Shown here piece after piece: positions 1-64,000 of a stretch of DNA of 64,000 nt. Below the pieces are notes generated by a model, which was not told where the DNA came from, searched no databases, and saw only the letters and a program-made list of their open reading frames with translations. How positions within the stretch are numbered: position 1 is the stretch's first letter; the number at the start of each line of letters is the position of its first letter. Position numbers and translations under genes: made by a program. This stretch comes from an uncultured Flavobacteriales bacterium (GTDB lineage Bacteria > Bacteroidota > Bacteroidia > Flavobacteriales_D > Crocinitomicaceae). The stretch is taken from positions 62,001 to 126,000 of the forward strand of contig CAJXJK010000016.1 in the NCBI GenBank assembly GCA_913054135.1. Direction: 5' to 3'.

Positions 1-27
1 AAAACGGCTAAGTAAAAATCAATTACT

Positions 28-59
28 AAAAAAACCCCGACACTCGATAGAGGTCAGGG
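28..59 (-). terminator. Rho-independent terminator after the TonB-family gene
   Basis: On the minus strand CCCTGAC (59-53) pairs with GTCGGGG (41-35) over seven base pairs including one G-U, with an 11-base loop, followed by seven T (34-28). It lies about 30 bases beyond the stop codon of the TonB-family gene. Confidence 0.7.
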
Positions 60-88
60 ATCAGATTGTTTAATGTTTTATTTAATTC

Positions 89-793
89 TTAGTGAAGAAC
101 GTAGTTAATTGGGATTGTGTATCTCACACGAACCTTTTTACCAGCTTGCTCTCCAGCTTTCCACTTTGGCATTTTACTTACAACTCTCATTGACTCTTGC
201 GTTAGCAATTCATGAGGTGATTGTAATCCTGTCACCTGGCAAATTGAACCGTCAGTGTTTACAACAAATTGTACGTAAGACAATCCTTGTATACCCATAT
301 CAGCACATAATTCAGGATATTGGATGTTAGAAGATAACCAAGCCATCATTGCAGCCTCTCCACCAGGAAACTCAGGATTTTCATCCACCCAGTCAAGAAC
401 TTCTCCGTCATCTGGCCCTTCAATTCCCATTCCTATTTCTCCGAAAGGATCAAAAGGACCTTCGTTCATAACGATTAATCCGTTATCAACAAATTGGGTG
501 TTACCCGGGATTATTTTGTTGTCAATTCTGAAAGAATCAACTTGACTAAGATCAACAATAGGAGTTGTTTCAACTTCTTGTTGTTCTTCTTTTTCTATCA
601 TTTCTTCATTGATTTCATCTTGAAGAACTGTTACACCTCCTTCGTCATCAAAGGCATATGTGTATTGGTCAGCCTGAACAGTTGTATATTCAAAGGCAGC
701 CAACACTAGTGAACCAGTCACTAGTAATCCGATTTGAAAAAAAGCGAAACGTTTTCTCTCCAAGTTTGCTTTTTTATTCTTTTTTGCGATCAT
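89..793 (-). CDS. TonB-family energy transducer (TonB C-terminal domain protein)
   Basis: This 234-residue protein has a short basic N-terminus, one membrane segment at about residues 21-38, an acidic linker and a TonB-type C-terminal domain from about residue 143. The domain carries the Bacteroidota-typical FPGGEAAMMAWLSSNIQYP opening and a YVQFVVNTDGSI core, and ends in a VRYTIPINYVL strand. TonB proteins sit in the inner membrane and pass proton-motive energy to outer-membrane receptors, while in this phylum many short versions are of unknown role. The periplasmic linker is short, so spanning the whole periplasm is not assured. No ExbB/ExbD genes are nearby. It is a single-gene unit with its own terminator. 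Confidence 0.82.
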   Translation of the reverse strand: MIAKKNKKANLERKRFAFFQIGLLVTGSLVLAAFEYTTVQADQYTYAFDDEGGVTVLQDEINEEMIEKEEQQEVETTPIVDLSQVDSFRIDNKIIPGNTQFVDNGLIVMNEGPFDPFGEIGMGIEGPDDGEVLDWVDENPEFPGGEAAMMAWLSSNIQYPELCADMGIQGLSYVQFVVNTDGSICQVTGLQSPHELLTQESMRVVSKMPKWKAGEQAGKKVRVRYTIPINYVLH

Positions 794-931
794 AATATTT
801 AGTTTTTGTTAAACAATCTGCTGAAGAAATTGCAACAGTTATGCCAAAATCATAAACACCTGACTTTCTGCGTGTTAAAAAGTTGTTAATGTTATTTTTT
901 TGTTAAAGAGATAGGTCGGATTAAACCTTTT

Positions 932-1372
932 TTAGACTTTTTCGCCTGTTCTCATCACGAAAGAAATTCCGTTCCCTGCTAAAACAAGAAGGCCAAGACA
1001 AATCCAAACAAAGCCCCACTGCGAGAAGTCGAAGAATACCGAATTTGAAAGTGTAAGAACATCTACCACCAAGATGATGAGTAATGCAATCATCAATGAA
1101 ACGGCAATGTTTTTGACTTTTTTCATAGCTGCCTTTTTGAAAATCACAATTTCAAAGATTAACATTCCCAATAGAAAAGGTAATGTAATCATGGCTGCAT
1201 AATATGATAAGGCAGGAACATCAGCCACATCTGAATAATAAAGTTTATCTACTTCATTGAGCTCAGTTATCAAGTAATTCTCATTCGCATTGAAAATTTT
1301 GATTCCAAAAAAGATCGAAACCAAGCATGTTAAAAATGCGAGAGCCATTATTATGAGGTGGTGTTTTCTCAT
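932..1372 (-). CDS. Hypothetical four-helix membrane protein
   Basis: This 146-residue protein is almost entirely hydrophobic, with four likely membrane helices (about residues 5-25, 57-75, 86-106 and 112-135) and short charged loops. I chose the ATG at 1372 because the reading frame upstream only offers a TTG at 1381. I do not recognise the family. It is transcribed away from the neighbouring Rid gene, and the 53 bases between the two starts must hold both promoters. It is followed at a distance of 138 bases by the TonB-family gene on the same strand, with no clear terminator between them. Confidence 0.6.
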   Translation of the reverse strand: MRKHHLIIMALAFLTCLVSIFFGIKIFNANENYLITELNEVDKLYYSDVADVPALSYYAAMITLPFLLGMLIFEIVIFKKAAMKKVKNIAVSLMIALLIILVVDVLTLSNSVFFDFSQWGFVWICLGLLVLAGNGISFVMRTGEKV

Positions 1373-1402
1373 GAAGAACAAATATAGCCAATTGCAAATG
1401 AT

Positions 1403-1410
1403 TATATTTG
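1403..1410 (+). promoter_or_regulatory. Bacteroidota -7 box (TATATTTG) for the Rid gene
   Basis: TATATTTG matches the Bacteroidota consensus TAnnTTTG and ends 15 bases before the ATG at 1426. I see no TTG at the expected -33 spacing. The TTG at 1408 that opens the reading frame is part of this box, which argues against it being a start codon. Confidence 0.45.
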
Positions 1411-1425
1411 CAGAAAAATTGCATC

Positions 1426-1854
1426 ATGTCAGAGAAAATAAATGCTGAAAATGCCCCAAAGCCTGTAGGACTATATCCTCATGCTAGAAAAGTGGGTGAT
1501 TTATTGTTCTTATCTGGTGTAGGACCAAGAGTTGCGGGATCAGATTCTAATGACTCAAATGTTCCTGGATTAGAATTAGACCACAATGGAAACTTCAAAG
1601 CTTTTGATTTTGAAGCACAATGTCGTCAAGTATTTGATAATGTAAATGCTGTTCTTGAAGCTTCAGGTTCGTCATGGGACAAACTAGTTGATGTGACCGT
1701 ATTTTTAGTAAATATGAAACGTGACTTTCACGTCTATAATAAAGTATACGCAGAGTATTTTAAAGACAATCAGCCTTGTAGAACAACTGTTGAAATTAGC
1801 AGTTTACCTACGCCAATTGCGATTGAATTAAAATGCATTGCTACAATAGATTAA
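1426..1854 (+). CDS. Rid/YjgF-family enamine or imine deaminase (2-aminomuconate deaminase-like)
   Basis: The 142-residue product is a full-length Rid-family protein. It has the opening PVGLYPHARKVGDLLFLSG, the central AVLEASGSSWDKLVDVTVFL region and the terminal region with Arg in QPCRTTVEISSLP, where family members bind the substrate carboxylate. The PHARKVGDLLFLSGVGPR version of the N-terminal part resembles the 2-aminomuconate deaminase branch of the kynurenine pathway more than housekeeping RidA, but no other kynurenine genes are in the window. Rid proteins are cytoplasmic trimers that hydrolyse reactive imines. I chose the ATG at 1426 over the upstream TTG because the TTG lies in a -7 box. 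The TPR membrane gene starts 9 bases downstream. Confidence 0.85.
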   Translation: MSEKINAENAPKPVGLYPHARKVGDLLFLSGVGPRVAGSDSNDSNVPGLELDHNGNFKAFDFEAQCRQVFDNVNAVLEASGSSWDKLVDVTVFLVNMKRDFHVYNKVYAEYFKDNQPCRTTVEISSLPTPIAIELKCIATID

Positions 1855-1863
1855 ACAAAAACA

Positions 1864-2448
1864 ATGATTGGATTAATAATTAAACTCGCTCTTTCTTTAG
1901 GGTCAATCGGATTCACTGCCTGGCTTTTTGCTACAGGATCTTGGGGATGGGGAATCGTTTTCATTTTCGTGACAGCAGTAGTTGTCTTATCAATTTTTAG
2001 AAACCAAAACATTCTTTTAGCTGCGCTTCAAATGAGACAGCAAAATGTTGCTAAGGCTCAAAAATATTTAAGCAGAATTAAACAACCTCAATACCTAATA
2101 AGAGGTCAAAGATCTTACTTCTTTTATTTATCTGCTTTGGTAAATCAAGAGTCAGTTAAGATGTCTGCTACTGAAGCTAACTTGCGTAAAGCATTGAATA
2201 TCGGATTAAATAAAGATCATGATCAGGCAATGGCAAAGATTAATATTGCTGCTATTTGCATGCAAACGGGAAGAAGACGTGAAGCTGAGACTTTACTTTC
2301 TGAAGCTAAAAAACTAGATACCAAAGGTGTTATGTCTGAATACATCAAAGGTCTTAAAAAGCAAATGGGTAGAACAACTTCTCGTAATCAAATGAGAATG
2401 GCCCAAATGAATAAAGGAAAGAAGGTAGCTAGTAAGAAGCAGAGGTAA
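1864..2448 (+). CDS. Membrane-anchored protein with TPR-like helices
   Basis: The 194-residue protein has two membrane helices near the N-terminus (about residues 4-22 and 26-44), then a helical region with two or three degenerate TPR motifs (for example ATEANLRKALNIGL and GRRREAETLLSEAKKL) and a very basic tail ending KGKKVASKKQR. It follows the Rid gene by 9 bases, so the two are probably co-transcribed. TPR proteins usually hold protein complexes together, and I cannot name a partner. The basic tail could contact nucleic acid or the membrane surface. Confidence 0.65.
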   Translation: MIGLIIKLALSLGSIGFTAWLFATGSWGWGIVFIFVTAVVVLSIFRNQNILLAALQMRQQNVAKAQKYLSRIKQPQYLIRGQRSYFFYLSALVNQESVKMSATEANLRKALNIGLNKDHDQAMAKINIAAICMQTGRRREAETLLSEAKKLDTKGVMSEYIKGLKKQMGRTTSRNQMRMAQMNKGKKVASKKQR

Positions 2449-2483
2449 TCTAACCTTAGCATTTATTTCTCAATTCTAACTGG

Positions 2484-2565
2484 TGTCAGTCTGAGCTTGT
2501 CGAAGACTTGCTCATTACAACGAATTGCACGATTTCATCCACACTTCGACAGGCTCAGTGTGACA
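2484..2565. repeat. Inverted pair of a dispersed palindromic repeat
   Basis: The left arm (2484-2507) and the reverse complement of the right arm (2542-2565) share 19 of 24 bases, including CTGAGC, a T/C position and TGTCGAAG. They enclose a 34-base spacer. The pair sits between two convergent genes, so it could act as a bidirectional terminator if transcribed. The same CTGAGC(C/T)TGTCGAAG core recurs near 22370 and 51970. Confidence 0.8.
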
Positions 2566-2611
2566 ATCTATAAATGCATTGACGATTACGTTTTGTACAG
2601 CATCTTATCCC

Positions 2612-5600
2612 TTAAAGCGCTCCTTGAATCAATTCTCCTGGTCTAAGACCATTCATGTTTAAAGTCAATCTTATTTTTGACCAGTACTTTGTTCCTGCCG
2701 GATAAGAGTTCTTCAAATTGTCTGATTCTAAGAATGGGAAATAGACTCCGAACGATTCTCCGAATCTGATTCCAGCCCCCGCATCATAAACTGTTTCCAT
2801 TGTTCCGGCATTATCAAACATTCCGAAATCCCCGTAAAGAACAAATGGTACATAAGGAATATGGAACACCAAATTTGAGCCGAAGATCATACCGTTAGAA
2901 GTACCATATGAAGAAGTCGTTTTAAACCCACCTTGGTTTTCAATTCTCTGATTTCCATAAATGCCCGAAGTCTCATTTCTACCCATCATCCAATGCTCGT
3001 ACAATACATCTTGAGTTCCTGATTGGCCTCCTAACGACATTCCGTATCTAGCATTTTGCATGCCTGAAGTCATTAGGTTTTGACCAATATGAGCTCTTAC
3101 CTCTAATTGCTTTCTTTGTTCAGGCCAGTAAGTAAACTTATAATCTAAAGTGAGGTGAGCATTCAGAGCTTGACCGGTTAAGTTCGCTAGACCTGCATTT
3201 GAATCATAGTTGAAGTAGTCAAATCTCGCGTTGGTTGAAAATTCATTTCTTCTCTTTTTGTATTTGAAATTGTAATTCAAATATCCTCCCATTGTAGTAT
3301 TACTATATAAGTTACCATCTTCTAAAACATAAGCCCCTTGCAATTTTAAAGTTTGCTTGTAGAACTTTCTTACATCAGGTTTACCCAATTTGAATGTGGC
3401 ATAAGGTTGAAAAGCATAATATGTTCCTCTTGGTGATGTCAATGAATCAGGAGCAGATCCCAATCCATGTCCAAAGGTCTTAGCGCCCAAACCAAGCGTA
3501 ATCATTTTAATATGTTTTGCCGGCACCCAAGAATAATTAATGTCTCCAAATCCTGCCAAGTTTTTACGCCCAATTGAGAACATTGGAGCTACCGTATATT
3601 CAAATTTATTCTTTGGTAATGTTTGATTGTGAATTAGAATTCCGATCATGAATCTATCATACTTATTACCACCGAGCGCAGGTGACATCCACATCTGATT
3701 TTTATCTCCTTCATTATCACCAAACAAAAATTCAACTTTCATTGGTTCAACCCTTTTGAAGAGACCTTTATCTTTCCAATAGTTGTTATTTCGGTTTAAA
3801 TCAGGCATTTGTTTACCGGCATCAATTACAAACTCGTCAAGCGTTTTACCATCAAAATGCACTGATCCTTCTGAGCCTCTTTCAACCCATTTGCTTTCAA
3901 CGAGCTTACCAAATCTGAATGCGTCAACTCTCACAGGACAATCAATTTGACCAACATTTCTCACGCTCACAGTAAAGCCTTTATCATCAGCTTTCACACT
4001 TGATATTTTGTAATCAATTTGTTTGGTTGTTTGAATGATATCCGTGAAAAACCATTCTAAATCTTTACCACTAGATTTCTCTAAGGCCGTTTTTAAATCT
4101 TCAGGTTGAGGATGCTTAAATTCCCATTCGTCATAATAAGCACTCATGGCCTTATCAAAATCTTCATCTCCTAAATAGTCTTTCAAATAAGTGAACACTA
4201 AACCGGTTTTTGCATAAACGATTGCTCCGTAATTAGTAGGGGTGTAATCAGCCGAATGCAATTCAATAGGCTGATCAATACCAAACTCGGCCGTCATGTT
4301 ATAAGTGATGTCATTCATATCATGATGAGATAAATGCTCAAGGTGTACCTTATCTGCAAAGCCCATCATCATGTCTGATAACCTAGTGTTTTTAGGATAT
4401 TTTGTTTGAATATATCTTACCTCATTCAATGTGTTAAGACCTTCATCCATCCAGGCGTGCTCTCTTTCATTTGACCCTAATTGACCATAAAACCAGTTGT
4501 GACCAACTTCGTGAACTATCACCACTTCTAATTGCTCTTTTGATTGTGCATTACCAATTACTGTTACGTTCGGGTATTCCATTCCACCACCAGCAGATAT
4601 TGTTCCGTCAACCGCTGTTACATTATTATAAGGATAGTCTCCATTCCACTTTGAATAATAATAAACCCCATCATGCAAATACTCACCTGCAAATTGCCAG
4701 GTTGTGTGATGATAAGGAACAAACATTGCCCATGTGGTTACTTTTCTTTTTGAGTGAGGAAGCTCAACTTCTCCTTTTAAAATTTCAAATCTCTTATCAG
4801 CAAACCAAGCAAAGTCGTGGACGTTTGATTGGGTATATCTCACAGTTTTCATTTCGGTAGCTGACTCAGGGAATTCATCTGCACCACCAAATCCTTTTTT
4901 GGCTTTTGAAAAAGATCCATCTTCTATTTTCTTAGCCGTCTCAGCAGCTTTTGTTGTCATGAATTCTAACTCTTCAGGTGTTTGACAATCTCCAGTTGAA
5001 CCCACCACATAGTTTTTCGGAACCGTAATTGAAACGTCAAATGATCCGTATTCAGAGTAGAACTCACCTTGCGTTAAGTAAGGCATCTCGTTCCAACCAT
5101 TCTTGTCAAATACTGCAGGCTTAGGATACCATTGAGTAATCTGAAATGATTCGCCTACATGTCCCAATCTTGAAATATCTCCCGAAGGAATTTTTACTTT
5201 AAAAGGAGTTGAAACTTTCATTTTTTCTCCTGGTTTTAAAACAGAGTTTAAATGTAAAACAGCAATGTCAATATGATCTGGATGATATTCCCACTTAGCT
5301 TCCAATCCATCAACTTTAAAATCTAAAGAATCAATCCAACCTAAATCTTCAGGCTCAGCAAATTGCATTGAATTGTTATTCATATCGATCAACTGATGAG
5401 CAAGAGCCGTTTCAGTATTCTTATAGGCATTAGGCCAAATATGAATGTAAATTTTGTCAAGCGCAGTTCCTGAATTATTGATATATTCAAATTCTTCAAA
5501 GGCTGATAAAGTATTGTCTTTATCATTCAAAGTCACATCAATTTTATAGTTGACTTCTTGTTGAAAATAGGTTTGACTGAATGTTAGTGTGCTAGCAAAT

Positions 5601-5629
5601 AAGCCGAATGCAAGAATCGCTTTTTTCAT
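2612..5629 (-). CDS. M1-family zinc metallopeptidase with C-terminal barrel-like region
   Basis: This 1005-residue exported protein begins with a signal peptide (cleavage after about residue 19). The M1 peptidase part spans about residues 20-540 and shows the zinc site HEVGH (His373, Glu374, His377) with Glu396 nineteen residues on, and an exopeptidase-loop equivalent GGGMEYPN near residue 350. The last 350 residues are rich in alternating strands and aromatic residues (for example GGYLNYNFKYKKRRNEF) and resemble an outer-membrane barrel. A cell-surface aminopeptidase tethered through its own barrel is the likely picture. Ordinary M1 enzymes lack this C-terminal part. It is monocistronic, converging on the TPR membrane gene. 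Confidence 0.85.
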   Translation of the reverse strand: MKKAILAFGLFASTLTFSQTYFQQEVNYKIDVTLNDKDNTLSAFEEFEYINNSGTALDKIYIHIWPNAYKNTETALAHQLIDMNNNSMQFAEPEDLGWIDSLDFKVDGLEAKWEYHPDHIDIAVLHLNSVLKPGEKMKVSTPFKVKIPSGDISRLGHVGESFQITQWYPKPAVFDKNGWNEMPYLTQGEFYSEYGSFDVSITVPKNYVVGSTGDCQTPEELEFMTTKAAETAKKIEDGSFSKAKKGFGGADEFPESATEMKTVRYTQSNVHDFAWFADKRFEILKGEVELPHSKRKVTTWAMFVPYHHTTWQFAGEYLHDGVYYYSKWNGDYPYNNVTAVDGTISAGGGMEYPNVTVIGNAQSKEQLEVVIVHEVGHNWFYGQLGSNEREHAWMDEGLNTLNEVRYIQTKYPKNTRLSDMMMGFADKVHLEHLSHHDMNDITYNMTAEFGIDQPIELHSADYTPTNYGAIVYAKTGLVFTYLKDYLGDEDFDKAMSAYYDEWEFKHPQPEDLKTALEKSSGKDLEWFFTDIIQTTKQIDYKISSVKADDKGFTVSVRNVGQIDCPVRVDAFRFGKLVESKWVERGSEGSVHFDGKTLDEFVIDAGKQMPDLNRNNNYWKDKGLFKRVEPMKVEFLFGDNEGDKNQMWMSPALGGNKYDRFMIGILIHNQTLPKNKFEYTVAPMFSIGRKNLAGFGDINYSWVPAKHIKMITLGLGAKTFGHGLGSAPDSLTSPRGTYYAFQPYATFKLGKPDVRKFYKQTLKLQGAYVLEDGNLYSNTTMGGYLNYNFKYKKRRNEFSTNARFDYFNYDSNAGLANLTGQALNAHLTLDYKFTYWPEQRKQLEVRAHIGQNLMTSGMQNARYGMSLGGQSGTQDVLYEHWMMGRNETSGIYGNQRIENQGGFKTTSSYGTSNGMIFGSNLVFHIPYVPFVLYGDFGMFDNAGTMETVYDAGAGIRFGESFGVYFPFLESDNLKNSYPAGTKYWSKIRLTLNMNGLRPGELIQGAL

Positions 5630-5658
5630 TGGGAATAATTTAATGGCTGAAAGATAGC

Positions 5659-5666
5659 TATATTTG
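5659..5666 (+). promoter_or_regulatory. -7 box (TATATTTG) upstream of the DUF255 lipoprotein gene
   Basis: TATATTTG fits TAnnTTTG and ends 43 bases before the ATG at 5710, leaving a leader of about 35 bases. No TTG is found at the -33 spacing. A near match on the opposite strand (TATCTTTC, 5657-5650) could serve the divergent peptidase gene. Confidence 0.4.
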
Positions 5667-5709
5667 AAGAAACCGTAAGTCTTTATTTATTAGAGGTTGC
5701 AGAGCAGTT

Positions 5710-7809
5710 ATGACCGTCCAAAATCAAATATTAAAAGTACTCCTGATATTTCTTTTGGCCTCCTGCGCCGAGGGTCAAAAAACGAATGACAAATTGGAAA
5801 AAGAGAAGCACAAATTCACCAACTCATTAATTGACGAAAGCAGCCCATACCTTTTGCAGCATGCTCACAACCCGGTAAATTGGATGCCTTGGGGAGATGA
5901 AGCTTTTGAAAAAGCAAAGAAAGAAGATAAGTTAGTTTTAGTAAGTATCGGTTATAGCTCCTGCCATTGGTGTCATGTAATGGAACATGAGAGTTTTGAA
6001 AACGAGGCGGTTGCTGAAATTATGAATAAAAACTTCGTTTGTATAAAGGTTGACCGAGAGGAACGTCCGGATGTTGATCAGGTTTACATGACAGCAGTAC
6101 AGCTCATGACTAATCAGGGAGGATGGCCATTAAATTGCTTCACGCTTTCAGATGGAAGACCTGTTTTTGGTGGAACCTATTTTTCAAAAAACAAATGGAT
6201 AGATGTTCTTGACAAATTGCAGCAGTCATATGTGAATGACAAAAGCAAAGTCATAGAATATGCAGATAATCTAACGCAGGGAATTCAAACATCTGAACTC
6301 ATTACGGTCAAAGAAGAAGCTAAGGCATTCAAAACTGAAAAGCTTGACGAATTGGTTTCTAAATGGACTGCCTCATTTGATAATATGAAGGGAGGACCCA
6401 ACAGAGCTCCGAAATTTCCTTTACCTAACAACTATGACTTTTTGATGCAATATGCATATCAAACAAATAATGTAGAAGTGATGAATCATGTTGATTTGAC
6501 TTTACAAAAAATGGCATTTGGCGGCATCTATGATCAAGTTGGTGGAGGATTTGCCAGATACTCAACTGATGAGGCCTGGCGAGTTCCACACTTTGAAAAA
6601 ATGCTCTATGATAATGCCCAATTGGTGAGCCTTTATTCACACGCTTATCAAAGAACTAAAAATCCGCTTTATAAAGAAATTGTATATCAAACCTTAGAGT
6701 GGGTAGATCGTGAAATGACAACAAAATATGGCTCATTCTACTCTGCCCTAGATGCTGATTCAGAAGGTGAAGAAGGCAAATATTACGTTTGGACAAAAGA
6801 AGAACTCAAATCAACTTTAAAGGATGATTACGATTTTGTAAAAGAGTATTATAATATCAACTCTTACGGCCTTTGGGAAGGGAATTACATCCTGACAAGA
6901 GACAAAGCAGATTCATTGTTTTATGAATCAATGGGCAAAGAAGAATTTAGAGCAAAAGTTGACAAGATAAACCTTAAGCTATTATTGAAACGAGCCAAAA
7001 GAGAAAGACCAGGATTAGATGATAAAAGTTTAACTGCTTGGAACGCAATGATGACCGTTGGATACCTTGATGCTTATCAAGCTTTTGGAGACGAAACATT
7101 CTTTAAACAAGCTATGGACAATAAAGACTGGCTTGAAAAAAATCAAATTGAGAAAGACTTTAAATTGCTGCATACTTTCAAGAATGGGAAGAGCAAAATT
7201 GATGGCTTTTTGGATGATTACTCATCAGTGATTGAGATGTACATAAAGCTTTACGAAGTAACTTTTGATGAGGCCTATTTAGATCAAGCAACTGGATTAA
7301 CGGAATACACCATAAAGCATTTTGAAGATGAGCAAAGTGGTATGTTCTTTTTTACATCAGATGAGAGCAGTGATTTGGTGGCCAGAAAAATGGAATTGTC
7401 TGATAATGTGATTCCTGCAAGTAACTCAATTATGGCCAAGAATCTTATGAAGTTAGGAGTCTTGTTAGACAATGCAGATTATACATCTAAGTCAAAACAA
7501 ATGCTGGCAAATGTATATGATGAGATGCACACTTACGGATCAGCCTATTCAAACTGGGGCTTATTATGTTTGTCTCTGAGTGAATCGTATTACGAAGTTG
7601 CGATAACAGGAGATGGATATTCAGACTTATTGAATCAGATGAATAAAATGTATCTGCCAAACAAAATAGTAATGGGCGGAAATGAGCCCAGCAAATTACC
7701 GCTACTAGAAGGCAAATTTGTGGGAGAAACTACTATCTTTGTTTGTGTAGACAAGGCTTGTCAAATGCCCGTCAACAATATTTCAGACGCTATTAAGCAA
7801 ATGAAATAA
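5710..7809 (+). CDS. DUF255 thioredoxin-fold lipoprotein (YyaL/SPATA20 family)
   Basis: The 699-residue protein belongs to the YyaL/SPATA20 family. After the family opening [14 protein letters not shown] comes a thioredoxin-like domain with C85-H-W-C88 ([14 protein letters not shown]), then a long alpha-helical toroid similar to the GlcNAc epimerase fold (about residues 210-690). Its N-terminus is a lipoprotein signal with lipobox LLASC (Cys19), so the protein is probably attached to a membrane outside the cytoplasm. Many relatives appear to be cytosolic. The family reaction is not established, and a redox or sugar-related role has been suggested. Length and motifs are complete. The gene is alone between a divergent peptidase gene and the DUF4290 gene. 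Confidence 0.85.
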
Positions 7810-7841
7810 TCTTATTGAGAAGTAAATCATTAAAAAAACCA

Positions 7842-7881
7842 TGTTGATTACTGAGGGAAAGCTCCCTTATCTGACTCAACA
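7842..7881. other. Nested hairpin between the DUF255 and DUF4290 genes
   Basis: TGTTGA (7842-7847) pairs with TCAACA (7876-7881) and encloses a second hairpin in which TGAGGGA (7852-7858) pairs with TCCCTTA (7863-7869) around the loop AAGC. No T run follows on the plus strand. On the minus strand seven T follow after three bases, but no minus-strand gene is present. It may end the upstream transcript or shield the next promoter. Confidence 0.4.
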
Positions 7882-7888
7882 AAAAGCT

Positions 7889-7896
7889 TATTTTTG
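7889..7896 (+). promoter_or_regulatory. -7 box (TATTTTTG) directly before the DUF4290 gene
   Basis: TATTTTTG fits TAnnTTTG but ends only five bases before the ATG at 7902, so a transcript from here would be nearly leaderless. It follows the hairpin at 7842-7881. No -33 TTG is seen. Confidence 0.3.
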
Positions 7897-7901
7897 AACA
7901 T

Positions 7902-8585
7902 ATGCAAAATCAAGGAGCATTAGAATATAATACTGAACGACCAAAAATGTTGATTCCTGAATACGGAAGAAACGTACAAAAAATGATTGGTCATGCCTTA
8001 TCGCTAGAAGATAGAGAAGAGAGAAATAAGGTAGCAAAAGCTATTATTAAAGTGATGGGAGAATTGAACCCACACTTGAGAGATGTAGAAGAGTACAAAC
8101 CAAAACTATGGACACATCTTTTTATCATGTCTGATTTTCAATTGGATGTTGACTCTCCTTATCCTTTGCCAGAACCAGAGAAATTAGCTGCTCCACCTAA
8201 CAAGGTAGATTATCCTCAATCAAAAATCAAAGTAGGTCACTACGGTAAAACTGTTGAGACTATGATTGGCATTGCATGCGCAATGGAAAAAGGTGAAGAG
8301 AGAACTGCTTTAGAAAAATATTGTGCATCTCTAATGAAGAGATTCCACTTAACATTCAACTCAACTTCAGTTGAGGACACTACGATTCTTGCTCACTTAT
8401 CAAAATTATCTGATGGTGCTATTCAATTGTCTGACCCTTCGTTTTTACCAAACACCAATGAAATTGTAAGAGCAAATGGTGGTAAACTCAGCAATGAGAT
8501 TAAGAGCAAAAGCAACAACAAGAACAGAAACAACAAGAATCGCAACAACAAAAACAGAAACAATAAGAACCGAAAACGCTACTAA
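7902..8585 (+). CDS. DUF4290-family protein with Asn/Lys/Arg repeat tail
   Basis: The 227-residue protein matches the DUF4290 family of Bacteroidota, a cytoplasmic alpha-helical protein of unknown function usually encoded next to murA. Two similar halves are visible: LIPEYGRNVQKMIGHALSLED (near residue 17) and KVGHYGKTVETMIGIACAMEK (near residue 107). This suggests an internal duplication. The tail consists of four copies of the pentapeptide NNKNR and is strongly basic, which may bind RNA or DNA. murA starts six bases after the stop, so the two are probably one operon. The pairing hints at a role in cell-wall synthesis, which is inference. Confidence 0.85.
   Translation: MQNQGALEYNTERPKMLIPEYGRNVQKMIGHALSLEDREERNKVAKAIIKVMGELNPHLRDVEEYKPKLWTHLFIMSDFQLDVDSPYPLPEPEKLAAPPNKVDYPQSKIKVGHYGKTVETMIGIACAMEKGEERTALEKYCASLMKRFHLTFNSTSVEDTTILAHLSKLSDGAIQLSDPSFLPNTNEIVRANGGKLSNEIKSKSNNKNRNNKNRNNKNRNNKNRKRY
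8514..8573 (+). repeat. Four 15-bp tandem repeats coding for NNKNR
   Basis: Four consecutive 15-bp units (starting 8514, 8529, 8544 and 8559) encode Asn-Asn-Lys-Asn-Arg with synonymous differences such as AGA/CGC/CGA for Arg. The unit length keeps the frame, so copy changes would only lengthen or shorten the basic tail. Confidence 0.9.
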
Positions 8586-8591
8586 AAAACT

Positions 8592-9899
8592 ATGGGAACA
8601 TTCGAGATTCACGGAGGAAAATCACTTAAGGGTGAACTAGTACCTCAAGGTGCAAAAAATGAAGCTTTGCAAATTTTATGTGCCGTTCTTTTAACTCCAG
8701 AAAAAGTTACTATTTCAAACTTACCTGACATTGTTGATGTCAATAAGCTGATTAACCTTTTACAAGCCATGGGCGTGAAGGTGGAGAAAGTAGAAAAAGG
8801 AACTTATACTTTTAAAGCAAAAGACGTTGATCTCAAATACATGCAAACAGATGACTTTACGAGAAGAGCATCTTCATTGCGTGGTTCTATCATGATTATT
8901 GGTCCACTTTTATCACGATTTGGTAAAGCTTACATGCCGAAACCAGGTGGAGACAAAATTGGAAGAAGAAGGTTGGATACTCACTTTGAAGGATTTCAAA
9001 AGTTGGGAGCCAAATTCGATTTTGACGCTAAAAACCATTTCTATTCAGTTGAAGGGAAAAAGCTAACTGGAACTTACATTCATATGGATGAAGCATCAGT
9101 AACCGGAACTGCGAACATCATTATGACCGCAGTAATGGCTAAAGGAAAAACTACCATTTATAATGCTGCTTGTGAGCCTTACTTACAGCAACTTTGTAAA
9201 ATGATGAATAATATGGGAGCCAAAATCACAGGTATTGGTTCTAACCTATTACACATTGAAGGAGTTAAAGAAATGAAAGGATGCTTTCACAGAGTATTGC
9301 CTGACATGATTGAGATTGGATCTTTCATTGGTCTTGCTGCCATGACAAAATCTGAAATTACAATTAAAGATGTGAGCTATGAAGACCTTGGTGTGATGCC
9401 ATCTGTATTCAAAAAGCTTGGAATCAAAATGGAACTGAGAGGTGATGATTTATTCATCCCTAAACAAAAATCATATAAAATAGAGACCTTCATTGATGGT
9501 TCAATTTTAACTATTGCAGATGCACCTTGGCCAGGTTTTACTCCTGATTTATTGAGTATCGTTTTAGTTACTGCAACTCAAGCAAAAGGGTCTTGTTTGA
9601 TTCATCAAAAAATGTTTGAGTCACGATTATTCTTTACTGATAAGTTGATTGACATGGGAGCACAAATTATTTTGTGTGATCCGCACAGAGCAGCTGTTAT
9701 AGGAATGAATCATGAACATCAATTAAGAGCAACTACAATGACTTCACCAGATATTAGAGCTGGAGTTTCATTATTGATTGCAGCTTTATCTGCTGAAGGA
9801 GTTTCAACCATTCACAACATTGAGCAAATTGATAGAGGATACCAAGACATAGACGTTCGTTTAAACAATCTTGGAGCAGATATTAGAAGAATAGGTTAA
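8592..9899 (+). CDS. murA: UDP-N-acetylglucosamine 1-carboxyvinyltransferase (MurA), Asp-type active site
   Basis: MurA transfers enolpyruvate from PEP to UDP-GlcNAc, the first committed step of peptidoglycan synthesis, in the cytoplasm. The 435-residue protein is full length with both EPSP-synthase-like halves. The opening GGKSLKGELVPQGAKNEAL carries the Lys-Asn pair of the substrate site. The catalytic loop reads PGGDKIG with Asp121 where Escherichia coli MurA has Cys115. Cys-to-Asp at this position is known from other bacteria to keep activity and prevent alkylation by fosfomycin, so natural fosfomycin insensitivity is expected. It follows the DUF4290 gene by six bases. Confidence 0.96.
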   Translation: MGTFEIHGGKSLKGELVPQGAKNEALQILCAVLLTPEKVTISNLPDIVDVNKLINLLQAMGVKVEKVEKGTYTFKAKDVDLKYMQTDDFTRRASSLRGSIMIIGPLLSRFGKAYMPKPGGDKIGRRRLDTHFEGFQKLGAKFDFDAKNHFYSVEGKKLTGTYIHMDEASVTGTANIIMTAVMAKGKTTIYNAACEPYLQQLCKMMNNMGAKITGIGSNLLHIEGVKEMKGCFHRVLPDMIEIGSFIGLAAMTKSEITIKDVSYEDLGVMPSVFKKLGIKMELRGDDLFIPKQKSYKIETFIDGSILTIADAPWPGFTPDLLSIVLVTATQAKGSCLIHQKMFESRLFFTDKLIDMGAQIILCDPHRAAVIGMNHEHQLRATTMTSPDIRAGVSLLIAALSAEGVSTIHNIEQIDRGYQDIDVRLNNLGADIRRIG

Positions 9900-10241
9900 T
9901 TACCTATTTAAAGCAATATTGGTTTTCTGAGATTTAGTTTCTCCGTTTACTTCATAAGAGAGTATCACGAAAACAACAGCATCAGCAACAGGGTTTCCTT
10001 TGCTGTCATTACCATCCCATTTAAATGAGGCTGTCTCTGACGAGAATACTTCCATTCCCCATCTGTTGTAGATATGGATTTCAAAAACTTGCGGAACACA
10101 ATCCCATTCAATTATGAAGTGGTCATCAACCCCATCTCCGTCAATGTTTAATTCAGACGGAATTGTCGGTATGTATTGACACTCATCTTGAGCAAAAGTT
10201 GCAGTAGAGAGTAAGATTATAAATGCGAATATTAGTTTCAT
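9900..10241 (-). CDS. Mini-protein: signal peptide plus T9SS type B sorting domain
   Basis: The 113-residue product has a signal peptide (about 17 residues, ending TATFAQ) and then almost nothing except the gliding-motility-associated C-terminal domain that serves as the type B T9SS signal. Visible marks are a variant of SPNGDG (NIDGDGVDDHF), IHIYNRWGMEVF and FKWDGNDSKGNPV. Proteins with this domain are normally hundreds of residues long with adhesive domains in front, so this is a sorting domain without cargo. It lies five bases downstream of a sister gene. Its stop codon abuts the murA stop. It could be a small surface-exposed protein or a decoy for the sorting machinery. Confidence 0.8.
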   Translation of the reverse strand: MKLIFAFIILLSTATFAQDECQYIPTIPSELNIDGDGVDDHFIIEWDCVPQVFEIHIYNRWGMEVFSSETASFKWDGNDSKGNPVADAVVFVILSYEVNGETKSQKTNIALNR

Positions 10242-10246
10242 AATGT

Positions 10247-10597
10247 TTATCTAATAATGGTAATGTTTCCAGATCTCTTCACCTCTTTGCCATTGAAGGT
10301 ATAAGTCATTGACCAAACGTAAACGCCCATAGGTAACACCTTCTTGTCTTTGGTTCCGTCCCAAGCAAAATCATACTTTTCAGATTCAAATACTGACTCT
10401 CCCCAACGGTTAAAAAATATAATTTCAAACGTGTCCGGTGGACATGGAAAATCAATGGTAATAAAATCATTTATTGCGTCACCATTAGGTGTAAATGACG
10501 AAGGGATTTTCAAAGAATCAAGGCAGTCATCAGGATAAGATTGACCAAAAGAAACGGTGAATAGTAATAGTGCAAATAGTGTTGTGAGGGTTTTCAT
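10247..10597 (-). CDS. Second mini-protein with T9SS type B sorting domain
   Basis: The 116-residue product has a signal peptide (MKTLTTLFALLLFTVSFGQ) followed by SSFTPNGDAINDFITID, FEIIFFNRWGESVFES and YDFAWDGTKDKKVLPMGVY, the hallmarks of the gliding-motility-associated C-terminal domain. I took the ATG at 10597, two codons inside a TTG. It is clearly a paralogue of the gene five bases downstream and both are probably transcribed together. Because each has its own signal peptide they are not fragments of one broken gene. Function beyond probable T9SS export is unknown. Confidence 0.8.
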   Translation of the reverse strand: MKTLTTLFALLLFTVSFGQSYPDDCLDSLKIPSSFTPNGDAINDFITIDFPCPPDTFEIIFFNRWGESVFESEKYDFAWDGTKDKKVLPMGVYVWSMTYTFNGKEVKRSGNITIIR

Positions 10598-10618
10598 AAG
10601 CAATTAATTACCTTCAAT

Positions 10619-11452
10619 TTACGTAAATTTTTGAAGGATATTGAGCACCTGCTCCCAATATGACCTTCCAAATAAATTTAAATGAACCAATAGTGGATAT
10701 AGCTGATTGTATTGAATTCTACTTTCCCAGTTCTTTTCTAAAGGACGAATATCATTGTAAATTTCAAAGAGCTCGGCATCAAAACCTCCAAACAAATCCA
10801 TCATCCCAAGATCCATTTCTCGGTGACCATAGTAAACTGCCGGGTCAATAAGAACGGGCCCTTCATTCGTTGAAAGATAATTTCCGCCCCATAAGTCACC
10901 ATGCAATAAGGCTGGTTGCTCTTCGGGATATAACTCATTAATTCTTGAATAGAATTTCTCAATAATCTTAGCTTCAACATAATTGACTTCACCAGCATTT
11001 ACTGCCATCTCAATCATAGGATTCAACCTACATTCAATTAAAAAATCGGCCCAAGTCTCTTTTTGATCATTGATTTGTACCAGTGAACCAATAAAATTGT
11101 CTTGGTGAAAACCGAAGGTTTTTTCCGTTTTTTGATGTGTTTTTGCAAGTTTCTTGGCAAATTCAAGCCAAAAAGAGTCATTTTTTGGCGATTCTGCTAA
11201 ATACTCCAATTCGAGAAATTGATGATTTTGGTACTCACCAACACGATAAACTTCAGGTGTTTTGAAAGTGTGATTTAAGAGTTCGAGACCCGTCTTCTCT
11301 TTTTCAAACATTAATGGGAAGTCAGCTTTAGAATTGACTTTGACCACAAATTGTTTCTCAGCATCAACAACTTTAAATACATCATTGATGTCGCCGCCGG
11401 TTAACTTTTCTATTTCGGGATTTTCGTAGAGGTATTTAAAGAGCTCTTGCAC
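10619..11452 (-). CDS. Fructosamine kinase-family protein
   Basis: The 277-residue protein belongs to the fructosamine kinase/aminoglycoside phosphotransferase-like fold. It shows the catalytic-loop motif LLHGDLWGGNYL and the metal-binding segment VLIDPAVYYGHREMDLGMM. These cytoplasmic enzymes phosphorylate ketosamines on glycated proteins or small amines, priming deglycation. The start used is a GTG directly after the pth stop codon, which implies translational coupling. It ends the prs-rplY-pth run on the minus strand. Confidence 0.88.
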   Translation of the reverse strand: MQELFKYLYENPEIEKLTGGDINDVFKVVDAEKQFVVKVNSKADFPLMFEKEKTGLELLNHTFKTPEVYRVGEYQNHQFLELEYLAESPKNDSFWLEFAKKLAKTHQKTEKTFGFHQDNFIGSLVQINDQKETWADFLIECRLNPMIEMAVNAGEVNYVEAKIIEKFYSRINELYPEEQPALLHGDLWGGNYLSTNEGPVLIDPAVYYGHREMDLGMMDLFGGFDAELFEIYNDIRPLEKNWESRIQYNQLYPLLVHLNLFGRSYWEQVLNILQKFT

Positions 11453-12016
11453 CTATTTATTATTCCAGTTGCTCATAGTTCGTTGAAGCCCGATTGTCGT
11501 GAAGCCCTTAATAAACTCACCACATGTTTTCAATCGATCTTCCATTTGCTCTTCTTCTTCAGGATGCCATTCACCTAATACATAGTTAACCTGAGAACCA
11601 GGATTAAACTCAGAACCTACACCAAAACGTAATCTTGCAAATTGGGAAGTATTCGTCACGGCAATGATATCTTTCAAACCATTGTGGCCTCCATCACTTC
11701 CTTTGCCTTTCATTCTGAGTTTACCAAAAGGTAATGCAATATCATCTGTGATCACCAATACATTTTCTAAGGGAATTTTCTCAGCTTGCATCCAATAATT
11801 CAAAGCCTTTCCGCTCAAATTCATAAAGGTTGAAGGCTTTAACATTACTAAAGTTCTACCCTTAAATTTTACTTTGGCCAAGTCGCCTAACTTCACAGTT
11901 TGAAAAGGTTCATCTAGATCCTTCACAAAATAATCTAACACCTTAAAGCCAATGTTATGGCGAGTATTAGCATATTTCTCACCCGGATTTCCGAGCCCAA
12001 CTATTAAGTATTTCAT
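11453..12016 (-). CDS. pth: Peptidyl-tRNA hydrolase
   Basis: Pth cleaves peptidyl-tRNA released by stalled or aborted ribosomes and recycles the tRNA. The 187-residue protein is full length and has the family opening MKYLIVGLGNPGEKYANTRHNIGF with the catalytic His20, the LVMLKPSTFMNLSG segment and GSDGGHNGLKDI. The gene follows rplY, a common pairing in Bacteroidota, but a strong hairpin terminator lies only about 13 bases before its start, so read-through or an embedded promoter must supply its transcript. Its stop abuts the fructosamine kinase start. Confidence 0.96.
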   Translation of the reverse strand: MKYLIVGLGNPGEKYANTRHNIGFKVLDYFVKDLDEPFQTVKLGDLAKVKFKGRTLVMLKPSTFMNLSGKALNYWMQAEKIPLENVLVITDDIALPFGKLRMKGKGSDGGHNGLKDIIAVTNTSQFARLRFGVGSEFNPGSQVNYVLGEWHPEEEEQMEDRLKTCGEFIKGFTTIGLQRTMSNWNNK

Positions 12017-12028
12017 TCTTGTTCAAAT

Positions 12029-12061
12029 AAAAAAAGGTTGCTACGAATGTAGCAACCTTTT
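12029..12061 (-). terminator. Strong hairpin terminator between rplY and pth
   Basis: GGTTGCTAC pairs perfectly with GTAGCAACC around a four-base loop (12036-12057), with seven T following on the minus strand (12035-12029). A T run also follows on the plus strand. It ends about 13 bases before the pth start codon, so it should attenuate rather than isolate pth. Confidence 0.85.
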
Positions 12062-12087
12062 GAATATTAATTATAATTGATCTAGTA

Positions 12088-12732
12088 CTACTCTGCAGCA
12101 GCTTCTCCGCCTTCTTCTCCTTCAGCTGGTGCAATTGGATTTCCATCCTCATCCAACTCTTCTTCTTCTTCCTCATCCTCATCAACTGCTCCTCTGGCCA
12201 TTTTCACTGACGCTACAACCGCAGATGGTGCGTTTAAGATCTCTAATTTATCTGTCATTAAATCTCTAACTCTAACAGACATTCCAATTCTTAAATCTGA
12301 AATATCAACAGTAATTGCATCTGGTAACTCACCAGGTAAAGCATATACTTTTAATGTTCTAAACACCTGTGATAACCTACCACCGTTTAATACACCAATT
12401 GCTCTACCAGTAATCACTACAGGTACATTCACTTTTACTTTTTTATCGTCTTTAAGCTCGATAAAATCTACGTGATGAATTCTGTCAGTAATTGGGTGAT
12501 GTTGAACATCTTGAATGATTGTTCTAACTTTTTTTCCGTCTACATCTACTTCAACGATATTTACGTTTGGAGTGTAAACTAATTTCTCCATGTCAGAATG
12601 CTTAACACTGAAATGAGTTTGCTCACCACCACCATATACTACACATGGTACTCGGTCAGCATTTCTTACAGCCTTCGCATCTTTTTTCCCTACGTTCTCT
12701 CTAATAGAACCGCTCAATGATACTTGTTTCAT
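12088..12732 (-). CDS. rplY: 50S ribosomal protein L25 (Ctc form, with acidic tail)
   Basis: L25/Ctc binds 5S rRNA in the large ribosomal subunit. The 214-residue protein has the N-terminal L25 domain (IRENVGKKDAKAVRNADRVPCVVYGG, in which the RNA-binding residues lie) and the longer C-terminal TL5/Ctc domain with VPVVITGRAIGVLNGGRL and LPDAITVDIS. The last 40 residues are an acidic low-complexity tail rich in Glu and Asp, typical for this phylum. It lies 45 bases downstream of prs on the same strand. The gap contains a short hairpin (GTCCC 12747-12751 with GGGAC 12760-12764) without a T run. Confidence 0.95.
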   Translation of the reverse strand: MKQVSLSGSIRENVGKKDAKAVRNADRVPCVVYGGGEQTHFSVKHSDMEKLVYTPNVNIVEVDVDGKKVRTIIQDVQHHPITDRIHHVDFIELKDDKKVKVNVPVVITGRAIGVLNGGRLSQVFRTLKVYALPGELPDAITVDISDLRIGMSVRVRDLMTDKLEILNAPSAVVASVKMARGAVDEDEEEEEELDEDGNPIAPAEGEEGGEAAAE

Positions 12733-12777
12733 TATATATTAATTATGTCCCTTTATTGGGGGACTAGTTTATACTTA

Positions 12778-13704
12778 TTAAAAGAGTCTACTAATAGACT
12801 CATGCTTTACCAAACTTCCTATTACTGAAGAATATAATTCAGCAACACTAAGTACGGTAATTTTATCAGATTGTTTTTTTAATGGAATAGAATCTGTAAC
12901 AACCACTTCTGTTAATCCAGAATTTTCAATTCTTTCATAAGCAGGTCCGCTCAAAACAGCATGCGTACAAATCGCTCTTACTGATTTTGCGCCTTTTTCT
13001 AAAAATAGGTCAGCTGCTTTTGTCAATGTTCCGGCTGTATCAACCATGTCATCAATCAAAATAACATCTTTACCAGAGACATCTCCAATAACCGTCATTT
13101 CAGCAACCTCATTCGCAACTTTTCTTTGTTTATGACAAATGGCTAATCCTACATTCAACTTCTTTGAATAAGAGTTTGAACGTTTTGCTCCACCAGCATC
13201 TGGCGCAGCCATAATCAAGTTTCCATTATTGATACTCTCAATGTATGGTAAGAAAATAGTTGAAGCGTACATGTGATCAACAGGGATTTCGAAAAACCCT
13301 TGAATTTGGTCAGCATGTAAATCCATAGTCATTACTCTATCAGCTCCTGCAGTTTCCAACATCATGGCAACCATCTTTGAACCGATAGCCACTCTTGGCT
13401 TGTCTTTTCTGTCTTGTCTTGCAAATCCGAAATAAGGAATCACTGCAACCACAGATTTTGCTGAAGCTCTTTTCGCAGCATCAATCATCAACATTAATTC
13501 AAATAGATTTTCAACTGGTGGCATAGTAGATTGAACCAAGAATACATCTTGACCTCTAACTGTTTCTTCAAATGAAGGTTGAAATTCACCATCACTGAAT
13601 TCAGTAACGATAACGTTACCCAGTTCTACACCAAAGTCTGAGGCAATTTTCTTTGCCAAATCTTTAGTTGCTCTTCCCGAAAATATTTTTACTCCTGCTG
13701 ACAT
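12778..13704 (-). CDS. prs: Ribose-phosphate pyrophosphokinase
   Basis: Prs makes phosphoribosyl pyrophosphate from ribose-5-phosphate and ATP for nucleotide, His and Trp synthesis. The 308-residue product has the family start VKIFSGRATKDLAKKIA, the ATP-loop region FARQDRKDKPR, the metal/ribose segment MDLHADQIQGFFEIPVDH and the PRPP-binding loop DVILIDDMVDTAGTLTKA. The reading frame could start 20 codons earlier, but I chose the ATG at 13704. Family length fits it, and a -7 box (13739-13732) lies inside the longer version. First gene of the prs-rplY-pth run. Confidence 0.95.
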   Translation of the reverse strand: MSAGVKIFSGRATKDLAKKIASDFGVELGNVIVTEFSDGEFQPSFEETVRGQDVFLVQSTMPPVENLFELMLMIDAAKRASAKSVVAVIPYFGFARQDRKDKPRVAIGSKMVAMMLETAGADRVMTMDLHADQIQGFFEIPVDHMYASTIFLPYIESINNGNLIMAAPDAGGAKRSNSYSKKLNVGLAICHKQRKVANEVAEMTVIGDVSGKDVILIDDMVDTAGTLTKAADLFLEKGAKSVRAICTHAVLSGPAYERIENSGLTEVVVTDSIPLKKQSDKITVLSVAELYSSVIGSLVKHESISRLF

Positions 13705-13731
13705 ACTACTTTTAAATGTAAATATGGGGCG

Positions 13732-13739
13732 CAAAGATA
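13732..13739 (-). promoter_or_regulatory. -7 box (TATCTTTG) for prs
   Basis: TATCTTTG on the minus strand matches TAnnTTTG and ends 27 bases before the prs ATG at 13704. No TTG is present at the -33 spacing. Confidence 0.45.
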
Positions 13740-13837
13740 GCCACAAATATTGAAAAACCAGCACTTAAGGTTAAAATCTAGAACAAATTTTGAAACTAAA
13801 GCAATAGAAGTTCATTTAAAAGTAATATTTTTAACCC

Positions 13838-13849
13838 TTCGAGCTCGAA
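13838..13849. promoter_or_regulatory. Perfect 12-bp palindrome TTCGAGCTCGAA before the aminopeptidase gene
   Basis: The palindrome lies 31 bases upstream of the aminopeptidase P start in the divergent region shared with prs. A protein-binding site is possible, but there is only one copy and no independent support. Confidence 0.3.
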
Positions 13850-13879
13850 AACCCAAGGACTCCAGAAACATCAAAAACT

Positions 13880-15172
13880 ATGAAATACCTTCAAATAGAC
13901 AAGAACCTATTCGTCAAAAATAGAAAGAAATTTGTTGCTCATTTGGCGCCAAAGTCAATGGCAATTTTTAATTCAAATGACATCTACCCAGTGAGTGCTG
14001 ATAGTACTATGCCATTCAATCAGCATAGAGACATCTTCTACCTTTCAGGCGTTGATCAAGAAGAAAGTATTTTAGTGATTTTCCCAGATGCTCAAGATCC
14101 AAAGCATAGAGAGATTTTGTTTTTGAAAGAGACTTCTGAATTAATAGCTATTTGGGAAGGTGAAAAATTGACGAAAAAAACTGCTTTTGAGACATCAGGA
14201 ATTAAGACTGTTTTTTGGTTAGATCAGATGGAAAGCATTATGAAAATCTTGACTGCGCAGGCTGAGAATGTTTACATCAACACGAACGAACATACCCGTG
14301 CTAACACAGAAACAGAAACTAGAGAAGACAGATATATTAAAGCTTTTCAAGCAAAACATCCTGCTCACACTTATAAAAAGAGTGCGCCAATCATGCACCA
14401 AATCAGATCGGTAAAAGAGTCTGAAGAATTAGGTTTGATGCAAAAAGCATGTGACATTACTGAAAAAGGATTTAGAAGAATTCTTTCATTCATTAAGCCA
14501 GAGGTGATGGAATATGAAATTGAAGCTGAACTAATGCATGAGTTTTTGAGAAATAGATCAAAAGGCTGGGCATACACTCCGATTGTTGCATCTGGTAAAA
14601 ACGCTTGTGTTTTACACTACATTGAAAACAATCAAGCTTGTTTTGATGGTGATGTGATATTAATGGATTTCGGAGCTGAGTACGCCAACTACGCTTCAGA
14701 CATGACAAGGTGTGTGCCTGTAAATGGAAAATTTACCGACAGACAAAAAGCAGTTTATAATGCTGTTTTAAATGTTAAAAAAGGAGCTGAGCAAATGCTT
14801 GTTGCCGGAACAATGATGGCTGAGTATCATGCCGAAGTTGGAAAATTAATGGAGTCAGAATTATTAGGATTAGGATTGATCGATCAAACTGATGTCAAAA
14901 ACCAAAATCCTGATTGGCCCGCATATAAAAAGTACTTTATGCACGGTACTTCACACTTCATTGGTTTAGATACTCATGATGTTGGATTATGGACGGAGCC
15001 AATAAAAGAGAAAATGGTTTTCACTTGTGAACCTGGAATCTATATTCCTGAAGAAAACTTAGGAATCAGATTAGAAGATGACTTAGTAATTCAGAGCTCA
15101 GGAGCACCAAAAAATTTAATGGGCAAAATTCCTATTGAAGCAGAAGAAATTGAAGACTTAATGAATGCTTAG
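13880..15172 (+). CDS. Aminopeptidase P (Xaa-Pro aminopeptidase, M24B)
   Basis: The 430-residue enzyme removes an N-terminal residue that precedes proline. It has the N-terminal AMP_N domain (residues 1-150, with PFNQHRDIFYLSGVDQEES) and the pita-bread M24 catalytic domain. The dinuclear metal ligands are visible in MDFGAEYANYASDMTR (two Asp), HGTSHFIGLDTHDVG (His), CEPGIYIPEENLGIRLEDD (two Glu). No signal peptide is seen, so it is cytoplasmic. The next gene starts at the base after its stop codon. Confidence 0.92.
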   Translation: MKYLQIDKNLFVKNRKKFVAHLAPKSMAIFNSNDIYPVSADSTMPFNQHRDIFYLSGVDQEESILVIFPDAQDPKHREILFLKETSELIAIWEGEKLTKKTAFETSGIKTVFWLDQMESIMKILTAQAENVYINTNEHTRANTETETREDRYIKAFQAKHPAHTYKKSAPIMHQIRSVKESEELGLMQKACDITEKGFRRILSFIKPEVMEYEIEAELMHEFLRNRSKGWAYTPIVASGKNACVLHYIENNQACFDGDVILMDFGAEYANYASDMTRCVPVNGKFTDRQKAVYNAVLNVKKGAEQMLVAGTMMAEYHAEVGKLMESELLGLGLIDQTDVKNQNPDWPAYKKYFMHGTSHFIGLDTHDVGLWTEPIKEKMVFTCEPGIYIPEENLGIRLEDDLVIQSSGAPKNLMGKIPIEAEEIEDLMNA

Positions 15173-15943
15173 TTGAAAAAACACCTAGCAAATATTTCAT
15201 ATTCTATCAAAGGAGCTGGGAAACCACTCCTTTTTTTGCATGGATTTTTAGAGAATTCATCTATGTGGGAGGGGCTGGTTCCAAAATTTGTTAAAGAAGG
15301 CTTTCAATGCATTTTTATTGATTTACCATGTCATGGCAATTCCCGTTTTGAAGGTGAGAATTGCAGTATGAAACACATGGCCTTACAAGTTAATTTGCTG
15401 ATTAACGAGCTGAATATTCAAGATGAAATTACAGTAGTAGGACACTCCATGGGTGGTTATGTCGCTTTAGAACTTAATGGCTTACGACCTTGTGAGGTTA
15501 TATTACTTCATTCCAATTTTTGGGCAGATGGCGATCAGAAAAAAACTGAACGAAATAGGGTAATTGATATCGTTGAGAAAAACAAGGCGCTCTTTATTAA
15601 AGAGGCCATTCCAAACTTATTTGCCCCTTTCAACAAAGAAAAATGCCACAATGATATACGATTACTGGTGAATGGAGCAATTGAGAATCCTGTAAATGAA
15701 ATTCAAGCTGCTACCGCAGGAATGAGAGATAGAGACGCCTTTTACAAACTCAATAACGACAGTACTTTACACATCATTCATGGTGAGTTTGATCCTATAA
15801 TCTCAACAGCTAAAATGAATGAAGAGCTTGCTAATTTTAAGGGTCAACATGAACTAATTGTACTAAAAGGTGTAGGTCATATGAGTATTTGGGAAAATGA
15901 AAGCCTCTTAATTAAGCGTCTAATGTCCATCATTTCTCAATAA
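15173..15943 (+). CDS. Alpha/beta-fold hydrolase
   Basis: The 256-residue protein is a compact alpha/beta hydrolase. It shows the oxyanion-loop LLFLHGFLENSSMW, the nucleophile elbow GHSMGGY, an acidic residue in IIHGEFDPII and the catalytic His in GVGHMSIWE. No signal peptide is present. It resembles the MenH/BioH-like group, but the substrate cannot be told. The start is a TTG directly after the aminopeptidase stop codon. It is supported by the MKKHLANISYSIKG opening and absence of a better in-frame ATG, and it implies coupling. Confidence 0.8.
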   Translation: MKKHLANISYSIKGAGKPLLFLHGFLENSSMWEGLVPKFVKEGFQCIFIDLPCHGNSRFEGENCSMKHMALQVNLLINELNIQDEITVVGHSMGGYVALELNGLRPCEVILLHSNFWADGDQKKTERNRVIDIVEKNKALFIKEAIPNLFAPFNKEKCHNDIRLLVNGAIENPVNEIQAATAGMRDRDAFYKLNNDSTLHIIHGEFDPIISTAKMNEELANFKGQHELIVLKGVGHMSIWENESLLIKRLMSIISQ

Positions 15944-15950
15944 TTTAAAA

Positions 15951-15958
15951 TATTTTTG
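15951..15958 (+). promoter_or_regulatory. -7 box (TATTTTTG) for the PorW/SprE gene
   Basis: TATTTTTG fits TAnnTTTG and ends 37 bases before the ATG at 15996, giving a leader of about 30 bases. No clear -33 TTG is seen. Confidence 0.4.
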
Positions 15959-15995
15959 TGCTTTTGCAGTTATTAAGTAGCGATAGTAAAATTTA

Positions 15996-18701
15996 ATGCT
16001 AATTAGAATTAATCATATCATCTGTCTTTCAGCAATTGTGCTGCTTTCATTGGGGTCTTGCTCTACTGAAAAAGATGCTGCATTGAATGTTGGTTATCAT
16101 AACATGACCGCAAGGTATAATGGTTACTTCAATGCAAGAGTAATTATTGAGCAATCACTTGAAGATTACAGGGCATCTGCAAATGAAGATTACACTAAAA
16201 TATTACCTCTTGATTTATACCCATCAAAAGAAGATATACCGGGAATTCAAGAACAGTATGAAGATGCTTATGAGCGTTGTGAGAAAGTGATTTTTCGTCA
16301 TAGCATGCCGAATCCGAACATCACGAAAAACAAGAACATTGAAAACTGTCGTTGGATAGATGACAATTGGTTTGTGATTGGACAAATACATTACACCCGT
16401 CAAGACTATTTCAAGGCCGAAGAAATATTTAAGTTTATACAAGACTCTCCATTATATGTAGATCAGGAGAGAGTACATGAAGCAAGAATTTGGTTGGCTA
16501 AAACTTATATCGCCAAAGGCGATTTTCCTGAAGCTAAAAGGTATCTTTCAATGGTTGAAATTGATATGAAATCTGCCGAATCAAAATCAGGTAAAGGAAA
16601 AGAGAAAGAGACCAAGCGACAAAAAGAGAAAAGAAAAAAACAAGAGAAGAAGGATAAGAAGAACGGAGTTAAGAAGCCAGTTCCTTTCCCTAAAAAACTC
16701 AAAGACGAGTACGAACTCGCCATGGCTGAATTTCATATTGCGAAAAAGGAATATAAGAAAGCGATTGAGCATCTAGAGTTAGCAATTGACCTTACAAAAA
16801 AGCGTAAGGTAAAGGCACGTTACCAATTTGTTTTGGCTCAGCTTTATCAAGAACAAGGAAACGGAGATATGGCGGCAACAAACTTTCAAAATGTTGTAAA
16901 ATCACCTGCACCTTATGAAATGAGATTTCAAGCTCAGATCAACAAAGCATTGTCTGCCACTACGGGTGGAGAGGTGCTGAAAAAAGAGCTCAGAAAAATG
17001 TTGAAAGACAACAAGAACCTTGAATATCAAGATCAAATATATTATGCTCTTGCCGAAATTGCTATGAAAGAAGGCAATATTGATGAAGCGAAAACGAACT
17101 ACTCAAAATCAGCATTTAGTTCTGTCAAAAACGATCGTCAAAAAGGAGTTTCATATTTAGCTCTTGGAGATATCCACTTTGAAGAAAAAGATTACCTAAG
17201 CGCACAAAAATACTATGACAGCTGTGTTCAAGTTCTACCTGAAGAATATGAAACATACGAGCAAATTGCGGCAAAAGCTGAAGGACTTTCTGGCCTTGTA
17301 GAAAACTACGAAACATATGTTTATGAAGACAGTGTTCAACGAAAAGCACAATTACCTGAAAAAGAATTAGAGAAGTTTTTAGAGAAAACATTGAAGCAAA
17401 TCAAAGAAGAAGAAGAGCGTAAAAAATTAGAAGATCAACAAAGACTATTGGCACAGCAAAACAGAATTAAAAATGCTGGAGGAAACACAGGTTCGGGCTC
17501 CAAGTGGTACTTCTATAATCAAAAAGTATCGTCATCTGGTTTCAATGATTTCAGATCTAATTGGGGTCAACGACTAATGGAAGATAATTGGCGAAGAGCC
17601 AACAAGACATCATACAGCACTGATGACGGAGGAGACTTTGATGATTCAGATTCTATAGCAGTTGAAAATGATTCGCTAACAGTTGATGTGCTAAGAGCAG
17701 GATTACCTCTTACTCCTGAATTGATGGATTCTTCTCAGAACAAAGTGATGAACTCTTTATACATGCTTGGTATCATTTATAAGGAAACATTAAAAGAAGA
17801 AGCTGAAGCAATCAAATACTTTGAAAAGGTGGTGAATAGAGGTATCGAACATAAAAAAGTGCTTCCGGCTCTTTACCAACTTTATTTGATTCACAAGAAA
17901 AAAGGATCTGCCTTAGCTGAAGGATACAAGACCAAAATATTACGCGATTACTCTGATAGTGAGATTGCACAAATTATAGAAGACCCTGATTATTTAGAGC
18001 GCAAAAGAGAAAAAGAAGCTGCTGATCTAAATGAATACTCAGAAGCTTTAGAGCATTATCGATACAGAAGATATAACAATGTATTAGCAAAATGTAATGC
18101 CGTAATTACAAAAGACAGCACTAACCAATACATCAATAAATACTACCTCTTAAAGGCTTTTGCAATTGGTAAAACAAGCCCTGGTAATAAAACAGCAATA
18201 AGTGGCCCTCTTCAAGAGTTATATAACAAATCACCTGACTCTGAAGAAGGAATTCAGGCAAAGATTTATCTAGATTTATTGGCTAAAGGGCTTTCAATTG
18301 TCAAGCCTGACACTACGAACACTCCGCAAGCCTCACCTTACCTTTATGATGAAGCATTGGCGCATTACTTTATCCTTGTATTCCCGAATGATGCGGGCAA
18401 TATTAATTCTACTCAGTTCAAACTTGGAAACTTCAATAAGGAGTTTTTCAGGAGTGCAAGATTGAAAGTTGACAACTCATTAATGGGCTCTGCAAATACC
18501 ATGTTGATAGTCAGAAAATTTGGCAATCAAGAGCAAGCCAATAAATATCTTACATCATTCAAGTCTAATTCGGCAAAAACGTCAATTGGCAACATGGCAA
18601 ACGACTTTGAGCACTTCATTATCAATGCTACAAACTTCAAAGTAATGTTTGACAAACAAGACTTGAAAGGCTATCAAGAATTCTATTTAGAGAAATACTA
18701 A
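15996..18701 (+). CDS. sprE: Type IX secretion system lipoprotein PorW/SprE
   Basis: The 901-residue lipoprotein (lipobox LSLGSC, Cys22) fits the PorW/SprE family, a TPR protein needed for type IX secretion and gliding. The N-terminal block YHNMTARYNGYFNARVIIEQS and the later LPLDLYPSKEDIPGIQEQYEDAYERCEKVI region are family-typical. Numerous TPR units follow (for example around residues 130-180, 240-300, 340-430 and 580-680). A lysine-rich stretch spans about residues 200-230 and a coiled segment about 450-490. PorW is thought to link the secretion motor to the outer-membrane translocon. No other core T9SS genes adjoin it. The downstream lipoprotein gene begins 31 bases later. Confidence 0.88.
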   Translation: MLIRINHIICLSAIVLLSLGSCSTEKDAALNVGYHNMTARYNGYFNARVIIEQSLEDYRASANEDYTKILPLDLYPSKEDIPGIQEQYEDAYERCEKVIFRHSMPNPNITKNKNIENCRWIDDNWFVIGQIHYTRQDYFKAEEIFKFIQDSPLYVDQERVHEARIWLAKTYIAKGDFPEAKRYLSMVEIDMKSAESKSGKGKEKETKRQKEKRKKQEKKDKKNGVKKPVPFPKKLKDEYELAMAEFHIAKKEYKKAIEHLELAIDLTKKRKVKARYQFVLAQLYQEQGNGDMAATNFQNVVKSPAPYEMRFQAQINKALSATTGGEVLKKELRKMLKDNKNLEYQDQIYYALAEIAMKEGNIDEAKTNYSKSAFSSVKNDRQKGVSYLALGDIHFEEKDYLSAQKYYDSCVQVLPEEYETYEQIAAKAEGLSGLVENYETYVYEDSVQRKAQLPEKELEKFLEKTLKQIKEEEERKKLEDQQRLLAQQNRIKNAGGNTGSGSKWYFYNQKVSSSGFNDFRSNWGQRLMEDNWRRANKTSYSTDDGGDFDDSDSIAVENDSLTVDVLRAGLPLTPELMDSSQNKVMNSLYMLGIIYKETLKEEAEAIKYFEKVVNRGIEHKKVLPALYQLYLIHKKKGSALAEGYKTKILRDYSDSEIAQIIEDPDYLERKREKEAADLNEYSEALEHYRYRRYNNVLAKCNAVITKDSTNQYINKYYLLKAFAIGKTSPGNKTAISGPLQELYNKSPDSEEGIQAKIYLDLLAKGLSIVKPDTTNTPQASPYLYDEALAHYFILVFPNDAGNINSTQFKLGNFNKEFFRSARLKVDNSLMGSANTMLIVRKFGNQEQANKYLTSFKSNSAKTSIGNMANDFEHFIINATNFKVMFDKQDLKGYQEFYLEKY

Positions 18702-18732
18702 ATATTGGTATAAATCATGCAGTAAGAGATTT

Positions 18733-19395
18733 ATGAAATCATTTTATGTAATACTGCTCATTTCGATTACTACTCTACTTTCATCATGTTTTGAAATCAT
18801 TGAAGACGTCTCTTTAAATGAAGACGGATCGGGTACATTCAAATACATTGTCAATTTCAGTCAATCAGCTCCGAAAGTAAAATCAATGCTCTTAATGGAT
18901 GAAGTTGAGGGAGTGGCCGTACCAACTGAGGCTAAAATGAAATCAAAATTTGAAAAGATTTGCCTTCAAACTAAAAAAGCTAAAGGCATTTCGGGAGTCA
19001 CCTACAAATCAGATTTTGAGAATTACATCTTCAACTACAGTTGCAACTTTAAAAAAACATCCAATTTAAATGCTGCTCTTGATAGCATCAAAACTAGTTT
19101 AGGTGATGATAGCCTTGGTGTGAACTACTTTAATTATAGTGTGAGGTCAAAAAAGTTTAAACGAAGAGGTGATAACTTAATAGAAAACTTGAGGCAAAAA
19201 ATGTCTGAATCACAGCAGCTAATATTCTCAGGTGCAAAATATACTTGCCTGTATCGATTTTTTGATGAAATTAGCAACATAAAACCCGAAGGCTCAAAAC
19301 TTTCAGCAAATAAAAAAACAAGCTTTAAACAAGTTTTAATGTCCGAAATGATACATGACGGACATATAATAGATCAAGAAATTCAACTCAAATGA
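18733..19395 (+). CDS. Hypothetical lipoprotein downstream of PorW/SprE
   Basis: The 220-residue product has a lipoprotein signal with TLLSSC (Cys19). The rest is soluble, with the motif SLNEDGSGTFKYIVNFS just after the lipid anchor. Proteins with this DGSG-type opening are common unnamed Bacteroidota lipoproteins. I cannot assign a function. Its stop codon overlaps the start of the next gene (ATGA), so the two are translationally coupled, and both probably belong to the PorW/SprE transcription unit. Confidence 0.7.
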   Translation: MKSFYVILLISITTLLSSCFEIIEDVSLNEDGSGTFKYIVNFSQSAPKVKSMLLMDEVEGVAVPTEAKMKSKFEKICLQTKKAKGISGVTYKSDFENYIFNYSCNFKKTSNLNAALDSIKTSLGDDSLGVNYFNYSVRSKKFKRRGDNLIENLRQKMSESQQLIFSGAKYTCLYRFFDEISNIKPEGSKLSANKKTSFKQVLMSEMIHDGHIIDQEIQLK

Positions 19396-21272
19396 AGTCA
19401 ACATTATTCGCCCTTTTACTAATTGTTTCATCCATTTCATTTAGCCAAAATTTGGCTGATAAAATATCAAAGAAGGCCACTTACGTATTCACGATTAATG
19501 GCGGACCAACACTCGAGCAGGTATCAGCAAATGAGATTAGCGCATCAAGAGTTTTTGAAGAAATGATTCATGAATTCTTTAGAGGTCATGGCAAAATTCA
19601 ATCGCTTGACCAAATGGGAATTGATTACGAAGAAAGAATCTTTTTTGTTGGTGAATATCAAGAGGATGTAAGCATGAGCTATATGTCATATAAAATTAAA
19701 GATGCTGCTGCTTTTGAGGCAATGGTTAAAAACACTGAGTTTGAAACTGAGTTTACCGAGAAGGACGGAATGAAAATACTCTCTTATGACTCTGAGAACA
19801 AACTAATTTGGAAAGATGATATAGCGATTTTAATTTCTGCCTACTATGTAGGACAAGAGTATAACGAATGGTCTTGGTATGAAGATGAATATTACTTATA
19901 TGATGAAATAGCAGAAGCAGTTGAAGAAGTTCAGCCCGCCCTTGAAGACATGACACAAGAAGAGTGGGAAGCTTATATGGCTGAACAAGACAAGAAAAGA
20001 GAAGAAGAACGAAAAAAACGTGAAGAAGAAAGAGAGCGAAAAAGGAAAGAAAAAGAAGAAAAAAGACGAAAAAGAGATGAAATTGTATCAAATTCAATCA
20101 ATAACAGGGCAAAAACATACTTTTCTGATGAATTGCTGAACAACAAAGAAAACCTGAGTATTGATTTAAATGAAGATGCTAATGCGACATTTTGGTATCC
20201 GAATTATATATCATTTGTGAATCCATTGATGTATGGGATGGCCTACCCTGCATTCGGTTACGGAAGATATGGAATGTTCGGCACAGGATTATTTGGAATG
20301 ACCAATATGTTTAATGGCGAAATGGTGGTCGATTTATATCTTGAAGAAGATGAGATTAGAATGGATGGTAAGATGAAGTACTTCGGAGATTTAAGAGAAG
20401 CATATTCAAAAATTTTCAGCCAAAAAATCAACTCATCATTCACCAAAATGATCAGTGACAAAGATTTAGGGTACACGAGCATTTCAGCAAGTTCTAAAGA
20501 CTTTTTAGACGAATACCCAAAGGTAATTGAAAACTTACTCAACGTTTATGACACGACCTATTCAGAAGAGTATGAACTATTCGGAGACCTATTTAGCATT
20601 GCTGTTGATGAAGAAGCGATTTCTGAATTGGTTACGGGTGATGCTCTCTTCATTTTCCATGATATGGGGATGAAAAGTGTAGAGTACTATTCTTACGACT
20701 ATGATGAGAACTATAATTACACAAAAACTTTGAAAACTAGAATGCAATTGGTTCCTGATTTTTCATTCATTTTTGGTACGAACAGACAAGACATTATGAA
20801 TCGATTTGTGAGACTTGGATTAAAGTATGAACTAATGGAGAAAATTGATGGTGGATACATGTTTAAAGATGGAGCTAGAGAGTTTGGCTTTAACGTTTAC
20901 GCTTCAGTACAAAATGACTTTGTAATATTCTCAAATTCTAAATCTGAACTTAAGACTATTGTTGAAGGTAAAGTTGAAAGCCCAATTGCAGGTGATAAGA
21001 AGAAAGATGTAGCCAAAAACACAGCTGCTGCCTACTTCAATATTAAAGAGTTCATGACTGAAATGTTGTTGACTGATGAAATTAGAGATAGAGATAAAGA
21101 ATTTTTCAATTCTCTTAAAGATGACTTAGATGACGCCTCAGCCTCAATGCATTTTGAAAAGGACGGATCTGTATTTGAAGCTTCTGCGCCAGTTCCAGCA
21201 GGACATAAGAATTCATCTCTTTATCTTCTACATACGATTGACAAAATGATTAATCATTTTGATCGTCACTAA
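19392..21272 (+). CDS. Hypothetical exported protein with charged coiled coil
   Basis: The 626-residue protein has a signal peptide (MKSTLFALLLIVSSISFSQ). An N-terminal domain is followed by a tyrosine- and acid-rich stretch (about residues 155-180), then about 35 residues of nearly uninterrupted Lys/Arg/Glu (about 197-230) that form a single helix or coiled coil. A second globular part repeats the style of the first (FSFIFGTNRQDIMNRFV and later FVIFSNSKSELKTIVEG), which recalls DUF4836-like periplasmic proteins. Function is unknown. It overlaps the preceding lipoprotein gene by four bases. A weak A/T-rich hairpin at 21271-21287 may end the transcript. Confidence 0.65.
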   Translation: MKSTLFALLLIVSSISFSQNLADKISKKATYVFTINGGPTLEQVSANEISASRVFEEMIHEFFRGHGKIQSLDQMGIDYEERIFFVGEYQEDVSMSYMSYKIKDAAAFEAMVKNTEFETEFTEKDGMKILSYDSENKLIWKDDIAILISAYYVGQEYNEWSWYEDEYYLYDEIAEAVEEVQPALEDMTQEEWEAYMAEQDKKREEERKKREEERERKRKEKEEKRRKRDEIVSNSINNRAKTYFSDELLNNKENLSIDLNEDANATFWYPNYISFVNPLMYGMAYPAFGYGRYGMFGTGLFGMTNMFNGEMVVDLYLEEDEIRMDGKMKYFGDLREAYSKIFSQKINSSFTKMISDKDLGYTSISASSKDFLDEYPKVIENLLNVYDTTYSEEYELFGDLFSIAVDEEAISELVTGDALFIFHDMGMKSVEYYSYDYDENYNYTKTLKTRMQLVPDFSFIFGTNRQDIMNRFVRLGLKYELMEKIDGGYMFKDGAREFGFNVYASVQNDFVIFSNSKSELKTIVEGKVESPIAGDKKKDVAKNTAAAYFNIKEFMTEMLLTDEIRDRDKEFFNSLKDDLDDASASMHFEKDGSVFEASAPVPAGHKNSSLYLLHTIDKMINHFDRH

Positions 21273-21311
21273 AAAGAATTTCTTTTTTATATCTCAATTA
21301 AAAAATAAGTC

Positions 21312-21319
21312 TACATTTG
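21312..21319 (+). promoter_or_regulatory. -7 box (TACATTTG) for the SpoIIE phosphatase leader
   Basis: TACATTTG matches TAnnTTTG. Transcription from it would start near 21326 and give a leader of about 175 bases before the ATG at 21501. No TTG is at the -33 position. The palindrome 21317-21339 overlaps it. Confidence 0.45.
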
Positions 21320-21339
21320 GTGTCACATTATGACATCAA
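21317..21339. promoter_or_regulatory. Palindrome (TTGGTGTCA-CATTA-TGACATCAA) over the putative promoter
   Basis: Nine positions on each side pair around a five-base centre, eight as exact complements and one as G-T. It overlaps the -7 box and expected start point, where a repressor would bind. If instead transcription begins further upstream it would form a nine-pair RNA hairpin. Confidence 0.45.
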
Positions 21340-21351
21340 GTCTAAGACATA

Positions 21352-21434
21352 GGATTATTAATTATTGGCATTTGTTCTTTATGCCTAGCAATTTTATTTT
21401 GACCATTAAGGTCATTAATTGCTAAGGATAATCC
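21352..21434 (+). ncRNA. Candidate structured leader RNA (three-way junction) of the SpoIIE phosphatase gene
   Basis: Three perfect helices nest into a three-way junction. P1 pairs GGATTAT (21352-21358) with ATAATCC (21428-21434). P2 pairs GGCAT (21367-21371) with ATGCC (21381-21385). P3 pairs TAGCAATT (21386-21393) with AATTGCTA (21417-21424), continued across an internal loop by TGACC (21400-21404) with GGTCA (21410-21414). P2 and P3 are directly adjacent and could stack. The element ends 66 bases before the phosphatase ATG, so it would lie in its 5' leader. I do not recognise a known riboswitch class. It could also be a separate small RNA, though no strong terminator follows. Confidence 0.5.
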
Positions 21435-21500
21435 CTGAACTGAGAAGAGGCACTCATCAAAACCTCAACAATCATTTTATTTATTTTTTAATTGACTGCT

Positions 21501-22337
21501 ATGAAAACACTAGCTGCAGAAAAGAACTCAGAAAAAAAAGAATTTCCCGAAAGTCGCATAGAAAAACTAGAGACTAAGGCGAACGAATTGGAACAAAGCA
21601 TTAGATATGCTGGATCATTGCAAAAATCGATTCTTCCTCCACCGAGCTTATTCAATGACATTTTTGATGATGCCTTTGTTTTGTATCAACCTAAAGATAT
21701 TGTGGGCGGAGATTTCTATTGGTTATCGCAATTTGAAAATGAGGTGTATTTTGCTGTCGGCGATTGCACTGGACATGGCGTTCCTGGAGCTATGGTGAAT
21801 ATTGCCGGCAATACGATTTTAAGACAATTGATTCGAAAAAAGGGATTATCTGAACCTTCAGATATTATTGAAGAATTAGATAAAGAACTGATTGGACTCT
21901 TCAATGAGAACAAATCAGATGGGCAAACCTATGACGGTATGGATGTGGTTTTTTGCAAGTTCAACCTTGATGAAATGAAAGGCAGCTATTGCGGAGCCGG
22001 ACGTCCGCTAATACTAGTGAGAGATGGTGAAATTATTGAATACAAAAAAGGACTATCATCTGTAGGCTATAATATCTTCGGAGAAAAGAGATTTGAAACG
22101 GTTGAATTCGATCTTGAAGTCGGTGATCTTTTCTATTTATTCTCTGATGGGTATACTGACCAGTTTGGTGGAGATAACATTAAGAAATTTAATCGTAAGA
22201 GATTCAGAAATTTACTGACTTCAATTGCTGATATGAATTTAACAAAACAGAAAAAGGAGTTAGACCTTACCCTCCAAAACTGGATGGGTAATCATGAACA
22301 AATTGATGATGTTTGTGTCTTAGGAATAAAAATATAA
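21501..22337 (+). CDS. SpoIIE/PP2C-type serine phosphatase, stand-alone
   Basis: The 278-residue cytoplasmic protein consists of a short coiled coil (about residues 15-40) and a SpoIIE-type phosphatase domain. It shows the metal-binding segments DIVGGDFYWL, AVGDCTGHGVPGAMVN, GMDVVFCKF and SDGYTDQFGG and ends EQIDDVCVLGIKI. Such phosphatases act on anti-sigma-factor antagonists or other phosphoproteins in partner-switching circuits. Start is the ATG at 21501. A TTG nine bases earlier is less likely. It is a paralogue of the catalytic part of the TPR-SpoIIE protein at 49847. Upstream lies a structured leader. Downstream lies a shared repeat and a bidirectional terminator. Confidence 0.9.
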   Translation: MKTLAAEKNSEKKEFPESRIEKLETKANELEQSIRYAGSLQKSILPPPSLFNDIFDDAFVLYQPKDIVGGDFYWLSQFENEVYFAVGDCTGHGVPGAMVNIAGNTILRQLIRKKGLSEPSDIIEELDKELIGLFNENKSDGQTYDGMDVVFCKFNLDEMKGSYCGAGRPLILVRDGEIIEYKKGLSSVGYNIFGEKRFETVEFDLEVGDLFYLFSDGYTDQFGGDNIKKFNRKRFRNLLTSIADMNLTKQKKELDLTLQNWMGNHEQIDDVCVLGIKI

Positions 22338-22351
22338 TTTTTTCTTCTTAA

Positions 22352-22390
22352 GTAAACAGTTTATACTGAGCTTGTCGAAGTGTGTTGGGA
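22352..22390. repeat. Dispersed repeat copy after the SpoIIE gene
   Basis: The segment contains CAGTTTATACTGAGC followed by TTGTCGAAGTG and TTGGGA. The same succession occurs at 51948-51989 after the second SpoIIE gene. It begins 15 bases after the phosphatase stop codon. Confidence 0.8.
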
Positions 22391-22412
22391 ATTAAAATAT
22401 GACATTTTAATT
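22390..22412. repeat. A/T inverted repeat between two dispersed repeat copies
   Basis: AATTAAAAT (22390-22398) and ATTTTAATT (22404-22412) are exact complements around ATGAC. The hairpin separates the two repeat copies. Confidence 0.6.
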
Positions 22413-22415
22413 TTC

Positions 22416-22441
22416 AACTAAGCAGTTTATACTGAGTCGAT
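22416..22441. repeat. Shortened copy of the dispersed repeat
   Basis: AACTAAGCAGTTTATACTGA is followed by GTCGA, so this copy matches the start of the copy at 51948 and then lacks the GCCTGTCGAAGT part. It is in the same orientation as the copy at 22352. Confidence 0.7.
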
Positions 22442-22460
22442 AGTATCTGAATTAAGAATA

Positions 22461-22493
22461 AAAAAATCCCCTCTACTTTTAGAGGGGATTTTT
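22461..22493. terminator. Bidirectional rho-independent terminator
   Basis: AAAATCCCCTCTA (22463-22475) pairs perfectly with TAGAGGGGATTTT (22480-22492) around CTTT, with A and T runs on both sides. It separates the convergent SpoIIE and lipoprotein genes and can serve both. Confidence 0.9.
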
Positions 22494-22507
22494 CGTTTTA
22501 GGTTAGC

Positions 22508-23407
22508 TTATATAAAGCTCAGAAGAACATATTGAAAAATCATTACACCTACCCATATAAATCCAGCAAACAATAAGCCGTACATCAAACGCATTCCTAG
22601 ACGCATTCTCTTTTTCTTTTTATCCATTTTCTTCTTGTATTTAATGATGTTTATAAAAGCAATCAGGTTCATAATGAAATAATACACTCCTGACAAAATG
22701 AGTATCGCTATTCCTATTAGCCAACTAGAGGTGATTAACATTAAAAGGCCAATAAGAGAAAAAAGATAAGTTAAGAACCCAAGTCCGAAAGCTGTTTTAG
22801 CACGTTTAGCTAAAGGTGATTTGTCCTGTTCTTCTTTGGTGACCTGCGGCCATGACTTTCTTTCTTTAAAAGTTGGTCGCTTGTATTTCTGACTGTCATC
22901 AACTTGTGTTTCTTGAACAACTTCTTTTGGTTCAATAGTTTTTGGCTCCTTCTTAACTAAGTACCTTATTGCAATACCATCAGACTCGGCAAGAGGTTTT
23001 TCCTCATCTAATTCAAACTCTAAGGCAGAATCAAATTTGATATCACTATCTACCTCAACAAGCTCACCAAATAAGTTATTGTAAAAAGCATCATAGATAG
23101 GATCTTTGACTCTGTATTGCTTTTCACCATGATGAATAACAATTGTTTGTCCGTTATCAATCGCGGTTTTGATTAAAGACACTTTTGGGTCCTCATCATC
23201 CAGCTCAAGTTCAGTCTCTATTGAAACTGCTTGTGTTGGAGCTTCCTCATCAGAAAAGGCTAGGGATGCATTTTCATTCACTTCATAAGAAGACTTAATC
23301 GACTTTAAATTCGTGAATTTCTGCTTTTGAAAATTTCTTGATCCTATTCCACAAGAGGCAAGTACCAAGCAAATTACAATGATCGAAAGTTGAAATATAG
23401 ATTTCAT
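22508..23407 (-). CDS. Hypothetical lipoprotein with C-terminal membrane helices
   Basis: The 299-residue protein starts with a lipoprotein signal (LVLASC, Cys19) and has a soluble acidic middle part (residues 45-190). About three membrane helices follow between residues 205 and 299, with a very basic loop KYKKKMDKKKKRMRLGMR. A lipid anchor together with several membrane helices places it in the inner membrane. I do not recognise the family. The gene has its own -7 box and shares the bidirectional terminator at 22461. Confidence 0.65.
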   Translation of the reverse strand: MKSIFQLSIIVICLVLASCGIGSRNFQKQKFTNLKSIKSSYEVNENASLAFSDEEAPTQAVSIETELELDDEDPKVSLIKTAIDNGQTIVIHHGEKQYRVKDPIYDAFYNNLFGELVEVDSDIKFDSALEFELDEEKPLAESDGIAIRYLVKKEPKTIEPKEVVQETQVDDSQKYKRPTFKERKSWPQVTKEEQDKSPLAKRAKTAFGLGFLTYLFSLIGLLMLITSSWLIGIAILILSGVYYFIMNLIAFINIIKYKKKMDKKKKRMRLGMRLMYGLLFAGFIWVGVMIFQYVLLSFI

Positions 23408-23425
23408 AATGTTTGTTTTACATTA

Positions 23426-23433
23426 CAAATCTA
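23426..23433 (-). promoter_or_regulatory. -7 box (TAGATTTG) for the lipoprotein gene
   Basis: TAGATTTG on the minus strand matches TAnnTTTG and ends 18 bases before the ATG at 23407. No convincing -33 TTG is seen. Confidence 0.45.
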
Positions 23434-23506
23434 CCTACCAAGCTTACGCTTTTAGAATTGAATTACGCCTGAAAGAAGAAGGGTTTGCGGATATCGCAAA
23501 TTGAAA

Positions 23507-23674
23507 CTATTTCTTTCTAAAAGCTCCAATCAAACTAATTACTCCAAGAGGTAATGGGTAAAACCAAAAGTCAAGAAGTTCTGATAGGTGTCCGCTATCG
23601 TTTCCTAAATAAAACATAACACCAGCTGCCACAAATGCTAAAACGGCTATAATAATCAATAAAGTCTTACTCAT
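23507..23674 (-). CDS. Small membrane protein (55 residues) at the end of the MoxR-DUF58 operon
   Basis: The frame from ATG 23674 to TAG 23507 encodes 55 residues. A hydrophobic helix (TLLIIIAVLAFVAAGVMFYL, residues 4-23) is followed by GNDSGHLSELLDFWFYP and a second hydrophobic stretch PLGVISLIGAF ending RKK. It begins 10 bases after the DUF58 stop codon on the same strand, so it is most likely the last gene of that operon. Two short helices with a basic end are typical for small membrane subunits. I do not know a named family. Spacing and coding-like composition support it being real. Confidence 0.55.
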   Translation of the reverse strand: MSKTLLIIIAVLAFVAAGVMFYLGNDSGHLSELLDFWFYPLPLGVISLIGAFRKK

Positions 23675-23684
23675 AATATCAAGT

Positions 23685-25028
23685 TTAAATCACACCTCTT
23701 GCTTTAAGCTCAAGGTACTTATTAATAGAATCAATCGTCAAGTTTTCTGGAGTCGTTAGCACAGTTTGAATTCCGTTTTTTCTAAGTTCCAAGGCCACTC
23801 TTTTATTGTCCATGGTATACTTCTCTGCGAACGTCTTTAGATAAATATCCTTAACATTCTTAGGTTGCATTTCGGTCGTATTTTGAACTTCAGTGTTCTC
23901 AAAGAAAATGACACAGAGCACATGCTTTTGGTTGATTCTCTTCAACATTGGCAACACTCTTTTCAGGGCGTAATCAGATTCAATGTTGGTGTACAACATG
24001 ATCAATGACCTTCCTTTAATATGGTTTCTAATACCATGATAAAGCAGTTCATAATTGGCTTCTAAAAATCTCGTTTTTTGAGAATAAAGCAGCTCCATTA
24101 TTTTACTCAATTGATGCTTTGATCTATCGGCAGCTAATTTCGCTCCTAGCTTGTCAGAGAAGGTCATTAAACCAACCTTATCTCCTTTTCTAATGCAGAT
24201 ATTTGAAAATGCAAGGGTTGAGTTAATCGCATAATCCAATAAAGTTAAATCATTGAAGGGCATTCTCATTGCCCTACTTTTATCTATAACCGTGAATACT
24301 TGCTGCTCTCTCTCATCTTGGTACTGGTTCACCATCAACTCATTTCGTCTTGAAGTCGCTTTCCAGTTTACCGTTCTGATATCATCTCCTTGAACATAAT
24401 TCTTAATCTGTTCAAACTCATTATTATGCCCAAGTCTTCTTATTTTCTTAATTCCGGTATTGGCAGTTTGAGCAAACACTTTGAGTTCGTATTGCTTCAT
24501 TTGGATTATCGAAGGGTAAGCAGGAACTACCTGCTCAGCTTCAATTTCAACCTTTCTTTGAACCAGATGGGTTAGAGTTGAGCAATAAACATAGATGTTT
24601 TTGAATTCATATTCACCTCTATCTGTTGGATGAATCATATATTCAAATTGATGAGATTGACCGCTCGTAAGCACCACAGAAAACTTCAAGTTTCTCAACT
24701 GCAATTGCTTCGGAGGATTGTCAAATAATACTGTTCTAACTGTAAAATTGAACTTATTAGTTATGTGAATTTTAACCTTATTATCATCACCTACCGACAG
24801 TGGATTGAAAACAATTCGTCCACCTTGAATTGCCTGCTTATTAAATTGCAGAATAACGAATTCAAGAAGTACTAAAGCCAAAAACAACCCTAAGGCAGCT
24901 TGCGCGATTAAGAATAATCCTGACCACACAAAACCAAGCACAAAAAGCACTGCAACTCCTAATAACGCTATGAAAAACTCATAGGGTAAGAAAAAGTTCT
25001 TAATAAATATGCGGTACAAAAACTTCAT
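23685..25028 (-). CDS. DUF58-domain membrane protein
   Basis: The 447-residue protein has two N-terminal membrane helices (about residues 13-60) and the DUF58 signature with RRLGHNNEFEQIKNYVQGDDIRTVNWKATSRRNELMVNQYQDE around residues 200-245. A VWA-like fold with VFTVIDKSRAM and YAINSTLAFSNICIRKGDKVGLMTFSD follows. DUF58 proteins partner with MoxR ATPases in membrane-associated complexes of uncertain role, possibly protein maturation or stress tolerance. Seven bases separate it from the MoxR gene upstream, and the 55-residue membrane protein gene follows. Confidence 0.9.
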   Translation of the reverse strand: MKFLYRIFIKNFFLPYEFFIALLGVAVLFVLGFVWSGLFLIAQAALGLFLALVLLEFVILQFNKQAIQGGRIVFNPLSVGDDNKVKIHITNKFNFTVRTVLFDNPPKQLQLRNLKFSVVLTSGQSHQFEYMIHPTDRGEYEFKNIYVYCSTLTHLVQRKVEIEAEQVVPAYPSIIQMKQYELKVFAQTANTGIKKIRRLGHNNEFEQIKNYVQGDDIRTVNWKATSRRNELMVNQYQDEREQQVFTVIDKSRAMRMPFNDLTLLDYAINSTLAFSNICIRKGDKVGLMTFSDKLGAKLAADRSKHQLSKIMELLYSQKTRFLEANYELLYHGIRNHIKGRSLIMLYTNIESDYALKRVLPMLKRINQKHVLCVIFFENTEVQNTTEMQPKNVKDIYLKTFAEKYTMDNKRVALELRKNGIQTVLTTPENLTIDSINKYLELKARGVI

Positions 25029-25035
25029 TTAAAAT

Positions 25036-26190
25036 CTATCTTGGTACTTCTACCTCTGCAATTATTTCTTGAATAATATCTTCAGCTCCTACTCCTTCCA
25101 TTTCTGCTTCTGGAGTTAATATCAACCTGTGATTCAATACATGTGGAGCAACAAATTGCACATCATCAGGAATCACGAAATCTCTACCTCTAATTGCAGC
25201 AAACGCTTTTGACGCCTTCATCATTGAAAGTGAAGCTCTAGGCGACCCTCCCAAGTATAATTTGGCGTGATTTCTTGTTTTATCAGTTATCTGAGCGATA
25301 TATCTCAAGATCTGATCTTCAATTCTCACTTTCTCAACAAGGTCTTGAATCTCGCTCAAATCTTTAGCAGTAAAGATTCCACCAATCGAATCCATTGAAG
25401 GAGACTTGATGTTATTTTTATATCTGTTCAGAATTTCTTCTTCTTCACTTAATGTTGGATAACCAATTTTAATTTTGAATAAGAATCTATCTAGCTGTGC
25501 TTCAGGTAAATTATATGTTCCCTCTTGTTCAACTGGATTTTGAGTAGCCAAAATCAAGAATGGGAAGTCCATTTCGTAAACCTTTCCGTCATACGAAATT
25601 TGGCGCTCTTCCATTACTTCAAATAAGGCTGCTTGAGTTTTAGCTGGTGCTCTATTAATCTCATCAATCAAAACAACATTTGAAAATACAGGCCCCTTTT
25701 TGAAGGTAAACTCTGAGTTTTGAAGATTAAACACTGAAGTACCAATTACATCTGAAGGCATTAAATCTGGCGTAAATTGAATACGAGAAAACTCAACAGA
25801 CAAGGTCTTAGATAAAACTTTTGCCGTCAGTGTTTTTGCAACCCCAGGCACCCCTTCAAGCAAAACATGTCCGTTTGAGAAAATAGAAATCATTAACAAG
25901 TCAACCATGTCGGCTTGACCAATAACGAATTTGGCTATTTCACTTCTTGCTTGCGTTACCTTCTGATTTATAAACCCAAGGTTCAAACCAGACGAAAACA
26001 TACTGCTAGCTTCAGAAGTATATGAACCTCCAGTTGGCGGAGTTACAGATTCTACACGTCCCACTGGTGCAACACCACCGGTTAATTGAGTCGAATTGTC
26101 GTCCTCTTTCGGAGTTTCATTTTGTCCTTGAGCATCATTATTTGTTGCCCCTTTTTCCTCTTCAGGATTTGTATTGTTTTGATCTTCCAT
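25036..26190 (-). CDS. MoxR-family AAA+ ATPase
   Basis: The 384-residue cytoplasmic ATPase has a disordered polar N-terminus (about residues 1-65, rich in Asn, Glu, Gly and Thr) before the AAA+ core. Walker A is LLEGVPGVAKT, Walker B VVLIDEINRAPAKTQAALFEVMEE, sensor 1 ILATQNPVEQEGTY, and the arginine region is LPEAQLDRFLFK. MoxR ATPases act as chaperones on VWA/DUF58 partners. The long N-terminal extension is unusual for the family and may be a flexible linker. It overlaps the DUF4350 gene by one base and is followed by DUF58. Confidence 0.93.
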   Translation of the reverse strand: MEDQNNTNPEEEKGATNNDAQGQNETPKEDDNSTQLTGGVAPVGRVESVTPPTGGSYTSEASSMFSSGLNLGFINQKVTQARSEIAKFVIGQADMVDLLMISIFSNGHVLLEGVPGVAKTLTAKVLSKTLSVEFSRIQFTPDLMPSDVIGTSVFNLQNSEFTFKKGPVFSNVVLIDEINRAPAKTQAALFEVMEERQISYDGKVYEMDFPFLILATQNPVEQEGTYNLPEAQLDRFLFKIKIGYPTLSEEEEILNRYKNNIKSPSMDSIGGIFTAKDLSEIQDLVEKVRIEDQILRYIAQITDKTRNHAKLYLGGSPRASLSMMKASKAFAAIRGRDFVIPDDVQFVAPHVLNHRLILTPEAEMEGVGAEDIIQEIIAEVEVPR

Positions 26191-27476
26191 TATCTACAAT
26201 TTTTATAAAAGTATTCTATTTTTCTGTGCAAGTTTATGAGCTGATCATCAGTCACATTAACTGCACCATTAAATCGCCTAAATAGTTTAAATATCTCGGT
26301 AATTTTTTCTTCACTTATTTGTGACTTCACAGCCACTTTTTGTATAAATGCCTTGTCAGGCTTATTGGTAATTATGTAATATCTCTCTGCTATAAAATTC
26401 AAGAAGGTTTTCTCTTTCAACCTAATCAATTTTGAGTGCGATCCCTTTTGCATATATAAAGCTGCTAAAGTCTTCACATAGCCCATTGAAGTGTTGTCTT
26501 TAGATTCTGCTGCCGGAATCCTGTCTTGCATTCTTTTACCTTTAAACAAGACATATAAAACAGCACCAATAATTAATAAAACTAAGGCCCATGTCAATGA
26601 AGGATGCTCAAGAATGAATTCCATAATTGATCTTCTTTCAGGTCCGTCACCATCTTCGTCATCATAATCAGAGTTTGAACTTGCCGAATGGAACTCCAAG
26701 TTATATCTATCCCACTGCACCCTCCCCGGAGGAATGTGCTCTAACATATGCTCCGCGTATTGAAATCCATCTCTTCTCATCATACAAATATTGGTGAAGC
26801 AGTATGGAATAGAATGAAAATAGAACCAACCATCTCCATATGGCATTTTCACGAAGTCAACTTTGCCTAAAGTATTTGTACCAATGAAAATTGGTGTCGT
26901 ATTATAAGTGTCAAAATTCGTGGTGTCAAAATAGTGCCAAAGCTTTGGCTTAATTGTGTCGTTATTGACGTAGATGAATTCGTATCGTTTTGACTTTAAA
27001 TCAGGATGACTGAACTTCATGTATTGAGTACTATCAAACAATAACTCATTTTCAAAAAGCACACGTCCGTCATAAAAAAGCTCTTCACAAATCTTGTAAG
27101 GGAATGATCTTGCAGCAATAAAGGCAGTGTTACCGTCATCAACAAAATCCATTAAATGCTCAGCCGAAGAATCAACCATATAATTGGTAGCTCCGATAAA
27201 AAAGTAAATGTCATTCATGTTCGGATTATCTTGTAATCCTTTTTCAAGCTGTTTGTCTATGTCAATGAAATTTCCGAACATATTAGCCGTGTCCATCAAC
27301 TCTTTTAACATGTATGTTCCATAAGGTCCTTTATCAGAAGGGTCAAAAGTCTCCGTCCACTGATTAATAACATCAGGCCCTTGATCTTCATCTTCTTGAC
27401 CTCCGAAAAGATAAAAAAGAACTATGAACAAGGTAACAAAGCCGAGTACAATGGATATTTTTGCCGATTTACTCAT
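26190..27476 (-). CDS. DUF4350-domain membrane protein
   Basis: The 428-residue protein has a membrane helix at residues 7-25, a large extracytoplasmic domain with the DUF4350-type start DQWTETFDPSDKGPYGTYMLKELMD-like region near residue 40 and IYFFIGATNYMVDSSAEHLMDFVDDGNTAFIA, a second helix at about residues 290-310 and a cytoplasmic tail. DUF4350 is regularly encoded with MoxR, DUF58, DUF4129 and SpoIIM genes and its role is unknown. One base overlaps the MoxR gene and it abuts the DUF4129 gene, so all are one operon. Confidence 0.85.
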   Translation of the reverse strand: MSKSAKISIVLGFVTLFIVLFYLFGGQEDEDQGPDVINQWTETFDPSDKGPYGTYMLKELMDTANMFGNFIDIDKQLEKGLQDNPNMNDIYFFIGATNYMVDSSAEHLMDFVDDGNTAFIAARSFPYKICEELFYDGRVLFENELLFDSTQYMKFSHPDLKSKRYEFIYVNNDTIKPKLWHYFDTTNFDTYNTTPIFIGTNTLGKVDFVKMPYGDGWFYFHSIPYCFTNICMMRRDGFQYAEHMLEHIPPGRVQWDRYNLEFHSASSNSDYDDEDGDGPERRSIMEFILEHPSLTWALVLLIIGAVLYVLFKGKRMQDRIPAAESKDNTSMGYVKTLAALYMQKGSHSKLIRLKEKTFLNFIAERYYIITNKPDKAFIQKVAVKSQISEEKITEIFKLFRRFNGAVNVTDDQLINLHRKIEYFYKNCR

Positions 27477-28328
27477 CTACTTTACACCTAGCTTATCTAA
27501 AAAGTGAGTAAAATTTGGTTTTACTTGCTCAAACTTTGAAGCATCAATTTCTCGTTTACCGTACCAGATAATCTCAAAATAACTAACACTCCTGTTGAAA
27601 TCATCATATTCATTTTTACCTGACATTTCTCTCAGATAATGAAAGTTCGTTTTCTCCTTCTCCCATTTTATAAACCCCTTTTGAGTTAAATCTCTTACTA
27701 TAAAAATGAAGTAGATTCTGACAGCTCCTCTATAATCACCTTTTGCAATTGCCTCTTGCAATAACCTCTGAAGTTCAGTCAGTGGAATTTCAATTGGGTT
27801 GACATCTTCGAGAACAATCTCTTCACCAATCTTCTTACCATCTTTAGGCGATTTCACCCAGAGGTAGAAAATTAGAAAAATCAATCCTCCAATAAAAAGG
27901 AAGAGTAATACGTATCCAAAGGCGCCTAATCCTGTGTCAGAAACTGATGACGAACTTTGAGTTCTTCTTGGCGGTGGAGCACTTTGCTCAGGATAATCAG
28001 GAGCCCCATCTCCACTATTGTAATCGTCAGTACTAAAATCTTGGTTTCCACTTCCGGTCCCGGTTCCTGTTCCGTTTTGTGAAGAGCTATTACCGTCATC
28101 ACTTGAGCCATATTGTTCTACCGCCTTATCATATTCTTGACTTGTAGGATAAGTCCATCTCTGTCCGGCACCACCTTTTGGTCCTTCTCTCCCTTCATAA
28201 CGAATTCCGTCTCTTAGTTTCTCCCACTTGTTAGCGTCTAAATCATGATCGTACAATTCATTCCCATCTTGACCCCATGACAAAATAGAGCAAAAGCAAA
28301 GTAGTGATATGAAGATGAGCTTATTCAT
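27477..28328 (-). CDS. DUF4129-domain membrane protein
   Basis: I start the protein at ATG 28328 (283 residues), because a strong Shine-Dalgarno (AAAGGAGG) precedes it and a signal peptide (MNKLIFISLLCFCSILSWGQ) begins there. The frame extends 13 codons further upstream without such support. A low-complexity Ser/Gly/Thr region (about residues 75-125) is followed by one membrane helix (about 133-155) and the DUF4129 domain (175-283) with KGDYRGAVRIYFIFIVRDLTQKGFIKWEKEKTN. DUF4129 accompanies MoxR-type clusters and its biochemical role is unknown. The start overlaps the end of the SpoIIM gene by eight bases. Confidence 0.87.
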   Translation of the reverse strand: MNKLIFISLLCFCSILSWGQDGNELYDHDLDANKWEKLRDGIRYEGREGPKGGAGQRWTYPTSQEYDKAVEQYGSSDDGNSSSQNGTGTGTGSGNQDFSTDDYNSGDGAPDYPEQSAPPPRRTQSSSSVSDTGLGAFGYVLLFLFIGGLIFLIFYLWVKSPKDGKKIGEEIVLEDVNPIEIPLTELQRLLQEAIAKGDYRGAVRIYFIFIVRDLTQKGFIKWEKEKTNFHYLREMSGKNEYDDFNRSVSYFEIIWYGKREIDASKFEQVKPNFTHFLDKLGVK

Positions 28329-30264
28329 AATCCTCCTTTGTTTCAAAGGTTTTATTTCGCTTACCAAATTTCTCTAGTCTTTCATAAAGGCCGGTTGCCG
28401 ACTTCGTTTCTTTTGCTGTGTAGAAGATGAATCGCCATGAAATCGCCAGGATAATCAGCATTGTAAAAATGTAAAACAAGTACAATAAACTCATTAAGAG
28501 ATTGGTGATAACGGCATAATATTCAGTAACCGGAATAGTGAATATCTCAACTATTTCTTTTGTCAAATAACTTAAGTCAAATCCCATTCCGAGCGGGTTA
28601 TTGATGATTCCTAAAAAGATAAAACTCAAGAGGATGAAAACCGCGACCGAACCAAATGCAGATGAATAAAACTTTTGCCCGCTATCAAAACATCCAGCCA
28701 AAGCCGCAAAGAAGTTCTTTTTTTCTTCGGCTATTAAAGTTGGAATCGGCGCCATCAATACGAGACCGAAATAGAAAATTAGGAAACAGAAAATCAAGTA
28801 CATTCCGCTTGATTCATAGAATGCTAAATCTGAAGTCAGCCAATCAAAATACCAAAATATAAAGCAAACAAGCCCCATAAAAACTCCACCGAACATTGAC
28901 ATCCACACTCCCCTTGAAAGCAAATACTTCCAATACTTCAAGTCAATTGACCATTCATCTTTGTCACCTTTAGCGAAGTAAAAAATGTTTGTGACTAACA
29001 CTCCAATGACAACGCTCCAGCCTATGTATTTATACCAATCAAAGTAATCATTGAATCCAAATAATACTTCCCACAAATGACCCATCCCCATATTGAAATT
29101 GAAGGAATAAAAATCGAAAGTGAAAATTGCAGCAATAAGTACGGCCAGTATTGGCACCATAGAGACCGTTAATCCTTTTGAAATAGCGTAAAAATTCTTA
29201 ACAAATACATAAAATGTATCGGTAAAGATCTCTCCAACTTTTCTAATCTTCGACCAAATAATCTTTCTTTCAGGAATAAACCTTGGCACTTCTTTAACTT
29301 CAATTCTATCAGGATATCTTCTCGCTACTATAAATGGATAAACCACATAATAGAGAATGATGAGCGTAAATGAAACCAAAATTATTGCCCACTTCGACCA
29401 TGATGGCATTGACGCATAATGACGCGTCACAAAGCTTTCTAAAAAGCCGGCCATAATGAAGATAGGAATCAAACTCAACATGATTCTTAACCCTCTTTTC
29501 GCTCCAAAAATCATTGATTGCACTCTACTAAAAGAACGAGGAAATAAGATGCTATTTCCGAGAGTTAATCCTGCTCCACCGGCAATTACAATTGCCGAAA
29601 TTTCAAACGCTCCGTGAATCCAGATCGCCAAAAACGAAACAAGAAATAAGCCTTTCATTTTAAACCACCATTGAAATGATCCTAACATGACTCCGTTTTG
29701 GAGTAAGAGAAAAAAGGTTCCTATGGAGAGAAAAGTACCTGCTACAAAAGCCAAGAAGGCGACTCGAATATTGTTCATGGTAATCTGAAGAAACATGGTT
29801 CCCTGACTACTGTCCCCATAGATCCCCATGGGATTGCCATCTTTGATCAACTCCTCAGTATATTCAATATAGTATGGCCCAAGAACAAGCTCTGCGAATG
29901 TGTCGTCATATTGTTGTGAAACAGCTCCAATCACGGCACATAGAAGAAAGAATAAAAAAGCTACCAAAATATTCACTCTTGCTCTGTACAATTCCAAAGG
30001 CAAGCTAACCGTCCAAAATTTGACGAAACTTCCTAAAGGTTTTCGCTCATGTTTGTAGAGACTAGTGAAAACACCTTGAGCTAATTGATTCAAATAAACC
30101 CTTACTGATCGTCGAGGGTAGAATGTTCTCGCATAAGAAAGATCTTCAGTAATTTCAGTAAACAATCTAGCAACCTCATCAGGGTCACTTTCAGCTCGAC
30201 CCGACAGCTTTTCAAATCGGGCCCACTTTTTCTTGTTTTGTTTTATGAAGGTAGTTTCTTTCAT
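28321..30264 (-). CDS. SpoIIM-domain membrane protein with long C-terminal membrane extension
   Basis: The first 330 residues match the stage II sporulation protein M (SpoIIM/DUF95) family, with the conserved opening WARFEKLSGR, the PLELYRARVNILVAF start of the membrane part and the helix pair around MLGSFQWWFKMKGLFLVSFLAIWIHGAFEISAIVIAGGAG. Bacteroidota relatives usually end near residue 330. Here the chain runs to 647 residues, with a further five or six membrane helices. It is the first gene of the SpoIIM-DUF4129-DUF4350-MoxR-DUF58 operon. The usual RDD-family partner is missing nearby. The name is historical and does not imply sporulation. Confidence 0.85.
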   Translation of the reverse strand: MKETTFIKQNKKKWARFEKLSGRAESDPDEVARLFTEITEDLSYARTFYPRRSVRVYLNQLAQGVFTSLYKHERKPLGSFVKFWTVSLPLELYRARVNILVAFLFFLLCAVIGAVSQQYDDTFAELVLGPYYIEYTEELIKDGNPMGIYGDSSQGTMFLQITMNNIRVAFLAFVAGTFLSIGTFFLLLQNGVMLGSFQWWFKMKGLFLVSFLAIWIHGAFEISAIVIAGGAGLTLGNSILFPRSFSRVQSMIFGAKRGLRIMLSLIPIFIMAGFLESFVTRHYASMPSWSKWAIILVSFTLIILYYVVYPFIVARRYPDRIEVKEVPRFIPERKIIWSKIRKVGEIFTDTFYVFVKNFYAISKGLTVSMVPILAVLIAAIFTFDFYSFNFNMGMGHLWEVLFGFNDYFDWYKYIGWSVVIGVLVTNIFYFAKGDKDEWSIDLKYWKYLLSRGVWMSMFGGVFMGLVCFIFWYFDWLTSDLAFYESSGMYLIFCFLIFYFGLVLMAPIPTLIAEEKKNFFAALAGCFDSGQKFYSSAFGSVAVFILLSFIFLGIINNPLGMGFDLSYLTKEIVEIFTIPVTEYYAVITNLLMSLLYLFYIFTMLIILAISWRFIFYTAKETKSATGLYERLEKFGKRNKTFETKEDYE

Positions 30265-30407
30265 ATTTGGGTGAAGCTAAATTTAGTGTTTTTTCAAACG
30301 CAAAATATCCACAAGAAAATATTTTCCTATTTCGATTTAGATGACATCTTTAGCAAGTACAAGTCACCATTATTTAACCCTCTATTCTACCAAACTTGGA
30401 GATTTTC

Positions 30408-30438
30408 TTGCTCGGCAACCATTTTTAGCGTAATTTTG
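30408..30438 (+). promoter_or_regulatory. Complete Bacteroidota promoter (TTG-N20-TAATTTTG)
   Basis: TTG (30408-30410), a 20-base spacer and TAATTTTG (30431-30438) fit the major Bacteroidota sigma-factor consensus. The predicted start point near 30445 gives a leader of about 20 bases before the ATG at 30465. Confidence 0.65.
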
Positions 30439-30464
30439 TCGGCAGAGGTGAGAAAAAACAAATT

Positions 30465-31280
30465 ATGAGACTTATAAACATTTCTAAGTTTGCTACTGGC
30501 TTAGTGTTTTTGATGGGTTTTTCAACAAACATTTACGCAAACCTTTCTATTGAAGGGCATTATCAAGGAAAGAACTTATTCGTTCAATCACCTGAAAGTG
30601 ATGACGGATTTGGGTTTTGTATAAACAGAGTTACTGTAAACGGAACGCCTTCTTCTCATACTGTTCAAGCTAGTGCTTTTCAAATAGATATGAGCGAATT
30701 TGATGTTCAAATCGGAGATAAAGTTTTAATCGTATTTGAGCACGAAGACGGGTGTAAACCTAAATTGCTTAACCCCGAAGTATTGCTTCCTAAAAGTACA
30801 TTCGTATTAGAAGACATCTCTTGCACTGCTGACGGCACATTGTCTTGGCAAACAATTGAAGAATCTGGAGCATTAACTTATCAAATTGAGCAATATAAGT
30901 GGAACAAGTGGGTGACTGTTGGTGAGACTAACGGAATCGGAAACGCGAAACCAAATGATTATTTATTCAACCTAACTCCTCATTCAGGTGAAAACAGAGT
31001 AAGAGTTACGCAAACTGATAACTCAGGGAAAAAGAGAGCTTCAAATGAAGTTTCATTTGATTGTACTACGGTACCTGAACCAGAAATGAAAACTAAAAGC
31101 GGAGATCAAATCGAATTTGTTGCAAATGGGAAAGCAGTGTCCACAAAGTATGAGATTTTTGATGCGTATGGTAACATTGTAAAAAAAGGTGTGAATTCTG
31201 TAGTGAATTGTAGCAACCTTAAAAAGGGAATTTATCATGTAAATTTTGACAATAAACATAGTAAGTTTATCAAGTCATAA
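30465..31280 (+). CDS. Exported protein with probable T9SS type A C-terminal domain
   Basis: The 271-residue protein has a signal peptide (about 25 residues, ending NIYA) and two extracellular beta-rich domains with paired cysteines. The last 80 residues read KYEIFDAYGNIVKKGVNSVVN and NLKKGIYHVNFDNKHSKFIKS, the pattern of a type A T9SS sorting domain (strand, turn, GxYxVxF, terminal Lys). It is likely secreted to the cell surface by T9SS. No catalytic motif is visible. The gene is alone with a strong promoter and a terminator, so expression may be high. Confidence 0.7.
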   Translation: MRLINISKFATGLVFLMGFSTNIYANLSIEGHYQGKNLFVQSPESDDGFGFCINRVTVNGTPSSHTVQASAFQIDMSEFDVQIGDKVLIVFEHEDGCKPKLLNPEVLLPKSTFVLEDISCTADGTLSWQTIEESGALTYQIEQYKWNKWVTVGETNGIGNAKPNDYLFNLTPHSGENRVRVTQTDNSGKKRASNEVSFDCTTVPEPEMKTKSGDQIEFVANGKAVSTKYEIFDAYGNIVKKGVNSVVNCSNLKKGIYHVNFDNKHSKFIKS

Positions 31281-31301
31281 AAGACATTTAAACGATATTC
31301 T

Positions 31302-31333
31302 AAAGGCTTCACAGACGTGAGGCCTTTTTTTTT
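31302..31333 (+). terminator. Rho-independent terminator
   Basis: AAAGGCTTCAC (31302-31312) pairs with GTGAGGCCTTT (31317-31327) over eleven base pairs with one G-U around AGAC, followed by a run of T to 31333. It lies 22 bases after the stop codon of the exported-protein gene. Confidence 0.88.
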
Positions 31334-31444
31334 ATGGGTCAATTTTCCGTTCATCTTAAGAATACAACCTTCCTACATATTTTGAATTTAATATTCTGTG
31401 CTTTCTTGATATCTTTAAGGCAATACACCTCATAAAATAAAACC

Positions 31445-34400
31445 ATGAAATTATTTGCTACTACCCTGATACTTTGTGCAATTGTATCAGGTCCAGCCTA
31501 TTCGCAAGGGAATGTTTCTACCTCAGAAAAACAGACTTTTGTTGAAGGCAAAAACTACATTGAAGGAGATATGCTAATCCAAATGGCAGAAAACGCCAGC
31601 ATCAAAGGGTTGATTGCAAAAGCTCCAAAAGATTACGAAGTTAAAGTTAACCGCCTATTATCTCGCCCAATGAGAGCTTGGTTAATCAACTTTAACCATG
31701 AGAATGTTGCTAACCACAACTTCTTAAATTGGTTATATGAACAAGACGAAGTTACGCTTGCTCAAAACAACCACAAAATTCAAATGAGATCTACTCTTCC
31801 AACTGATGGAGCAGCTTTCGGAGATCAATGGCATCACAACAACACGGGTCAAAGTGGTGGAACCGTAGATGCTGATATTGATTCTGATTTAGCTTGGGAT
31901 ATTACAACAGGTGGTCAAACAGCAAACAATGATGATATTGTTGTTTGCTTAATTGAGTCAGGAAACTTAGATCACAATGACATTGTTGACAATAAATGGA
32001 TAAACGTAGCCGAAGATACAGGTACACCTGGTGTAGATGATGACGGAAACGGATACATTGATGACATCTCTGGATGGAACCCTGTTGCCGGTAATGGTAA
32101 TTACGGAACTGGTAATCACGGAACAAACTGTTTAGGAATGATCGGAGCCAAAGGAAATAACGGATACCTTGTGGCTGGTGCCAATTGGGACGTTAAACTA
32201 ATGGTAGTTGGTGGATACAATATTTCTACTGACGCAAATGCAGTTGAAGCTTATACTTACCCATTAGAGATGAGACAGTTGTGGAACAACTCAGGAGGAA
32301 CCGAAGGTGCTTTCGTAGTCGCGACATCTTCTTCTTGGGGTATTGATGGCGAAAGCCCATCAGGCCATGCCTTGTGGTGTAACATGTATGACACGTTAGG
32401 TTACCACGGTATTTTGAATGTGGGAGCTACAACTAATCAAAATTTAAATGTTGATGTTGTTGGTGATATGCCAACAGCATGTGCATCTGATTATATGATT
32501 GGTGTTGGAAGAACAGATCATAATGACGCTACTGCTGGTGGATACGGACAAGTAGAAATTGAGCTTGGTGCCCCTGGTATTAATGTTATAACAACAGCTA
32601 ACACGAATACTACTACATCTACAACCGGAACTTCTTTTGCTTGTCCCTTGACTGCTGGAGTTATCGGATTAGCATATTCTATTCCTTGTACTGACTTTAT
32701 GGCTGTCGTTAATAGCGACCCGAAAGCAGGTGCCGATATGGTACTTCAAGCACTTCTTGATGGGGTGGATGTTATACCAGCCTTTGCCACAAAATTTAAT
32801 ACAAGCGGAAGACTAAATTCATTTAATACTTTGAATGAGCTTATGGCCGTCGGTTGTTCTGGTACAATTTGTATCGGACCAAACGGAATCAGTTCATCTA
32901 ACATTGGAGATAATACTGCAGACATCAATTTCACAGCTAACGGTTCGGCTTCTTCTACTTATATGTCATGGAGAGAAGTTGGTACTTCAACTTGGATTAT
33001 AGAATCACCAGCTACATCTCCTGTTAACTTAACAGGATTAACAGAGTGCACTGAATATGAGTATTATTTCAATTCAATTTGTGGAGGAACCGATACAAGT
33101 TCAAACACCACAGTTCAAACTTTCACAACAACAGGATGTCCTCAATGTATTGAAGGCGGATATTGTGATAACTCGGCAACTGACGCAATTGACGAATGGA
33201 TTGAAGAATTCACAATCGGAACTTACACAAACAACTCTGGAAACGATAACGGATATGGCAACTTTACTGCAACTTCAAATATCTCTTTAGATAAAGGTGT
33301 TGCTTACAACATTACTACTGTTCCAGACTGGAGCGGAACTTTATACAACGAACAAACTAAAATTTGGATTGACTTAGATCAAAACGGAGTTTTTGATGAC
33401 CCAGCTGATCTAGTTTATGACCAAGGAACTGCGACACAAACAAATGCAACAGGAACCGTAACTGTTCCATTAACTGCATTAGATGGTTCAACGAGAATGA
33501 GAGTTCAGATGGCGTATATTGGAACCGGTCAAACTACTTTCCCAGGAATTTGTAATGATTATACATGGGGAGAAACTGAAGATTACTGTGTAGAGATTCA
33601 GGAATCTAATCCTTGTAACCTAACAATCAATGAAACTGTGGTTGATGCAACATGTAATAACGGAACAGATGGTTCAATTGATTTAGGAACAGTAACTGGC
33701 GGAACCGCTCCTTATACTTATTTATGGACACCAAATGGCGAAACTACCACATCTGTAACCGGTGGCGCAGGATCTTATTCAGTTGATATTACTGATGACT
33801 TAGGTTGTACTTCAACTTTCGGATTCTCAATTGGTGCACCAGCTGCAATTACGGCAACAATGAATGTAACTGATGTAAGCTGTAATGGTGATACTGATGG
33901 AGCAATCAATATGACGCCTTCAGGTGGAACAGCTCCATACACATTCGATTGGGGTGGATTAGGAACTACTGAAGATCTTACAGGATTAGCTCCGAACAAC
34001 TACACTTGTGTGATCACTGATGATAATGGATGTTCTGATAACGTGAATGCAACTGTAGGTGAGCCTGCCGTGCTAAGTGGTTCTGCAACTTCAACGCCAA
34101 TTCTTACAGGATCTGACGGAACAATTGATTTAACAGTAACTGGTGGTACTCCTCCTTACTCTTATGATTGGGATAGCGGATTTAGTTCTAACGAAGATCT
34201 AAATGGACTTTCAGCAGCAGGGTCATACACTTGTGATATCACAGATGCTAACGGATGTACAACTCAGGTAACGGTAACTCTTGATTCTAACGTAGGAATT
34301 GAAAGTTCAATATTATCTCAGCTCAATATTTATCCAAATCCATCACACGGAACGGTAAACATTGCTTTCAAAACTGACATTGATGCTAAGATTACTGTTT

Positions 34401-34555
34401 ATAGCTCAATTGGACAAGTACTTCTTCAAGCTGATAATTTAGGAGAAAACATTATGACATTAGATTTAAATTCTTTTGCAACTGGTGTTTATATTATCCA
34501 AATCAACACGGCTGATGGAGCTCAAAGAAATGAAAGAATAACAATTAAGAAATAA
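31445..34555 (+). CDS. Subtilase (S8) with GEVED, three SprB repeats and T9SS type A sorting domain
   Basis: The 1036-residue secreted protein has a signal peptide, a prodomain-like part (about 30-110), a peptidase S8 domain (about 115-470), a fibronectin III-like domain (about 478-565), a GEVED domain (about 605-720, WIDLDQNGVFDDPADLVYDQG), three SprB repeats (about 722-955, each ...GGTAPYTYLW... with ITDDLGC-type ends) and a type A sorting domain (LNIYPNPSHGTVNI to the terminal KK). In the active site His225 (GNHGTNCLG) and Ser397 (GTSFACP) are present, but the Asp position holds Glu171 (CLIESGNLDHNDI). Activity is therefore uncertain. SprB repeats point to surface adhesion. It stands alone with its own terminator. 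Confidence 0.88.
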   Translation: MKLFATTLILCAIVSGPAYSQGNVSTSEKQTFVEGKNYIEGDMLIQMAENASIKGLIAKAPKDYEVKVNRLLSRPMRAWLINFNHENVANHNFLNWLYEQDEVTLAQNNHKIQMRSTLPTDGAAFGDQWHHNNTGQSGGTVDADIDSDLAWDITTGGQTANNDDIVVCLIESGNLDHNDIVDNKWINVAEDTGTPGVDDDGNGYIDDISGWNPVAGNGNYGTGNHGTNCLGMIGAKGNNGYLVAGANWDVKLMVVGGYNISTDANAVEAYTYPLEMRQLWNNSGGTEGAFVVATSSSWGIDGESPSGHALWCNMYDTLGYHGILNVGATTNQNLNVDVVGDMPTACASDYMIGVGRTDHNDATAGGYGQVEIELGAPGINVITTANTNTTTSTTGTSFACPLTAGVIGLAYSIPCTDFMAVVNSDPKAGADMVLQALLDGVDVIPAFATKFNTSGRLNSFNTLNELMAVGCSGTICIGPNGISSSNIGDNTADINFTANGSASSTYMSWREVGTSTWIIESPATSPVNLTGLTECTEYEYYFNSICGGTDTSSNTTVQTFTTTGCPQCIEGGYCDNSATDAIDEWIEEFTIGTYTNNSGNDNGYGNFTATSNISLDKGVAYNITTVPDWSGTLYNEQTKIWIDLDQNGVFDDPADLVYDQGTATQTNATGTVTVPLTALDGSTRMRVQMAYIGTGQTTFPGICNDYTWGETEDYCVEIQESNPCNLTINETVVDATCNNGTDGSIDLGTVTGGTAPYTYLWTPNGETTTSVTGGAGSYSVDITDDLGCTSTFGFSIGAPAAITATMNVTDVSCNGDTDGAINMTPSGGTAPYTFDWGGLGTTEDLTGLAPNNYTCVITDDNGCSDNVNATVGEPAVLSGSATSTPILTGSDGTIDLTVTGGTPPYSYDWDSGFSSNEDLNGLSAAGSYTCDITDANGCTTQVTVTLDSNVGIESSILSQLNIYPNPSHGTVNIAFKTDIDAKITVYSSIGQVLLQADNLGENIMTLDLNSFATGVYIIQINTADGAQRNERITIKK

Positions 34556-34573
34556 CTAAGATTCTAAGTAATC

Positions 34574-34607
34574 AAAACCTCCTTGCAGTTTGCAAGGAGG
34601 TTTTTTT
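34574..34607 (+). terminator. Rho-independent terminator of the subtilase gene
   Basis: AAAACCTCCTTGCA (34574-34587) pairs perfectly with TGCAAGGAGGTTTT (34591-34604) around GTT and is followed by T to 34607. It is back to back with a minus-strand terminator at 34611. Confidence 0.92.
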
Positions 34608-34610
34608 ATG

Positions 34611-34642
34611 CAAAAAAAGAGCCCAGCATCACAGCTAGACTC
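34611..34642 (-). terminator. Orphan minus-strand terminator
   Basis: On the minus strand GAGTCTAGC (34642-34634) pairs with GCTGGGCTC (34627-34619) over nine base pairs, two of them G-U, and seven T follow (34618-34612). The G-U pairs would be A-C mismatches in the plus-strand RNA, so the hairpin works only for a minus-strand transcript. No minus-strand protein gene lies upstream of it. Confidence 0.7.
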
Positions 34643-34790
34643 AAGAACAATATCTACGTAATAACAAACTTACCTTTACTTTATATTTCCCGGTAGATAA
34701 GACAGCTGCTCGTTGGAACTAACGATAAATGGTATTTTAATGGATACTTCAAACGTATCAGCTGCTTGTTCTATCCCTTTATGTTCAAGA
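34611..34790 (-). ncRNA. Candidate structured small RNA of about 180 bases
   Basis: Upstream of the orphan terminator the minus strand folds into nested helices. The closing helix is AGAACAA (34772-34766) with TTGTTCT (34650-34644). Inside are TATCTAC (34699-34693) with GTAGATA (34657-34651), and CAGCTG (34764-34759) with CAGCTG (34708-34703). The latter encloses two hairpins, GATAC/GTATC (34743-34759) and TCGTT/AACGA (34710-34725). The first three form a three-way junction. A weak -7-like box TACCTTTT lies near 34803-34796, so the 5' end near 34790 is only an estimate. Size resembles 6S RNA, but I cannot confirm that identity. Confidence 0.5.
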
Positions 34791-34820
34791 AATTAAAAGG
34801 TAACCTTTAAATAAAAATTA

Positions 34821-34828
34821 TATTTTTG
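34821..34828 (+). promoter_or_regulatory. -7 box (TATTTTTG) for the DUF2911 gene
   Basis: TATTTTTG fits TAnnTTTG and ends 15 bases before the ATG at 34844. The upstream TTG at 34826 that opens the frame is part of this box. Confidence 0.45.
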
Positions 34829-34843
34829 TGTAAAATTACTGGT

Positions 34844-35680
34844 ATGAAAAATTCACTTATCCTATTGACACTAAGCCTTTTATTTTCTTCGGTAGCTATC
34901 TCTCAAAAATTACCTGCAAGAAGTCCTAAGTCTAATCTAAAACAAAAAGTAGGTCTTTGTGATATCACAATTGAGTATTCAAGACCAAGTGCAAGAAACA
35001 GAGCCATCTTCGGAAACCTTGTTCCGTATAAAGAGGTTTGGAGACTAGGAGCTAACGAATGCACTAAAATTAGCATTACCCAACCCTTGATTTTTGGAAG
35101 ATCAGTTTTAGATACTGGTACTTATGCCATATTTGCTATTCCTCAAGAAGATGGAAAATGGGACATCATTTTTAATACTGACCACAAACAGTGGGGCTCT
35201 ATGAGCTATGATTCAGAGAAAGACGCCGTTAGAGTTATTGGCGGCGCATCAAAGAATGAACATACAGAATCGTTTGAAATCTCAATTAATAGAATCTCGA
35301 ATTATGGCGCAACAATTTTAATTAGATGGGAAGGCCTAAAAGTAGAAGTTCCATTCACTGTTGAAACTGATGCACATGTTCAAAAAGAAATTGAATCAGC
35401 AATAGCTGAAGGAAAAGAATTAGAGCAAGTTCATTATAGAGCTGCTGACTATTATCTTCAAATGAAGAAAGACACAAAGCAAGCAATGATGCACATTGAT
35501 AAATCAATTGAAATTCAAGAAGGCTACTTTAATTTATTTCTAAAAGCTCAAATTTTACATGAAGATGGAGACAATAAAGCCGCTCTAAAATTGGGTAAAA
35601 AAGCCAAGAAACTTGCCAAGAAAGACAAAAAACCAGGTTGGGTTGATTACATGGATCGCAACATGGAAGAGTGGAAATAA
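34844..35680 (+). CDS. DUF2911-domain exported protein with helical C-terminus
   Basis: The 278-residue protein has a signal peptide (ending SVAISQ) and the DUF2911 domain, recognisable by ARSPKSNLKQKVGLCDITIEYSRPSARNRAIFGNLVPYKEVWRLGANE-type sequence near residues 24-70 and GTYAIFAIPQEDGKWDIIF. The C-terminal 80 residues form TPR-like helices and a basic end. DUF2911 proteins are periplasmic or surface proteins of unknown function widespread in Bacteroidota. I chose ATG 34844 over the TTG at 34826. The gene is separate from the following pair by 91 bases. Confidence 0.87.
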   Translation: MKNSLILLTLSLLFSSVAISQKLPARSPKSNLKQKVGLCDITIEYSRPSARNRAIFGNLVPYKEVWRLGANECTKISITQPLIFGRSVLDTGTYAIFAIPQEDGKWDIIFNTDHKQWGSMSYDSEKDAVRVIGGASKNEHTESFEISINRISNYGATILIRWEGLKVEVPFTVETDAHVQKEIESAIAEGKELEQVHYRAADYYLQMKKDTKQAMMHIDKSIEIQEGYFNLFLKAQILHEDGDNKAALKLGKKAKKLAKKDKKPGWVDYMDRNMEEWK

Positions 35681-35771
35681 AATAAACACATTCACAACTT
35701 ATTAGGGATAACTATCAGCTGAAACTACTTTCGGCATGAAGTTTTCATTTACCTTTCTAAAAAAAGGAAAA

Positions 35772-36206
35772 ATGAAATTCTTAAGCGCAATCTTTATTTG
35801 TCTTCTCAGCTTTAGCACTCTTGCTCAAAAAGAAGAAGCCAAGTTTCAACAATTCAACAACTTTACGGCTCAATTTGAAGTCCCTGAAGGTAAAACATGG
35901 GTCATTCAACAAATCTTTTCAAGTTTTGCTGCTGATGTGACTACAAATACAGATGGTACATCTGAGTTTACCCCTGTGAGAATCTTCATAAAAACATTGA
36001 ATGGAGATATCAAAACAGATTGGGAAGGGAACCGCTTTGGGCCGCAAGTGTTTCAATCTAATAATACCTCTGCTGTAATTTCATACCCTATCACCCTTCC
36101 TGAAAAAACAAAATTCAGTTTGGTTGTTGTAAAAGGAAATCCTGGCGCATTCAAATCTTTTGACGGCTCAGCATATATCTCATATAAAGAATTAACAAAT
36201 CAGTAA
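35772..36206 (+). CDS. Exported protein of unknown function (paralogue of its neighbour)
   Basis: From the ATG at 35772, preceded by the purine-rich AAAAAGGAAAA, the product is 144 residues with signal peptide MKFLSAIFICLLSFSTLAQ. The frame also holds an ATG 12 codons earlier. The mature part is a single beta-rich domain with the landmarks EVPEGKTWVIQQIFS, FIKTLNGDIKTDWEGNRFGPQVFQS and ISYPITLPEKTKFSLVVVKG. The same landmarks occur in the C-terminal part of the next gene product, three bases downstream. I do not recognise the domain. Confidence 0.7.
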   Translation: MKFLSAIFICLLSFSTLAQKEEAKFQQFNNFTAQFEVPEGKTWVIQQIFSSFAADVTTNTDGTSEFTPVRIFIKTLNGDIKTDWEGNRFGPQVFQSNNTSAVISYPITLPEKTKFSLVVVKGNPGAFKSFDGSAYISYKELTNQ

Positions 36207-36209
36207 AAA

Positions 36210-36851
36210 ATGAAAGTATTTATTCTAACATTATTGCTGATTCCGCTTGCTGGGTTCTCTCAGACAAAAAAAGAATTAGCAGACAAGGTTAACCGCCTTG
36301 AAAAGACAATTGACAGCCTACAAGGAATAGTTGACAATCAAGAAAATATTATTGAAAATAGAGATAGAACAGTTCTACTTACAAAACAGCACAGGGCTGA
36401 AATGATGGAAGATAGAGACAAAGCTCTTTACAAATTTTCGGTAATTGAAAAGAAGCTGGCGAAACTAGAACGTGAAACCAAAATGGGATCTGCGACAATG
36501 GTGACATTGGCAAACAACAGAAACATTATTAAGGTGAAAGAAGGTAAAACATACACTTTGAATCAGATTATTTCTGACTACTCTGCCGGCATAGTTACCG
36601 ATAGCCTGGGGAACGAACAAATTGAGGAGATTCACATTTTCGTTCGAGCAATCAATGGAGAGGTTTTAACTGACGTAGACAAAGGCTTATACGGCCCTCA
36701 AGTTTATAGCAGTACTCATCCAGAACATGCTATTTCATTTCCTATTGTACTTACAGAAGGAACTTCTTTCTCGGTTATTTTAATGAAAGGCAGCATGGAT
36801 AAACTAACCCCTTATGATGGGAGAGTATATTGCAGCTACACGATTAAATAG
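36210..36851 (+). CDS. Exported coiled-coil protein sharing the domain of its neighbour
   Basis: The 213-residue protein has a signal peptide (MKVFILTLLLIPLAGFSQ), a coiled coil (about residues 20-95, KKELADKVNRLEKTIDSLQ) and a C-terminal domain. That domain carries KVKEGKTYTLNQIIS, FVRAINGEVLTDVDKGLYGPQVYSS and ISFPIVLTEGTSFSVILMKG, which align with the whole mature part of the preceding protein. The two genes are three bases apart, pointing to tandem duplication and co-expression. A coiled coil plus this domain may allow oligomers. Its stop codon is directly followed by that of the convergent DUF1573 gene. Confidence 0.7.
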   Translation: MKVFILTLLLIPLAGFSQTKKELADKVNRLEKTIDSLQGIVDNQENIIENRDRTVLLTKQHRAEMMEDRDKALYKFSVIEKKLAKLERETKMGSATMVTLANNRNIIKVKEGKTYTLNQIISDYSAGIVTDSLGNEQIEEIHIFVRAINGEVLTDVDKGLYGPQVYSSTHPEHAISFPIVLTEGTSFSVILMKGSMDKLTPYDGRVYCSYTIK

Positions 36852-37907
36852 TTAGACATTCTTTACCATTCCTCTCACCCTCAATACAATTCTGGGTTCA
36901 GGGGCATTGGTGGTAACCGTACAAGATTTATTGATTGGTCCAATTCTTTTTGAATCGTACTTTATTTTTATCACATCACGCTTACCCGCTTTGATTGGCT
37001 CCCTTGGCCAAGTTGCAACAAGACAACCGCAGCTCGTTTTCGCGCTTTGAATAATTAAAGGTTCGTCTCCATTATTCTCAAACCAAAATTCAAATTGACA
37101 GGCGTCTCCCTTATTTATAAAATTTGAAAGCACTAAAGAATCAAACTTTATACTCGGAAAACCTTTTGAAATAAGCTCGCCGGAATATGGAATTGGAAAT
37201 CTGTGATATTTTCTATTATCCTCATTTGTTTCAAAATTGAAAGAGCCGGAGTATTCATTTAACAAGTCATCCGTATTCAATATAAATTCTATTCGTACTT
37301 CCCCCTCAGCCGGAACCAAAACATCTTTGCTCTCAACTAACCGCACCTTTTGGTTGTAGCGAGATGCAAATTTTGAATACGGTTCTTTGAGTGTGACAGG
37401 TGATGAGCCATGGTTAACGACTAAAGCTGAAAATATAACGCTATCTCCTCTATTTACAGTTGGTAACTGAACCGGAGAAACTTCAAGGTCACCAAGGTTC
37501 AGAACGAAATTTACAAAGACATTTAAGTATTGAGCTATTCTCTCATCTACATACGAAATGGTGAATGAAACGTCTATTAAATCATCCCTCCAATTATAAA
37601 GGTCTTTCTTTTTCATAAAGATGGTATCCTTTGCTCCTGGTTGGATAATCGAATCTTTCCAGTTACCGATTAAATGAAAAATTTGGTCACCATATTTGTT
37701 GTTGCAGCTTATTTCATTAAACTGAACTTCGTGTGGTGCACAATTTTCAAAAGGAAAAAACACTATGGTGTCGTCAAAAGAAAACATTCTTCCACAATCG
37801 AAATTATTGTACTCAAAACACAACAATTCTCCTTCATTTGGATGCGGCATAGCATTGCTAAATAAAGGGTAAGAAAACAGTAAAAAGAATAAAAATTTGA
37901 GCTTCAT
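36852..37907 (-). CDS. DUF1573-domain exported protein
   Basis: The 351-residue protein starts at ATG 37907, where the signal peptide MKLKFLFFLLFSYPLFSNA begins; the frame extends 15 codons further. It has two or three immunoglobulin-like beta domains. The last, from about residue 250, carries the DUF1573 landmark SAKTSCGCLVATWPREPIKAG followed by IKIKYDSKRIGPINKSCTVTTNAP. DUF1573 is a frequent domain of Bacteroidota exported proteins with unknown function, possibly binding cell-surface partners. There is no gap to the convergent upstream gene and no terminator between them. Confidence 0.85.
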   Translation of the reverse strand: MKLKFLFFLLFSYPLFSNAMPHPNEGELLCFEYNNFDCGRMFSFDDTIVFFPFENCAPHEVQFNEISCNNKYGDQIFHLIGNWKDSIIQPGAKDTIFMKKKDLYNWRDDLIDVSFTISYVDERIAQYLNVFVNFVLNLGDLEVSPVQLPTVNRGDSVIFSALVVNHGSSPVTLKEPYSKFASRYNQKVRLVESKDVLVPAEGEVRIEFILNTDDLLNEYSGSFNFETNEDNRKYHRFPIPYSGELISKGFPSIKFDSLVLSNFINKGDACQFEFWFENNGDEPLIIQSAKTSCGCLVATWPREPIKAGKRDVIKIKYDSKRIGPINKSCTVTTNAPEPRIVLRVRGMVKNV

Positions 37908-37966
37908 TTTGAAAGAGGTTTTCTCAAAAATAAAGCAAGATTTAGAGCGCACTATTTAAATAACAG

Positions 37967-40900
37967 CTAATTAACAACTTGAATCCATCCTACTTTTTGC
38001 TCTGTAGCTGATTCAAATACATAAAAATAGGTGCCAACAAATACTTTACCATTGCTCATTCGTCCGTCCCAAGCCACCTCAACATTGTCATAGTTGACTA
38101 AGGTTGCCACCTTGTCTCCCCAACGATTATAGATATATACCGTATTAACAGGATCGTCAATTTCGAGGATTAAAAAATCATTGATGCCGTCTCCATTAGG
38201 AGAAAAGGCGGTGGGATTTTCTTCGGGAACATCAATAAATATGCATTCTGAAGTGTCTACGCAGCCTGAACTACTGAGGATAAGTGCATAGTAACCGTCT
38301 GATGTTGGCGTGAAGGTTTCTTGCCCAGATGAATCAACAATTATCGAATCATCACAATCAAACCATTGATAACCATCTCCCAGATTTATTGCTTTCAAAC
38401 TAATGTCGTTTAACTCAATTTCTGAGATCACATCATTAATTAATAAATAGATTGTAATGACACTATCGCACCCCGCAACATTAGTTAGGGTATCTAAATA
38501 AGTTCCCGTTTGATCATACACATACAGCCCAGAAGGTGAAGTATAAATGTCACAAGAAGATGTATCAAGAATGCTCGAGTTTGATTGAACCTCCAAATTG
38601 ATCGTAATGACACTATCGCAGCCGACGGCGTTGACAATCGTATCCTTGTAGGCTCCTGATGACGTCCAAGTATAATTTCCAGAAGGAGAAACATATGAGT
38701 GACATACAATCTCATCTATCACAGAGTTGGTAGAATTGTTAATCGTAAGGTTGATGGTGATGATCGAATCACATCCTGTACTATTAGGAATAGTGTCTTG
38801 ATATTGGCCTGAAGCTGTAATTAAATAAACAGCACTCGGGCTTACATAATTATCACAAGCTGTTTCAGTGATTGTGGAATAAGTGCTTGAATTAACAATC
38901 AAATTGAAAGTCATAATACTATCACATCCAGCAAAATTAGGAATAGTATCAAAATACTGACCTGAAGTTGACCAAACATATAAACCTGAAGGCGACAATA
39001 AACTATCACAAACTGTTGGGGAGTGCGTGGCATAAGTCTCATTAGTGATAGTTAGATTTATGGTAATGACACTATCACATCCCGCCACATTCAAAATAGT
39101 ATCATTAAAGGTCAGAGATGATGAATATGTATACAAACCACTGGGGGAAGTGTACGTGTCGCAGGCCACTTCATTAATTGTACTTGATGTATGATCAAGA
39201 ATAGTCAAGTCAATTGTAATCGTACTATCACAACCAGCTGCATTGGGTATGATATCCACATATGTGCCCGAAGACGTATGAGTATTTGCACCACTTGGTG
39301 TCACATAAAATTCACAGGCCGAAGGGGCGATTGTGCTGGTAGTACTATTGTTTATCGTTAGGTTGATTGTAATAACAGAATCGCAGCCAGCATTATTCGG
39401 AATTGTGTCTTTATATATTCCCGTGGTCGTATAATTGTTCCCGGCCGGCGAAGAATAAGAATCACAGTGGACTTCGGTAATGGTACTCGTGTTATTTAAA
39501 ATATCAACTGTGGCAGTAATAACAGAATCACAACCAGTTGAATTGGGAATTGTATCATTGTAAACACCATCAGAGATCCAGACATAATTTCCTGAAGGTG
39601 AAGTCGCAGAAAAGCATTCGTTTATACTGATAGAATTGTAGGTAGTAGAATTAACTGTTACGTTAATAGTCATAATACTATCACAACCCGCCATGTTTGC
39701 AATGGTGTCATTGTAAGTGCCAGAAGCCGCATAAGTAGCCCCTGAAGGTGCTATATAAACATCACAAGCCGTGTCAGAAAAGGTATTATAGGTGTTGTTT
39801 ACATCTAAGAAGATTGTGATAACAGAATCACAACCAAACATATTGCTCAATGTATCTGAATATACACCACCAAATGTATAAGTATAAACTCCGCTTGGAG
39901 ATACATATGAATCACATACCGTAATATTCAAGGTGTCATAAGTTGAACAAAACTCATAACATCCCATATCAACAGATCCATTATGAACTCTTGTATGCTG
40001 ATCGAGATCTAATGATGTCGTGACGTATGGCAATAATGCCGAATCATGGGTTTGTGAAACATCTTGAGGTCGATAATTTCCTCCCAAAGTAGGTGCCGTT
40101 GAAGGCGCAACTGTGATCGCAAAATTAGGGTCTGAATCAATGTTTCCTCCGACATCTGACCCATATTGAGCGTTCCAAGCTAACGAGCCTCCAGATCCTT
40201 GAATGTCTGAAGCTTCCACCAACATAGTAATCACTCCACCTCCTTCTACCTGATAAAAAGCGTGAAAGGTTCCAATACCAAATGCTGTTTGATTGTTCCA
40301 ACATACTGAATTACGCACAGTAACTGTTTGACCATTATCTACATAAAAACAGCCCGCATTTCCAGTTGCGAGATTTCCTGAAAAAGTGCAATTAACAAAT
40401 GTAGAACCTCCTCTAAGGTAAGTTGCTCCACCATGATTAGCAGAGTTTCCTGAAAAAAGACAATTCTCAAAATAGGCCGACCCAAATAACAAATAATAAG
40501 CTCCGCCCCATCCAGTATTTGCGTAATTACCAATAAACTCAACATTCTTGAAAATATGACTACCCCCAACAGATCGTATGGCACCTCCACCATTGTTGCC
40601 ATTACAATTTCTAATAACCATGTTCTCCAGCACTAATGAGGCACCACTCTCTGCGAAAATCCCACCACCAACTGAAACTCCACCTCCATTTTCAATTGTA
40701 AAATTTTGAAGGTTTAAATTAAAAGATCCACTGACATGGAATGGCCCAGCTATATTTCCACCACTGACTTTAATGTCTTTATCCTCACCGTCAATGGTTA
40801 AACCAACGATAGGAGTCAAAGAAGCTGTAAGGTCAATTGTTGCGCCCGTAAGTGCAGGAGCAAAAGTAATTACTTCTCCACCAGTAGCATTATCAATTGC

Positions 40901-41002
40901 CTCTCTCAAAGTACCTGGGCCAGCATTTGCAGCACTCGTCACTACTTGTGAAAAAGAAGACCAACTAGTCAACCAAATAAATATGAATAAAAGTTTTTTC
41001 AA
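37967..41002 (-). CDS. T9SS type B surface protein with beta-helix and ten Cys-containing repeats
   Basis: The 1011-residue protein has a signal peptide (ending SWSSFSQ), a right-handed beta-helix of the polymorphic outer-membrane/choice-of-anchor type (about residues 20-345) with coils such as FENCLFSGNSANHGGATYLRGG, and ten repeats of about 49 residues (about 352-857). A beta domain with YQWFDCDDS and a gliding-motility-associated C-terminal sorting domain (about 922-1011; TAFSPNGDGINDF, VYIYNRWGDKV, WDGRMSNGKVFVGTYFYVF) follow. Each repeat has an early Cys in a CDxYxSPSG-like motif and a second in GCDSVITI. Export by T9SS and exposure on the surface are expected. The ligand is unknown. Confidence 0.87.
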   Translation of the reverse strand: MKKLLFIFIWLTSWSSFSQVVTSAANAGPGTLREAIDNATGGEVITFAPALTGATIDLTASLTPIVGLTIDGEDKDIKVSGGNIAGPFHVSGSFNLNLQNFTIENGGGVSVGGGIFAESGASLVLENMVIRNCNGNNGGGAIRSVGGSHIFKNVEFIGNYANTGWGGAYYLLFGSAYFENCLFSGNSANHGGATYLRGGSTFVNCTFSGNLATGNAGCFYVDNGQTVTVRNSVCWNNQTAFGIGTFHAFYQVEGGGVITMLVEASDIQGSGGSLAWNAQYGSDVGGNIDSDPNFAITVAPSTAPTLGGNYRPQDVSQTHDSALLPYVTTSLDLDQHTRVHNGSVDMGCYEFCSTYDTLNITVCDSYVSPSGVYTYTFGGVYSDTLSNMFGCDSVITIFLDVNNTYNTFSDTACDVYIAPSGATYAASGTYNDTIANMAGCDSIMTINVTVNSTTYNSISINECFSATSPSGNYVWISDGVYNDTIPNSTGCDSVITATVDILNNTSTITEVHCDSYSSPAGNNYTTTGIYKDTIPNNAGCDSVITINLTINNSTTSTIAPSACEFYVTPSGANTHTSSGTYVDIIPNAAGCDSTITIDLTILDHTSSTINEVACDTYTSPSGLYTYSSSLTFNDTILNVAGCDSVITINLTITNETYATHSPTVCDSLLSPSGLYVWSTSGQYFDTIPNFAGCDSIMTFNLIVNSSTYSTITETACDNYVSPSAVYLITASGQYQDTIPNSTGCDSIITINLTINNSTNSVIDEIVCHSYVSPSGNYTWTSSGAYKDTIVNAVGCDSVITINLEVQSNSSILDTSSCDIYTSPSGLYVYDQTGTYLDTLTNVAGCDSVITIYLLINDVISEIELNDISLKAINLGDGYQWFDCDDSIIVDSSGQETFTPTSDGYYALILSSSGCVDTSECIFIDVPEENPTAFSPNGDGINDFLILEIDDPVNTVYIYNRWGDKVATLVNYDNVEVAWDGRMSNGKVFVGTYFYVFESATEQKVGWIQVVN
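38430..39945 (-). repeat. Ten tandem repeats of about 150 bp within the type B surface gene
   Basis: Ten in-frame units of about 147-153 bp encode the 49-residue motif. Each unit ends in a segment for GCDS(V/I)(I/M)TI, where the bases (ACACTATCGCA or close variants on the plus strand) are most conserved. Divergence between units argues against very recent expansion. Confidence 0.9.
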
Positions 41003-41094
41003 TTAAATCATCAATAACTACATTTACAAATATCGATTATTTTAATGATAAATGAATAGAAGACGCAAAGGTTGAGACAATTAAAGTTTAGGAC

Positions 41095-41134
41095 AAAAAA
41101 AATTCCTCTTTGGAATAAACCAAAGAGGAATTTT
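41095..41134 (-). terminator. Rho-independent terminator of the small membrane-protein gene
   Basis: AAAATTCCTCTTTGG and CCAAAGAGGAATTTT pair perfectly around a six-base loop (41099-41134), and eight T follow on the minus strand (41102-41095, partly within the stem). It lies 20 bases after the stop codon at 41155. Confidence 0.88.
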
Positions 41135-41154
41135 GCAACAAGTGTTTTGCCTAA

Positions 41155-41511
41155 TTAAATAATAGGGTTACCATAAATTAAGTTTGCAACTATAACAATG
41201 ATATCAATTACGACCGCTAAAGCAGCAAATCCTAAAATGTATTTCATTGGTTGCACAGCAATTATTGTTGTTAATACAGCCATGGTTGGGAATATTAGCA
41301 ATGCAATTTCAAAAACAGAATCCATTCCTCCTAATCCAATAGCAGTTCCGCCCATAATCCCTACAAATAGTAAAGAGATTGCGCATAAACCTACTCTGTT
41401 AAACTCAATGTCTCCAAACATCTTAGCCCAAAGGCCATTTGATGGAATTTCGTGTGAAACATTTACTTTTGGTACGCTAATCGAAGCGTTTTTTTCTATT
41501 ACATGTGCCAT
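41155..41511 (-). CDS. Hypothetical small membrane protein
   Basis: The 118-residue protein has a polar N-terminus of about 38 residues and three membrane helices (about 40-60, 67-87 and 91-112) rich in Ala, Ile, Val and Gly. A complete promoter and a strong terminator on the minus strand frame the gene, which settles the choice against the overlapping plus-strand frame of similar length. I do not recognise the family. It is monocistronic. Confidence 0.72.
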   Translation of the reverse strand: MAHVIEKNASISVPKVNVSHEIPSNGLWAKMFGDIEFNRVGLCAISLLFVGIMGGTAIGLGGMDSVFEIALLIFPTMAVLTTIIAVQPMKYILGFAALAVVIDIIVIVANLIYGNPII

Positions 41512-41534
41512 ATCAATAATTTTTTTTGTTGTCT

Positions 41535-41565
41535 CAAATTTAGGTAGTTAACACCCCCTGCACAA
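41535..41565 (-). promoter_or_regulatory. Complete Bacteroidota promoter (TTG-N20-TAAATTTG)
   Basis: On the minus strand TTG (41565-41563), 20 bases and TAAATTTG (41542-41535) match the consensus. The predicted start point is about 18 bases before the ATG at 41511. Confidence 0.65.
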
Positions 41566-41662
41566 TGTGATTCATCAGAGTAGAAACTGACTTTTGTCAG
41601 TTTTCTTGAAAAACACCCCTCCTAATTAAAAATTTGAACGCAAAACGTAAATCGATTCTGTA

Positions 41663-41935
41663 ATGATTCCTTTTTATTCTAGAAAAGAAATTATGACATC
41701 AAAAGAAATCAAAACGAAAATTGAAGAATTAAAAAACCACAAAGGTCTCTTATCTATTGACCTGGAGAATGGTCGTAACTATCCGGGGATTTTTCACACC
41801 GATCATTCTAAAGGAGCATTGTTGAGCTTGGAATCAGAAAATCAGTGGCTCTTTGTGGTGAGACCCGGATTTGGATTAGGATGGGAAGAACAAATTTCTG
41901 GCGAAAACATTAAATCGATTAAGACAAATTTTTAA
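41663..41935 (+). CDS. Small hypothetical cytoplasmic protein
   Basis: The 90-residue frame starts at ATG 41663; a second ATG at 41693 (80 residues) is equally possible and is preceded by AGAAAAGAAA. The protein is soluble, with a helical start (SKEIKTKIEELKNHKGLL) and a beta-rich remainder (GRNYPGIFHTDHSKGALLSLES, WLFVVRPGFGLGWEEQISG). No signal peptide or membrane segment is present. It resembles short unnamed Bacteroidota proteins. No operon partner is evident. Confidence 0.55.
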   Translation: MIPFYSRKEIMTSKEIKTKIEELKNHKGLLSIDLENGRNYPGIFHTDHSKGALLSLESENQWLFVVRPGFGLGWEEQISGENIKSIKTNF

Positions 41936-41994
41936 ATTTGGGTGAGTGCTGATTGGCATAAATATTGATTGCCAAAGGGAAGAAGCAAAACCTA

Positions 41995-43962
41995 ATGAAA
42001 TCTACCATTCTAATATCACTTATGTTATTACTAAGTTCAATTGGCTTTGGACAAACAAATCTTGTGTTAAATCACAGTTTTGAAGAGGGTAACAACAAAG
42101 GGATTGGAGTGCAAGAAGTTAAGGGTAAAGGCAAAGAACTTGAGAACTGGCATTCTCCTGTGAGACATGCTCCTGACTTATATATGACACCAAGAAAAAG
42201 TGTTGCTGTGGCAAATTCAGGAAGAAATGCTGTAGGGTTAGTTCTTGGAAGTGGGCGTCAAGAGAAAACAAAGTATGAGTACTTAACTGGAAAATTAGCC
42301 AGCCCTTTAGTGAAAGATCAAGCTTATTGCATTTGTTTTAATACAGTTTTACTGAGAACATCTAAGTGGGCCGCTACAGATGTAGGTATACTTCTTCACC
42401 ATGACAAAGACCTTCTTTCTGATATTTCAGGACCAACCTCAATGACTGCAACTCTATATGCAAATGACGGAGATGCCATGACAAACACAAAATGGAATTC
42501 ATACTGTGGTTATTATGTTGCATCTGGAGGTGAAGAATATATTAGTCTGGGTAAATTCGGAACCAATGATGCGGTTTCAATGAAAGAATTGGGACTTACA
42601 CCATATTCAGAGTTGGATGGATTACAATCTAAAGCCTATTATCAATTTGATGATATTTCACTAACACCTTTAATAGGCGAGGTTGATTGCGGATGTGCCG
42701 AAGATGAGCCTAGAACTGAAGAAGAAATTGTAAATGAACATAAAGATCCTCCATACTTGTTCGCACTTGACGCATCTGGTTCAATGAAGCGTGATGGACT
42801 CTTTGATACTTTAAGAAAAAACTTAGTTCATTTTGTTGATGGATTACCTAATGGAACTCCGGTATCCTTCGTTACTTTCGCATCTTCATCTCGAAAGGTA
42901 TTTGCGGGCGAAAAATTCAGCCATACATCCAATGAAGTGGACAGCTTGTTATCAAGAGCATCAATAGGAGGGGGTACAAATGTGTTTGTTGGATTACAAT
43001 TGGCTTATGAAAGTTGGAGTGAAGAAGGGCCGGATTCAGCAAAAATGGTTCTGATTTCGGATGGAGAATTTCATGTTACCCCAAAAATTGCAGCAATCAT
43101 TAAGAACCAATATGAAACTGAAGGTAGAAAACTTACACTGATACAGATTGGTGCCAGAGCAAGCGGCTTAGACCAACTCAAGCCTTATATGGACGATTAT
43201 ATTCATACGACTCAGTCTGAATTGCATCAAGTTGTAGCTCAATTAAACACTAAAAAAAGAGGTTATGCCGGTATAGCTGTCAATTGTGAGTGCGAAGAAG
43301 AATATTCAGATACCATGAATTATCATTTTGTAATTGATTATTCTGGATCAATGGCTGAAGAAAAAAATAGAGCCGTGATGGCTGTTAGATATTTGTATGA
43401 AAGAATTCCTGATAATGCCGTCGTATCAATTACGGCATTCAACACAGCTTCAGAAGTTCTCTATTTTGGACCAAAGGCTGGATTAAGTAACGGACAAATA
43501 ACAATGATGCTTAGCACGAGATGGACAGGAGGAGGTACGAAGCCAACACCAGGAGTTGAAGCCGCTCTGAAGCTGGCTAAGAAAGAATCAAAAAATAGGT
43601 TTAGCCATATTATCTTAGTTACTGATTTACATGTCATGAATTTAAACCGGGCAAGGCTTGTTGGCTTAAACGCCGACATTGCTGCCAGTGCTGAAGAGTT
43701 TGATTTAGCGGCTCACGCCATCACTATTGGATCGGACGGATTTGTAATGACACATGCACAGTATGACATGTATGCAAAAAAATATGCCGGAGTAAATAGA
43801 TCAAAGTTTGAAAGTGACTTGTTTAGAACTGCCTTCTCAAGTTGTGACTATACCTCTCAGCCATATCATTACAATCCAACCAAAGCGGCTATGAAAGCTG
43901 GCACGAAAAAATTCGCAGCCGGAGCTCTCAAAACCATTTTGAATAGTAGCCTTAGTCTCTAA
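41995..43962 (+). CDS. Exported protein with two von Willebrand factor A domains
   Basis: From ATG 41995 the product is 655 residues with signal peptide MKSTILISLMLLLSSIGFGQ. An N-terminal jelly-roll-like domain (about 21-235; NLVLNHSFEEGNNKG opening and ENWHSP, typical of carbohydrate-binding or OmpA-associated domains in this phylum) is followed by two VWA domains. Their MIDAS motifs are DASGSM (Asp259) and DYSGSM (Asp448), each with a downstream GGGT Thr site. VWA domains bind protein ligands through a metal ion, and two in tandem are uncommon here. No T9SS sorting domain is seen. The stop codon overlaps that of the convergent rhodanese gene. Confidence 0.82.
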   Translation: MKSTILISLMLLLSSIGFGQTNLVLNHSFEEGNNKGIGVQEVKGKGKELENWHSPVRHAPDLYMTPRKSVAVANSGRNAVGLVLGSGRQEKTKYEYLTGKLASPLVKDQAYCICFNTVLLRTSKWAATDVGILLHHDKDLLSDISGPTSMTATLYANDGDAMTNTKWNSYCGYYVASGGEEYISLGKFGTNDAVSMKELGLTPYSELDGLQSKAYYQFDDISLTPLIGEVDCGCAEDEPRTEEEIVNEHKDPPYLFALDASGSMKRDGLFDTLRKNLVHFVDGLPNGTPVSFVTFASSSRKVFAGEKFSHTSNEVDSLLSRASIGGGTNVFVGLQLAYESWSEEGPDSAKMVLISDGEFHVTPKIAAIIKNQYETEGRKLTLIQIGARASGLDQLKPYMDDYIHTTQSELHQVVAQLNTKKRGYAGIAVNCECEEEYSDTMNYHFVIDYSGSMAEEKNRAVMAVRYLYERIPDNAVVSITAFNTASEVLYFGPKAGLSNGQITMMLSTRWTGGGTKPTPGVEAALKLAKKESKNRFSHIILVTDLHVMNLNRARLVGLNADIAASAEEFDLAAHAITIGSDGFVMTHAQYDMYAKKYAGVNRSKFESDLFRTAFSSCDYTSQPYHYNPTKAAMKAGTKKFAAGALKTILNSSLSL

Positions 43963-44645
43963 TTTTGGATAACACTGATCACATCAGTTCCTTCTAATTC
44001 AAGATTTGGATGAAGAGAAGAGACCAACTCTGTTAACTCGTAAACATTACGGTATCCATACCCGTACAAATTAATGTAAGTCGGAATATTTAAGGCCAAT
44101 GTTTTATTTAATGTTGGTTTGCCTTCAAGTAATGACAATTCAGATAAATCTGGCAATGCTACCTTAGATGGGAATGGTTTAACAAACAAAGGTTCCTGCT
44201 TGAAATTATTGTTGCAGTAAATCAATATACGTGTATTTTGATCTGGTATCATTTCGGCCAAATATTGTTGGGTGAAATCAGCAAAATTGATGTGGATTGC
44301 TCCCTTAATATGCATTTTATCAAACATCCTTTTAGACCTAGTATCCAAAATTATCGTGTTCTTTTCTTTTGAGTAATCCACAAAAGTTTTGAAGTCAATT
44401 AATCTCGACTTTCTATGCTCTTTTGCTTGAGCAGTTACCTCTTCAAAATAGGCAAAGTCAACATATGCTTTCGTGAAATTCAAATCGGTGGAATCGTCAT
44501 TTGAAAAGGATTCTCCTTTAAAACTGTTCATGTTATTAGTGCTTGTGAGCTGGTTAAGTTCTGTTTTATTTAAGGCCATTGTTGGTCCAATGACAACTAA
44601 TGCAACAATCAATGTTGCAGCTATCTTCTTTTTGGTATTCTTCAT
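43959..44645 (-). CDS. Rhodanese-like exported protein
   Basis: The 228-residue protein has an N-terminal signal or anchor (KKKIAATLIVALVVIGPTMA) and a rhodanese domain (about residues 85-215) with NTIILDTRSKRMFDKMHIKGAIHI and a loop ILIYCNNNFKQEP that holds the Cys expected for sulfur transfer. The loop is shorter and less basic than in classical sulfurtransferases, so a redox or binding role is also possible. It overlaps the SIMPL gene by four bases and shares its transcript. Confidence 0.78.
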   Translation of the reverse strand: MKNTKKKIAATLIVALVVIGPTMALNKTELNQLTSTNNMNSFKGESFSNDDSTDLNFTKAYVDFAYFEEVTAQAKEHRKSRLIDFKTFVDYSKEKNTIILDTRSKRMFDKMHIKGAIHINFADFTQQYLAEMIPDQNTRILIYCNNNFKQEPLFVKPFPSKVALPDLSELSLLEGKPTLNKTLALNIPTYINLYGYGYRNVYELTELVSSLHPNLELEGTDVISVIQN

Positions 44646-45355
44646 GATTTTTCTTTTATGTTAAATATTATTTTCACTTGATAGCGAAGCGTTTGCATAG
44701 CAACTCCTCCTACTGTTGATTGCGCAGATTGATCTGAGTACAGAACAGCATTTGACGTAATTGAATTCTGATTTTGATTCCAATAGTAATATGAGTTGTT
44801 GTTGTTTACATCTCCATCAATCTCAGTGATTGTAACAACTGCGCCTATTTCTTCATCTAATGCCGCAAGCATGTATGAAGCTTTTTCTTTTGCCGCTTTA
44901 ATTGCTACAATCTTTACTTGCTTTCGGTATTCTTGAATATTAGAATTTGACCGTTCGGCTATTCTTATTTGTTCAACCCAAGGCTGCTTCAGTGCTTCCA
45001 TTAAGCTCATGGCATCCACTGTTGAGTCAATAGTCACAGAATATCTCTGTACTGAATTGTCGTGATAGCTAGAATAATACCACCACCAATATTGGTTATT
45101 ACTGCTTTCAAAAGCAATCTTATCCTCAGTCACTCCATGATCATCCAAAATTTTCATGAATTCTTTCTTCTTGTCTTTATGAGAAACGGTTCTCAATACA
45201 ATAGATAGAACTATCTCATCAGGCTGAACTGCCATTTCGGCGCTACCAGTTACTTCAATTGTTCTTGGCACCTCAGGTTCTTCGGCAACAGTTGTGCAGC
45301 TAAGAAAGCTGACCGATAATAGCGACATCAAGATGTTTAATTGTTTTCGCATCAT
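44642..45355 (-). CDS. SIMPL-domain (DUF541) lipoprotein
   Basis: The 237-residue protein has a lipoprotein signal (SVSFLSC, Cys20) and a SIMPL/DUF541 domain beginning RTIEVTGSAEMAVQPDEIVLSIVL and including AIKAAKEKASYMLAALDEEIGAVVTITE. The family forms periplasmic oligomers of uncertain function, and some members protect against oxidative stress. An insertion rich in Asn, Tyr and Trp (NNNNSYYYWNQNQNS) is odd. The stop overlaps the rhodanese start by four bases. Confidence 0.85.
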   Translation of the reverse strand: MMRKQLNILMSLLSVSFLSCTTVAEEPEVPRTIEVTGSAEMAVQPDEIVLSIVLRTVSHKDKKKEFMKILDDHGVTEDKIAFESSNNQYWWWYYSSYHDNSVQRYSVTIDSTVDAMSLMEALKQPWVEQIRIAERSNSNIQEYRKQVKIVAIKAAKEKASYMLAALDEEIGAVVTITEIDGDVNNNNSYYYWNQNQNSITSNAVLYSDQSAQSTVGGVAMQTLRYQVKIIFNIKEKS

Positions 45356-45549
45356 TTTCTAATCTTATTCCCCACAAACTAAAGGCTGATTAAAGGATAT
45401 AAAAAGCTACAATGAGTGAACAGGTATTTTGAATTAGGCTAGCAAAGAATAGAATGAGTGTAATATCCCAAAAGCTCTTTCTAAAGCCCTTAATTAAAGA
45501 GTGAGCAATAAAAAAAGCAGTATTTTTATAGAAAGTGTAAAGAACTCGA

Positions 45550-47514
45550 GTGGTTTTGAAAAAGTCTCACATACTAATTTTGATGGTTTGCCTTTTGGCA
45601 TTTAACAACCATTCGTTGGGTCAATCTCAAATGAATAGCGTGTTCTCAAACTCAATTGCACAACCTGTTCAAAAGAATAGATCTCAAATAAGTGTAGACT
45701 TAAAATATGCTGAGTCGATTTTCGAGGATAGCTTATCGCAGGCTCTTCAAATAATCGAAGAGAATTTAGAATACTCTATTCAAGAGGGATACAAAATTGA
45801 GCAGGCCCAGTCTTATTTTATTTTAGGAAAGTTTAATGAGCAATTACAGAACCAATCAATAGCCATCACAAATTTCAAAAAAGCGAGAGGAATATACAAG
45901 GAGCTCGGCGAGACGAGTTTAGAGTATGAACTTCATCACCGAATTGCAAGCTTAGAACGTTCATTAAATAATAATGATGCTGCCATTGCAAATTATGAAA
46001 GGGCTCTTTTGCTTGCCTTAAAAATGAAAAGTAAAACCAAAGAGATTAATAGTACTCTTTTGTTGGGGGATCTATATTTAGAAAAGAAAAAGTTAAAAAA
46101 AGCCGAATCCTATTATAAAGAGGCGCTCAAGAAAAGTGAAAAGAGCAACAAGACTTCTTTCATTGTTCAGGCAAAAATTGGATTAGGTAAAATTGCTGAA
46201 CAAAAAGGTGAAAATGCTACCGCCGAAAAGTACTATACCGAAGCTCAAAGTTTAGCTGAGAAAAACAAGTTAGATGATCTAGCCAATACTAGCTTTTACC
46301 AACTTTCTGAGATGTACGTAAATCAAAATGACATCTCAAACAACTTGGAAATCCAACAACAAGCGTATCAGTACAATCAAGTAAATGGAAATTCAAACTC
46401 AATTTTGAACACATCAGTTAACCTGTCTCAAACCTATTTAGAACAAGGCAAAAATTACGAAGCCTTAAAAATATTGAATGAAAATTCTGTTCACCTCAAT
46501 GATGAAGGAAATTCAGATATAAAAAGAGACTTTATCAAGACGCTTTCGGATGTATATGACGAAGAGGGCCTTGATCAATTGGCCAAATTTGAAGCCGGCC
46601 GATATCAAGAATTGGTAGACTCCTTTAACATGAATAAGCAGTTGAAAGACGAACAATTAGCTCAAAAGAATGAGTTCTTGATGAACACTGAAAACAAAAT
46701 GTTGTTGATGGAGAAAGACAGGGAAGTCAACCAGAAGATGATAGATGTACTTCAAAAAGAAAAGGAGCTTAATAACGATACTATCAAAAGACAAAGAAAC
46801 ATTACGATTGGACTTATTGCTGGATTTTCATTGGTCGCCATCATGGCATTTTTACTTTTTAGAAACTCAAAACAAAAGCAAAAGGCGAATCAATTATTAG
46901 TACTTAAGTCGTTACGATCTCAAATGAATCCTCATTTTATTTTCAATTCACTTAATTCAGTAAACAGCTTTATTTCAAAGCAAGATGAGCGTTCAGCAAA
47001 CAAATACTTAGCTGAGTTTTCTAAACTCATGCGCGAAGTTTTAGAATGCTCTCAGCAAGACTTCATTTCGCTATCAAAAGAAATAGAAATTTTAAGACTC
47101 TATTTGAACCTAGAACATTTTAGATTCAACAGCCATTTTGATTTCTCTTTTGAAATAGATCCTGCAATTCAAACCGAAGAATTTCAAATACCACCAATGC
47201 TCTTACAACCGTTTATTGAAAATGCCATATGGCATGGGCTGAGGTATAAAAAAGAAAAAGGACAGCTGGATGTTAGCTTTAAGCAAAAAGAAAATCATAT
47301 TGAAATCGTTATTTCTGATAATGGAATTGGGCGTGAAAATTCAAAGAAAACAAAGACGTTGAATCAAATGAAAATGAAATCTACTGGAATTGCGAATGCT
47401 AAAAATCGATTAGAAATCATCAATGACGTTTTCAAAAAGAACCTTGAAATCTCTATTGAAGATATGGATAAGCAAAGTGGAGAAGGTACAATCGTTCAAT
47501 TAAAACTTTATTAA
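45550..47514 (+). CDS. TPR sensor histidine kinase (LytS/HisK type)
   Basis: The 654-residue sensor has a signal peptide (about 1-25), about six TPR units in the periplasm (about 70-310), a coiled coil, one membrane helix (about 418-438) and a cytoplasmic HisK domain. The phosphoacceptor is His462 in QMNPHFIFNSLNSVNSFI, and the ATPase part shows PFIENAIWHGLR and ISDNGIGREN. This architecture pairs with LytTR regulators, and such a gene starts at the base after its stop. The start is a GTG at 45550. A TTG two codons later is an alternative. The signal sensed is unknown. Confidence 0.92.
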   Translation: MVLKKSHILILMVCLLAFNNHSLGQSQMNSVFSNSIAQPVQKNRSQISVDLKYAESIFEDSLSQALQIIEENLEYSIQEGYKIEQAQSYFILGKFNEQLQNQSIAITNFKKARGIYKELGETSLEYELHHRIASLERSLNNNDAAIANYERALLLALKMKSKTKEINSTLLLGDLYLEKKKLKKAESYYKEALKKSEKSNKTSFIVQAKIGLGKIAEQKGENATAEKYYTEAQSLAEKNKLDDLANTSFYQLSEMYVNQNDISNNLEIQQQAYQYNQVNGNSNSILNTSVNLSQTYLEQGKNYEALKILNENSVHLNDEGNSDIKRDFIKTLSDVYDEEGLDQLAKFEAGRYQELVDSFNMNKQLKDEQLAQKNEFLMNTENKMLLMEKDREVNQKMIDVLQKEKELNNDTIKRQRNITIGLIAGFSLVAIMAFLLFRNSKQKQKANQLLVLKSLRSQMNPHFIFNSLNSVNSFISKQDERSANKYLAEFSKLMREVLECSQQDFISLSKEIEILRLYLNLEHFRFNSHFDFSFEIDPAIQTEEFQIPPMLLQPFIENAIWHGLRYKKEKGQLDVSFKQKENHIEIVISDNGIGRENSKKTKTLNQMKMKSTGIANAKNRLEIINDVFKKNLEISIEDMDKQSGEGTIVQLKLY

Positions 47515-48276
47515 ATGAAGAAGTTAACGGCAGTCATAATTGAAGATGAAGAGGTGGGAAGAGACACCTTGCGTAACTACCTCCAATCTTATTGCGAAGA
47601 AGTTGAGGTTCTTGGAGACGCAAAGAATATTGAAGAAGGACAAGCGTTGATTTTAAAAACTCAACCAGATATCGTTTTCTTAGATATCGAAATGCCGTAT
47701 GGTAATGGCTTCGACTTGCTTGAAAAGATAGAGAACATCAATTTCGAAGTTGTTTTTGTCACGGCCTTCAGTAATTATGCAATCAAGGCGCTAAATTTAA
47801 GTGCGTCATACTACATTCTTAAACCAATTGATATTGATGAACTCATCTCGGCCGTTGAGAAAATAAGGTTGAGTAAGGAATCTGATAAAGAAATCATCAG
47901 CACTCAAATATTAGCGCAAAACATCAAAACTATAAACAATAGGGAACAAAAAATTGTGCTACCGCAATTGGATGGGTTTGAAGTCGTACAAATAAAATCA
48001 ATAGTTAGAGCAGAGGCATCTGACAACTACACCATCTTACATCTCGATAATAAAAAGCGTTATACGCTTTCTAAAACTCTTAAGTTTTACGAAGAGTTAT
48101 TATCCGAATTTGGCTTTTTAAGATCACACAAATCTCACTTGATTAATTTAGAGCATGTGGTGAAATATAAGAAAGGAAAAGTTGGCTTTGCACATATGTC
48201 TGACGGCAGCTCGGCTTTGGTGTCTTCATCAGCTAAGAAAGATTTACTCAACTTCTTTTCAGGTCAAACTAAGTAA
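47515..48276 (+). CDS. LytTR-family response regulator
   Basis: The 253-residue protein has a receiver domain (residues 1-125) with phosphoacceptor Asp57 in VFLDIEMPYGNGFDLL and the switch segments VFVTAFSNYAIKAL and YYILKPIDIDEL, and a LytTR DNA-binding domain (about 150-250) with VRAEASDNYTILHL and FLRSHKSHLINLEHV. It abuts the TPR histidine kinase gene and is its obvious partner. Targets are unknown. Four bases separate its stop from the convergent VWA gene. Confidence 0.94.
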   Translation: MKKLTAVIIEDEEVGRDTLRNYLQSYCEEVEVLGDAKNIEEGQALILKTQPDIVFLDIEMPYGNGFDLLEKIENINFEVVFVTAFSNYAIKALNLSASYYILKPIDIDELISAVEKIRLSKESDKEIISTQILAQNIKTINNREQKIVLPQLDGFEVVQIKSIVRAEASDNYTILHLDNKKRYTLSKTLKFYEELLSEFGFLRSHKSHLINLEHVVKYKKGKVGFAHMSDGSSALVSSSAKKDLLNFFSGQTK

Positions 48277-48280
48277 TTAG

Positions 48281-49771
48281 TTATCCGTTTCTGGCCTTCA
48301 CAATTCTACCTCTACTTAAGGTAAAATATGACCTTCCAATTTTGAACTTTATTCCTTCTTTTATGGATTTCATATCCATGTCATCCTCAATGGTATGGAC
48401 AGTTCCTCCAGTGTCATAGGCCAATTGAATATAATCAATGTTGATTCCGGCCTGTGCCCCACATAGAATAACATGCACAGGTTTTCTCACTTTATCAGTG
48501 ATTGACAAATCACGAGGAGTAGCATAATTATCTGCAACCATTACGATCTCATCAAAGGCAGGGTATTTATTTATCGTCTTGATTGTCGCCTCAACATTGT
48601 TTTCAGGACAATCTCCTCCATAACCTGCCCTCATTGTATATTTCATTTGACCGTAAACCTCAGCAAACTTTGAATTGTCGACCATGTAAACTCCACCGGT
48701 GCTGCCCGTTCTTTTAAGCTTGTTTGACTTTCTGTCTCCATCATTGAAAAATGTAAACGCTTTCACCAATTCTGATGATTGTGTCTCTCTTGTCCAAGCC
48801 ATAGTTTTGGCTATATATGGTGACATACTTCCAGTCACATCCATTACAACCAAAGTGTTTTTCCACTCAGGATTTCTCTCAAAAACCGCTTCGACCACAC
48901 CATATTCTCCTCCCGACATCCATGGTGGTAATCTAAGTTCTTTCTCTAAATCACTACCCGCAACTACAGCAATTTCAGTTTTAGGTGCAGGACAACTATC
49001 TTGTTGTACTTGCCAACTCACAGCTCTCTTTTCTCTTATGAAAAGGCCATGAAACGAAGTTGAAATATTCTCTACCTCATCTGACTTTTTCAAACTATCA
49101 ACATATGCCTTTCTTGCTTTTCTATCCTTGTCAAAATACTTCGTGTAGTACGCTCTGCACTTTCCGCCTTCTTCTGTTACACTCTTGTGAAGGACTCCAG
49201 GTGTCATGTCGTCCATTACGATCTCAATTCTTGTTGGAGTTAAGCCTGTTTTGCCCACTCCAACTTTTTTAACAATAGTGTCTGTTTTTGGCTCCTTTAA
49301 AAAGTCTTCGAAAATATCATCTAAAAATGCTATCTCTTTTTCAACTGAAGCCTCTGTAGGAGTTGGACGATAATACACTCTAAAACCATGAAAAAGTTCT
49401 TTGGCTGATTCTTTGGTGTCGTCTGAACTCTGCGCATACAACTGCCAGTCAATAGTCTCTTTTTGGGCAGATGGCCACTCACTAAACAACTTATTCATTC
49501 GGTCATCATTTAATCCATTTTGATCAAAATCTTCACGTGATTTATATGTAGAATAGGCCAAGTCAATTCTAACTATTGCCAAATCCTTCAATGAGTCAGG
49601 TATAGATGAATACAAATCATCTTCATTAAACCCCACCGGAACTTCAAAAGAAGATAATCCCAGAAGTGTTTCATCTATTTCATAGTTAGTCACAGTATCA
49701 TGAACACTAATATTAATTTGTCCAAAACTGATTTGAACACTTATTACATACATCAAACAAAACAATCTCAT
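48281..49771 (-). CDS. Exported VWA-domain protein
   Basis: The 496-residue protein begins at ATG 49771 with signal peptide MRLFCLMYVISVQISFGQ; the open frame extends 30 codons upstream into the divergent gene and lacks a signal there. The N-terminal 290 residues are of unknown fold. A VWA domain follows with MIDAS DVTGSM (Asp311) and a later YGGDCPENNVEATIKTI segment. No sorting domain is seen at the C-terminus. Its gene lies between two signalling units, so it may be an effector or sensor part, which is inference. Confidence 0.72.
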   Translation of the reverse strand: MRLFCLMYVISVQISFGQINISVHDTVTNYEIDETLLGLSSFEVPVGFNEDDLYSSIPDSLKDLAIVRIDLAYSTYKSREDFDQNGLNDDRMNKLFSEWPSAQKETIDWQLYAQSSDDTKESAKELFHGFRVYYRPTPTEASVEKEIAFLDDIFEDFLKEPKTDTIVKKVGVGKTGLTPTRIEIVMDDMTPGVLHKSVTEEGGKCRAYYTKYFDKDRKARKAYVDSLKKSDEVENISTSFHGLFIREKRAVSWQVQQDSCPAPKTEIAVVAGSDLEKELRLPPWMSGGEYGVVEAVFERNPEWKNTLVVMDVTGSMSPYIAKTMAWTRETQSSELVKAFTFFNDGDRKSNKLKRTGSTGGVYMVDNSKFAEVYGQMKYTMRAGYGGDCPENNVEATIKTINKYPAFDEIVMVADNYATPRDLSITDKVRKPVHVILCGAQAGINIDYIQLAYDTGGTVHTIEDDMDMKSIKEGIKFKIGRSYFTLSRGRIVKARNG

Positions 49772-49846
49772 AATCCATATTTTGTTCTTTATGTCGAATG
49801 ATTTAAAAAGGTAACCATCTGTAAATAAAAACAAGGATTTTGTATC

Positions 49847-51937
49847 TTGAAGCCAATTCAATTATATCAGGTGTTCAAATCATACGTTCGATTTCATGTT
49901 TTTTGTCTTTCCCTGATATTCCTATGCGGTTCTATTTCATTTTCTCAAAATCCAATTGATGACATCAACTTTGAAGAACCAAGCTATGAAGACTGCGTCC
50001 AATTAGACAGCTTATTGACTGCGCCCAATGATTATAGCCTGCAAAAAAGGAAAGAGTATTTTCAACTTCTATCAGAATACTTACCTGAGTATGATGAATA
50101 CAGATTAGCGCTTTTTTATTTAGACTCTTTAATTGCCTTAACTAAATCAGAAATTAAGTCAGATGAGTTGGGAGACTGCTATTATAACAAATCAATGATT
50201 CATGACCATCTTGGTCAATATCCTGAGGCCTTGTCTGCAAGTCAGAAAGGTTTGCTCATCTACCAAAGCACTGGTAATAAATCAGGTCAAGCACTATCTT
50301 ACAATGACATTGGTGTTATTCATTATTATAGAGGTGAAGACTCATTGGCCGAGCATTATCTAAATCTTTCAGGAGATTTATTTCAAGAACTTCAAGACAC
50401 CTCAGGGCTGGGAATCTATTGCAATAATTTGGGGAACGTCTATTTTGAAATGGGCAAGGGTGAAACCGCTCTCGAAATGTATCAGCAAGGCTATGAATTT
50501 GACGTCATGCAAAACAGTCTTGAAGGGCAGGCAATTTCTCTTTGTAATATTGGTGAAACGTATACTTTTCTTGAAAAATATGAGCTGGCTGAAGAAACAC
50601 TTTTAGAAGCTTTGATTCTAGCCGAAGAACTTGATGATTCATGGACACTTACTGTACCTCTAATGTCATTGGGCTATCTCTATCAGAAAACTGGTGAGTA
50701 TCACAAAGCCTTGCACGTATTGAAAAGAAGCCTCAAACTAACGAAAGAAATTGAAGCCCTCGCAGAACAAATTCAGACTTATAAACTACTTTATGAAATC
50801 AATAAAACTCAAAACAAATATGAAGCAGCTTTGGGTAATCTCGAATCCTTAAGGGCATTAGAAGATAGTTTATTCAACATGGATTCAGAAAGAGTGATTG
50901 AAGAGATGGAAAGTCAGTATCAAATTGAAGATAAAATGAAAGAGATTTCTCTGTTGAACAAGGAATCTGAAATTGAAAATTTGAAGCACGAACAAGAGAT
51001 TACTGATGGGAAAAATCAACGAATTATTTTATGGGTCGGATTGATAGCAATAGGTATTACACTCTTCATTGTAATTGCAGGGTTTATTTCTAAAAAGAAG
51101 GCGAATAATCAACTAAAATCTCAAAATGAAATCATTGTAAACAAGAATAACGAATTGCATGAGGCCTATGAACAAATTGAAGAGAAGAGTAATGAAATTC
51201 TAGACTCTATAAGATATGCAAAGCGAATTCAATCAGCCATTTTACCTGCAAACGATAAGATGACGGCATTGCTTCCTGAGTCATTTATTCTCTATTTACC
51301 TAAGGATGTTGTAGCGGGAGATTTTTATTGGTTAGAACAAGTTGAAAACAAAATTCTATTTGCATCTGCCGATTGCACAGGACATGGTGTTCCGGGAGCA
51401 ATGGTAAGTGTTGTTTGTAATAACGGTTTAAACAGATCTGTTAGAGAACATGGGCTAACTGAGCCAGGAAAAATTTTAGATATGACGCGTAAAATCGTCC
51501 TAGAAGAATTTGAAAAATCTGAAGAAAAAGTAAATGACGGAATGGATATTGCCTTATGCTGTTTAGAAGGGAAAACCTTGACATATGCCGGAGCTCACAA
51601 TCCTCTTTGGATCATAAAAAAGGGCTCGTCAGAAGTATTCGAAATCAAAGCAAATAAACAACCTGTTGGTCAATTTGAGAAAGGCGTAAACTTTACTACT
51701 CACACTATTGAACTTGAAGAAGGGGATACTATTTATTTGAGTAGTGATGGTTATGCAGATCAGTTTGGTGGAGAGAAGGGCAAAAAACTAAAAACCACTA
51801 ACTTCAAAAAACTCATTGTTTCAAACTCAAAGCGTTCAATGAACGAACAAAAATCTCGTTTAAATGATGCTTTTGAAGAGTGGCGTGAAGGCATTGAGCA
51901 GATTGATGATGTCTGTGTGTTGGGAGTGAGAATATGA
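49847..51937 (+). CDS. TPR-SpoIIE serine phosphatase (membrane-bound)
   Basis: The 696-residue protein has a signal peptide-like segment (CLSLIFLCGSISFSQ), about six periplasmic TPR units (about 100-340; for example ALSYNDIGVIHYYRGEDSLAE), a membrane helix (about 392-413), a coiled coil with SIRYAKRIQSAILP and a cytoplasmic SpoIIE phosphatase domain (about 470-696) with DVVAGDFYWLEQ, SADCTGHGVPGAMVS and SSDGYADQFGG. It probably senses an envelope signal and dephosphorylates a regulator. The start is a TTG, and its choice is uncertain. The final 13 residues (EQIDDVCVLGVRI) match the phosphatase at 21501, and so does the 3' flank. Confidence 0.9.
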   Translation: MKPIQLYQVFKSYVRFHVFCLSLIFLCGSISFSQNPIDDINFEEPSYEDCVQLDSLLTAPNDYSLQKRKEYFQLLSEYLPEYDEYRLALFYLDSLIALTKSEIKSDELGDCYYNKSMIHDHLGQYPEALSASQKGLLIYQSTGNKSGQALSYNDIGVIHYYRGEDSLAEHYLNLSGDLFQELQDTSGLGIYCNNLGNVYFEMGKGETALEMYQQGYEFDVMQNSLEGQAISLCNIGETYTFLEKYELAEETLLEALILAEELDDSWTLTVPLMSLGYLYQKTGEYHKALHVLKRSLKLTKEIEALAEQIQTYKLLYEINKTQNKYEAALGNLESLRALEDSLFNMDSERVIEEMESQYQIEDKMKEISLLNKESEIENLKHEQEITDGKNQRIILWVGLIAIGITLFIVIAGFISKKKANNQLKSQNEIIVNKNNELHEAYEQIEEKSNEILDSIRYAKRIQSAILPANDKMTALLPESFILYLPKDVVAGDFYWLEQVENKILFASADCTGHGVPGAMVSVVCNNGLNRSVREHGLTEPGKILDMTRKIVLEEFEKSEEKVNDGMDIALCCLEGKTLTYAGAHNPLWIIKKGSSEVFEIKANKQPVGQFEKGVNFTTHTIELEEGDTIYLSSDGYADQFGGEKGKKLKTTNFKKLIVSNSKRSMNEQKSRLNDAFEEWREGIEQIDDVCVLGVRI

Positions 51938-51947
51938 TTCGAACCAT

Positions 51948-51989
51948 CAACTAAGCAGTTTATACTGAGCCTGTCGAAGTTTCTTGGGA
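51948..51989. repeat. Dispersed repeat copy after the TPR-SpoIIE gene
   Basis: The segment begins 11 bases after the phosphatase stop codon and contains AACTAAGCAGTTTATACTGA, GCCTGTCGAAGT and TTGGGA. It aligns along its whole length with the copies at 22352-22390 and 22416-22441. Confidence 0.8.
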
Positions 51990-52023
51990 CCACTTTTCTG
52001 AATTAAGTTGTATCTTCGTTTCC

Positions 52024-53268
52024 ATGTCATTAGAGTCCCTACAAAAACGGAACGAAATAACTCTAAAATTCAATGACTCTCAATTAGAAAATGATTTTTT
52101 ATCGTCTTATGACAAAGGGATAAAAGAGCCGTTGAAGTCTGGAATCATCATCTCGTTAATCTCGTGGTGGTCAGCCATTGGGTTAATCTATTTTATCATC
52201 CCTGATGATCTCATTTGGCTTGGGTCACTCACCTTTGTATACATAACATCTTATTTTGGATTCATAATCTACACCACCTACAAAAAAAGATTTGAGGGTT
52301 ATTATCAATTATTAGGAGCAATTTCAAATGCATGGGCCGGACTCTTCGCCATCTATTTTTTAGATCAATTTCCGAGTGGTGAACATCTCGTTCTTCCTGT
52401 CCATATTTTCATCATTTTCTTTGGGCTGTATATGATTAGACTTCGTTGGATAGCGGCCTTTATCGCAGCCTTTTCATACATAGCTGTTTACAGCATATAT
52501 CTGCTCACAACTGATTTAGAAGTTGGTCAAATCATTTTATATCTCTTTGTTTCTTGGATGACTTTAGTGTTTGCCCTATTAGCAGGTCACGCCACAGAAA
52601 AGAGGACAAGAGTTGACTACATTCAGAGAAGAACTATTAAAAATCAGAGTAAAATTATTGAAGATGAAAAGAATCTTCTATTACAGGAAGTACATCATAG
52701 GGTCAAGAATAATTTACAGATTATTATCAGCCTCATTAAACTTCAAAAATCCAAAGTGAAATCTGGGGAGGTAAGTTCGGCCCTAAGTGATATTCAAAAA
52801 CGTGTAGCCTCCATGTCTCTTGTGCATCAAAACATGCATCAGGCCTCAAACTTTATAGACATTTCGGTTCTCGATTATACTCGTCAATTAATATCAAATG
52901 TTGAAGATGAAGTTGCGCAAAAAACAAATATTGAGATTATCATCAACACCGACATCACCATGGATATTGAAACAGCAATACCTTTTGGATTGATAATTAA
53001 TGAAATGATTTCTAATTTTCATCTGCATTGCGCGCCTAATTCATCTGCAGAAAAATCGTGCAGCCTTTCCGTTCTGCAAGGTGATGACAAAAAACTAATT
53101 GTTAAATGCTCTGATAATGGTAAAGGATTTCCTGAGGGAACGCAAGTTACAAATGAAGATTCTATAGGATTAGAGTTAATTGAATCTCTTGCAGAACAGT
53201 TGAACGGCCAATTCAAGTTTTATAATGATCAAGGTGCCGTTTATGAGGTAGCTATTATTGTAAAATGA
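52024..53268 (+). CDS. Membrane sensor histidine kinase (HisKA_2 type)
   Basis: The 414-residue kinase has about six membrane helices in its first 185 residues without an evident extracellular domain, then a HisKA_2 dimerisation helix with LLLQEVHHRVKNNLQIIIS (His225 is the likely phosphoacceptor) and an HATPase_c domain with NEMISNFHLHC and CSDNGKGFPEGT. It has no adjacent response regulator. It follows the TPR-SpoIIE gene by 86 bases and may share its signal path. The membrane part recalls 7TM-type sensors but is unnamed. Confidence 0.88.
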   Translation: MSLESLQKRNEITLKFNDSQLENDFLSSYDKGIKEPLKSGIIISLISWWSAIGLIYFIIPDDLIWLGSLTFVYITSYFGFIIYTTYKKRFEGYYQLLGAISNAWAGLFAIYFLDQFPSGEHLVLPVHIFIIFFGLYMIRLRWIAAFIAAFSYIAVYSIYLLTTDLEVGQIILYLFVSWMTLVFALLAGHATEKRTRVDYIQRRTIKNQSKIIEDEKNLLLQEVHHRVKNNLQIIISLIKLQKSKVKSGEVSSALSDIQKRVASMSLVHQNMHQASNFIDISVLDYTRQLISNVEDEVAQKTNIEIIINTDITMDIETAIPFGLIINEMISNFHLHCAPNSSAEKSCSLSVLQGDDKKLIVKCSDNGKGFPEGTQVTNEDSIGLELIESLAEQLNGQFKFYNDQGAVYEVAIIVK

Positions 53269-53276
53269 AGAACAAT

Positions 53277-54764
53277 CTAAACCGGACTCACCAATTCAAG
53301 AGTAACTTTATAAATATCTCTTTTTTCCATCTTTGATTTGAGCCAAGCATAGAAGCTAATCATGAATATGTCCTCTTGCTCTCTTGGTCGCCATTCAATT
53401 GAACCTTCTACATGCATTTTGAATTTTTCGGTCTCTACAATAGATGGATCTTTTGTATACTTTTCAATCCATTTTAAAAACACATTAATTCTATTATCTG
53501 ATGTAAGGGTTTTTGAAGCCGCAAGTTTTCGCTTTAAAGAAACGAGTCTTGAATCAGCATAATCGAGGTTATTCAGTTCAACATGCAATAATATCTCAGC
53601 AAAATTTTTGTACAACAACCATTCATGACCCATTCGTTTTTCGTACCAGCTATCTGATTTTGTGAGTTGGGATAAAATTGATTTGGCTTCTTTCATTTGA
53701 TTTTGTTGAAAATGAACCATCATTCTTGCAATCAGTGAATTGAACAAGTTCGAATTGTCTGTCATTGATTCTCCTTCAATTAAAACATCCAATAATTTTT
53801 CAGCAGACCCAAAATCTCCTTGGTAATTTAAGTTAAGAGCTCTTAGAGTAACAAGGCGAGCTTTCTTTTTCTTATAAAATCGCTTATCAAAACGAAGCAT
53901 CTGAGCTCGCATTTTATCCAAATAAAACAGGCTTTTCTTAAAATTTCGTTTTCTGAAATAGATATTGGCCATTAAGTATAGAAGATCAATATGATAGATG
54001 AGATATTTTTCAGAATCAAGTTGACCTCCAGCCAATTCACTGATTTTATCTTCAAAGAAAGTATCTACTAAATAATAATTTCGGTTTGTGGCTCCGAACA
54101 AATCTGCCAACTGAGCTATTTGAAAGAGAGACTTGAAATTGTATCCTCTTTCATTTGAAATATTGAAGCGGCTATACGTTTCGTTCAATAAGGCCTGCAA
54201 ATCAATTTGCTCACCTTCTTTCTCAACCTTAGCATAAGCCCTTCGGACTGTAGAATATACCAAATTCAGTTTTCCCTGCTCAACTAATTCATTTCTGTTT
54301 TCTTCAAATTTCAAAATAAAGGCATCATGCTCTTCATCCTCCAAGCCATAAGAACTCTCTATAGCAGTTTGGTAAATTTCATTTAAAAGTGAGTAATGGT
54401 TGATCGTCTCTGCTAATCGTTCGGCTTTTTTCAAGACATAAAATGCCGATTTCTTTTTCTGGTGAGCAAAGAGTTTTCTTGCAATCAACAACATTCTAAT
54501 GATTGTAATTTCTTGAGTTGCTTCTTGTTCAACCGTCTTGATTGAGACATAATCAAGCAAATTATCTGTTAACCTTTTCTTTAAAACGTTATATGCATTT
54601 GAACCTAATTCTTCTTTGAGCTTGTGCTCTTTTTGAGCCAACAGTTTTTTGAAGAGATCGATATTCCTGATACCAGGACGTTTGTTTCTAGACTTCAAAT
54701 AATCTACAAATCCAAGCCTATCTGATTCAGAAAGAAGTGAAATCAAGTCAATTGTTACATCCAT
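53277..54764 (-). CDS. Large helical (TPR-like) protein of unknown function
   Basis: The 495-residue cytoplasmic protein is almost wholly alpha-helical with degenerate TPR-like units, for example KSAFYVLKKAERLAETINHYSLLNEIYQTAIES and RNFKKSLFYLDKMRAQMLRF. No catalytic motif, signal peptide or membrane helix is visible. Its opening (LISLLSESDRLGFVDYLKSRNKR) is typical of a set of unnamed Bacteroidota proteins. It converges on the histidine kinase gene with an eight-base gap and is divergent from the YiaA/B gene. Its own promoter region contains a 13-bp direct repeat. Confidence 0.68.
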   Translation of the reverse strand: MDVTIDLISLLSESDRLGFVDYLKSRNKRPGIRNIDLFKKLLAQKEHKLKEELGSNAYNVLKKRLTDNLLDYVSIKTVEQEATQEITIIRMLLIARKLFAHQKKKSAFYVLKKAERLAETINHYSLLNEIYQTAIESSYGLEDEEHDAFILKFEENRNELVEQGKLNLVYSTVRRAYAKVEKEGEQIDLQALLNETYSRFNISNERGYNFKSLFQIAQLADLFGATNRNYYLVDTFFEDKISELAGGQLDSEKYLIYHIDLLYLMANIYFRKRNFKKSLFYLDKMRAQMLRFDKRFYKKKKARLVTLRALNLNYQGDFGSAEKLLDVLIEGESMTDNSNLFNSLIARMMVHFQQNQMKEAKSILSQLTKSDSWYEKRMGHEWLLYKNFAEILLHVELNNLDYADSRLVSLKRKLAASKTLTSDNRINVFLKWIEKYTKDPSIVETEKFKMHVEGSIEWRPREQEDIFMISFYAWLKSKMEKRDIYKVTLELVSPV

Positions 54765-54766
54765 AT

Positions 54767-54846
54767 ATCGTAATTATTTTGAGAACAATATAGCCCATTT
54801 TAAGCTCTTTTAAGGTATTTACATTTCTTATTGATCGTAATTATTT
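54767..54846. repeat. 13-bp direct repeat ATCGTAATTATTT in a divergent promoter region
   Basis: Exact copies lie at 54767-54779 and 54834-54846, 67 bases apart and in the same orientation, between the starts of the helical-protein and YiaA/B genes. Spacing is close to six helical turns. It could bind a regulator for both genes. Confidence 0.5.
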
Positions 54847-54911
54847 AAAAATATTTGATTTTTATCAGCAATTGAAACCACCCACCTTTGAGTCAAACAA
54901 AAACGAGCATT

Positions 54912-55376
54912 ATGAATAATCTAACAGAAGAAACGACAACTCTAGTAGTAGAGAAAAAAACAAAAAAGAAGTTTAACCCGGCAAAACCAACTCCAGTTTA
55001 CGTAGGAGCTGCATGGGCCGCTCTTGGAATAGGTTTAATCTCTTATTGCATTGGGCTTTGGAATGCTACAATGGCACTCAACGAAAAAGGATATTATTTT
55101 ACAATCATTCTCTTTGGTTTATTTTCAGCAATCTCAGTTCAAAAAAACGTTAGAGATAAAGCAGAAGGCATTCCGGTTACTGATATATACTATGGCATTA
55201 GCTGGTTTACAACAATTGCATCAATCACATTGCTTGTAATCGGTTTGAGACATGCTGATCTCGAATTAAGTGAAAAAGGCTTTTACGCTATGGCATTTAC
55301 GCTTGCCTTATTTTCATCAATTACAGTACAAAAAAACACAAGAGACATAAAAGCCTTTTCTGAAGAAGAAGACTAA
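54912..55376 (+). CDS. YiaA/YiaB-family inner-membrane protein
   Basis: The 154-residue protein has four membrane helices arranged as two similar pairs: YVGAAWAALGIGLISYCIGLWN with GYYFTIILFGLFSAISVQKNVRD, and YYGISWFTTIASITLLVIGL with GFYAMAFTLALFSSITVQKNTRD. This is the two-helix repeat of YiaA/YiaB, whose function is unknown. The ATG at 54912 is preferred to a TTG at 54888, which sits in a -7-like CACCTTTG. It is followed by a terminator. Confidence 0.88.
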   Translation: MNNLTEETTTLVVEKKTKKKFNPAKPTPVYVGAAWAALGIGLISYCIGLWNATMALNEKGYYFTIILFGLFSAISVQKNVRDKAEGIPVTDIYYGISWFTTIASITLLVIGLRHADLELSEKGFYAMAFTLALFSSITVQKNTRDIKAFSEEED

Positions 55377-55389
55377 TGTTTTGTTAGAT

Positions 55390-55424
55390 AAAGGGTCCTT
55401 TACGAAAGTGAAGGGCCTTTTTAT
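55390..55424 (+). terminator. Rho-independent terminator of the YiaA/B gene
   Basis: AAAGGGTCCTTTAC pairs with GTGAAGGGCCTTT around GAAA with a single bulged G and G-U pairs, followed by five T. It starts 13 bases after the stop codon. Confidence 0.85.
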
Positions 55425-55505
55425 TGTTCAAGTTTTCGCCAGTAAAACCATAAAATAAAGGGAACTTTTTTATATTGCATCTAACTAATTTAAGACCCTA
55501 TTGAT

Positions 55506-56546
55506 ATGTTTGCTAAAAAGACTCTCTTTGCTATTGCGATTGTTACGACTTCAATCTCATTTTCGCAACTCCCTGATAATGTAATTGCTATAGATGCTGA
55601 ACCGAATGAAACCACGTCAATTATGGGTGACTTAAAGGATGGCGCATTAATGAAAGACCTTAGTTGGGCTTCAACAAGTTCGAACGCATGTTTCCCAGGA
55701 ACTCAAAACACAAAGTTCAGAGGAAATCACGTTTTACATCAATTTTCAATTCCGGCATATTCTGAGGTAACAATCACTTTGATTCCGACAAATAAAAACG
55801 ATAATTTCAGTTTATATGGTTATCAAGTGGGTACCACTAATTACTCTACACCTCCTAACTTGGCGTCATGCGTTTCATGCGAAGCAGACCATAAATGGGA
55901 CAGACCTAAAAAAGGCAAAACACAAGATCATACAAGAAGTATATTCTTCAATTCTATCAAAAACCCTTACAATATTTTTATTGGAGTTGCAGGTGCAGAA
56001 GGTTTAACTTCTGGTAAATACAAGCTCAAAATTGATCTTAAATCAAGAATTGAAAACACCAATGAACAAGAGGCATTAAAAATTTATTCAGCTAAGGCGG
56101 AAAAAGGTAAAACGCTTGCTTATAGCGGTGATTTGAAAGACGGATGTGTAATTCAAGACTTGTCATTTGCAGCAAGATCATCAGTTGCTTGTTTTCCTGG
56201 TACACAAAATTCAAAATTCACAGGAAACCACGTGTTTTATGTAATGGAAATTCCAAAGTATTCTAAAATGTGGGTGACTGTGATTCCGACAGATAAAAAG
56301 GCAAACATGAGTATTTACGGATGGCAAGATGGTACGACTAGTACTGCTTATCCACCAAACCTGAACTCATGTGTTTCGTGTGAGGCTGAACATAAATGGG
56401 ATTACCCAAAAAAGGGCAAGACTCAAGATCATACGAGAACCATTTATTTCAATGCAATCAATAATCCTTACCGAATTGTGGTGGCTGTAGCTGGCGCAAA
56501 TGGATTAGCGACAGGTGCGTTCAAAATTCAGGTTAAGGTAGAGTAA
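55506..56546 (+). CDS. Exported protein made of two copies of one beta domain
   Basis: After a signal peptide (ending ATTSISFSQ) the 346-residue protein consists of two copies of a domain of about 145 residues (about 30-178 and 195-346). Both keep GDLKDG, ACFPGTQN, FxGNHV, CVSCEAxHKWD and PKKGKTQDHTR. Each has three conserved cysteines. The strand pattern (FSIPAYSEVTITLIPTNKNDNFSLYGY) resembles prepeptidase C-terminal (PPC) beta sandwiches, which are accessory binding domains. No enzyme or sorting domain accompanies them. The gene starts 130 bases after the YiaA/B gene and precedes an unrelated-looking membrane operon by eight bases. Confidence 0.72.
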   Translation: MFAKKTLFAIAIVTTSISFSQLPDNVIAIDAEPNETTSIMGDLKDGALMKDLSWASTSSNACFPGTQNTKFRGNHVLHQFSIPAYSEVTITLIPTNKNDNFSLYGYQVGTTNYSTPPNLASCVSCEADHKWDRPKKGKTQDHTRSIFFNSIKNPYNIFIGVAGAEGLTSGKYKLKIDLKSRIENTNEQEALKIYSAKAEKGKTLAYSGDLKDGCVIQDLSFAARSSVACFPGTQNSKFTGNHVFYVMEIPKYSKMWVTVIPTDKKANMSIYGWQDGTTSTAYPPNLNSCVSCEAEHKWDYPKKGKTQDHTRTIYFNAINNPYRIVVAVAGANGLATGAFKIQVKVE

Positions 56547-56554
56547 AACCTTTT

Positions 56555-56971
56555 ATGTATTGGTTTAAACATGTGAAAAAGGGGATAGACCCTGAGGTTT
56601 CTAAAAGAACTTTAATTGAATACATCATAATTAAACTCATTGGTACAGCTTCAATGATTATTGGGCTATATCATTTCATGGGGCTACGTGTATCTTGGAT
56701 AAGCAAAGGAACAGGAGCTGATGAAATTCGGAAAATAACTGCCGATTTGAATGGAATAGGCGTATCCTTAATTGTTGTTGGAGTAGCTTGTTGGCTCTTT
56801 GGAACATCCTATTTAGAAAGACGATTCTATCTTGACTTTGATGAGGAAAATGCAGATGATAAGAAAAAAGAAAAGACCGTTATTAAAACTCAATTAATCT
56901 TGTTTAGTTATTATCTACTAATCACAATTCTTTATGGTTTAGCAATTTCATTCATTGAAGGAGAATACTAG
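56555..56971 (+). CDS. Hypothetical membrane protein
   Basis: The 138-residue protein has three membrane helices (about residues 24-45, 66-88 and 113-133) and a charged loop rich in Asp, Glu and Lys. It begins eight bases after the double-domain protein gene and its stop is directly followed by the start of the DUF3137-like gene. I do not recognise a family. Confidence 0.62.
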   Translation: MYWFKHVKKGIDPEVSKRTLIEYIIIKLIGTASMIIGLYHFMGLRVSWISKGTGADEIRKITADLNGIGVSLIVVGVACWLFGTSYLERRFYLDFDEENADDKKKEKTVIKTQLILFSYYLLITILYGLAISFIEGEY

Positions 56972-57952
56972 ATGAGTATAGAAAAATACATAGTTGAACA
57001 CAAAGAAATTCTTGATCAATTAGAATCCAGAAGAAGAGAGAAGAAACATACGCGTACCGTCTTATATATTCTTTTCTCAATATTATTTTTGACCCCTTTT
57101 ATCCTAGTTTTTGTTGTCTCACATTCTCTTGCCGTAAGTTTTATTGTCTCCATTATCGCGGCATTAATAATTAGAGCAATGTACCGTAGTAAAAAAGGTT
57201 TAGAAAAGTTTCAAATTGAATCTGACAAATTGCTGATAGATCATTTCTGGAATAAAAAACACAAAATCAGAAAATCCAAAAAACAATACTATGAGGGCGG
57301 TCGACCGTTCATCAAAGAGACGCTCCCATCTGAGCTTTTTTGTGATTTGAATGAGGATCTAAAAAGAAGATATGAAGAGCGCTCTTTTTATTCAGCAAAA
57401 CTCGGCACCACAGAATTTCAATGTCATTGTTTAAAGTATGGCACATCCGAAATGGATGATCATGGACGTGTTGATATGAAAAAAGAGCTTGGTACATTTG
57501 ATTTTTTCAGGCTTCAAAACACCAATTGGAGCCTTCAAAAATGTTTTATTCTACCTAAGTCGAAACCAGAATTTCATAAGAAAGAATTATATGGTTTTCA
57601 ACAAGAGATTCGACCTGCCAACTTGACTAAAAATCATAGAATGTACACCAACAATAAAGAGGAGGCTGACCTTTACCTAATACTATTTGCAATTATCCAA
57701 AAATTTAACTTCTTGATAAAACGTCAAGACATTAGATTGGTATTCAAAGAAGACACTATCATGATTGCTATGGAGCGTAAAAGAACCGCTCCTTTTTCGG
57801 CAAGTATTAATAGCCCAATCAAAGGTGGGAGCGAAATCAAGAGAATCGACCAGTCATTCCTATCACTGAAAAGTATGGTAAAGGAGTTAGAACAACAAAT
57901 AAAAGAAGGTTTACCAAATGTTGATTCTCTCCCGACAAACCAATCAACATGA
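56972..57952 (+). CDS. DUF3137-like membrane protein
   Basis: The 326-residue protein has two membrane helices (about residues 28-68) and a cytoplasmic domain. The segment MYTNNKEEADLYLILFAIIQKFNFLIKRQDIRLVF with MIAMERKRTAPFSASI resembles the DUF3137 pattern of a helix followed by beta strands. The assignment is tentative. DUF3137 proteins are inner-membrane proteins of unknown function. The gene overlaps the following TerB/J-domain gene by four bases. Confidence 0.65.
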   Translation: MSIEKYIVEHKEILDQLESRRREKKHTRTVLYILFSILFLTPFILVFVVSHSLAVSFIVSIIAALIIRAMYRSKKGLEKFQIESDKLLIDHFWNKKHKIRKSKKQYYEGGRPFIKETLPSELFCDLNEDLKRRYEERSFYSAKLGTTEFQCHCLKYGTSEMDDHGRVDMKKELGTFDFFRLQNTNWSLQKCFILPKSKPEFHKKELYGFQQEIRPANLTKNHRMYTNNKEEADLYLILFAIIQKFNFLIKRQDIRLVFKEDTIMIAMERKRTAPFSASINSPIKGGSEIKRIDQSFLSLKSMVKELEQQIKEGLPNVDSLPTNQST

Positions 57953-58872
57953 ATAAGGGCTTGAATATCTTACTTCGGTTTCTCCTTTTCTGCATCATAG
58001 CTTTTTTTGCATTGGGCATGTTCAAGGTTGTAAAAAAAGGAGTAATTCAGCAAGATTCTCTTTGGATATATCTTTTATTCTGCTCCTTCTGGGGGCTTTT
58101 ATTATGGCGAGACTTTAAATCCAAGCAGAAAAATAAAATCAAGAAAGAAGAATACAATGTCGAAAATGAAAGGAAGTATAATCAAGTATTTCTGAGCTTG
58201 GTTTCACATTTACTTGGATCTAATTCTAGCTCAAAAGATAAAGAATTTGAATTCATCCAATCTTCCTTTTTACGGTTCTTTTCTCAAAAGAAAACTGAAC
58301 ACTTATTGGCGCGATTAGTTAAAGATCATCTTGAAAATAAATTGGACTTAGAAGCCCTATGTATTGCAGCTCGCTCAGAATTCAGTCCGAACGAATTGGA
58401 TCAAATGATTTATTTGCTGGTTGGAATTTCGACAGCAGACAAAGTACTTTCTAATGCCGAAGAAAAAACCCTCCTTCAAATTGTGAAATTCACATATTTT
58501 TCTGAAGAACGGTATGAATCTATTCTTGCACAATTTCAATACAAAACAGAAGAATACATCAAGAACAAAAAGGATGAAGAGCATTGGGACAATATGAATT
58601 GGGAAGAACGTGGAAAATATCATCAAGAAAAAGAGCGTCAACGATTTGATAACAAAAAACCAGCATTTGGAATTGACCAAGCTTTTAGAATTCTCGAACT
58701 GCAACCTTCTGCAACTTTGAAGCAAGTGAAGAAAAAGTTTAAGAAACTGGCCATGAAATATCATCCTGACCGCCTCTCTCAATTAGGAGAAGATCATATT
58801 AGAATTGGAGAAGAAAAGTTCAAGCAAATTGTTAATGCTTATGAAATTCTCAAAAGTCATCTAGGCAATTAA
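57949..58872 (+). CDS. Membrane TerB/J-domain protein (DjlA-like)
   Basis: The 307-residue protein has two N-terminal membrane helices, a TerB-like helical domain (about residues 85-190) and a C-terminal J domain (about 240-305). The J domain shows the HPD signature in MKYHPDRLSQLG and begins FRILELQPSATLKQVKKKFKKLA. This order matches DjlA, a membrane co-chaperone that stimulates DnaK. It is the last gene of the operon that starts at 56555, so the neighbours may be clients or partners (inference). Confidence 0.85.
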   Translation: MNKGLNILLRFLLFCIIAFFALGMFKVVKKGVIQQDSLWIYLLFCSFWGLLLWRDFKSKQKNKIKKEEYNVENERKYNQVFLSLVSHLLGSNSSSKDKEFEFIQSSFLRFFSQKKTEHLLARLVKDHLENKLDLEALCIAARSEFSPNELDQMIYLLVGISTADKVLSNAEEKTLLQIVKFTYFSEERYESILAQFQYKTEEYIKNKKDEEHWDNMNWEERGKYHQEKERQRFDNKKPAFGIDQAFRILELQPSATLKQVKKKFKKLAMKYHPDRLSQLGEDHIRIGEEKFKQIVNAYEILKSHLGN

Positions 58873-58999
58873 TCCACCTTGTAAACAAATTTCGACTGCA
58901 AAAAAATAAGCTGACATTCAGAATGGCCACTTGATAATTGATGAAAATCTTTCAGAAAGTGGAGAGTTTCAAGATGAGCTGGAAGAGGGATTTGATGCA

Positions 59000-61693
59000 C
59001 TATTCAACCAAAACAAATGCAGCCCAATAATAGGGGTCGTACTTCTTACGCATTTCTTTTTGAGTTAGATTAAAAGATTTTTTAATATCCTTGGTTTTGC
59101 TCAAGTTTTTGTAAAAGCTAATCATAAACTCTGCTGTTTCTTTATCTGGAACTTGCCACAGACTCATGATCAGATAATCAACACCTGCCATTTTAAACGA
59201 ACGTTGAAGTCCATACACTCCTTCTGAACCTTTAATATCTCCTAATCCTGTTTCGCAGGCCGAAAGAACAACTAATTGAGTGCTACTCAAATCCATTGCT
59301 GCTACCTCCAATGCTGTCAGCAAGCCGTCTTCTCCGGTAGACTTGGGAGTTCTGTCCCAAATCTCATTCGCCCCTTTAAAAACAAGGCCTGACCTCATCA
59401 ATGCATTTTTATTTTTAACAAAAGTCCAGAGACTAAAATCACCCCCTCCTCTAAACGACACATCTTCTTCGGTTTTGTCAATTTCAATTTCTTCTTCAGG
59501 ATTAGGAAAGAAAAAACCATGTGTTGCAATATGTATAATTTGAGATTGATTCTTTTTCTCCTTAAAAACCTCTTCTGTTGCATTCATACCGAGATAAACA
59601 CTGTTTTGAACCTCATTCTCACCCAACACCTCTTGAATACTATTCACTTCATTCTTGCTGCCCTCAAGAAAGAGCCAAGTCTCTTTCCCAGTTGAATCTG
59701 ATCCGTAGTTCACACCTCCATAAGCCGTTACATTGTAATCTGACTTTAGCGCACTTTCTTTTTGCTCGACAATCACAGAAGTACTGGCAACATTGTGAAT
59801 ATGATACAAATTAGAGAGACAAACACCCTTCTCATTAAACAATGATGCAAATGATACTTTATGTAATAAACCTGCAGGCGCAATGTAGACGTCTTTACTT
59901 CCTTTAAGTGAATTTTCAATGGGTGACCAAATTAAATTGTAAAGCTGATTGTTTGGTTTCGAATTCGTGCCGTAAAGTTGCGTGACATAATTGAAATTAT
60001 TACCAGGCATATTCCCCAACACTTCTTTGAGTTGACTCTCGTTGAAGAGTTCAATTAGCTCAGGCTCATCACTATTCTTCTTTACGATCAAAGCGCAATA
60101 AGTAATCGCCTTTCTTGAATGGTCATGAACATCTTTCTGTCTTTCAAACCTAATAAACTCTACTGCTGCTTCTGAGGGTAACAACTTAGATGAAACATCC
60201 TTCCAACTCAGATTCTTGCCCTTTTCTAAATCATTAAATGCGCTATTATTGGCTATCAATGCTTTTTCAAGTTCATCAGCTTTTTCTTCGAGATCTTTTG
60301 TATCGTTTCCAAATGAATATTCGGCGGCAATGTGCTTTTTAAGCTCCAACCAGTCTTCAAAGTCTTGTATTAAAGTTGAATCGCTAGACTTCATGATGTC
60401 ACGCCTCAAAGACGAAGACGACTTAAGCATCAATCCATTCAATTTAAGGGCCTTGTCATAGGCTTGTCCCGCCAAATTTGAATCGCCTCCCTCAGCTCTC
60501 AGTGTATAATCGTAAAACAATTCATAATCATCTTGCATTGTTTCAAAATAGAGCTCTTTCCCTCTTTCAGATAATACGCTAAAATTAGTTTTAAGATCCT
60601 GATCCCTTCTCTCTAACAATAGATCAACTATTTCTCCTGCCTTGTCAATAGAATCGACCGCGAGATATGTTTTATAGAGTACAACTGCAGCATTTGTAGT
60701 TTCCAAAGACACTCTTGCCTCAGTCGCAAGATCTAAACCCATTTTTGAATTTTCAATCGCTTTTGAATAATATTCATCTGCCTTTTCTCTGTTCTGTTTT
60801 CGGAATGAGGAATCTCCTTTCAGCAAGAATATCTCACCAATATAATTATACGAAAAAGCCATTCTTTGCTTATCATTCAGAGTGTTTGCCAGTTCAATGT
60901 TTTCAAAGTGATAATGAAGAGACTGCGAATAATCCTTACGATTGAAATAATAAATACCAAACTTTTTCAAGCACTCTGCCTTAGCCGAACTATATCCTAT
61001 TTCAGTTGAAATTTCTAAACCTTCTGTTAAGTATTTAAAAGCTAAAGCTGTATCAGTAGTATAATTATAAACGCCTCCAATATTCCCGAGCGTGGCAGCT
61101 ATTCCTTTTTTATTATCGTTTTTTCTGTCTGCCTCTAATGATTTAAAATAATACTCCAATGCCTTTTCGTTATTTCCCTGATACCAGTAGTTATTTCCTA
61201 AATTATTGTACTGCGAGCTAATACTCTTCGTATATCCTAAATCTCTTCGGATTTCAATGCTCTTCATAAAACAATCATGTGCCTTTACGTGATCTCCTAT
61301 GTTTACATAAACATTCCCCAAATTACCACTCGCAGATGCCACACTCCATTTGTTATCTAAAGAATCCCAAATTTCAATTGCCTTTGAATAGTACTCAATG
61401 GCTTCTTTATTTCGACTTTGAAAATACATGGAAACTCCCATTGCGTTCATTGCATAAGCCGAATGATCATAATACTTTTTTTGGACAGCCTCTTTGTACA
61501 TCATCTTAGCAAAATAAGCTGAGCTGTCAGGCTTGGTAAACAAATAACCTTTCCAAACAACTTTCTTCATAGCGTCAAAACGCAAGGAGTCATGCTGTTC
61601 ATTTGAATTCCAAACATTAAGGAGACTGTCAGTGTCTGATTGAGCGTATAATGTATTCGCCAGAAATAGGATAGATAAAATAAGGGCTTTCAT
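59000..61693 (-). CDS. Secreted TPR-CHAT protease-like protein
   Basis: The 897-residue protein has a signal peptide (MKALILSILFLANTLYAQ), about eight TPR units (about 80-330), a helical middle part and a C-terminal CHAT domain (about 590-897). The caspase-like dyad is intact: His725 in IIHIATHGFF and Cys813 in VVLSACETGLG, followed by GVYGLQRSFKMAGVDYLIMSLWQVPD. CHAT proteins include proteases activated in bacterial defence or cell-death circuits, but many cyanobacterial and Bacteroidota members with a signal peptide act outside the cytoplasm with unknown targets. The gene is alone with its own -7 box. Confidence 0.88.
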   Translation of the reverse strand: MKALILSILFLANTLYAQSDTDSLLNVWNSNEQHDSLRFDAMKKVVWKGYLFTKPDSSAYFAKMMYKEAVQKKYYDHSAYAMNAMGVSMYFQSRNKEAIEYYSKAIEIWDSLDNKWSVASASGNLGNVYVNIGDHVKAHDCFMKSIEIRRDLGYTKSISSQYNNLGNNYWYQGNNEKALEYYFKSLEADRKNDNKKGIAATLGNIGGVYNYTTDTALAFKYLTEGLEISTEIGYSSAKAECLKKFGIYYFNRKDYSQSLHYHFENIELANTLNDKQRMAFSYNYIGEIFLLKGDSSFRKQNREKADEYYSKAIENSKMGLDLATEARVSLETTNAAVVLYKTYLAVDSIDKAGEIVDLLLERRDQDLKTNFSVLSERGKELYFETMQDDYELFYDYTLRAEGGDSNLAGQAYDKALKLNGLMLKSSSSLRRDIMKSSDSTLIQDFEDWLELKKHIAAEYSFGNDTKDLEEKADELEKALIANNSAFNDLEKGKNLSWKDVSSKLLPSEAAVEFIRFERQKDVHDHSRKAITYCALIVKKNSDEPELIELFNESQLKEVLGNMPGNNFNYVTQLYGTNSKPNNQLYNLIWSPIENSLKGSKDVYIAPAGLLHKVSFASLFNEKGVCLSNLYHIHNVASTSVIVEQKESALKSDYNVTAYGGVNYGSDSTGKETWLFLEGSKNEVNSIQEVLGENEVQNSVYLGMNATEEVFKEKKNQSQIIHIATHGFFFPNPEEEIEIDKTEEDVSFRGGGDFSLWTFVKNKNALMRSGLVFKGANEIWDRTPKSTGEDGLLTALEVAAMDLSSTQLVVLSACETGLGDIKGSEGVYGLQRSFKMAGVDYLIMSLWQVPDKETAEFMISFYKNLSKTKDIKKSFNLTQKEMRKKYDPYYWAAFVLVE

Positions 61694-61710
61694 TCAAAAA
61701 TAATATTGCA

Positions 61711-61718
61711 CAAAAATA
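61711..61718 (-). promoter_or_regulatory. -7 box (TATTTTTG) for the TPR-CHAT gene
   Basis: TATTTTTG on the minus strand fits TAnnTTTG and ends 17 bases before the ATG at 61693. A second identical box (61702-61695) is too close to the start to be used. No -33 TTG is seen. Confidence 0.4.
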
Positions 61719-61752
61719 CAACTTAAAGAGAGAAAGAATGAAGCATTATCGT

Positions 61753-62769
61753 CTAATGGATTCTTGGAGATCCAAATTTTGCTTTAAGTTTCGGAGCAAA
61801 TTTTAAAAATATCTCCAACGCCCCAACTCCTTTAGTTGCTGCAGACAGGGGTGAGACATTTACATCATACGAAATACCCAAGGTCAATCCACCAGCTCTG
61901 TAAACGATATTCGAAATAAAGGCGTCAGAAGTTCTAAAATACAATCCAAAACCTAAAGACATTCCATCAAAATAACCAGTATAAATTGAACTCGGTTTTA
62001 TAATGTAATCGAAATTACTACCAAATGTCAATTCTTTATTTGGACCTTGAATTAATGCGAAAACTGCTGGACTCATTGTTAAATTACTGCTGCTGTTCCC
62101 GATATCAATTTTACCATAAGCAGTAAAATTTCTGTACAGTTTTTCTGAGAGATTCAAAACCCCTATTTTTTGTCCAGTTAAATGAAATCCACTTAAGCCA
62201 ACTTGATAGTTGTACTTTTCTGATTTCGTTGACTTATAATAAACACCAGCGCCCAAATCAAAGCGAGAAACACTGAAGGTTCCCAAATTTTCTCCACTTG
62301 AAAAATCAGTATTGAACCCTGCTCCCGTCCATTGATTATCAAAATACAGTGCTTCTGGGTTTATTCTTTGAGCATAAATTCCTGGTTGCAATCCAACAGA
62401 TAAATAAGAGGTTTCATTCAATTGAATAGAATAATTAATGGGCACTGACACCACATTTAAGGTATATTTTGAATCACCAGAAACGTCATTAACAAAATTT
62501 ACCCCAGTTCCGATAAACCCATTAGACAAGCTTCTTTCCATCATTTTACCATCAATGCCAGCTGCGATACTGCGAAATGCCGTGTTTGAAGCTGTAAACC
62601 ATTGAGTTCTGAAGCTGGTAAAAGCCTGGAGGCTTCCGTTACCATGACCCGCAGCCCCTGGGTTTAATAAGACAGGGTTGGCAAAAAACATACTAAAGTG
62701 TCTGTCTTGTTGAGCAGATGACATTAATGAAACCGCCCCTAAAATAAATGTAAAAAGTACCTTTTTCAT
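61753..62769 (-). CDS. PorP/SprF-family type IX secretion outer-membrane protein
   Basis: The 338-residue protein has a signal peptide (ending SLMSSAQ) and the PorP/SprF pattern: QDRHFSMFFANPVLLNPGAAGH, FRTQWFTASNTAFRSIAAGIDG and alternating beta strands to a terminal APKLKAKFGSP. PorP/SprF proteins are outer-membrane barrels that bind cargo with type B sorting domains and hold it at the surface. Its gene begins six bases after a type B surface protein, the typical arrangement of sprB-sprF pairs. It is therefore probably specific for that cargo. Confidence 0.9.
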   Translation of the reverse strand: MKKVLFTFILGAVSLMSSAQQDRHFSMFFANPVLLNPGAAGHGNGSLQAFTSFRTQWFTASNTAFRSIAAGIDGKMMERSLSNGFIGTGVNFVNDVSGDSKYTLNVVSVPINYSIQLNETSYLSVGLQPGIYAQRINPEALYFDNQWTGAGFNTDFSSGENLGTFSVSRFDLGAGVYYKSTKSEKYNYQVGLSGFHLTGQKIGVLNLSEKLYRNFTAYGKIDIGNSSSNLTMSPAVFALIQGPNKELTFGSNFDYIIKPSSIYTGYFDGMSLGFGLYFRTSDAFISNIVYRAGGLTLGISYDVNVSPLSAATKGVGALEIFLKFAPKLKAKFGSPRIH

Positions 62770-62775
62770 ATCTCT

Positions 62776-64000
62776 TTATTTAAGTAGCGTTACGTTTCCT
62801 TTCTTTTTGTTGGTGGTATCATCCAACAAGGTGTAATCCAAGTACCACAAAAATACACCCGGATTTTCAGGCGACCCTTTGAAGTATCCATCCCATCCAA
62901 TATTTTGCTCGAATGTTTCAAAGACCATTTGTCCGTATCTATTGTATACCGCAAAATGCATGTACTTAATGCCTTCTCCTTTTACGAATAAGAGCTCATT
63001 ATTGCCATCACCATTAGGCGAGAATCCATTGGGCACATCAATCAAATCTTCGAAAAGAACTGTTATTCTGACACTATCTGCAGCCGAACAACCTTCAATG
63101 GTCGTGTATGAAAATGTGTAATACATAGTCACCACAGGAGTGACATAAGTTGCGCCACATGTAGCACAAAAAATATTTCCTTCACCTGTCCAGTTTGTAG
63201 TACCGCCAGGAGGCGAGAATTGGCCGTTAAGCAAGGCTTCCGTGTTCATGTCAATTGTTGTGTCTAAACCAGCATCAACAATTGGAATCGCATTAATCAT
63301 TAAATCATGAGTTGTGGTACTCGTCCCATTTGAATTTGTGACCGTCAAACTAATTGTAAAAATCCCAACTGAAGTTGGACAAATTGAAGGGTTAACATCT
63401 GTTGATGTATTTGGGGTAGCAGCACCTCCAAAATCCCATTCCCAGGATGTTGGATTTCCAGTTGACTCATCAATTAGGTCAACACATTCACCAATACATA
63501 TAACACTATCAGAAATTGAGAATTCTGCTACAGGAAATATGCATGGATCAACTGTGACATCTACTTCGGCAGTAACCGTACCACAAGGATTTGTAACTGA
63601 GTATGTATAAATCCCTGTAACATCTGATGCTGGGTCAAAGATTCCGGAACCAGACACCAATGCTGGAGACCAAGTTCCACCGGCATCTGGAGTTCCCCCT
63701 AATTGCGCAAATAAATCTGAAGTAGGGTCGGTTGCACAAAAAGTAATTGCGCCATTGGTTCCTGCATCTGGAGAAGGATTCAGTGTTACAACCACATCAG
63801 CAGTTAATGTTCCGCCACCACAGGCATTTAAAGTATACGTATATGTCCCAGCAAGGTCAGTACCTGGATCAAACATTCCTGTTCCTGACGTCATTGCAGG
63901 AGACCATGTTCCTCCAGCATCTGGGGTACCACCTAATTGGGCGAATAAATCTGATGATGCATCAGATGCGCAAAACGATATCGCACCATTCGTTCCAGGA
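62776..64000 (-). CDS. C-terminal part of a large T9SS type B surface protein (5' end outside window)
   Basis: The frame stays open to the window edge, so the ATG at 63894 is internal and the true start lies beyond 64000. The visible 408 residues contain repeats of about 80 residues (DLFAQLGGTPDAGGTWSP followed by SGSGIFDP and TGIYTYSV), two partly or fully visible. A PKD domain (about 63530-63290; STGNPTSWEWDFGG), an immunoglobulin-like domain and a gliding-motility-associated C-terminal sorting domain (NGFSPNGDGNNELLF, FAVYNRYGQMVFET, GWDGYFKGSPENPGVFLWYL) follow. It is a likely adhesin or gliding-associated surface protein. Its PorP/SprF partner gene follows after six bases. Confidence 0.9.
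   Translation of the reverse strand, partial: PGTNGAISFCASDASSDLFAQLGGTPDAGGTWSPAMTSGTGMFDPGTDLAGTYTYTLNACGGGTLTADVVVTLNPSPDAGTNGAITFCATDPTSDLFAQLGGTPDAGGTWSPALVSGSGIFDPASDVTGIYTYSVTNPCGTVTAEVDVTVDPCIFPVAEFSISDSVICIGECVDLIDESTGNPTSWEWDFGGAATPNTSTDVNPSICPTSVGIFTISLTVTNSNGTSTTTHDLMINAIPIVDAGLDTTIDMNTEALLNGQFSPPGGTTNWTGEGNIFCATCGATYVTPVVTMYYTFSYTTIEGCSAADSVRITVLFEDLIDVPNGFSPNGDGNNELLFVKGEGIKYMHFAVYNRYGQMVFETFEQNIGWDGYFKGSPENPGVFLWYLDYTLLDDTTNKKKGNVTLLK
63615..64000 (-). repeat. Tandem repeats of about 245 bp in the type B surface gene
   Basis: The stretch coding for GGTPDAGGTWSP and its surroundings recurs at about 63650-63750 and 63890-64000 with strong nucleotide similarity (for example ATCTGGNGTNCCNCCTAATTG on the plus strand). 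The repeat continues out of the window. Confidence 0.8.

Follow-up and report, generated by a model that had tools for sequence, protein, structure and literature searches.

A probable ECF-dependent antisense small RNA facing the leader of the porP-gldKLMN operon in Crocinitomicaceae

The window analysed here is a stretch of 64,000 nucleotides from the genome of an uncultured Flavobacteriales bacterium of the family Crocinitomicaceae (home genome, G000). Between a subtilase gene and a DUF2911 gene, both on the plus strand, lies an interval for which a preliminary description had proposed an unannotated small RNA on the minus strand, on account of a terminator without a gene and of helices nested into a three-way junction. 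A check of the minus-strand sequence found the helices and the terminator exactly where they had been placed, and no minus-strand gene of note ends upstream of them. The subtilase gene has its own strong terminator at about 34575-34609, and the terminator of the RNA is the best minus-strand terminator-like site in the interval 33500-36000 (3 sites were found vs 1.5 expected from shuffles). The features of the locus and of a second locus with the same promoter are collected in Table 1; the 5' end of the RNA was set from the promoter and its 3' end from the terminator.

Table 1. Features of the small RNA locus and of the presumed co-regulated locus in the window
Feature	Position	Strand	Remarks
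T9SS-tail protein gene	30465-31280	+	tail SIEGHYQGKNLFVQSP
Subtilase gene	31445-34555	+	
Small RNA	34612..34775	-	about 160-165 nt; promoter, seed and terminator conserved in the genus
Intrinsic terminator of the RNA	34612..34642	-	stem GAGTCTAGC 34642-34634 / GCTGGGCTC 34627-34619; 9 pairs, 2 of them G-U, then 7 T
Outer helix AGAACAA/TTGTTCT	34772-34766 / 34650-34644	-	
Helix TATCTAC/GTAGATA	34699-34693 / 34657-34651	-	
Helix CAGCTG/CAGCTG	34764-34759 / 34708-34703	-	
Hairpin TATCTAC/GTAGATA enclosing the second motif	34651..34699	-	motif-bearing hairpin at that position in relatives
Second motif GGTAAGTTTGTTATT	34660..34674	-	invariant in 3 of 4 genus genomes, changed in G003
3' arm of seed-loop stem, CAGCTGT	34702..34708	-	
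3' extension of pairing, GTTCCAACGAGC	34708..34719	-	faces GCTTGTTGGA of the target leader (duplex prediction)
Seed AATACCATTTATCGTTAG	34719..34736	-	exposed 18-nt loop, complementary to porP-A leader -33 to -16
5' arm of seed-loop stem, GCAGCTG	34759..34765	-	7-bp stem; 24 of 1000 shuffles as good
ECF-sigma-type promoter of the RNA, GGTTACC-N14-ACATAAAG	34777..34805	-	exact match
DUF2911 gene	34826-35680	+	
Small secreted-protein gene	35736-36206		
Presumed co-regulated gene	48281..49771	-	495 aa from ATG; reads like a VWA-domain envelope or secreted protein
Second exact copy of the ECF-type promoter	49787..49816	-	15 nt upstream of the ATG of the presumed co-regulated gene

The minus strand of the locus folds at -45.8 kcal/mol (z -1.95; 8 of 200 dinucleotide shuffles were as good) and the plus strand at -33.8 (z -1.21, likewise against dinucleotide shuffles). 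As the z-score of the minus strand is only about -2, the fold alone says little about the reality of the RNA; judged from the sequences of relatives, it is conservation that lifts the locus far above chance. The comparison with Rfam suggested in the preliminary description gave no match to a known class: at the gathering score there were 0 matches in the window and none to the RNA itself in 10 homologous loci, while relaxed searches around the locus (E up to 10) returned sub-threshold matches only. The tRNA/tmRNA scan was negative, and phage and plasmid records gave no match. A small ORF inside the RNA was also considered and rejected, for the four genomes of the genus share neither a start codon nor a conserved sense-strand frame there.

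The RNA is present in 4 of 4 genomes of the genus (g1, Crocinitomicaceae), each time with the same promoter, a terminator and the seed, one base of which is changed in G003. Two of the other species were found by similarity (75 and 73% identity over the 5' part), and the RNA of the fourth genome (L047) by the promoter pattern. In G001, G002 and G003 it precedes a homologue of the small secreted-protein gene of the window, and in G002 and G003 it adjoins a T9SS-tail gene resembling the window's subtilase. Alignment of the first three genus genomes yields four blocks, namely GGTTACC...TGAACATAAAG, AATACCATTTATCGTNAG, GGTAAGTTTGTTATT and the terminator, connected by stems whose sequences differ among the three. 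The third block, referred to here as the second motif, sits in a hairpin loop; in G001 and G002 this block is enclosed by the terminator stem, and the three-way junction of the window is thus not general. Nothing in the predicted folds of G001 and G002 corresponds to AGAACAA/TTGTTCT, and TATCTAC/GTAGATA is matched only loosely, by a hairpin which in these two genomes is the terminator stem itself. Of the helices listed for the junction, CAGCTG/CAGCTG alone has counterparts, of unrelated sequence, in most relatives. The proposal of a minus-strand small RNA is therefore strongly backed by the conserved promoter, loop and terminator and by the syntenic homologues, whereas the junction did not survive comparison and the likeness to 6S or another housekeeping RNA, drawn from size, proved misleading: no Rfam family matches, and what has been conserved is an antisense seed, which points to a regulatory RNA.

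The promoter of the RNA is conserved in all homologues, and its site is the only match in the window to GGTTACC-N14-ACATAAAG with up to 2 mismatches, where 0.10 are expected. In the four genus genomes the pattern GGTTACC-N14/16-ACATAAAG occurs 10 times vs 0 for the reversed control; one of the ten (G002:C38) falls within a coding sequence and presumably arose by chance. The genes found 3' of the promoter in the genus are the RNA, an ECF sigma gene (L045/L050 in G000, L032/L046 in G002), the VWA-like gene and porP/sprF paralogues (L048, L049), so the same element, in the form GGTTACC-N14/15-ACATAAAG, is common to the RNA, the ECF sigma gene and its presumed regulon. According to NCBIfam, the sigma factors match TIGR02937 above the cut-off and the PorP/SprF proteins match TIGR03519; for the ECF factor only the sigma70-ECF superfamily model exceeds the cut-off, and the PG0214 family matches weakly below it (E 1.7e-4). 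In G000, G002, G094 and G095 the gene that follows the promoter encodes an ECF sigma factor, an arrangement that, by analogy with known ECF systems, suggests autoregulation. The second porP gene, porP-B, carries an ECF-type promoter in 8 of 8 genomes inspected, several of them with variant boxes. The product of the VWA-like gene gave no Pfam hit; from its promoter, the gene is probably another member of the same regulon. Judged from the shared promoter, the sigma factor that would transcribe the RNA is most likely of the ECF type. The locus has the features of an ECF-dependent trans-acting sRNA in that it is noncoding, short and furnished with its own intrinsic terminator. In G098 the ECF-type promoter pattern lies 244 nt before a PorE/OmpA-like T9SS gene (G098:C1:400202; L059 1501-1530); the pattern is not enriched in the genus of G098, and this occurrence could be due to chance.

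Outside the genus, exact counts of the promoter do not exceed those of the reversed control; single sites there are thus no evidence by themselves, and each locus was judged by its position, terminator and pairing. Four further genera have the RNA, recognised by a shared promoter and/or a shared position. RNAs of g11 (G013, G032, G089-G095) and g8 (G010) possess the same kind of promoter, the sequence TACCATTTAACG (TACCATTTTACG in G093) and a terminator, and several of them are located 3' of a homologue or paralogue of the T9SS-tail protein gene of the window. Relatives of this T9SS-tail protein occur in 221 of 240 genomes of the family. Most g11 RNAs, as well as that of G010, have an extra 5' domain with an invariant TGATATAAGCA and a CTCAAAGTGGGA hairpin. 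RNAalifold, applied to the eight g8/g11 RNAs in which TGATATAAGCA is invariant (L056, L072, L108, L109, L110, L176, L181, L186), supported the 5' hairpin domain, with two-sided changes in 5 of 10 pairs; the seed stem, whose arms do not align, was not recovered. In G025 (g23) and G022 (g20) the corresponding place is occupied by promoter-terminator units that lack the seed sequence. In G022 (C19; L097 757-1135) two noncoding units with ECF promoters and terminators stand in tandem, and only the second pairs with the porP-A leader. A two-part motif scan returned the G002 record and one chance match inside a coding gene (L036) among genome contigs, and nothing among viral contigs.

In 16 RNAs the seed is predicted to be more accessible than the average of the RNA and to lie in a loop whose closing stem has 5-11 bp. 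Since the arms of this stem do not align between species, it was tested sequence by sequence. In 11 of 16 RNAs the closing stem surpassed that of shuffles at the 5% level, not all of the g11 sequences being independent; G091 reached 5.2%, and the stem was not significant in G001, G010, G092 and G022. Its sequence differs between most species (GCAGCUG/CAGCUGU, UGAAAGGACA/UGUCUUUUCA, GUGAGAAU/AUUCUCAC, GGAAGAAUA/UAUUCUUCC, AGUAUUGACUG/CGGUCAAUACU, UGUGCGGAG/CUCUGCACA, UACCGAGG/CCUUGGUA and others), and the CAGCTG helix of the window is the local member of this variable series.

Targets were sought by searching the four genus genomes, of 4 Mb, for the seed complement CTNACGATAAATGGTATT with up to two mismatches. 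Besides the RNA gene itself, the only match with 0-1 mismatches was one porP leader per genome (porP-A), and matches with two mismatches were inconsistent between genomes. In G000 and G002, porP-A is the first gene of the type IX secretion (T9SS) core operon, porP-gldK-gldL-gldM-gldN, an order confirmed for G000 by NCBIfam models; in G002, where the pairing was first seen, the leader reads ..GGAGTATTCTGACGATAAATGGTATTGAAAAAAAC... The best ungapped helix between the RNA and this leader in the home genome has 18 bp, covers -33 to -16 relative to the presumed ATG, scores -27.7 kcal/mol and was reached by 0 of 300 dinucleotide-shuffled RNAs. For comparison, the leaders of 49 ORFs of the window gave -12.5 +/- 2.0 against the RNA, with a minimum of -20.0. 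According to duplex prediction, the pairing can be extended upstream in the leader through the 3' extension given in Table 1. The porP-A leader is also predicted, in several species, to form a small hairpin at about -45 to -29 from the ATG (L193-L207), of the form GUUGGA/UCUGAC, or UUGUUGG/CCGACGA in G025. One arm of this hairpin is part of the sRNA site.

The conserved, exposed seed is complementary to the target leader, and the two have changed in a compensatory manner. In G000-G002 the RNA sequence ACCATTTATCG accompanies the porP-A leader CGATAAATGGT, and in G089, G090, G092, G094 and G095 (g11) and G010 (g8) the RNA sequence ACCATTTAACG accompanies the leader CGTTAAATGGT; the T/A swaps between genera are matched in seed and target. 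Moreover, the RNAs of G025 and G022 were located by promoter and synteny, independently of the seed, and each forms a helix with the diverged leader of its own genome, of 17 bp in G025 (-31.5; 0 of 300 shuffles as good) and of 15 bp in G022 (-24.0; 1 of 300). Leaders from other genomes pair far worse, the best reaching -19.6 for the G025 RNA and -16.6 for the second G022 RNA. The pairing has most likely persisted across related genera even as RNA and leader diverged in sequence.

We thus consider it probable that the RNA is an ECF-driven, trans-acting antisense sRNA directed at the leader of porP-gldKLMN. Its GGTTACC promoter would be used by an ECF sigma factor of the envelope-stress type that regulates itself, and the exposed loop would pair with the porP-A leader between about -34 and -16, counted from the presumed start codon. 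The duplex would then most likely block ribosome access or destabilise the operon message; repression, through a block of initiation, is in our judgement more likely than not. MicA and RybB of Enterobacteriaceae offer a parallel: these short RNAs with a terminator at their end depend on the envelope-stress factor SigmaE and pair with the leaders of outer-membrane protein genes. However, the RNA described here bears no sequence relation to them, has a Bacteroidota ECF promoter and a T9SS operon as its presumed target, and presents its seed in a large loop, while theirs is at the 5' end.

It is possible, though we rather doubt it, that porP is one of several targets and that the RNA acts mainly on a different mRNA, with which it would pair through the second motif (GGTAAGTTTGTTATT in the genus; in other genera, GTGATATAAGCA and AAGTCTAACA). 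Such a role would agree with the invariance of this motif in three genus genomes and of the 5' block TGATATAAGCA in the eight g8/g11 RNAs, and also with the fact that the best sRNA pairing in G093, G032 and G094 is with porP-B; however, no consistent trans target was found for the motif at up to one mismatch. Somewhat less likely still is activation, in which the sRNA would open the leader hairpin (GUUGGA/UCUGAC type) or protect the 5' end, so that porP-gldKLMN would rise together with porP-B and the ECF factor would induce the whole T9SS. The pairing of the seed with one arm of the leader hairpin speaks for this, porP-B has the same type of promoter, and in P. gingivalis the ECF factor SigP is needed for full expression of por genes (PMC4800418). 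Nevertheless, the predicted leader fold does not clearly sequester the region of the start codon, which leaves little for activation to release. Moreover, the paired site is directly 5' of the presumed AUG, a position at which a duplex as a rule prevents initiation. The notion of a housekeeping or protein-binding RNA, 6S-like or other, with incidental complementarity to porP, we regard as very improbable. Its size, fairly stable fold and single seed-containing copy per genome would suit such an RNA; however, Rfam gives no match even at relaxed thresholds, the pairing persists although length (about 109 to 238 nt) and architecture vary between genomes, and the cognate pairing with different sequences in G025 and G022 speaks against it. 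We give as little credit to a reading of the conserved motif as a DNA element or as a piece of a small protein-coding gene, since, although conserved blocks do exist on the DNA, the four genus genomes share no start codon or reading frame on the sense strand, promoter, loop and terminator keep their order, and only pairing explains the complementary orientation to the target.

Returning to the antisense sRNA, the porP-A site is not kept equally everywhere. The helix between seed and porP-A leader is weak in three genomes, with 11 bp (ungapped) in G003, 12 bp in G013 and 9 bp (ungapped) in G093, and in G032 the site is lost from the porP-A leader, the sRNA pairing with porP-B instead over 15 bp. 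The RNAs of G032, G094 and G093 pair with the porP-B leader over 14-15 bp, which 0-1 of 300 shuffles equalled, suggesting that the second porP gene is an additional or alternative target in g11. The consistent promoter of porP-B points to a controlled replacement of one PorP by another: if a single sigma factor drives both porP-B and the sRNA, activation of this factor would raise PorP-B directly and lower PorP-A and/or the gldKLMN operon through the sRNA. The fit of the g11 sRNA to porP-B is at odds with a simple swap of this kind. Tentatively, and with somewhat more doubt than confidence, one may picture fast-evolving ECF-driven antisense RNAs that rewire the T9SS core operon: the sigma factor would make its own PorP, the sRNA would exclude the PorP encoded with gldKLMN, the surface partner would be switched under envelope stress, and in the sister genus the RNA would have been retargeted to the second porP.

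The combination of an ECF factor, the T9SS and an RNA has precedents. The ECF factor SigP of P. gingivalis, part of the PorX/PorY-SigP system, binds the porP promoter and controls por genes, including porP of porPKLMN; it acts, however, on transcription, the motif suggested for it, C(T)AAA(G/C/T)A(T)A(C)T(A/G)A, differs from GGTTACC/ACATAAAG, and the passages describing this system do not mention an sRNA (PMC4800418). In F. psychrophilum, the SM6 ECF-type promoters precede T9SS genes, genes for an ECF sigma factor and its anti-sigma factor, and Rfp11, a putative regulatory RNA, but they have a CGT -10 box, and the passages on Rfp11, which is set beside our RNA by description only, give no targets for it (PMC9723704). 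Rfp18 of Flavobacterium is likewise a conserved flavobacterial sRNA with predicted mRNA pairing; its targets are metalloproteases and an adhesin, however, and the account of it reports no ECF promoter (PMC9723704). In the literature searched we found no defined sRNA-target pair on the T9SS core operon. The RNA is most likely, from its sequence features, a real regulatory RNA of a known kind, an ECF-dependent antisense sRNA, which would form a new family and have an important target.

Type IX secretion is one of the chief export routes of Bacteroidota, used for adhesins, proteases and gliding proteins, and its known regulation is mostly transcriptional; few sRNA targets are, to our knowledge, known in this phylum. 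P. gingivalis is a case of such transcriptional control (PMC4800418). If our reading is correct, a conserved sRNA would add post-transcriptional control of the T9SS core operon, tied to an ECF stress response, and would point to a regulated exchange of porP paralogues. The rapid co-evolution of seed and target would also offer a clean natural experiment for the evolution of sRNA-target pairs. As to the core operon of the home genome itself, a second gldM-like gene is located directly after gldN (G000:C1, L190 2-1258, minus strand).
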